Of a stretch of 22,754 bases of DNA, positions 1 through 22,754 are shown one piece after another. A model generated the notes under the pieces. The model searched no databases. It saw only the letters and a program-made list of their open reading frames with translations, and had not been told where the DNA came from. Position 1 is the first letter of the stretch. Every line of letters starts with the position of its first letter. Position numbers and translations under genes: made by a program. This DNA comes from a virus. The DNA lies in the IMG/VR virus record IMGVR_UViG_3300030333_003323, positions 1 to 22,754 of that record. The stretch is one strand, 5' to 3'.

Positions 1-2636
1 TTAAAAATATGGCTGTCGCAGCCAAAGGTCTTGGCGTGTCGATGGACACCCTGTTGGGCATTACATCCCAGTTTGACACCTTTGAAGGGGCAGCTACAGC
101 AGCCGGTAACCTGAACGCTATGCTTGGTGGAGATTTATTGAACTCCATGGAGTTGATGAACGCAGAGGGTGACGACCAAGTTAGAATGTTGTTGCAGGCT
201 GTTGATGCCTCTGGCAAGAGTTGGGACTCGATGAATAAGTTCGAGAAGAAACAACTCGCAGCAGCCGCTGGTGTTACAGATATGACAGAAGCTGCTGCTC
301 TCTTCGGCGGTGGATTACAAGGTTTCGACGACGCACAAGCCAAGGCAGAGGAAAACGCAAAGTCTCAAGCTGACATGGAAGCAGCGATGGCAGCAGGCGT
401 CGATATGATGCAAAAGTTGAAACTAATCATGTCTCAGCTTGCTGTTGCCGTGGCACCAATCATTGAGGGGATTCATTTTTTCTTGAATGGCGTCTTGGCT
501 CTGAATGATGCTTTTGGTGGCTTCTTAATACCAGTAATTGTTGGTGGAATTGCAGCATTCTGGATGATGTATAAAGTGATGGCAATTGTCAAGGGCGTTC
601 AGATGGCTTGGACCGCAGCGACAATTGCATTTACTGCTGCTAGTGCTACCGGAAATGTTGTCAAAGGCATTACCGCTGGAGCCAACGCAGCCGTTGCAGC
701 CTCGTCTGTTCCAGCCGCTGCTGGTACGACAGCCATGGGTACAGCCGCTTGGTATGCTGCCATTCCTGTTGCAATTCTAGCTCTCGGTATTGGTTTGCTT
801 GCTCTCGGTATTGGCTTGTTGGCTATTGCCATTGCCGGAATTGTATGGGCGTTCGTTTACCTAATTCAACTTTTTATGGAAGCACCTCTTGCTGCACTTA
901 TGGCTGCTGGTGCCCTATTGGTCTTCGGTCTTGTTATCGCATTCTTGACTCCGATTTTTGCGTCACTCGCTCCAATCGCCCCAATTGCGATGGCAGCAAT
1001 GGTTATGTTGGGTATCGGCTTGATAGCAATGGGTATCGGTCTTATGTTTATTGGGCTCGCAGCTTCGCTAGGTGCCGCTGAATTTATTATGCAGTTACCC
1101 ATGCTTGCGCTTGCACTCTTAATTGCCGCCCCAATGTTATTATTGGCAGGTATTGCGCTATTGTTTGCAGGTATTTTCTTGTTACCCGGTGCAATTATGG
1201 TCGGTATCGGACTCTTGTTCTTAGCACTGGGTGTGGCTCCATGGATGGCAATGGACTTTGCAAAGCTTACCACTTTGGGTGCGACACTAGACGCCATGAC
1301 TGACGGATTTACGAGGGTTGGCTTCTGGCTAATGATTTCCGGTCCAATGTTGATGATTGGTGGTATGACTGCTGGCATCGGTCTATTGTTCCTCGCACTT
1401 GGTGTGGCACCATTTATGGCACTGCCATTTGAGAAGTTGACATTGTTGGGCGCAGCGTTGAAATCTTTAGGTGAAGGTCTTTTCTGGGCTGGCATGGCTT
1501 TAGGCATCGCTGGACCTCTAATGTTGGCGGGAGCTTACGCACTGGTGCCGTCACTATTCTTCTTGCTCGCAGGTATTGCCCCGTGGATTGCTCTTGACCC
1601 AGCTATTCTAGTGGTGTTCGGGAACAACCTACTGTTAATGGCTCAGGCGCTACTGCCAGCCTCAATTTTATTATTCTTGGCATCAGCGTTTATGTTCCCT
1701 GCTGCTGTGTTGATTTCCATTGGTCTAATTTGGTTGGCTATTGGATTTACTGCGATGGGAATGCCTTTGGTTCCGCTGGGAATGCAGAATATTATTAATT
1801 TCTTTATCCCGGTATCAATGTCCTTGTTTATGGCAGCACCATTCTTCTTTATTGCCTCGATGATTCTGTTTGCATCAGCAATTCCGTTCTTCATCGGTGC
1901 TCTGTTTATATCAATTGGTATGACTCTCTTGTGGATGCCGATGATTCTTTTCTCAATGGCAATGGCAGCAATGAACCCGTGGATTCCATCCTTGATTCCG
2001 TTGGCTGTCGGCTTGAGTGCCCTCGCACCAGCACTTCTTGCATTCGGCTTTGCCGTATTTATGCTAGGGTTGTTTGCGATGACACCATTCTTTACTGTTG
2101 GTATCTTCACTTTGGTGTATGCCGTCGAGCAAATTGGCAAAGCCATGGGTATGTTGGACGCCAATGCTCTGAACGCTTTCGTGACAGTTCTCGATAAGTT
2201 AACAGAGGTCGCTCAAGAGGGCTCTGTTACTTGGTGGGCTATGTCTGATTTGGCATGGGGAATTCGAAGAGTTGCATATGCGCTTGACCAGTTGCCTACC
2301 AGCACAATGATTGCTTTCGGTGTAGCCTCTGACGGCTTTGAAGCTGTGGGTGACATGGCAACTAAAGTTACACCAGCGTCCGCAGGCAACATCGAGAAGA
2401 TTGTTGACCAAGCACAAAGATATGTTCAGGTTCAAGCCGAGATGAGATACGCTTGGAATGACCCATTCCTAATGCTTATGGAAGCTGTCAAGGGAGCCGA
2501 GGTCGCCAAGGCAGATGCAGCTAAGTCCGCTGCCGAAGCTGGTGGGCAAGATGTTGTGCTTGTCTTGAATGAGCGTGAGCTTGGAAGAGCAGTCGAAGTA
2601 ATTCTAAACAAAAAATTGAACCTATCAGTTAGTTAG
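1..2636 (+). CDS. Tail tape-measure protein, 5' end outside window
   Basis: The reading frame is open from the window edge. The first ATG (9) has no ribosome binding site and in-frame codons precede it, so the true start lies upstream; 875 residues are visible from that ATG. Residues 1-140 are soluble and helical, with a pattern (SQFDTFEGA, a conserved Gly/Asn/Leu stretch, FEKK, AAALFGGG) that I associate with tape-measure proteins of marine phages. Residues about 145-700 are almost continuous hydrophobic segments, partly made of 57-residue repeats. Residues 700-875 are soluble again. In the family, tape measures set tail length and may assist DNA passage through the host membrane. The baseplate genes that follow fit this role. 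The role is inferred from size, hydrophobic build and context, not from a catalytic motif. Confidence 0.75.
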   Translation, partial: KNMAVAAKGLGVSMDTLLGITSQFDTFEGAATAAGNLNAMLGGDLLNSMELMNAEGDDQVRMLLQAVDASGKSWDSMNKFEKKQLAAAAGVTDMTEAAALFGGGLQGFDDAQAKAEENAKSQADMEAAMAAGVDMMQKLKLIMSQLAVAVAPIIEGIHFFLNGVLALNDAFGGFLIPVIVGGIAAFWMMYKVMAIVKGVQMAWTAATIAFTAASATGNVVKGITAGANAAVAASSVPAAAGTTAMGTAAWYAAIPVAILALGIGLLALGIGLLAIAIAGIVWAFVYLIQLFMEAPLAALMAAGALLVFGLVIAFLTPIFASLAPIAPIAMAAMVMLGIGLIAMGIGLMFIGLAASLGAAEFIMQLPMLALALLIAAPMLLLAGIALLFAGIFLLPGAIMVGIGLLFLALGVAPWMAMDFAKLTTLGATLDAMTDGFTRVGFWLMISGPMLMIGGMTAGIGLLFLALGVAPFMALPFEKLTLLGAALKSLGEGLFWAGMALGIAGPLMLAGAYALVPSLFFLLAGIAPWIALDPAILVVFGNNLLLMAQALLPASILLFLASAFMFPAAVLISIGLIWLAIGFTAMGMPLVPLGMQNIINFFIPVSMSLFMAAPFFFIASMILFASAIPFFIGALFISIGMTLLWMPMILFSMAMAAMNPWIPSLIPLAVGLSALAPALLAFGFAVFMLGLFAMTPFFTVGIFTLVYAVEQIGKAMGMLDANALNAFVTVLDKLTEVAQEGSVTWWAMSDLAWGIRRVAYALDQLPTSTMIAFGVASDGFEAVGDMATKVTPASAGNIEKIVDQAQRYVQVQAEMRYAWNDPFLMLMEAVKGAEVAKADAAKSAAEAGGQDVVLVLNERELGRAVEVILNKKLNLSVS
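781..822 (+). repeat. Short 21-nt tandem repeat in the tape measure
   Basis: CTCTCGGTATTGG occurs at 781-793 and 802-814, giving two nearly identical 21-nt units that encode LGIGLLA repeated twice. It lies in a hydrophobic segment of the tape-measure gene and looks like a recent local duplication. Confidence 0.55.
1230..1913 (+). repeat. Four 171-nt (57-residue) protein repeats in the tape measure
   Basis: The anchor Gly of the motif G[VIF][AT][PA][WFM] recurs at residues 408, 465, 522 and 579 of the visible protein, exactly 57 residues apart. Each anchor is preceded by a glycine-rich hydrophobic helix (GIGLLFLALG type) and followed by an amphipathic stretch with a Leu-Gly pair. Looser copies appear near residues 349 and 637. 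DNA identity between units is only partial, so this is an old protein-level duplication. Confidence 0.7.
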
Positions 2637-2656
2637 GAAGAGGGAGGAGAGAATTA

Positions 2657-3415
2657 ATGTCAAGTTTTGATGCAGGGATGCCCGGTGACCAGTCAGATTT
2701 TCTGGCGAATGTTCGAGGTCAGGTGATTGATATTTATCATATCCCAACGGGTCAGTCTATTCAATTCAAGGCATTCGTCACCTCTTTCTCTGACAAGTAT
2801 GAGTCTGATTGGAACTCTGAAGACGTATATGGTCGAATGGACCCAATTCAAACATTTAAAAAGACAAGCAGAAAGATTTCCTTAGAGTGGGAAGTCGTGT
2901 CTGCTTCCGTCGCCGAGGCAAAAACCAACTTAGCACGATGCACAGACCTTTTTAATATGCTTTACCCGACCTATGATTCAGCAGGTGCAGCTTCTGCATC
3001 CTCTATTACTGGTGGACCCCTCTTTCGCTTGAGGTTCACTAACTTGCTTCAAGACGTTACAGCAGCCCCAGCGGCTGGAACTACGGCAACTGCCGAACAG
3101 GCAGGTCTGGTTGGCTCAATGAGTGGATTTACCTACGAGCCTGACTTTGACCAAGGTGTATTCGCAGAGGGTGTGGGCACAATTTACCCACAAACTATAA
3201 AATTATCGTGCGACTATACTGTCAACCACACACATGGTTTGGGATGGACGCCCGATAAACAAAAGCGACAAACGGGATTCCCTTATGGTGACGGAGGTGA
3301 GCTTGGAAGTGGACCAGCATCAGCGGCTGCTGGGACAGGTACAGCGCCAACCCCAAACGATACAGCAACAACACCTTCAACTGCTGCTGATACAGCGGAT
3401 GTAGAGGGAGGATAA
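2657..3415 (+). CDS. Baseplate/tail-tube-cap-like virion protein
   Basis: A 252-residue protein with a strong ribosome binding site (AGGGAGGAG) ahead of ATG 2657. The N-terminal 200 residues look like a compact beta-rich domain. The stretch YGRMDPIQTFKKTSRKIS at about residues 58-75 resembles what I know from baseplate/tube-initiator proteins of the gp48/gp54 type, where a YGR..P motif precedes a beta strand. The C-terminal 50 residues are low-complexity Ala/Thr/Pro/Gly, probably disordered. It lies between the tape measure and a gp53-like gene, as expected for a protein joining tube and baseplate. The exact baseplate role is inferred; it could also be a tail-tube-associated protein. Confidence 0.5.
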   Translation: MSSFDAGMPGDQSDFLANVRGQVIDIYHIPTGQSIQFKAFVTSFSDKYESDWNSEDVYGRMDPIQTFKKTSRKISLEWEVVSASVAEAKTNLARCTDLFNMLYPTYDSAGAASASSITGGPLFRLRFTNLLQDVTAAPAAGTTATAEQAGLVGSMSGFTYEPDFDQGVFAEGVGTIYPQTIKLSCDYTVNHTHGLGWTPDKQKRQTGFPYGDGGELGSGPASAAAGTGTAPTPNDTATTPSTAADTADVEGG

Positions 3416-3419
3416 TTAA

Positions 3420-3761
3420 ATGGCAAAAAGATACGAAGACAAGAGAATCTTGCAGAATGAAGAGGACTCCTATAGCGAGGTTTTAGCTGACAGGGGTGTG
3501 AAATATATTCGTCAGTATGGAAGTGCCAACTTGACACATCCAAATGTAGACGAAATTCGAACTCTGGAACGTGTCGGTCACGTTTGGGTTGTGGGAGATA
3601 GATTTTATAAGCTAGCGCACCAATACTATGGCAACGCTAAGTATTGGTGGGTGATTGCATGGTACAACCAGAAGCCAACAGAGTCGCATGTGACACTGGG
3701 AGAAGTTTTAAAAATTCCTTTTCCGTTGTATAAGGTTTTGGCGTACTTAAGGAATGAATAA
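3420..3761 (+). CDS. gp53/LysM-like baseplate wedge protein
   Basis: A 113-residue protein. The N-terminus is polar; residues 55-105 carry a LysM-like pattern: a GDRFYKLAHQYYG segment, a WWVIAWYN core, then a Gly-x-x-Leu-x-Ile-Pro end. That is the arrangement in phage T4 gp53 and in the small LysM-like baseplate proteins of contractile tails, which bind neighbouring baseplate subunits rather than peptidoglycan. A GGAGG at the end of the preceding gene serves as ribosome binding site. The stop overlaps the next start (TAATG), suggesting translational coupling with the hub-like gene. Confidence 0.6.
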   Translation: MAKRYEDKRILQNEEDSYSEVLADRGVKYIRQYGSANLTHPNVDEIRTLERVGHVWVVGDRFYKLAHQYYGNAKYWWVIAWYNQKPTESHVTLGEVLKIPFPLYKVLAYLRNE

Positions 3762-6148
3762 TGGCAGACCAAGAAGAAAAGGATATCAAAGCGAGGCGGT
3801 TTCAAGAACAGTGCTTCTTGATTCACAATTTTGCTGCGTTCGCCGACTCCAACAAAGAAAAGGGGTATAAAAACTTTGTTCCTCTGACCGGCGACCCAAC
3901 GGATATTACCAACAAGCTGTTGGCAATTCCTAACTTGGCTGGTCTTATGTCAATAAAGCCTTATATGCTGTCTTCGCTTGTACCACAGGTACGCATCTAT
4001 AAGGTCTTTTATCCGCAAGAAAACAGCGAGGGTACCAACATTGAAATGCCCTTTGAAGACGCACTGAATCCAGCAGACTTAGCTAGGATTACAGCCTCTG
4101 GTGCGGGTCGAGGCATGGGCGTTGGCATGAAGAGTTTTGAGTGGGAACTTCTTGGTACAAATCCAGCAGAAGCAGACAACAATATTAAAGCGAAGTTAAA
4201 GTTGCACTTTGCCACTTTGGAAGACCTTTCTGTTGTTCGTGCTGGTGAAGGCGACCAAGCAACATCTTTCTTAAATCTTGTTGTGCCGAGCGCAAAGTTT
4301 GTCGATGCCCCACCCCCAAAGCCAACTGGCGGCGGCGCTGCCGAAACTAAGAAGCCCTGTGCCACTGGCGGCGATAGAGTTTATAATAATAAGTACTTTA
4401 GAATTAGGGCGCACGTCGGATACGGTGTCCCACAGGGTCACATTTGGGAAGGTGGAGACGACATTCAAGGGCTAAAGAGAAGCGTGGAGTCTGCACGACA
4501 GACGCTTTATTTGTCTCTGATTGGTCACTCTATTGAGTTCAACGAGGATGGTTCCTTAAGTCTAGAAATTGAATATGTTGCAGCTATGGAAGGTGCGCTT
4601 GTACACCCCAAAGCTGACGTTCTTAGAATAGGTGATGCAAATGGGGAACTGGAAGCCAGAAAAGAAGCTAGAAATGAAGAGCGAAAAGAAATTAAAAAGA
4701 GTTTGAGTGAAGACCCTGACGGAAACTGCTTGGACGAGGACGAAAAAGAGGACGCCAAAGAGGACGCAGAAGAGGCACGAGAAAAGCTACAAGAGGAAGC
4801 AACCAAAGACCGAGCAAAGCTTTATAACGCCGTGTTGTCTGCGCTTGAAGCATCCAAATCAATTTATTTTATTGACGTGACAGCAGAGGACATTGAGTTG
4901 ATGAACAGTGGTCCCGATGCGGAAGGTCCAGCAACCCGAACAGAAAAGAAAACTGCTAGCTGGGTCATGTCCAATAGGCAAGTGGCTGAGGGCACAACAA
5001 AAGAATTGCAAGACGCCGCAGATACGCCAGACGATATGGGTGATGCTCGTGAGGCGACAGCTACCCGAGCAGTAGAAAACGGCATGTATCGAATTAATTA
5101 TTTTCACTTCGGCGACCTGCTTGATATCGCATTTCGGTGTCTCTATGAAAGCAGTACGCCAGACCTTGCGGAACTTAAGACTTTGGTTGGACCATATGTT
5201 TATACCGACCCAGCCACAGGTAAGTCCGAGGCAAATTATAACTTGGCTGATATCCCTATTTCTATGAACTTGTTCCAAATCTGGTTCATGGACCATGTGG
5301 TAAAACCCCAGCGGGATAAATACCCATTAAAGGGCTTTATTAAAGATACCGTTACAGCACTGGTTGGTTCGGCTATGTCACCAAAGTGTTTTGGCAAAGA
5401 ATATAGTAAGGCAATCGCCCGATTGAGTACAAGCATTAAGCAGGTGCCCTCCAATGATGACGGGACATGCCGCATCACTGGAAAATCGGGCACAGGTCCA
5501 ATTGGGGGTCAGCGTGCCAGCATCGAAAACATTAAGCCATTCCCAACGGGCGAAAATAAAGACGGCAAAAACTCTTTTCCCTACTTGTTTGTATACGTCT
5601 CCAGTCAGTCACCAACAGAACTGGGTCCACCCGCCGAGGGCACCAGAGAAGAGCGTGATGCGAAGAAGGGCATCTATCATTTCCGCATTGGTTCCGATTC
5701 TGGCTTGGTGAAGAAAATTAAATTTAAGAAGGCAGACCAACCTTATGCCCGTGAGGCTCGAATGACCACAGAGGGAGATTTATCAACTGGATATTTGAGG
5801 GAAAAATATGATGCTGACGTTGAGTTGTTTGGCAACGCTGTTTTCAAGCCCGGAACTCTTGTTTATATCGACCCAACAACTGTCGGCGCAGGCGACCCGT
5901 CAGCGGTTCGGTCTATTGCGGCGACGATGGGCTTGGGTGGTTACTTTGTGGTTACAGAAGTCAAGAATGCCATCGAAGCTGGCAAGTTTCAGACTGACTT
6001 AAAATGTGTCTGGATGGCAACTGGCTCAGGCAAGGCAGACACCAGCGAATGTGCCGAGAAGGAAGGTTGTCAAGAGGGAGCCGGTGGTGCAAGCCCACCG
6101 GGCGCTACCTCAACACCGGACTCTGTAAGCGCCAAACCGGGGGCATAG
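3761..6148 (+). CDS. Large baseplate-hub-like structural protein
   Basis: A 795-residue protein. Residues 1-200 form one domain and end in a Pro/Gly-rich linker near 185-195. Residues about 290-357 are a highly charged Glu/Lys/Asp segment likely to form long helices. Residues 690-760 have the pattern seen at the C-terminus of baseplate hub proteins: FGNAVFKPG, VYIDP, then GGYFVVTEV (726-734) followed by KFQTDLKCVW. The last 35 residues are low complexity with three Cys. Position after the gp53-like gene supports a hub or central-baseplate role. It is much longer than T4 gp27 (about 390 residues), so the acidic middle part is an extra. The function rests on the C-terminal pattern and context. 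Confidence 0.5.
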   Translation: MADQEEKDIKARRFQEQCFLIHNFAAFADSNKEKGYKNFVPLTGDPTDITNKLLAIPNLAGLMSIKPYMLSSLVPQVRIYKVFYPQENSEGTNIEMPFEDALNPADLARITASGAGRGMGVGMKSFEWELLGTNPAEADNNIKAKLKLHFATLEDLSVVRAGEGDQATSFLNLVVPSAKFVDAPPPKPTGGGAAETKKPCATGGDRVYNNKYFRIRAHVGYGVPQGHIWEGGDDIQGLKRSVESARQTLYLSLIGHSIEFNEDGSLSLEIEYVAAMEGALVHPKADVLRIGDANGELEARKEARNEERKEIKKSLSEDPDGNCLDEDEKEDAKEDAEEAREKLQEEATKDRAKLYNAVLSALEASKSIYFIDVTAEDIELMNSGPDAEGPATRTEKKTASWVMSNRQVAEGTTKELQDAADTPDDMGDAREATATRAVENGMYRINYFHFGDLLDIAFRCLYESSTPDLAELKTLVGPYVYTDPATGKSEANYNLADIPISMNLFQIWFMDHVVKPQRDKYPLKGFIKDTVTALVGSAMSPKCFGKEYSKAIARLSTSIKQVPSNDDGTCRITGKSGTGPIGGQRASIENIKPFPTGENKDGKNSFPYLFVYVSSQSPTELGPPAEGTREERDAKKGIYHFRIGSDSGLVKKIKFKKADQPYAREARMTTEGDLSTGYLREKYDADVELFGNAVFKPGTLVYIDPTTVGAGDPSAVRSIAATMGLGGYFVVTEVKNAIEAGKFQTDLKCVWMATGSGKADTSECAEKEGCQEGAGGASPPGATSTPDSVSAKPGA

Positions 6149-6154
6149 AATAAT

Positions 6155-7447
6155 ATGGCAAAGTTGAAGTACAATTTTAAAAAACCACGAATCGGCGATG
6201 ACTCGTTGGTGCCGAAAGGTAATAATAAACTATCTGCATATGCGGCATTCTACCAGAAGAGTGTCTATCGAGACACCTCTTATCCTGTGGGCGAAGGTAT
6301 GGGTCCATCACCAATAGACCTCATTGATGATTATAAGCTTCTGTATGGACGCATTAATGACACGGGCTCCCCAATTTTTCTGGCAGAAGACAACTTGATG
6401 CAACTCCACTCAGATGATAACAAGACTCATTTTGCACTTAACTTTGTTGCGGAGGCGTATGAGGACATGAGAGAGTATGTCCAGTTTGCTGCTCGCACAA
6501 ATAAGATTGACAACCAGACTTCTGTTTACGCAGATATTCCCCCCGCCCGTGCGTGGGACAGCTTACACAAGAGGTACCACAAATACTGGGAAGATTTATT
6601 TTTGGCGTTTGACGGCACATATATGAATTCAACACTCAATGCGAAAATCCAAGACTTTGATTCGTTTATGAGAATTTTTATGCAGTTCGCACAGCACATT
6701 GGTGCCATCTTCCCAGTGACACGCACTGAATATTTGACCTCCAAGTATGTGTCTCCTTCTACATCTGGCTTGATGATAGAAATGGTCGAGGGCGTACACG
6801 ATGATGATTTCGCAAAGTATGTGGGGTTTATTCGTGACAACAACTTCTCATGGATGCGTACCGTTGCCAACCGCTTTGGGTTTAAAATAGATAAGAATGC
6901 ACCATGGCGATTTGTGGCAGACGTTGGCTCGCCAGCGATGAAGGAATACATGAAAAAGTATGGAGTCAAGACGACCAAAGACTTCTTCAGGACTTATTAC
7001 TTCCCAGCTTACATGATGGAACTAAGAACACTTAAAAAATATATCTGGATGTGCTATGATAGGTTTGTGGTTCAATCACCGGGCGTGGCAACTCTCAGAG
7101 AGTGTGCAGCTTCAGCCAGATTGGTAACGACCTATGAGGAGCGAGGCAGAATTACCGAACAAGAATTTAATCAGAGATACCCCGATAGCTACTGGCTCCG
7201 AGTCTTTGTTTATTTGAGGGCAATCGAGACACGTCAGCACTGGGACCAGCGTAAGTTCGAGAAGGTTGTAGAAAAAGCGCAAGAATATGAAAAATATGTT
7301 GACATTAACACCGCATGTGAGTATATTGATAGGACATTCAAGGACAATTCTCGTATGATATTTTTCACGAGAAAAAACTTGACAGAAGAAGAAACCTTTG
7401 ATATAATAGAAGAGAATAGATACCAGAAACCAAACTTCTCATTTTAG
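6155..7447 (+). CDS. Conserved virion protein of unknown role
   Basis: A 430-residue soluble protein with no signal peptide or membrane segment. It is rich in Tyr, Phe and Arg, with many helices predicted by eye. Residues 1-40 are basic and extended, as in virion proteins that thread into a neighbour. I recognise no catalytic motif. It follows the hub-like gene by 6 nt and is the last gene of the structural block, so a baseplate-wedge or other tail role is the simplest guess. The 3' end also carries two promoter-like sequences (7299-7327 and 7379-7407) for the downstream replication genes. The ribosome binding site is weak (a G-rich stretch about 12 nt upstream), so it may be translated by coupling. 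Confidence 0.5.
   Translation: MAKLKYNFKKPRIGDDSLVPKGNNKLSAYAAFYQKSVYRDTSYPVGEGMGPSPIDLIDDYKLLYGRINDTGSPIFLAEDNLMQLHSDDNKTHFALNFVAEAYEDMREYVQFAARTNKIDNQTSVYADIPPARAWDSLHKRYHKYWEDLFLAFDGTYMNSTLNAKIQDFDSFMRIFMQFAQHIGAIFPVTRTEYLTSKYVSPSTSGLMIEMVEGVHDDDFAKYVGFIRDNNFSWMRTVANRFGFKIDKNAPWRFVADVGSPAMKEYMKKYGVKTTKDFFRTYYFPAYMMELRTLKKYIWMCYDRFVVQSPGVATLRECAASARLVTTYEERGRITEQEFNQRYPDSYWLRVFVYLRAIETRQHWDQRKFEKVVEKAQEYEKYVDINTACEYIDRTFKDNSRMIFFTRKNLTEEETFDIIEENRYQKPNFSF
7299..7327 (+). promoter_or_regulatory. Possible promoter inside the last virion gene
   Basis: TTGACA (7299-7304), 17-nt spacer, TATATT (7322-7327). It matches the other promoters of this window but lacks the correctly spaced extended-10 TG and lies inside a gene, so chance is possible. 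Confidence 0.4.
7379..7407 (+). promoter_or_regulatory. Consensus promoter for the polA-tubulin-like unit
   Basis: A perfect TTGACA (7379-7384), 17-nt spacer and perfect TATAAT (7402-7407), with TG one base before the -10 box. It lies in the last 70 nt of the virion gene and 48 nt before the polymerase start. It is the strongest sigma-70-type match in the window. Confidence 0.75.
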
Positions 7448-7454
7448 GTGATTA

Positions 7455-8639
7455 ATGCATTTTCAAGTTTTGGACGACAAGGAGCAGTGCCTTGGAGTTT
7501 ATGCCGACGGACGCATTGAAAAAGATTACTCTAGCGTCTCGATGACCCACACTTGGGGATATTCGCCATCGCTGTACGGGCAAGATATTCAATACGCTCA
7601 GATTTACTGTAACGGCATGACTCTTGATGAGGCGTGCCCTGAAGACCTAAAGGCAGATTGGCTGAGGGTGTCTTCTAAGCTTCGTGCATTCCTGCGCTCC
7701 TTCGCCGCAGCAAAAATCTCCCTTGATGAACATTGCTTCTACGACCTTGTGCCACAAAGATTTCTTTTGGAATTCTACGAGGTGAAGAATCAGATTACGC
7801 AGTCTGTGTTTCAACGGTTCAGTAAGCCAGCAAACTATAATCTTCTGCGTGATGTTGTTGCAATGACTCATGAGGTTGGCTTGCAGCGACTTAATATTAA
7901 TCGTGAAGCACTTCGTGATGATTTAGCATCCCACCAAGCGAGAGCTTTTTGGAAGAAGGCACCGCAGATTCAACCACGGGTTCGATACAATGCTTTCGGC
8001 ACAAAGACAGGTCGCCTCACCACGCACAAGAACAGCTTTCCTGTTCTCACCCTAAATAAAAACTTCCGCAAAGTTCTGACGCCGCAGAATGATTGGTTTG
8101 TGGAGATTGATTATAACGCCGCCGAACTAAGAACCTTGCTTGCACTCTCTGGTCAGGCTCAACCAACAGAAGACATTCACGACTGGAACAAAGAGAACGT
8201 CTATCGTGGCATCCCAACAAGAGAGGAAGCCAAGAAGAGAATTTTTGCATGGCTATACAACCCAAACTCCAACGACTATCTGTCTGACAGGGCATACGAC
8301 AGAGACGGGGTGTTGAACAAGTATTACGACGGCGAGAAAGTAACAACAGTCTTCGATAGAGAAATCCCAGCGGACAAACACCATGCATTAAATTATATTA
8401 TCCAGAGCACGTCAAGCGACATTTTTCTTCAGCGAGCGGTAGAAATATGGAAGTTTTTAAGGCACAAGAAGTCTTGCATTTCACTACTTATACATGACAG
8501 TTTGCTGTTGGATTTGAGTGACGATGAGAAGAAGTTGCTCCCAGAAATTTTAAATATTTTCTCTGATACGCCACATGGTAAGTATCTTGTTGGTGTAAAG
8601 GCTGGTAAGAACTTTGGCGACATGAAGGAGTTAAGGTGA
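7455..8639 (+). CDS. Minimal family-A DNA polymerase
   Basis: A 394-residue protein holding only the polymerase part of a Pol I-type enzyme. TGRL is at 185-188. Motif A is DYNAAELR (Asp219). Motif B keeps the RxxxKxxxFxxxY spacing (Arg256, Lys260, Phe264, Tyr268), though the usual Gly after Tyr is Asn. NYIIQSTSSD (313-322) matches the family's N-x-x-x-Q-x-T segment. Motif C is HDS (347-349) instead of HDE, keeping the catalytic Asp348. No 3'-5' exonuclease motif (DxE) is visible in the first 180 residues. The start is supported by AGGTGA 3 nt upstream and a promoter just before; the stop overlaps the next start (GTGA). It probably synthesises phage DNA or fills gaps after the 5'-3' exonuclease. 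The truncated form looks natural, as both ends are well set. Confidence 0.85.
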   Translation: MHFQVLDDKEQCLGVYADGRIEKDYSSVSMTHTWGYSPSLYGQDIQYAQIYCNGMTLDEACPEDLKADWLRVSSKLRAFLRSFAAAKISLDEHCFYDLVPQRFLLEFYEVKNQITQSVFQRFSKPANYNLLRDVVAMTHEVGLQRLNINREALRDDLASHQARAFWKKAPQIQPRVRYNAFGTKTGRLTTHKNSFPVLTLNKNFRKVLTPQNDWFVEIDYNAAELRTLLALSGQAQPTEDIHDWNKENVYRGIPTREEAKKRIFAWLYNPNSNDYLSDRAYDRDGVLNKYYDGEKVTTVFDREIPADKHHALNYIIQSTSSDIFLQRAVEIWKFLRHKKSCISLLIHDSLLLDLSDDEKKLLPEILNIFSDTPHGKYLVGVKAGKNFGDMKELR

Positions 8640-9502
8640 ATATTATTGGTTTGGGCAAGGCGGGCTGTGCCATCGCCGATTGTTTTGAGAACTACCCTCA
8701 GTATAACACTTATAAACTAGACGTTGGACTTAAGCGTACAAGCAGCACTTTCCCGATTGTGGAACGAGCAACGCACGAGGAGTATGACAAGGTAGAGCCC
8801 AAAATTAAAAAATTTGTTTCTGAGATGACCAGTTCTAAAAAAGCGGTCTTTGTCATGGGCGGCTCGGGCACAATCACTGGTGCTTCGTTGCGAATCCTTC
8901 AGCGTCTCCACGAGGCGCACGATGAGCTTCACGTTCTGTATATTAAGCCAGACCACACGCTCTTGAATGGCTTAGGGTTGCTACAGGACCGAGCTTGCTA
9001 TAGAGTGCTGCAAGAATATGCCCGCTCTGGTGTGTTCACGAGCATGTGCATTGTAAGCAACCCACACATGGAAGAGGTAATAGGGGAGGTGCCAGCAATT
9101 GGCTATTATGATAAGCTTAACGATTTGTTGGTGGGCGTGCTACACTGGATTAACATCTTTCAAAACACAGAGTCGGTTGTTAGTACGCATGGGCAGTTGG
9201 CAGACACAGCTAGACTATACACATTGGGTACACTCGATGTAGAGAGTGGTGAACAAAAATTATTTTTTCCTCTTAACAGCCCAACAGATAAGTGCTATTA
9301 TTATGGCATCAGTAAAGAAGACTTGGAAACAAATGGCAAGCTTTTCAAAGATGTTAAAAATAGGGTACGAGATTTCGCCTCGACAGATGAAGCGAACATT
9401 TCATATTCTATCCATTCGACTTCGTATGGAGACAATTTTTGCTACTTTACAGCGCACAGTTCAGAAATTCAAATTTTTCCAGAAAAAGTGCTTGACACTT
9501 GA
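8636..9502 (+). CDS. Divergent tubulin/FtsZ-like protein
   Basis: A 288-residue protein starting at GTG, overlapping the polymerase stop by 4 nt. The order of elements follows the tubulin/FtsZ fold. IIGLGKAGCAIAD (3-15) resembles the first glycine loop. FVMGGSGTITGAS (72-84) resembles the GGGTGTG signature loop but with two replacements. VLYIKPD (100-106) resembles the strand before the H6 helix. IVSNPHMEEV (139-148) resembles FtsZ IPNDxLLxV. LNDLLVGVLHWI (161-172) resembles helix H7. HGQLADTARLYTLG (185-198) resembles the T7 loop that completes the neighbour's GTPase site. Length is a little below an FtsZ core. If it polymerises, roles include positioning phage DNA in the cell (as PhuZ does) or interfering with host division. 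Assignment is by eye; a non-polymerising Rossmann-type GTP-binding protein remains possible. Confidence 0.6.
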   Translation: MNIIGLGKAGCAIADCFENYPQYNTYKLDVGLKRTSSTFPIVERATHEEYDKVEPKIKKFVSEMTSSKKAVFVMGGSGTITGASLRILQRLHEAHDELHVLYIKPDHTLLNGLGLLQDRACYRVLQEYARSGVFTSMCIVSNPHMEEVIGEVPAIGYYDKLNDLLVGVLHWINIFQNTESVVSTHGQLADTARLYTLGTLDVESGEQKLFFPLNSPTDKCYYYGISKEDLETNGKLFKDVKNRVRDFASTDEANISYSIHSTSYGDNFCYFTAHSSEIQIFPEKVLDT

Positions 9503-9520
9503 TGCACCCTGTGTTATATT
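9492..9520 (+). promoter_or_regulatory. Promoter of the histidine-rich gene
   Basis: TTGACA (9492-9497), 17-nt spacer, TATATT (9515-9520) with extended-10 TG (TGTTATATT). The -35 box lies in the last codons of the tubulin-like gene. Expected start of transcription is near 9527, about 34 nt before the start codon. Confidence 0.75.
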
Positions 9521-9560
9521 GTAAGTACAGAATAGAGAAAAGGTAGAGGAGGAGATAGAG

Positions 9561-9866
9561 ATGAGGATTTTAGCAACAACAGTAATGGCGCTTGGGCTGC
9601 TTTTCGCAGGCACACAAGACGCAGAGGCACACTCACCCCACACCCACAATCATGTGGGCGTAAGCATTTCGACAACAGGAATTCAGTGGGTCTGGGTTTC
9701 AGGATATTGGAGCGGTGGTCACTACCATTCAGGATACTGGCAGAGGGTTGGTTTTATTCACCCACGCCCAGCGGTCCACACACATCGTCACCATCGACGC
9801 ACCCGTGTGATTCGCACCACGCCAAGCCACCGTCACGGTCACTCACACCGTGGACACCGGCACTAA
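9561..9866 (+). CDS. Exported histidine-rich small protein
   Basis: A 101-residue protein with a strong ribosome binding site (GAGGAGGAG, 9546-9554) and its own promoter. Residues 1-23 are a signal peptide: MR, a hydrophobic core, then AEA before His24, a typical signal-peptidase I site. The mature 78 residues contain 17 His. In the middle, WVSGYWSGGHYHSGYW resembles WxxGxW-type repeats known from small bacterial envelope proteins. The tail from residue 73 on is Arg/His rich (many HRH and HTH pairs). Such composition suggests binding of Zn, Ni or Cu, or of anionic envelope polymers, in the periplasm. It is not a known phage protein to me and may be host-derived cargo. The stop codon overlaps the A-tract of the next promoter. 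Confidence 0.7.
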   Translation: MRILATTVMALGLLFAGTQDAEAHSPHTHNHVGVSISTTGIQWVWVSGYWSGGHYHSGYWQRVGFIHPRPAVHTHRHHRRTRVIRTTPSHRHGHSHRGHRH

Positions 9867-9891
9867 AAAAAATAAAAAAAGTACTTGACAA
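9864..9891 (+). repeat. 28-nt promoter repeat, copy 1 (A-tract plus -35)
   Basis: An exact 28-nt match to 18856-18883. It starts with the T of the upstream stop codon, runs through two A-tracts (8 and 7 A, separated by T) and ends with GTACTTGACAA. The A-tracts lie where an UP element would contact the RNA polymerase alpha subunit. Confidence 0.8.
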
Positions 9892-9913
9892 AGTTTCAAA
9901 ACGATGTTATATT
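9885..9913 (+). promoter_or_regulatory. Promoter with A-tract UP-like element, ahead of SH3-like and gp32 genes
   Basis: TTGACA (9885-9890), 17-nt spacer, TATATT (9908-9913), extended-10 TG present. The A-rich block 9864-9880 directly upstream should strengthen it. It probably drives the small SH3-like gene and the gp32-type SSB gene, whose product is needed in large amounts. Confidence 0.8.
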
Positions 9914-9951
9914 AGGCATACATTAACTCAAACAAGAAAGAGAGGACATTG

Positions 9952-10209
9952 GTGAGAACATACACTGGAACATTTGTAAAAAGCAACGGGGAGAACAGGA
10001 CGATGAATTTTGTTCGTCTGAATGACCTTCCCAAACAATTTCTCGACACAAACACCGCTGGCGGCGTTGGTCCAAAACTGTCAGAGGGTCAAGAAGTTGT
10101 ATGGGATTTGGAACGCAATGCGTTTCGAGTCTTTAACTGGACCACAACTGTGGGAGATGTGGCAGAGGAGACGATGCCTGATTCAACCATTCTCAATAGT
10201 GAGCAATAA
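9952..10209 (+). CDS. Small SH3/Sm-like (WYL_2-type) phage protein
   Basis: An 85-residue protein. A TTG at 9949 would be only 2 nt from the AGAGGA ribosome binding site (9941-9946); GTG 9952 has normal spacing and is chosen. The core VRTYTGTFVKSNGE, then RTMNFVRLNDLP, then GQEVVWDLERNAFRVFNW, reads as a small beta barrel. It resembles the WYL_2/Sm-like SH3-fold proteins that are common in phages and of unknown function. The C-terminal 20 residues are acidic. It lies directly upstream of the SSB gene, with a structured 69-nt gap between them. The family match is by recollection of its pattern and is moderate. Confidence 0.65.
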   Translation: MRTYTGTFVKSNGENRTMNFVRLNDLPKQFLDTNTAGGVGPKLSEGQEVVWDLERNAFRVFNWTTTVGDVAEETMPDSTILNSEQ

Positions 10210-10213
10210 CCAG

Positions 10214-10260
10214 ATGCTTGGGAAATTTGCCAAGCATACTTTAGGGTAATTAACCCAAAT
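10214..10260 (+). promoter_or_regulatory. Hairpin or possible pseudoknot in the SSB leader
   Basis: A perfect 8-bp stem (10214-10221 with 10230-10237) encloses GAAATTTG. Loop bases ATTTG (10225-10229) can pair with CAAAT (10256-10260), giving an H-type pseudoknot 65 to 19 nt before the SSB start. A smaller hairpin GGGT/ACCC (10244-10256) would compete. In T4, gene 32 mRNA has a leader pseudoknot, at about -67 to -40, used by gp32 to repress its own translation. Similarity of position is seen; function is inferred. Confidence 0.4.
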
Positions 10261-10278
10261 AACAAGGAGGAAAGTAAA

Positions 10279-11034
10279 ATGGGTATTGACATGAAGAAGA
10301 TGCGGGCTAAGCTCGCAGCAACACAAAATCGAGGAAGCGGACGAACTTCACAGTTCTGGCGTCCTCAAGACGGCGACCAGACCGTCCGTATCGTTCCGAC
10401 TGCGGATGGCGACCCCTTTAAGGAGTACTGGTTCCACTACAATCTCGGCAAGAACGCTGGGTTCCTGAGCCCGAAGAAGAACTTCGGCGAGGACGACCCG
10501 CTTGATTCGTTCGTCCGTCAACTCTTTAACGAGGGTACTGACGAGAGCATCAAGATGGCTAAGAATCTGATGGCTCGCCAACGGTTCTTTGCTCCGGTCA
10601 TCGTCCGTGGCGAGGAGAACAAGGGTGTTCGAGTCTGGGGATTTGGAAAGACTGTTTACGAGCAGCTTCTGAATCTGGTGCTTAATCCTGAGTACGGTGA
10701 TATCACCGACCCTGAGACTGGCACCGACCTTCAGCTAAACTATGGCAAGCCTGCTGGAGCAGCCTTCCCGCAGACCAAGCTGATGCCGTCTCGCCGAACT
10801 TCGGCAATCTGCCCTGACATTTCGCCAGAGCAGTGTGCAGAGCTTCTGGAAAGTGTTCCAGACTTCAACACACTCTTCGAGCGCAAGACGCCAGAAGATG
10901 TTCAGCGTATGCTGGATGAGTACCTTACCGACGATGAGTCGGCTGAGGAAATGTCCAGCGAGACGACTCAGTATGGTGGCAACACCACGTCGTCTAACAG
11001 CGTGGAGCAGGCATTCAACGACCTACTTTCATAA
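10279..11034 (+). CDS. gp32-type single-stranded DNA-binding protein
   Basis: A 251-residue protein, ATG 9 nt after a strong AAGGAGG. The N-terminus is basic (MKKMRAKLAATQNR), like the cooperativity region of T4 gp32. It is followed by FWRPQDGDQTVRIVPT, the pattern that opens the OB-fold core in this family. The core continues to about residue 195 (KEYWFHYN, RQRFFAPVIVR, VRVWGFGKTVYEQL). The C-terminal 45 residues are acidic and Ser/Thr rich, as in gp32, where the tail binds replication partners. I do not see the Cys/His zinc site of T4 gp32. The leader hairpin suggests autoregulation, and a structured repeat follows the stop. Confidence 0.8.
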   Translation: MGIDMKKMRAKLAATQNRGSGRTSQFWRPQDGDQTVRIVPTADGDPFKEYWFHYNLGKNAGFLSPKKNFGEDDPLDSFVRQLFNEGTDESIKMAKNLMARQRFFAPVIVRGEENKGVRVWGFGKTVYEQLLNLVLNPEYGDITDPETGTDLQLNYGKPAGAAFPQTKLMPSRRTSAICPDISPEQCAELLESVPDFNTLFERKTPEDVQRMLDEYLTDDESAEEMSSETTQYGGNTTSSNSVEQAFNDLLS

Positions 11035-11041
11035 GTCGTTA

Positions 11042-11075
11042 TCCGCAGGGGGGCACGGGACTACAGGTGCCCCAA
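11042..11075 (+). repeat. Intergenic structured hairpin element, copy 1
   Basis: Stem GGGGCAC (11050-11056) pairs with GTGCCCC (11067-11073) around a 10-nt loop GGGACTACAG. The 34 nt here are identical to 11605-11638. It lies 8 nt after the SSB stop and 30 nt before the FKBP start. No run of T follows directly (AACATTTT), so it is at best a weak terminator. Confidence 0.8.
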
Positions 11076-11104
11076 CATTTTAACTAAAAAGGAATTTTTA
11101 TATT

Positions 11105-11581
11105 ATGGCAAATGCAGTAAAGGTACAAACGGGACAAACTGTCAACGTACACTACACAGGAACTCTCTCTGACGGCACCGAGTTTGATAGCTCACACACC
11201 CGAGGAGAACCCCTTACTTTCGAACTTGGCTCTGGTCAGTTGATTGCTGGGTTTGATTCTGCTGTAACTGGGATGGCTGTTGGAGAAACCAAGCAGGTTA
11301 CTCTGGAGCCGAGTCAAGCTTACGGCGAACACAACCCAGAGCTTATCCAAGAAGTTGCAAAGGATGCATTCCCACCCGATTTTAATTTCGAGGTTGGTGG
11401 TGTTGTCCAAGGTCAAAACGCTTTGGGTCAGCCGGTTTTCGCAACGGTGCAGTCGATTGGTGACGAGGCTGTTAGTCTTGACATGAACCATCCGATGGCA
11501 GGAAAGACCCTGACGTTCGATATTGAGTTGGTCGGTGTGAACGAGGAAGAGAGCACTACGACTGACGCAACAGAAGAATAG
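11105..11581 (+). CDS. FKBP-type peptidyl-prolyl isomerase (SlyD/FkpB-like)
   Basis: A 158-residue protein. VHYTGTLSDGTEFDSS (15-30) is the FKBP opening; GQLIAGFDSAVTGMAVGE (44-61) holds the helix and active-site region. The segment that follows (YGEHNPELIQEV through GGVVQGQ) is the 'insert in flap' chaperone domain of the SlyD/FkpB group. The chain returns with MNHPMAGKTLTFDIELVGV to close the fold. It lacks the long His/Cys metal tail of SlyD; instead it ends in an acidic Thr/Glu tail. No signal peptide, so it acts in the cytoplasm, probably helping folding of phage proteins. It is flanked by two identical 34-nt hairpin repeats, which makes it look like an inserted accessory gene. Confidence 0.9.
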   Translation: MANAVKVQTGQTVNVHYTGTLSDGTEFDSSHTRGEPLTFELGSGQLIAGFDSAVTGMAVGETKQVTLEPSQAYGEHNPELIQEVAKDAFPPDFNFEVGGVVQGQNALGQPVFATVQSIGDEAVSLDMNHPMAGKTLTFDIELVGVNEEESTTTDATEE

Positions 11582-11604
11582 GTCTGCACAAATAAAGCGA
11601 CCTT

Positions 11605-11638
11605 TCCGCAGGGGGGCACGGGACTACAGGTGCCCCAA
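11605..11638 (+). repeat. Intergenic structured hairpin element, copy 2
   Basis: Identical over 34 nt to copy 1. Stem 11613-11619 pairs with 11630-11636; loop 11620-11629. It lies 24 nt after the FKBP stop and 30 nt before the first lipoprotein start. AAATTTATATT follows, again not a clear U-run. Confidence 0.8.
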
Positions 11639-11667
11639 ATTTATATTACACAAGGAGAGGAAGAAGA

Positions 11668-11913
11668 ATGAAGTATTATTTCATGCTAGCCGCCACTGCC
11701 GTATTCATGACATTCATGGTTGCGGGCTGTGACGATGAGAAGTCATCCGACACAAGTGCCGATACTGCTGTTGAAGCAGCAGACACGAGTGCTGAGACTG
11801 CTCCCAGCGATACTGCCGACAGCGACACTGGTGACAGTGACACTGGCGACAGCGACAGCGGCGATACTGCTGAAGTCGAAGATACTGGTTCTGATGCTGA
11901 AGTGTCGGATTAG
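11668..11913 (+). CDS. Small acidic lipoprotein 1
   Basis: An 81-residue protein, ribosome binding site AAGGAGAGG. Residues 1-20 are a lipoprotein signal; the lipobox is VAGC with Cys21. Asp occupies +2 and +3 after the Cys, which in Escherichia coli keeps lipoproteins in the inner membrane. The mature chain is nearly all Asp, Ser, Thr, Glu, Ala and Gly, including three DSDTG-type units, so it is disordered and strongly negative. Phage lipoproteins are known as outer spanins or superinfection blockers; neither can be shown here. Similar Asp/Thr-rich lipoprotein stalks are common in some deltaproteobacterial-type genomes, which may hint at the host. Confidence 0.75.
   Translation: MKYYFMLAATAVFMTFMVAGCDDEKSSDTSADTAVEAADTSAETAPSDTADSDTGDSDTGDSDSGDTAEVEDTGSDAEVSD
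11818..11862 (+). repeat. 15-nt tandem repeat, three copies (DSD[TS]G)
   Basis: Units 11818-11832, 11833-11847 and 11848-11862 each encode Asp-Ser-Asp-Thr/Ser-Gly with mostly synonymous or single-base differences. Such a repeat can change length by slippage. Confidence 0.8.
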
Positions 11914-11928
11914 TTTTACTATATGCCA

Positions 11929-11960
11929 CGGGGAGGCACAGGCTGAACAGGTGCCTCAAC
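11929..11960 (+). repeat. Intergenic structured hairpin element, copy 3 (diverged)
   Basis: Stem GAGGCAC (11933-11939) pairs with GTGCCTC (11951-11957); loop AGGCTGAACAG. Relative to copies 1 and 2, one G-C pair has become A-T on both sides of the stem (a compensatory change), while GGCAC, ACAG-GTGCC and the trailing CAA are kept. It lies between the two lipoprotein genes, 19 nt after the first stop. Confidence 0.75.
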
Positions 11961-11989
11961 TTTAACTCTTATCTGGAAGAAACAAACTT

Positions 11990-12385
11990 ATGAAAACCAC
12001 ATACCTAGCTGCATCACTCGCAGCTATTTTTTTGATTGGCTGTCCTAGCGGCGAAGAGCCAGAACCCCGAGCAGAAATTTCATCAGAATGTGCTCAAGCC
12101 TATGCAGTGTATATGGTGGATGCTGCTGGTAGCGAACACCGTGCATGTTCCGCTGCCGCCTTGGTACTAGCGAGTGACCCCGTTGAATGGGACCGCTATC
12201 ACCGTCAAGTGTGGGATAACCCTGCTGACGAGTTGGTGGAAGCTTGCGGTGGCAACAACAGCGACATTCGCTTGGAGTTACTGAGTGAGAGAGAGATTAT
12301 GCGCTTTCGTTGCATCGTTGGTTTTACATCCTTGCCCGACGATGTTTGCGAAGGTTACGACCCAACCCTTTGTCTAAACGATTAA
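11990..12385 (+). CDS. Cysteine-rich lipoprotein 2
   Basis: A 131-residue protein. Residues 1-17 are a lipoprotein signal with lipobox LIGC (Cys18). The mature part starts PSGEEPEPR, a short linker, followed by a small domain with six further Cys that could form three disulfides in the periplasm. I recognise no family. The ribosome binding site is weak (TGGAAG, about 10 nt away), so expression may be low or coupled. It follows hairpin copy 3 and precedes the recombinase gene by 17 nt. A cell-surface role such as blocking superinfection is a guess; an outer spanin is less likely because no inner spanin is adjacent. Confidence 0.7.
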   Translation: MKTTYLAASLAAIFLIGCPSGEEPEPRAEISSECAQAYAVYMVDAAGSEHRACSAAALVLASDPVEWDRYHRQVWDNPADELVEACGGNNSDIRLELLSEREIMRFRCIVGFTSLPDDVCEGYDPTLCLND

Positions 12386-12402
12386 AATAAAAGGAGAGCA
12401 GA

Positions 12403-13545
12403 ATGGCGAGAACAAAGAAAAATAATAATAAGGCTGGCAAGCTTTCCATCGCAGACATGAGAAAGCTTGTCAACAAAGCCGCAGGTCGTGAGGTTGCCTA
12501 TAATCTCACAGACGATAACCCAACACAAGTCAAAGAGTGGATTCCAACGGGCTCACGGTGGCTTGATAGTATTATTTGCAGAGGGCACCTCGCTGGCATT
12601 CCAGTCGGCAAGGTTAGTGAGATTGCAGGTCTTGAAGCGACTGGTAAATCCTTTTTGGCAGCACAAGCAGCATCCAATGCTCAGAAGATGGGGATTGATG
12701 TTGTTTATTTTGACGCAGAGTCTGCCATTGACCCAAGTTTCTTGGAAAAGGCTGGGTGCGATGTTGAGCGTGTACTATATGTGCAGGCAGAATCGGTTGA
12801 ATTTGTTCTCGAAACAATTGAGTCCCTTCTCGCCAGCGCCGAAAATAAAATTTTATTTATTTGGGACAGTCTTGCTCTGACTCCAAGTGTTACAGACATT
12901 GAGGGCGATTTCAATCCCCTGAGTTCCATGGCAGTTAAGCCTCGTATTCTCTCGAAGGGGATGGCAAAGTTGGTGCAGCCTATTGCTAACGCTGGCGCAA
13001 CACTTTTGGTACTCAATCAATTAAAAACAAATATCACAAGCAATGTGGCAGAAGCCATGACCACCCCTTATTTTACGCCGGGTGGAAAGGCGATGCACTA
13101 TACATATAGCTTGCGAATTTGGTTGACTGGGCGCAAAGCTAAAGCGTCATTTATCACAGACGACCGAGGCTATCGCATCGGCTCCGAGGTGAAGGTCAAA
13201 CTAGAGAAGTCTCGATTCGGAACGCAGGGTCGGCAGTGTGCATTTAAAATCCTTTGGGGAGATGCTGTCGGAGTGCAGGACGAAGAGAGTTGGCTTGAGG
13301 CTGTCAAGGGTTCTGAACACTTAACTAATAGCGGAGCGTGGTACACACTCCATTATGCCGATGGGACTTCGGAGAAGTTTCAATCTGCAAATTGGCTTGG
13401 TAAGCTTGAAAATGAGAAGTTCCGAGCACGAGTACTTGAACTGATGGACAATGAAATTATCCTTCGCTTCCAGAATCGTGAGGGGAATGCAAGCGACTAC
13501 TACGAAGTGGACCCGCAAGAAGGAGGTGAGGAAACTAACGCTTAA
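12403..13545 (+). CDS. uvsX: UvsX/RecA-type recombinase
   Basis: A 380-residue protein with AAAGGAGAG before ATG. The Walker A motif is GLEATGKS (76-83). The strand and acidic residue that follow (VYFDAES, Glu106) match the catalytic Glu of RecA. The Walker B strand is ILFIWDS (Asp155). NQLKTNI (near 206-212) matches the segment leading to the DNA-binding L2 loop. The protein forms filaments on single-stranded DNA and drives recombination-dependent replication, working with the SSB encoded upstream. The C-terminal 40 residues are acidic. It sits between RecA and T4 UvsX in character, so either label fits. A terminator follows the gene. Confidence 0.85.
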   Translation: MARTKKNNNKAGKLSIADMRKLVNKAAGREVAYNLTDDNPTQVKEWIPTGSRWLDSIICRGHLAGIPVGKVSEIAGLEATGKSFLAAQAASNAQKMGIDVVYFDAESAIDPSFLEKAGCDVERVLYVQAESVEFVLETIESLLASAENKILFIWDSLALTPSVTDIEGDFNPLSSMAVKPRILSKGMAKLVQPIANAGATLLVLNQLKTNITSNVAEAMTTPYFTPGGKAMHYTYSLRIWLTGRKAKASFITDDRGYRIGSEVKVKLEKSRFGTQGRQCAFKILWGDAVGVQDEESWLEAVKGSEHLTNSGAWYTLHYADGTSEKFQSANWLGKLENEKFRARVLELMDNEIILRFQNREGNASDYYEVDPQEGGEETNA

Positions 13546-13563
13546 AAAATAGTGTTTTTTTCC

Positions 13564-13592
13564 TTGACACCAGCCTCCCCTTGTGATACATT
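13564..13592 (+). promoter_or_regulatory. Promoter embedded in the uvsX terminator
   Basis: TTGACA (13564-13569), 17-nt spacer, TACATT (13587-13592), extended-10 TG. The left arm of the terminator stem forms most of the spacer, and the -10 box lies in the hairpin loop, so transcripts started here do not contain the full hairpin. Confidence 0.65.
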
Positions 13593-13620
13593 GTGTACAT
13601 CAAGGGGAGGCTTTTCTCTC
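13572..13620 (+). terminator. Terminator after uvsX
   Basis: A 12-bp perfect stem (13572-13583 with 13601-13612), 17-nt loop, then TTTCTCTC. It can form only in RNA reading through from uvsX. The U-run is short, so termination may be partial. As DNA it is also a perfect inverted repeat around a -10 box, which could be an operator. Confidence 0.65.
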
Positions 13621-13631
13621 CATAGCAAAAC

Positions 13632-14060
13632 ATGGGCTTAGAAGTGTGTAAAGAAGTTAGGTGCCTCAAGATGGCGGCACGAGCAGCAGAACAATCTGAA
13701 TACGAACAGTTCCGTCATGGCGCTGTTCTTATACGAGGCGGCTCAGTTTTAAACATTTCTTCAAATAGCAACAACCACACTTCATTTGGTCAGCGATTTC
13801 GCATTGACCCCGGCAGAGCCACACATCATGCCGAAACTGCCTGCGTGCTTGGGTTGGATAAATCAATCACTCGTGGGTCAACCCTTTATGTTGCTAGAAT
13901 TAATAAGCAGGGCGATTGGAAAATGAGCAAGCCTTGCTCGATGTGCCACGAGGTCATGAAGTTCGTGGGCGTCAAACGAGTTGTATACACAGTTGGACCC
14001 AATCAGTGGGACTCATATAAAATCTCGGAGGATATGGATGAAGAGGTTGTTGGTTATTGA
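13632..14060 (+). CDS. dCMP/cytidine deaminase-family enzyme
   Basis: A 142-residue protein with the zinc-deaminase signature: HAE (66-68) and PCSMC (101-105). His66, Cys102 and Cys105 bind zinc and Glu68 is the proton shuttle. A Trp-x-Met-Ser segment directly precedes the PCxxC. Most phage enzymes of this size convert dCMP to dUMP for dTTP synthesis, fitting the nearby RNR; action on a free base or nucleoside cannot be excluded. Start choice is uncertain: ATG 13632 is the first in frame, but the only good ribosome-binding sequence (AAGGGGAGG, 13602-13610) is 21 nt away. ATG 13671 would lose part of the first helix. Confidence 0.75.
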   Translation: MGLEVCKEVRCLKMAARAAEQSEYEQFRHGAVLIRGGSVLNISSNSNNHTSFGQRFRIDPGRATHHAETACVLGLDKSITRGSTLYVARINKQGDWKMSKPCSMCHEVMKFVGVKRVVYTVGPNQWDSYKISEDMDEEVVGY

Positions 14061-14997
14061 TGCCCTGAATATGTATTTCAGAGCTTACATTGTAGACCCG
14101 TCACTATCGACCAATGGGCAACCTATTGGCGGCATGAAGGGCTTTTTAAAAATCCTTCAAAAGCTGGCACGAGAGACAAAGCCAGACCAGATTGTCATCT
14201 GTTGGGATGGACCGGGCGGCTCGCAAAAGCGCAAGACGATTGTTAAAGATTATAAAGCAGGGCGCAAGCCTATTCGCCTGAACCGAGATATCCGCAATCT
14301 AACTGAGAGCGAAGAACTTGATAATAAGATTTGGCAGCAAACTCGACTCTTCGAATATCTTAACTGTACGCCAATCATCCAGTTGATGTTGCCTTCGGTT
14401 GAGGCTGACGACATTATTTCTTATGTTGTCAACCAGACAAGGTACAAGGGCTGGCAGAAGGTTATTGTTTCAAGTGACAAGGATTTCTTTCAGTTGTGCG
14501 ACGATGAGACTGTGGTATTTCGACCAATCCAGAAACAAGTTCTTAACCGCAACTCCATTATTGAAAAGTATGGCATTCACCCCGCCAACTTTGCGCTTGC
14601 TCGGGCAGTTGCTGGGGATAAGTCGGACAACTTGCCGGGAGTAGGCGGCGCAGGGCTCCCTACGATTGCTAAGAGATTCCCTGTTATGGCTGAGGAAGAG
14701 CAGGTTACTCTTGACCAGCTATACGACCTGTGCGAATCCGTAGAGAAGCCCCTCAAGGTTCACACGAATATTGTTGAGAACATAGAGAGAGTAGAGACAA
14801 ACTATAAAATGATGCAACTCTACTCTCCAATCATCTCGGCTCAGGGCAAAGATAAAATCAACTATGCTCTAGATAATTGCGAGTTTGAATTTAATAAAAC
14901 AGAAATCAGGAAGATGATGATTCAGGATGGATTTGGTCACGGAAACTGGGATGACATATTTCAGATTTTTAATAAAATTTCGGTTGACAATTCTTGA
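14038..14997 (+). CDS. 5'-3' exonuclease (phage RNase H / FEN family)
   Basis: A 319-residue protein. ATG 14038 is preceded by GGAGG (14027-14031) at normal spacing and gives the usual N-terminus MKRLLVIDALN; the frame extends further upstream but without a site. It overlaps the deaminase gene by 23 nt. Metal-binding acids are present in family order: Asp8, Asp57 (CWDGPGG), Glu122/Asp124/Asp125 (VEADD), Asp147/Asp149 (SSDKDF), Asp194/Asp197 (GDKSDN). The helix-hairpin-helix-like LPGVGGAG follows. KRKTIVKDYKAGRK (64-77) is the basic helical-arch region. It removes RNA primers and flaps during lagging-strand synthesis, presumably with the family-A polymerase filling the gaps. Confidence 0.88.
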   Translation: MKRLLVIDALNMYFRAYIVDPSLSTNGQPIGGMKGFLKILQKLARETKPDQIVICWDGPGGSQKRKTIVKDYKAGRKPIRLNRDIRNLTESEELDNKIWQQTRLFEYLNCTPIIQLMLPSVEADDIISYVVNQTRYKGWQKVIVSSDKDFFQLCDDETVVFRPIQKQVLNRNSIIEKYGIHPANFALARAVAGDKSDNLPGVGGAGLPTIAKRFPVMAEEEQVTLDQLYDLCESVEKPLKVHTNIVENIERVETNYKMMQLYSPIISAQGKDKINYALDNCEFEFNKTEIRKMMIQDGFGHGNWDDIFQIFNKISVDNS

Positions 14998-15012
14998 TTA
15001 ATGTGTTATCTT
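14984..15012 (+). promoter_or_regulatory. Promoter of the helicase-RNR unit
   Basis: TTGACA (14984-14989), 17-nt spacer, TATCTT (15007-15012), extended-10 TG. It overlaps the last codons of the exonuclease gene; expected start near 15019 leaves a short leader before ATG 15041. Confidence 0.7.
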
Positions 15013-15040
15013 ACCACTATGCACAACAAAGGATAATTGG

Positions 15041-16423
15041 ATGGCAGTGACAGAAGAACAGGCTGACTTTTCCCATTACGGTTCTAAGTTCCAAGAGGGG
15101 CTTGCACAACTGATTTTGGACGACAGGGTATTCGCAGACCAGATTAGCGAGGTCTTAGATTTAAATTTTTTAGAACTCCGATATCTTCGGACCTTCGTAG
15201 AGAAGGTATTTACTTATCGTGAAAAATATGAGACACACCCGTCTCGTGACACCATGGCTACTCTTATTCGTGCTGAGCTAGAGGGTGAGAACGACATTAT
15301 TAAAAAGCAGGTGCGGGATTTCTATGCGAAAGTATACTCCACCACAGGCGATGTAGACGGGGCACCACACATTAAAGAGGTTGCCCTTGATTTTTGTCGC
15401 AAACAAAAGCTGAAGGGCGCAATGGTCAAGTGCGTGGGCTTAATTAAAACCTCCAGCTATGATGAGATTAGCAAGACCATCAACGAAGCTCTCATGCTCG
15501 GCGCAGACAATGACTATGGCTATGATTATATTTTAGACTTCGAGAAGCGGTTTGAAATTCGAGCCCGAAACCCTGTGACCACAGGGTGGAATCAGATTGA
15601 CCTTTTGTGTCGTGGTGGCTTGGGTAACGGAGAGCTTGGCGTCTGCATTGCCCCAACTGGTGCGGGCAAGTCGATGGCACTGGTGCATCTTGGTGCTCAA
15701 GCGGTGCTTGAGGGTAAAACTGTTGTGCATTATACCCTAGAGTTGGCTGATACTGTCGTTGCTACCCGCTATGATAGCTGTATCACTGGTGTGAACCTCG
15801 ACAGCACAATCATGAACAAAGAAAAAATTTATGATGCGCTGCAAGAGGTTGAGGGAAAGCTAATTGTAAAGGAATACCCCACTAAATCTGCATCCACTCG
15901 AACCCTTCGAACACACTTGGAAAAGCTTCGACGCAGAGGAATCGACGTAGGAATGATTATTGTCGATTATGCAGATTTGTTGCGTCCGGTAGACAAACAG
16001 CGTGAGAAAAGAAACGAGTTGGAATCTATTTATGAAGAGTTGCGTGGGCTGGCTCAAACTTTTGAGTGTCCTATTTGGACAGCCTCACAGACCAACCGCT
16101 CAGGATTGAATGCAGAAGTAATTACTATGGAATCTATCTCGGAGGCTTTCAACAAGTGCTTTGTGGCAGACTTCATCTTCTCTGTGTCCCGAACGGTAGA
16201 AGACAAGGTTAACAATGAAGGAAGAATCTTTATTGCAAAAAATCGCAACGGTCCAGACGGCTTGGTTTACCCAATCTACATGGACACCCGCAACGTGAAA
16301 ATCAAAGTATTATCTCAGGCAGGAACGACGCCCAGCGTAGCAGCAGCAAACACTGTCAAGCAGCAAGCAGAAAGTCTCCGAGAGAAATACAAGAAATACA
16401 GGCAGAGTTCAAAGAATAAATAA
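15041..16423 (+). CDS. DnaB-type replicative helicase (gp41-like)
   Basis: A 460-residue protein. The N-terminal 150 residues are helical, as in the DnaB primase-interacting domain. The RecA-like motor starts near 175 (TGWNQIDLLCRGGLGNGE, a typical lead-in). Walker A is APTGAGKS (204-211), the catalytic Glu is in TLEL (Glu234) and the Walker B strand is MIIVDYADLL (Asp309). WTASQTNRSG is motif H4; FIAKNRNGPDG carries the arginine-finger region. The last 40 residues are basic and probably flexible. The protein unwinds the fork as a hexamer with 5'-3' polarity. No primase is visible in the window. Confidence 0.88.
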   Translation: MAVTEEQADFSHYGSKFQEGLAQLILDDRVFADQISEVLDLNFLELRYLRTFVEKVFTYREKYETHPSRDTMATLIRAELEGENDIIKKQVRDFYAKVYSTTGDVDGAPHIKEVALDFCRKQKLKGAMVKCVGLIKTSSYDEISKTINEALMLGADNDYGYDYILDFEKRFEIRARNPVTTGWNQIDLLCRGGLGNGELGVCIAPTGAGKSMALVHLGAQAVLEGKTVVHYTLELADTVVATRYDSCITGVNLDSTIMNKEKIYDALQEVEGKLIVKEYPTKSASTRTLRTHLEKLRRRGIDVGMIIVDYADLLRPVDKQREKRNELESIYEELRGLAQTFECPIWTASQTNRSGLNAEVITMESISEAFNKCFVADFIFSVSRTVEDKVNNEGRIFIAKNRNGPDGLVYPIYMDTRNVKIKVLSQAGTTPSVAAANTVKQQAESLREKYKKYRQSSKNK

Positions 16424-16434
16424 AGGGGAAAAGA

Positions 16435-18858
16435 ATGTATACAAGTGATGAAGTGAGAGAATCAACTTTAGAGTATTTCGGTGGAGACGAGCTAGCAACA
16501 AACGTCTTCATGACAAAATATTGTCTTCGTGACAACGAGGGGAGCTTCGTAGAGAAGAACCCAGCAGATATGCACCGCAGGCTCGCAAAAGAGTTTGCAC
16601 GAATTGAGAAAAACTATGGTGGTCCACGGGCTCTAACAGAAGAGAAGATTTATTCTCTCCTCGACAATTTTAAATATATTGTACCCCAAGGCTCACCAAT
16701 GATGGGGGTGGGTAATAATTATGTTAATGTATCGTTATCAAACTGCGTGGTGGTTGAGTCACCTTCAGACAACATCTCTTCAATCATTAACGCCGGTCGA
16801 GATTTGGCTAACTTGTTCAAGCGTCGTTGCGGCGTCGGTCTTGATATTTCTGGTCTTCGACCGGATGGCACCCCAGTAAATAATTCTGCCGGAACAACGA
16901 CAGGCGCATGGTCGTTTGCAGATTTTTATTCTTATGTTTGCCGCATGATTGGTCAGAATGGACGCCGTGGCGCTCTAATGATTACGATGGATGTGCGACA
17001 CCCAGACATTGAGCACTTCGTGACGATGAAGCATGATTTAACCAAGGTCACTGGCGCTAACGTATCAGTTAAGATTAGCGATGATTTTATGAGGGCAGTT
17101 GAAGCGGGCGAAGAATACACTTTGCAGTTTCCTGTTGATAGTGACTCACCAAAGTTTACGACAACGGTCGATGCTAAGAGCCTTTGGGACAAAATTGTAA
17201 CATCTGCTACTGAGACAGCAGAACCCGGCATCTTGATGTGGGATAACATCTGCAACAACTTACCAGCAGAAGAATATAAAGAAGAGGGTTTCGGCACCAT
17301 CTGTACAAACCCCTGTGCAGAAATCCCCTTGTCGGCATATGATTCTTGTCGCCTGATTTCTATTAATCTAAAAAACTTTGTGGATAACTCGTTCACTGAC
17401 TCAGCCAGTTTCGACTTCGAAAGGTTTACGACAACTATTTCTGCTGCCATGCGTATGTCCGATGACTTGGTGGAACTAGAGACAGAAAAGCTGACCAACA
17501 TTGTAGCTGCGGCTGATACTGATGACGAACGTGAGCTATGGACAAAGCTTTTGGACGCTTGTAGGAACGGTCGCCGCACTGGCTTAGGAACCCACGGCTT
17601 GGCTGATGCCTTGGCACGGCTCGGTCTGGCATATGACTCTGATGAGGCGCTGCCAGTCATCAATGCCATTTATAAAACTTTGCGTGATGTGGCATACCAA
17701 GAAAGTATGCACTTAGCAACAGAGCGTGGCTCTTTTCCGGTGTTCGACTGGGCTAAAGAAAAAAATAATGGCTTCATTAGCCGATTGCCTGAAGGTTTGC
17801 AAAAATCTATGGCAGAATATGGACGCCGCAACATCTCTATTCTTACGAACGCTCCAACTGGCTCAGTTTCTATCATGTCCCAGACCAGTTCAGGGCTTGA
17901 GCCGGTGTTTAGAAACTCGTACATTCGTCGTCGCAAGATGAGCCATGATGAGGTCGAGGTCGAGGCAGACTTTGTTGATGACTTGGGCGACCGTTGGAAG
18001 GAATTTGAGGTGTTCCATCATAACGCCCAAGAATGGAGAGACACCAATCCAGACCAAGAGCTTCCAGCTTTTTTCGTAGAGTCGGACCAGATTGATTGGC
18101 TTCGTCGTGTTGAAATTCAACAGACAATTCAAAATAATATTGACCATGCGATTAGTTCTACAATTAATCTTCCAAAGGGCACAGACCCCGAGGTTGTGGG
18201 TGAACTGTACACAGAGGGTTGGCGTCGAGGACTTAAGGGCATCACGGTTTATGTCGATGGTAGCCGCTCAGGTGTTCTCGTTACAAAGTCAGAGGAGAAC
18301 GAGCAAGAGTTGTTCCCCCAGAACAGAGCGCCAAAACGTCCCGAGGTCGTGGAGTGTGATATTCACCACACCACAATTCAGGGCGAGAAGTGGGTTGTTT
18401 TGGTTGGGCTTTATGATGACAAGCCTTATGAGGTCTTAGCTGGCGAGGCAAGCCTAATTGAGATTCCAAAGAAGTATGATAAGGGTCGTCTAACCAAACA
18501 CAGTTATAAGACTCGCAACAATCGTTACGACCTGTCGTTTGGATACAACGGAGACACCATCACCATCAAAGATGTGGTCAAGGTGTTCGACAACCCCAGT
18601 AATGCATCCTTCACTCGCATGATTTCCCTTGGCTTGCGCCACGGTGCCAAGCCTCGGTTTATGGTTGAGCAACTACAGAAGGACAAGGCTAGCGACATGT
18701 TCAGTTTTGCAAGGTGCATTGCCAGAATCCTTAAAAATTATATTGAGGACGGTGAGACTCCTAGTGACAAGGTGTGTGAGGAGTGTGGCGCAGAGACTTT
18801 AATCTATCAGGATGGCTGCGTTACTTGCTCCACCTGCGGATATGCGAAGTGTGGTTAA
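16435..18858 (+). CDS. nrdJ: Class II (adenosylcobalamin-dependent) ribonucleotide reductase
   Basis: An 807-residue protein. The radical-site signature NPCAEIPL gives Asn292, Cys294 and Glu296. Cys104 (SNCVV) and Cys305 (DSCRLISIN) are the redox pair. GSRSG (near 626) is a late phosphate-binding-type motif of the family. Residues about 645-750 match the TSCPD-type domain found in class II enzymes. The end is a Cys-rich ribbon (CEECG, then CVTCSTCGYAKCG) that likely shuttles electrons. No beta subunit gene is adjacent, as expected for a B12-dependent enzyme that works with or without oxygen. It makes dNDP or dNTP for phage DNA and implies the host contains or imports cobalamin. The ribosome binding site is AAAGGGGAA. 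Confidence 0.88.
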   Translation: MYTSDEVRESTLEYFGGDELATNVFMTKYCLRDNEGSFVEKNPADMHRRLAKEFARIEKNYGGPRALTEEKIYSLLDNFKYIVPQGSPMMGVGNNYVNVSLSNCVVVESPSDNISSIINAGRDLANLFKRRCGVGLDISGLRPDGTPVNNSAGTTTGAWSFADFYSYVCRMIGQNGRRGALMITMDVRHPDIEHFVTMKHDLTKVTGANVSVKISDDFMRAVEAGEEYTLQFPVDSDSPKFTTTVDAKSLWDKIVTSATETAEPGILMWDNICNNLPAEEYKEEGFGTICTNPCAEIPLSAYDSCRLISINLKNFVDNSFTDSASFDFERFTTTISAAMRMSDDLVELETEKLTNIVAAADTDDERELWTKLLDACRNGRRTGLGTHGLADALARLGLAYDSDEALPVINAIYKTLRDVAYQESMHLATERGSFPVFDWAKEKNNGFISRLPEGLQKSMAEYGRRNISILTNAPTGSVSIMSQTSSGLEPVFRNSYIRRRKMSHDEVEVEADFVDDLGDRWKEFEVFHHNAQEWRDTNPDQELPAFFVESDQIDWLRRVEIQQTIQNNIDHAISSTINLPKGTDPEVVGELYTEGWRRGLKGITVYVDGSRSGVLVTKSEENEQELFPQNRAPKRPEVVECDIHHTTIQGEKWVVLVGLYDDKPYEVLAGEASLIEIPKKYDKGRLTKHSYKTRNNRYDLSFGYNGDTITIKDVVKVFDNPSNASFTRMISLGLRHGAKPRFMVEQLQKDKASDMFSFARCIARILKNYIEDGETPSDKVCEECGAETLIYQDGCVTCSTCGYAKCG

Positions 18859-18883
18859 AAAAAATAAAAAAAGTACTTGACAA
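18856..18883 (+). repeat. 28-nt promoter repeat, copy 2 (A-tract plus -35)
   Basis: Exact match to 9864-9891, again beginning at the T of a TAA stop codon (here of the RNR gene) and ending just after the -35 box. Confidence 0.8.
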
Positions 18884-18905
18884 CAGTTACAATATCGGGT
18901 ATATT
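18877..18905 (+). promoter_or_regulatory. Promoter with A-tract UP-like element, ahead of the small helical gene
   Basis: TTGACA (18877-18882), 17-nt spacer, TATATT (18900-18905). The extended-10 TG is absent (GGG instead). The upstream A-tracts are the same as at 9864-9880. Confidence 0.78.
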
Positions 18906-18944
18906 AGTAATATAAAATGAACCATCAAACAAAGGAGAATGGTA

Positions 18945-19208
18945 ATGGTTGATGCAAACAACAACGGTGTAGAGGACGAGAAGGAAGAGAAGATTCTCAA
19001 CTATGTGAAATCGCTCACTGCTATCGAGGAGGCGATGGAGCCTTTCAAGGAGCAAAAGCGTGCCCTCAAGGCTAACTACGTTGAGAACGGTTGGTTGTCT
19101 CGTGAAGAGATTAGCATGGCTGTCAAGGCTCTGCGTCTCATCAAGGATAACACTGACCTTGAGCAGTTGATGGACTTCTATGCGACAGTCGGAAAGACTA
19201 TTAAATAG
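18945..19208 (+). CDS. Small helical charged protein
   Basis: An 87-residue protein. ATG 18939 is only 1 nt from the GGAG ribosome binding site (18934-18937), while ATG 18945 has a 7-nt spacing and is chosen. The sequence is Glu/Lys rich and mostly helical: an acidic start, a helix around TAIEEAMEPFKEQKRALK, the loop NGWLSREE, then a second helix ending in LMDFYATVG. The helix-loop-helix layout faintly recalls the DUF2312/GapR nucleoid proteins, but I would not name it on that basis. It has its own strong promoter, so it is probably abundant early in infection. Confidence 0.7.
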   Translation: MVDANNNGVEDEKEEKILNYVKSLTAIEEAMEPFKEQKRALKANYVENGWLSREEISMAVKALRLIKDNTDLEQLMDFYATVGKTIK

Positions 19209-19216
19209 GGGGCTGC

Positions 19217-19522
19217 ATGTTCTTACCTGCAAATAGACACTTGCTGGTACAGCCAGTATCATTTGGAAAGGGTGCTCCCGACGCTGATGCGTCGGGGGTG
19301 CTCCTCCCCGATGGTTATGTACCAGTAAAAGAGTTTGAAACAGCAGAGGTCTTGCTTATCTCTGAAGATTGCCAGCAGTTTTCTGAGGATAGTGTCGGGC
19401 ACTATGTTGTGTTTCCCGGCAATATGATGAAGACAGTTCTGGTCGGCGAAGAGGCACACGTTCTTGTTCAAGAGAATTATATTATGGGCGTGTATGTTCC
19501 CGAAGGACGGAGGGATGACTGA
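19217..19522 (+). CDS. GroES-like co-chaperonin
   Basis: A 101-residue protein, close to GroES length (97). LVQPVSFG near the start is the first strand pair. ASGVLLPDG (26-34) aligns with the end of the GroES mobile loop, which docks on GroEL through a hydrophobic triplet (here VLL). EFETAEVL, GHYVVFPGN and ENYIMGVY match the remaining beta strands. Phages such as T4 (gp31) use their own co-chaperonin so that host GroEL can fold large capsid subunits. It is 8 nt after the small helical gene and its stop overlaps the next start (TGATG). Part of the loop-coding region is a strong hairpin. Confidence 0.8.
   Translation: MFLPANRHLLVQPVSFGKGAPDADASGVLLPDGYVPVKEFETAEVLLISEDCQQFSEDSVGHYVVFPGNMMKTVLVGEEAHVLVQENYIMGVYVPEGRRDD
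19274..19299 (+). other. Strong hairpin inside the co-chaperonin gene
   Basis: CCCGACGC (19277-19284) and GCGTCGGG (19289-19296) form a perfect 8-bp GC-rich stem with loop TGAT, extendable by C75-G98 and wobble pairs. It sits about 60 nt after the start codon. It may slow ribosomes or simply reflect codon choice. Confidence 0.5.
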
Positions 19523-20010
19523 TGGCATTGGCAGAGATTTTATGTGCTGCGGTAATGTTGGTGGGCTCCCCCCGTGCGGAGGTAGCTTGCCAACACATGG
19601 AAACAGTTGTTCAGGCTGCTGAGGCTAACGATGTAGACCCGTATGTTATGCTTGGTCTTATCCACGTTGAAAGCAGATGGCTGGCGACTGCCCGAAGCTC
19701 ATCCAACGCTTGTGGTCTAACGCAAATCTTGCCCCGCTATACTGGTAGCAAGAAGACTGGGGTGCCCAAGCTAACTTGCGAACAACTCTTTGACCCAACG
19801 ACTTCTATTATTATGGGCGCAAGGACGTTTTCTTTTTGGCTTAAGAGCTACGCTCGTGGCAACTACAAAACGGCATTGTGCGGATATAATAAGGGCTATC
19901 GCTGCAAGGGCGACAACCCCCATCCAGTCGGCGTGAGGTATGCTAGCCGAGTGATGTGGGAAGCCCAGAAGATTAGAAGAGCAGCCGCTAAAATTAAAAA
20001 AGAGGGATAA
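19522..20010 (+). CDS. Exported lytic transglycosylase (SLT domain)
   Basis: A 162-residue protein. Residues 1-20 are a probable signal peptide (hydrophobic core, then PRAEVAC). The SLT fold follows: catalytic Glu50 in HVESRW, then SSNACGLTQILP (60-71), the conserved G-x-x-Q segment, LFDPTTSIIMGARTFSFWL, and the GYNKG motif near 123. Six Cys suggest disulfides, hence function in the periplasm. It cleaves the glycan strand of peptidoglycan without hydrolysis. It could be the lysis enzyme (a secreted endolysin) or a virion-linked murein enzyme. Its place in the early region and the absence of a nearby holin make the lysis role uncertain. The basic tail (RRAAAKIKKEG) may bind anionic wall polymers. 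Confidence 0.82.
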   Translation: MALAEILCAAVMLVGSPRAEVACQHMETVVQAAEANDVDPYVMLGLIHVESRWLATARSSSNACGLTQILPRYTGSKKTGVPKLTCEQLFDPTTSIIMGARTFSFWLKSYARGNYKTALCGYNKGYRCKGDNPHPVGVRYASRVMWEAQKIRRAAAKIKKEG

Positions 20011-20775
20011 ATGTCCATAGAAGAAAGCTCGCTTGTCTACGGCGGTAGCTTAGATGCGTTATCATATGCATTCCAGAAAGGACACCCCTTGGTTTATTCG
20101 GTGCCTGTCCCGCCCCACCAGTTTAAGAACTCTGGGGTGGACAGGCAGCGGTGGTTTGCCTTACATTTTTTGCTTGGCACAGCAGGCTTGCTACCCTTGT
20201 CTACAAAGGTTTCTTCAGCACGTCTCACAGATAATATGCTTGGCATCACAACCACTAATTCGAGATTGTATAAAATAATTTTTGAGAAGCTGTATGTGGT
20301 GGACAGCGATGGGCTCGACGGGCTTCCCGTTCCCACTTCAACCAGCGATGAGTTTGAAGTCTTGGACTGGATTAATGTGCGCTCAGGTATGATTCACCCA
20401 CATGATGCTATTTGTGGCGACCTTGTAGACGCACGATTCTATTTGTCTAAAAGAATTGATGGCAATCATAATAAAAAAGATGCCTGTGTTATTAGTCGGC
20501 TGAACAAACAACAACTTTCTAGTTTTGAGCACTCTGAGGCAATCATGCGCCTGAAGTTGATGGAGGAAATGCAGTCGGCAGGAATCAAAGGCACGGGCAA
20601 TGGTGCAGGTCGGCACCTTTCAATTAAATTAGAATCATCTCACAGGCAAATATTTCCGCTAAGCAAAAACACATATGAAGATGTGCCACACGTTGAGTTT
20701 GTACGAGGAGAGGTTCCTTTCCTTAACAGCAGCGAGTGTCCGTATCTCAATAGGCTAGCGGAGCAGGTGTTGTGA
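20011..20775 (+). CDS. Unrecognised protein coupled to the nucleotidyltransferase-like gene
   Basis: A 254-residue soluble protein. I do not recognise the family. The start SSLVYGGSLDALSYAFQKG resembles the opening beta-alpha unit of a dinucleotide-binding fold, with a Gly-Ser in place of the Gly-rich loop. IHPHDAICGDLVDARFY (near 128-144) and GTGNGAGRHLSIKLESSH (near 195-212) look like conserved functional stretches rich in His, Asp and Gly. ATG directly follows the transglycosylase stop and the 3' end overlaps the next gene by 4 nt, so the two products probably act in one pathway. A modifier of nucleotides or of sugar-nucleotides is one guess. Confidence 0.6.
   Translation: MSIEESSLVYGGSLDALSYAFQKGHPLVYSVPVPPHQFKNSGVDRQRWFALHFLLGTAGLLPLSTKVSSARLTDNMLGITTTNSRLYKIIFEKLYVVDSDGLDGLPVPTSTSDEFEVLDWINVRSGMIHPHDAICGDLVDARFYLSKRIDGNHNKKDACVISRLNKQQLSSFEHSEAIMRLKLMEEMQSAGIKGTGNGAGRHLSIKLESSHRQIFPLSKNTYEDVPHVEFVRGEVPFLNSSECPYLNRLAEQVL
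20103..20146 (+). other. Two-part hairpin inside the unrecognised gene
   Basis: GCCTGTCC (20103-20110) pairs with GGACAGGC (20139-20146), and CCCCA (20113-20117) pairs with TGGGG (20133-20137), separated by a 2/1-nt internal loop. It is a long GC-rich structure about 90 nt into the gene. Confidence 0.5.
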
Positions 20776-21647
20776 TTGAAAAGGGACCGCAAAATAGTAA
20801 TGCCTTTCACTTAGCTGGCATTGTTCCCGTGGCAGGACAGCCGCTGGATTTTAATTTGCCGTGGCACGACTCCTTGATGCCCATCGCTGCTGATTATTTA
20901 GCTGTGGAACATGCGGTGTTGGAGTGTGCCACTGCTGGCTGTGAGACAATCTGGGTTGTTTGTCATGCAGACATGCAGCCGCTGATTCGCCACCGTGTGG
21001 GCGAATGGATATACGACCCAGTTTCTATGGGACGAGGACCGCTCGGTGATAAAGAAATAAAAAAGATTCCGATTTACTATGTGCCCGTCCACCCGAAAGA
21101 CCGTGACCGCAGAGACTGCTTGGGGTGGTCGGTGTTGTATGGTGCTCTGTCTGCCTATCACATCAGCAGGCGACTTAGCAAGTGGGTCGTACCAGACAAA
21201 TACTTCACGTCCTTTCCATATGGCATTTATCCGCTGGACGCTATCAGGTCATCTCGCCAAGCAATCTCTTCGCCCAAGCCTTTCTTCTTGACGCACAAAA
21301 ATAAAAATATTAAAGCTGGTGATTATCTGGCATTCACGTTCGACGGAGAAGACTTTAAAAATTGTAGAAGAATAATTAGAACTGAAGCAACCACTGCGTG
21401 GGACAGAGAGGGCAACTCGCTGCCTCTAGAAAAAAGATACTCAGCGAGACATTTTTCCCTTGACAAAATATTCTCATGTGTTATATTAGATAAGTCAGAT
21501 GGTGTTGAGGTACCGTGGTATCATTCCATCGACAGTTGGGACAACTATAGGTCTTTCGTGGCTAGTGACTTCAGCTTAGAAAGACCATCATTCATGAAAA
21601 GCAAAACTTGGAACAAGATAGGGAGAGACAATGGCGATGACAACTGA
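20772..21647 (+). CDS. Nucleotidyltransferase-like protein
   Basis: A 291-residue protein starting at GTG in a GTGA overlap. The N-terminal half reads as a sugar-nucleotidyltransferase fold: AGIVPVAGQPLDFNLPW (15-31) resembles the NTP-binding start, but the usual GxGTRL is replaced. A helix follows (LAVEHAVLECATAGCETIWVVC) that matches the strand-helix-strand order of the family. PVHPKDRDRRDCLGWSVLYGAL (105-126) is a conserved-looking core, with Asp and Arg clusters that may bind metal and substrate. I recall close relatives in marine phages, annotated only as nucleotidyltransferase-like. The substrate is unknown. The last third carries a promoter for the next genes. Confidence 0.6.
   Translation: MIEKGPQNSNAFHLAGIVPVAGQPLDFNLPWHDSLMPIAADYLAVEHAVLECATAGCETIWVVCHADMQPLIRHRVGEWIYDPVSMGRGPLGDKEIKKIPIYYVPVHPKDRDRRDCLGWSVLYGALSAYHISRRLSKWVVPDKYFTSFPYGIYPLDAIRSSRQAISSPKPFFLTHKNKNIKAGDYLAFTFDGEDFKNCRRIIRTEATTAWDREGNSLPLEKRYSARHFSLDKIFSCVILDKSDGVEVPWYHSIDSWDNYRSFVASDFSLERPSFMKSKTWNKIGRDNGDDN
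21460..21487 (+). promoter_or_regulatory. Promoter inside the nucleotidyltransferase-like gene, for the dnaE unit
   Basis: TTGACA (21460-21465), 16-nt spacer, TATATT (21482-21487) with extended-10 TG (TGTTATATT). It shares ATGTGTTAT with the helicase promoter. It lies about 140 nt before the small acidic gene and 380 nt before the polymerase III gene. Confidence 0.65.
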
Positions 21648-21864
21648 GAGCGTATACAATGACTTGCCGAGGCATGTAAAGGACGGCGCAGGATTGCCTG
21701 CTTACTTTTATGACCTGACGCCGGAACAAAGGTTCTTTGTTGAGGACTTTTATGAGGCTGTCGCCACCCCCGAACCCGAAGATGAAATTCAAGAGGTTGT
21801 TGAGCTTGTCGGAGAACTCGCTCTGGCAACCGAAGCACTTCAACGCCGATACACAGGAAAGTAA
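21631..21864 (+). CDS. Small acidic protein upstream of dnaE
   Basis: A 77-residue protein with GGGAG 5 nt before ATG 21631; it overlaps the previous gene by 17 nt and ends 2 nt before the polymerase start. The first half has aromatic residues (AYFYDLTPEQRFFVEDFYEA). The second half is an acidic helix with a hydrophobic face (IQEVVELVGELALATEAL). I do not recognise it. Translational coupling suggests a partner or regulator of the polymerase. Confidence 0.65.
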   Translation: MAMTTESVYNDLPRHVKDGAGLPAYFYDLTPEQRFFVEDFYEAVATPEPEDEIQEVVELVGELALATEALQRRYTGK

Positions 21865-21866
21865 AT

Positions 21867-22754
21867 ATGGATAGGACTCAATCAAAAATCCCCTTTGTGG
21901 GACTTCACGCTCATTCAGTTGCGGGCTCGCCTTTTGATGCCCTCGGCTACCCCCAAGAGCACATGCAGTTTGCCTATGAGAATGGCATGGATGCGCTCGC
22001 TCTAACTGACCATGGAAACTGTAACGGCTTGGCTTATCAAGTTCTGCACGCCAAGAAAATGCAGGAAGAGGGCAAGGACTTCAAGCCCATCTTTGGTGTC
22101 GAAGCTTACTTCCACCCGTCTATCTCTGAGTGGAAGGAGCAGTACGAAGAAGCACGGCAAAATAAGAAGGCTGCAAAGAAAGCTGGTGCATCTGGCACCG
22201 TTGTCGAAGACGAGAATCGTGCAGACAAGGGTAAGCTGAACAGACGGTCACACCTCATTCTGATTGCACAGAACCAGACAGGCTTAAATAATATTTTTCA
22301 GCTTGTGTCTAAGTCTTTTCAAGGCGACAACTTCTATCGTTTCCCTCGTGTGGACTATGAGTCTCTTCGTGAACACAGCGAGGGTGTGATTGCTGCCTCC
22401 GCTTGTCTCGGCGGTGTATACGCTGGGGATATGTGGCGCAACCGTGATGCTGGAGAAGAAGCTATCCTTGATGCGATGCGGGAGACAACCCGCAACATGG
22501 TGGATATCTTTGGTGACCGCTGGTACGGAGAGCTTCAGTGGAGTTCTACCCCAGAGCAGCACGAGCTAAACAAATATATTATTAAGATGCACGAAGAGTT
22601 TGGTATCGAGCTAATCTCTACTGCGGATAGCCACTACCCAAACCAGACTGCTTGGAAGGACCGTGAGCTTTACAAGCGACTTGGTTGGTTGGGCAAGGGT
22701 CGCCTTCCCGAGTATATGTCTCAGGAGTTGCCAGAGAGTACAGAAGATATTGGT
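21867..22754 (+). CDS. dnaE: DNA polymerase III alpha (DnaE-type), 5' part only
   Basis: The frame runs open to the window edge; 296 residues are visible. They form a PHP domain. HAHS (near 14-17) is the first metal motif. TDHGN (near 48-52) and GVEAY (near 76-80) follow, then RSHLILIAQNQTG, the ASACLGG segment and TADSHYP. These are the residues kept in active PHP domains, such as that of Thermus DnaE; the Escherichia coli domain lacks several of them (TDF, GAD). The domain is therefore predicted to hold metals and may act as a proofreading nuclease. A charged insert is present between GVEAY and RSHL. The polymerase part lies outside, so catalytic residues cannot be checked. A family-C polymerase is uncommon in phages and here coexists with a family-A enzyme. 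Confidence 0.88.
   Translation, partial: MDRTQSKIPFVGLHAHSVAGSPFDALGYPQEHMQFAYENGMDALALTDHGNCNGLAYQVLHAKKMQEEGKDFKPIFGVEAYFHPSISEWKEQYEEARQNKKAAKKAGASGTVVEDENRADKGKLNRRSHLILIAQNQTGLNNIFQLVSKSFQGDNFYRFPRVDYESLREHSEGVIAASACLGGVYAGDMWRNRDAGEEAILDAMRETTRNMVDIFGDRWYGELQWSSTPEQHELNKYIIKMHEEFGIELISTADSHYPNQTAWKDRELYKRLGWLGKGRLPEYMSQELPESTEDIG

Follow-up and report, generated by a model that had tools for sequence, protein, structure and literature searches.

A covarying pseudoknot behind SSB genes of uncultured T4-like phages, a candidate leaky terminator

Background

A canonical intrinsic (Rho-independent) terminator combines a GC-rich hairpin with a U-run from +1, and in E. coli the proximal U-tract is important for intrinsic termination. 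Ribosomes also repress E. coli terminators near a stop codon, and full strength is reached beyond about 30 bp (PMC4824070). In T4, T2 and RB69, an H-type pseudoknot in gene 32's own 5' leader is the autogenous operator of gp32, and the T4 protein binds this pseudoknot, behind which come AU-rich sequence and the ribosome site (PMC535899, PMC3014915). Two further RNA families are of interest here, namely the STAXI motif, a pseudoknot RNA near Ssb genes that is often repeated and consists of tandem repeats with UUCG loops (PMC2864571), and the L17 downstream element (RF01708), a conserved structure that lies in the 3' UTR of a gene for a nucleic-acid-binding protein. Here we describe an RNA element that recurs three times in a 22,754-nt stretch of DNA (hereafter the window), taken from the 45-kb record of an uncultured T4-like phage that is probably marine.

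Results

Three copies of the element in the SSB operon

The operon and its signals comprise the following features:

9885..9913, + strand: near-consensus promoter of sigma70 type (TTGACA-17-TATATT), ahead of the SSB operon
10212..10240, + strand: SSB 5'-leader hairpin, ATGCTTGG / CCAAGCAT, loop GAAATTTG
10279..11034, + strand: T4 gp32-type SSB (Pfam gp32 PF08804, E 1.3e-13; PHROG 1192)
11042..11074, + strand: pseudoknot copy 1, type G, starting 7 nt past the SSB stop; P1a TCC 11042-11044, L1 GCAGG 11045-11049, P2a GGGGCAC 11050-11056, L2 G 11057, P1b GGA 11058-11060, L3 CTACAG 11061-11066, P2b GTGCCCC 11067-11073, A 11074
11105..11581, + strand: FKBP-type peptidyl-prolyl isomerase (Pfam FKBP_C, E 4e-27), between copies 1 and 2
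11605..11637, + strand: pseudoknot copy 2, type G, 23 nt past the FKBP stop, with parts as in copy 1; TCC 11605-11607 pairs with GGA 11621-11623, and P2 11613-11619 with 11630-11636
11668..11913, + strand: small, probable lipoprotein 1 (ORF with a VAGC lipobox-like start), between copies 2 and 3
11925..11958, + strand: pseudoknot copy 3, type A, 11 nt past the lipoprotein 1 stop; GCC 11925-11927 pairs with GGC 11941-11943, P2 GAGGCAC 11933-11939 with GTGCCTC 11951-11957; L1 ACGGG, L3 TGAACAG
11990..12385, + strand: small, probable lipoprotein 2 (ORF with an IGC lipobox-like start), behind copy 3
12403..13545, + strand: UvsX/RecA-type recombinase (PHROG 97 UvsX-like, E 1e-55; Pfam RecA), at the operon end

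Neither lipoprotein gave a Pfam match, nor lipoprotein 2 a PHROG match, and no promoter was seen between SSB and uvsX in the window. The lipoprotein 1 gene contains an imperfect 15-bp tandem repeat (11794-11853) encoding a D-T-G/D-S-rich tail.

The initial annotation had reported three copies of a covarying hairpin in consecutive gaps, and the repeats are real, all on the + strand behind the SSB, FKBP and lipoprotein 1 genes. The first two, which follow SSB and FKBP as it had stated, are indeed identical over 34 nt (11042-11075 and 11605-11638), and the third carries the described G-C to A-T change on both sides of the stem (GAGGCAC/GTGCCTC versus GGGGCAC/GTGCCCC). Copy 3 does follow lipoprotein 1, but its bounds, previously placed at 11929-11960, had to be corrected to 11925-11958. 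The element begins further 5' than a simple hairpin because the TCC or GCC before the RCRGG segment pairs with the GGA or GGC of the loop; the earlier description was right about a covarying structured RNA, but missed the pseudoknot fold that makes it more than a plain hairpin. A covariance-model search, which had been proposed as a check, recovered all three copies together with relatives, and the wider alignment does covary. With a model built from relatives and window copies, copies 1, 2 and 3 score 55, 55 and 49 bits (E 6e-11 to 1e-9), and no fourth copy was found by this model in the whole 45-kb record. A pattern based on copy 3 gave 0 matches in 100 dinucleotide shuffles.

Structure and covariation

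Each copy is well supported by comparative sequence analysis as an H-type pseudoknot, in which a 3-bp helix (P1, NCC/GGN) crosses a 7-bp helix (P2), and compensatory changes were observed in both crossing helices. From 5' to 3', the 33-nt element is made up of P1a (NCC), L1 (RCRGG), P2a (7 nt, GAGGCAC), L2 (one purine), P1b (GGN), which pairs with P1a from within the P2 loop, L3 (5-8 nt, mostly ending in CAG), P2b (7 nt) and a final A. An alignment of 89 distinct copies shows C-G as the outer P1 pair in 41, A-U in 21, U-A in 5 and G-C in 4, the remainder being UG (3), GU (1), unpaired (2) or gapped (12), while double changes were found at 4 of the 7 P2 pairs. Overall, 99.4% of the pairing cells in these copies are paired, compared to 23-54% in controls with slid partners. 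The two inner P1 pairs are invariant in the same set, in part by construction of the filter, and one locus (L066) reads, by eye, CGC-GCG, with an inner P1 pair changed. In the SSB-derived set, chosen without reference to the outer pair, this pair is standard in 81 of 84 copies, and at least five changes at it, some of them not full double changes, map onto the SSB tree for the SSB-adjacent copies. The window copies, with TCC-GGA, TCC-GGA and GCC-GGC as P1, themselves carry the covariation of the family.

The conserved loop bases pointed out in the initial annotation are borne out by the aligned family. Moreover, the first base of L1 varies together with L2 in the SSB-derived set (G/G 43, A/A 38, A/G 3, G/A 0; counts that shared ancestry may inflate), a coupling that points to a purine-purine pair stacking beneath P1. 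In 27 of the 89 copies, one of the P2 pairs is G-U instead of G-C, where the opposite strand would have A-C, and the structure is thus selected on the sense RNA. A plain hairpin model was rejected, as the covariation of P1 is with the loop rather than the local GGG; the rival CCC/GGG local hairpin in L1 displayed no covariation, and its pairing was no better than in shuffles. Large L3 insertions are tolerated, as seen in a copy at L026 (1900-1966) with a small hairpin (GAAAC...GTTTC) inserted in this loop.

Distribution and genomic setting

A protein search with SSB yielded 80 loci (66-83% identity), about half of which carry the element in the sequence after the SSB stop. A pattern screen of viral contigs, filtered for a loop of 5-9 nt and a CC/GG core, yielded at least 336 distinct copies in at least 242 loci; the broad regex scan was noisy (746 matches versus 403 in reversed controls), so the filtered set alone was used, and since some scan patterns fix bases, counts sensitive to such bias were redone on the SSB-derived loci alone. 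Among the matches listed, the median distance from the stop codon to the element is 9 nt (IQR 7-12), and that from the element's end to the next start codon is 28 nt. The copies lie within operons, and SSB is the upstream gene in 152 of the 252 listed copies that were found by pattern alone. The downstream gene varies among these matches (uvsX, a 160-residue protein, FKBP, others), and it is only the upstream gene and its spacing that are conserved. At two loci (L314, L350), the element occupies a site that has nothing to do with SSB, flanked by another conserved gene and one that was identified by eye as MoxR-like ATPase-type.

When 22 contigs of 38-222 kb were scanned, 19 matched, with one to three copies each, and a general terminator used genome-wide was rejected on the basis of these low numbers. 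The cultured phages gave no match to the element, and in the nearest cultured SSB relatives checked, SSB and RecA are either a few nt apart or SSB lacks an adjacent RecA. A scan of GTDB returned two chance matches and one true copy, in a WOR-3 MAG (L392, CP070664.1), whose contig carries the SSB leader, SSB, the pseudoknot and uvsX. As this copy again lies between SSB and uvsX, it is probably viral, either a prophage or phage sequence that ended up in the bin, and a host-borne element was rejected. When the window and ten related loci were compared with Rfam 15, which includes STAXI, no family reached the gathering threshold and the only hit was one weak chance match; no description of the element was found in the open-licence literature. 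The pseudoknot family appears to be uncatalogued and abundant in uncultured T4-like phages.

Exchange with terminators, and the tail

What follows SSB was classified for 81 genes: the pseudoknot in 37, a GC hairpin with a U-run in 21, one small gene and then the pseudoknot in 17 (17/17 confirmed by the model), and neither in 6, where the counts of 21 and 17 include automatic labels corrected by hand. The predicted hairpin-plus-U-run terminators of the sister phages occupy the site of the pseudoknot, with similar spacing from the stop codon, and no pseudoknot was found in the flanks of the terminator-type loci searched, except for one locus (L065) where both are present. At least three switches between pseudoknot and terminator were counted on the SSB tree, a quick tree with many weak branches. 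Two sister loci (L011 and L012) share one homologous hairpin (GGCAGAC/GTCTGCC) with different tails, ACATTTTT and TTTTTT. This hairpin could also form the NCC-GGN crossing helix, and ACATTTTT is a tail of the pseudoknot type; judged by these sequences, the pair looks like an evolutionary intermediate.

The tail of the pseudoknot differs from the canonical terminator arrangement, in that the U-run does not start at +1. The first base is A in 85% of copies and is followed by two mixed bases, with U frequencies of.08/.27/.42 at +1 to +3. At +4 to +8, U frequencies rise to.64/.74/.63/.57/.48 and G is nearly absent; the frequencies compared from 15 predicted sister terminators are 1.0/.73/.67/.53/.40. 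U frequencies close to those of terminators are therefore only found at +4 to +8, meaning that only the distal half of the U-tract is retained. The earlier statement that the copies lack a proper U-run accordingly holds for +1 to +3, but not for the U-rich and almost G-free stretch behind it in the family.

A near-consensus promoter (10 or more of 12) was detected in the 400 nt ahead of SSB at 59 of 73 loci, but the 400 nt behind its stop codon contain one at only 4 of 71. The genes after the element thus seem to depend on read-through, and a terminator at this position must leak. Few strict hairpin-plus-U-run terminators occur in these genomes overall, with 4 in a 193-kb pseudoknot phage and 7 in a 136-kb terminator-type phage.

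A second conserved structure in the SSB leader

In all 37 aligned relatives, the SSB leader hairpin has a conserved loop (RANATTTG) on an 8-bp stem that covaries freely, with double changes at 8/8 stem pairs and 98.6% pairing. Of 14 contigs, 12 contain it, each a single time, and it gave no Rfam match. Many relatives have a small GGG/CCC-type hairpin after it, located at 10244-10256 in the window.

Discussion

The exchange with terminators at one site, together with the retained distal half of the U-tract, makes a role in termination or 3'-end formation the leading reading. With moderate confidence, and judging from sequence comparison, we propose that the intercistronic pseudoknot bounds the SSB message at its 3' side, acting as a leaky terminator or attenuator that would limit transcription from SSB into uvsX. 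RNA polymerase would initiate upstream of SSB and transcribe it, after which the 7-bp helix, locked by the crossing 3-bp helix, would fold in the wake of the polymerase during transcription of the U-rich positions +4 to +8. A fraction of polymerases would pause or stop at this stretch and the rest would continue into the FKBP and lipoprotein genes and uvsX, leaving SSB expressed well above uvsX. Since the fold begins about 9 nt past the stop codon, P1a would lie beneath a ribosome that is completing SSB, and read-through may hence depend on SSB translation; we infer this dependence, as we do termination and its leakiness. Three consecutive copies would starve uvsX unless each was weak. A more specific version, which we put forward tentatively, is a new class of terminator, consisting of a pseudoknot and a spaced, distal-only U-tract in place of the hairpin and full U-run, whose strength would be set by the ribosome completing SSB and which would couple SSB supply to uvsX expression. 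Besides the risk that three consecutive copies pose for uvsX, it speaks against termination that the loop sequences are far more conserved than plain termination needs and that the proximal U-tract is missing from the tail. The suggestion in the initial annotation that the element does more than terminate therefore retains some ground, as the conserved loops leave room for processing or a bound protein, though a termination or 3'-end role leads.

The main rival, which we consider possible though somewhat improbable, is a function in mRNA processing and stability. Here, transcription would read through, an RNase E-like enzyme would cut in the AU-rich tail directly behind the pseudoknot, and the fold would block 3'-5' exonucleases, so that the SSB segment outlives the RNA downstream. 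The intercistronic site and the three tandem copies suit processing better than strong termination, the conserved loops suit a compact fold, and an RNase E site near the stop codon of T4 gene 32 mRNA is conserved in T4 relatives (PMC3014915). PMC5222698 gives RN^WUU as the RNase E-type consensus, and 42% of the copies fit it at +1, given the A at +1 (85%) and the U-rich single-stranded tail. This fraction of 0.42 is, however, barely higher than the 0.34 obtained as the product of column frequencies, and a consensus clearly above column expectation was rejected. The exchange with U-run terminators, and a U-tract with the same endpoint, favour termination instead.

Translational control appears less likely, and we regard it as improbable. 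In this reading the pseudoknot would be bound by SSB (gp32-like) or a different phage protein, which would then extend across the AU-rich leader of the following gene, much as T4 gp32 acts on its own leader. The SSB is a gp32 relative, the loop bases are conserved, and an AU-rich sequence leads to a start codon about 28 nt past the element, all of which would fit such an operator. However, no true copy was found upstream of SSB in the SSB loci, where a gp32-type operator would be located, the upstream gene and its spacing are conserved instead of the downstream gene, and in relatives of terminator type the SSB is the same but the pseudoknot is absent. In addition, all relatives examined, ordinary-terminator types included, have the different covarying hairpin in the SSB leader, and this hairpin is, on its conservation, a better candidate for an SSB autoregulatory operator than the pseudoknot.

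A riboswitch or other small-molecule sensor is very unlikely: the pseudoknot is compact with invariant loop bases, and phage-borne riboswitch candidates exist (manA and wcaG; PMC2864571), but the downstream genes are mutually unrelated, the element adjoins the upstream stop codon, and neither an alternative expression platform nor an Rfam match was seen. An H-type pseudoknot about 6-9 nt past a stop or slippery codon is the classical recoding geometry, and most listed copies show this spacing, but a recoding or readthrough signal acting on a terminating ribosome about 8 nt upstream was rejected as highly implausible, because among these matches no reading frame is preferred in the spacing (116/107/108) and the stops are of all three kinds (TAA 192, TAG 107, TGA 32), and because plain terminators take the same site with similar spacing.

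If the leaky-terminator reading is true, pseudoknot termination would widen the definition of an intrinsic terminator; mRNA protection or processing, if true, would make the pseudoknot a compact 3' stability tag. The element covaries strongly and, at 33 nt, is short; testing it would be easy.

Comparison with known systems

The element resembles STAXI in being a pseudoknot RNA near SSB genes that is often repeated, but it does not share the tandem UUCG-loop organization, nor did it match Rfam 15. The L17 downstream element likewise lies behind a nucleic-acid-binding protein gene, but differs in gene, hosts and structure, and again the element has no Rfam match.

SSB, a central replication gene, is bracketed here by two conserved RNA structures, which invites comparison with the autoregulation of T4 gene 32. 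The gene 32 leader pseudoknot is alike in being H-type, in belonging to the mRNA of a gp32-type SSB in T4-like phages, and in having AU-rich single-stranded sequence next to it. Unlike that operator, the element follows the SSB stop, recurs after other genes and is exchangeable for a terminator, and the leader position is held by a different hairpin (10212-10240). The gene 32 system is therefore instructive as a comparison, but the element is not a member of it.

Finally, the element is similar to intrinsic terminators in its GC-rich stem near the stop, its U-rich +4 to +8 and its use of the site of the sister terminators, and it departs from them in being pseudoknotted, with conserved loops, and in having A-C/A-A/U in place of the proximal U-run.
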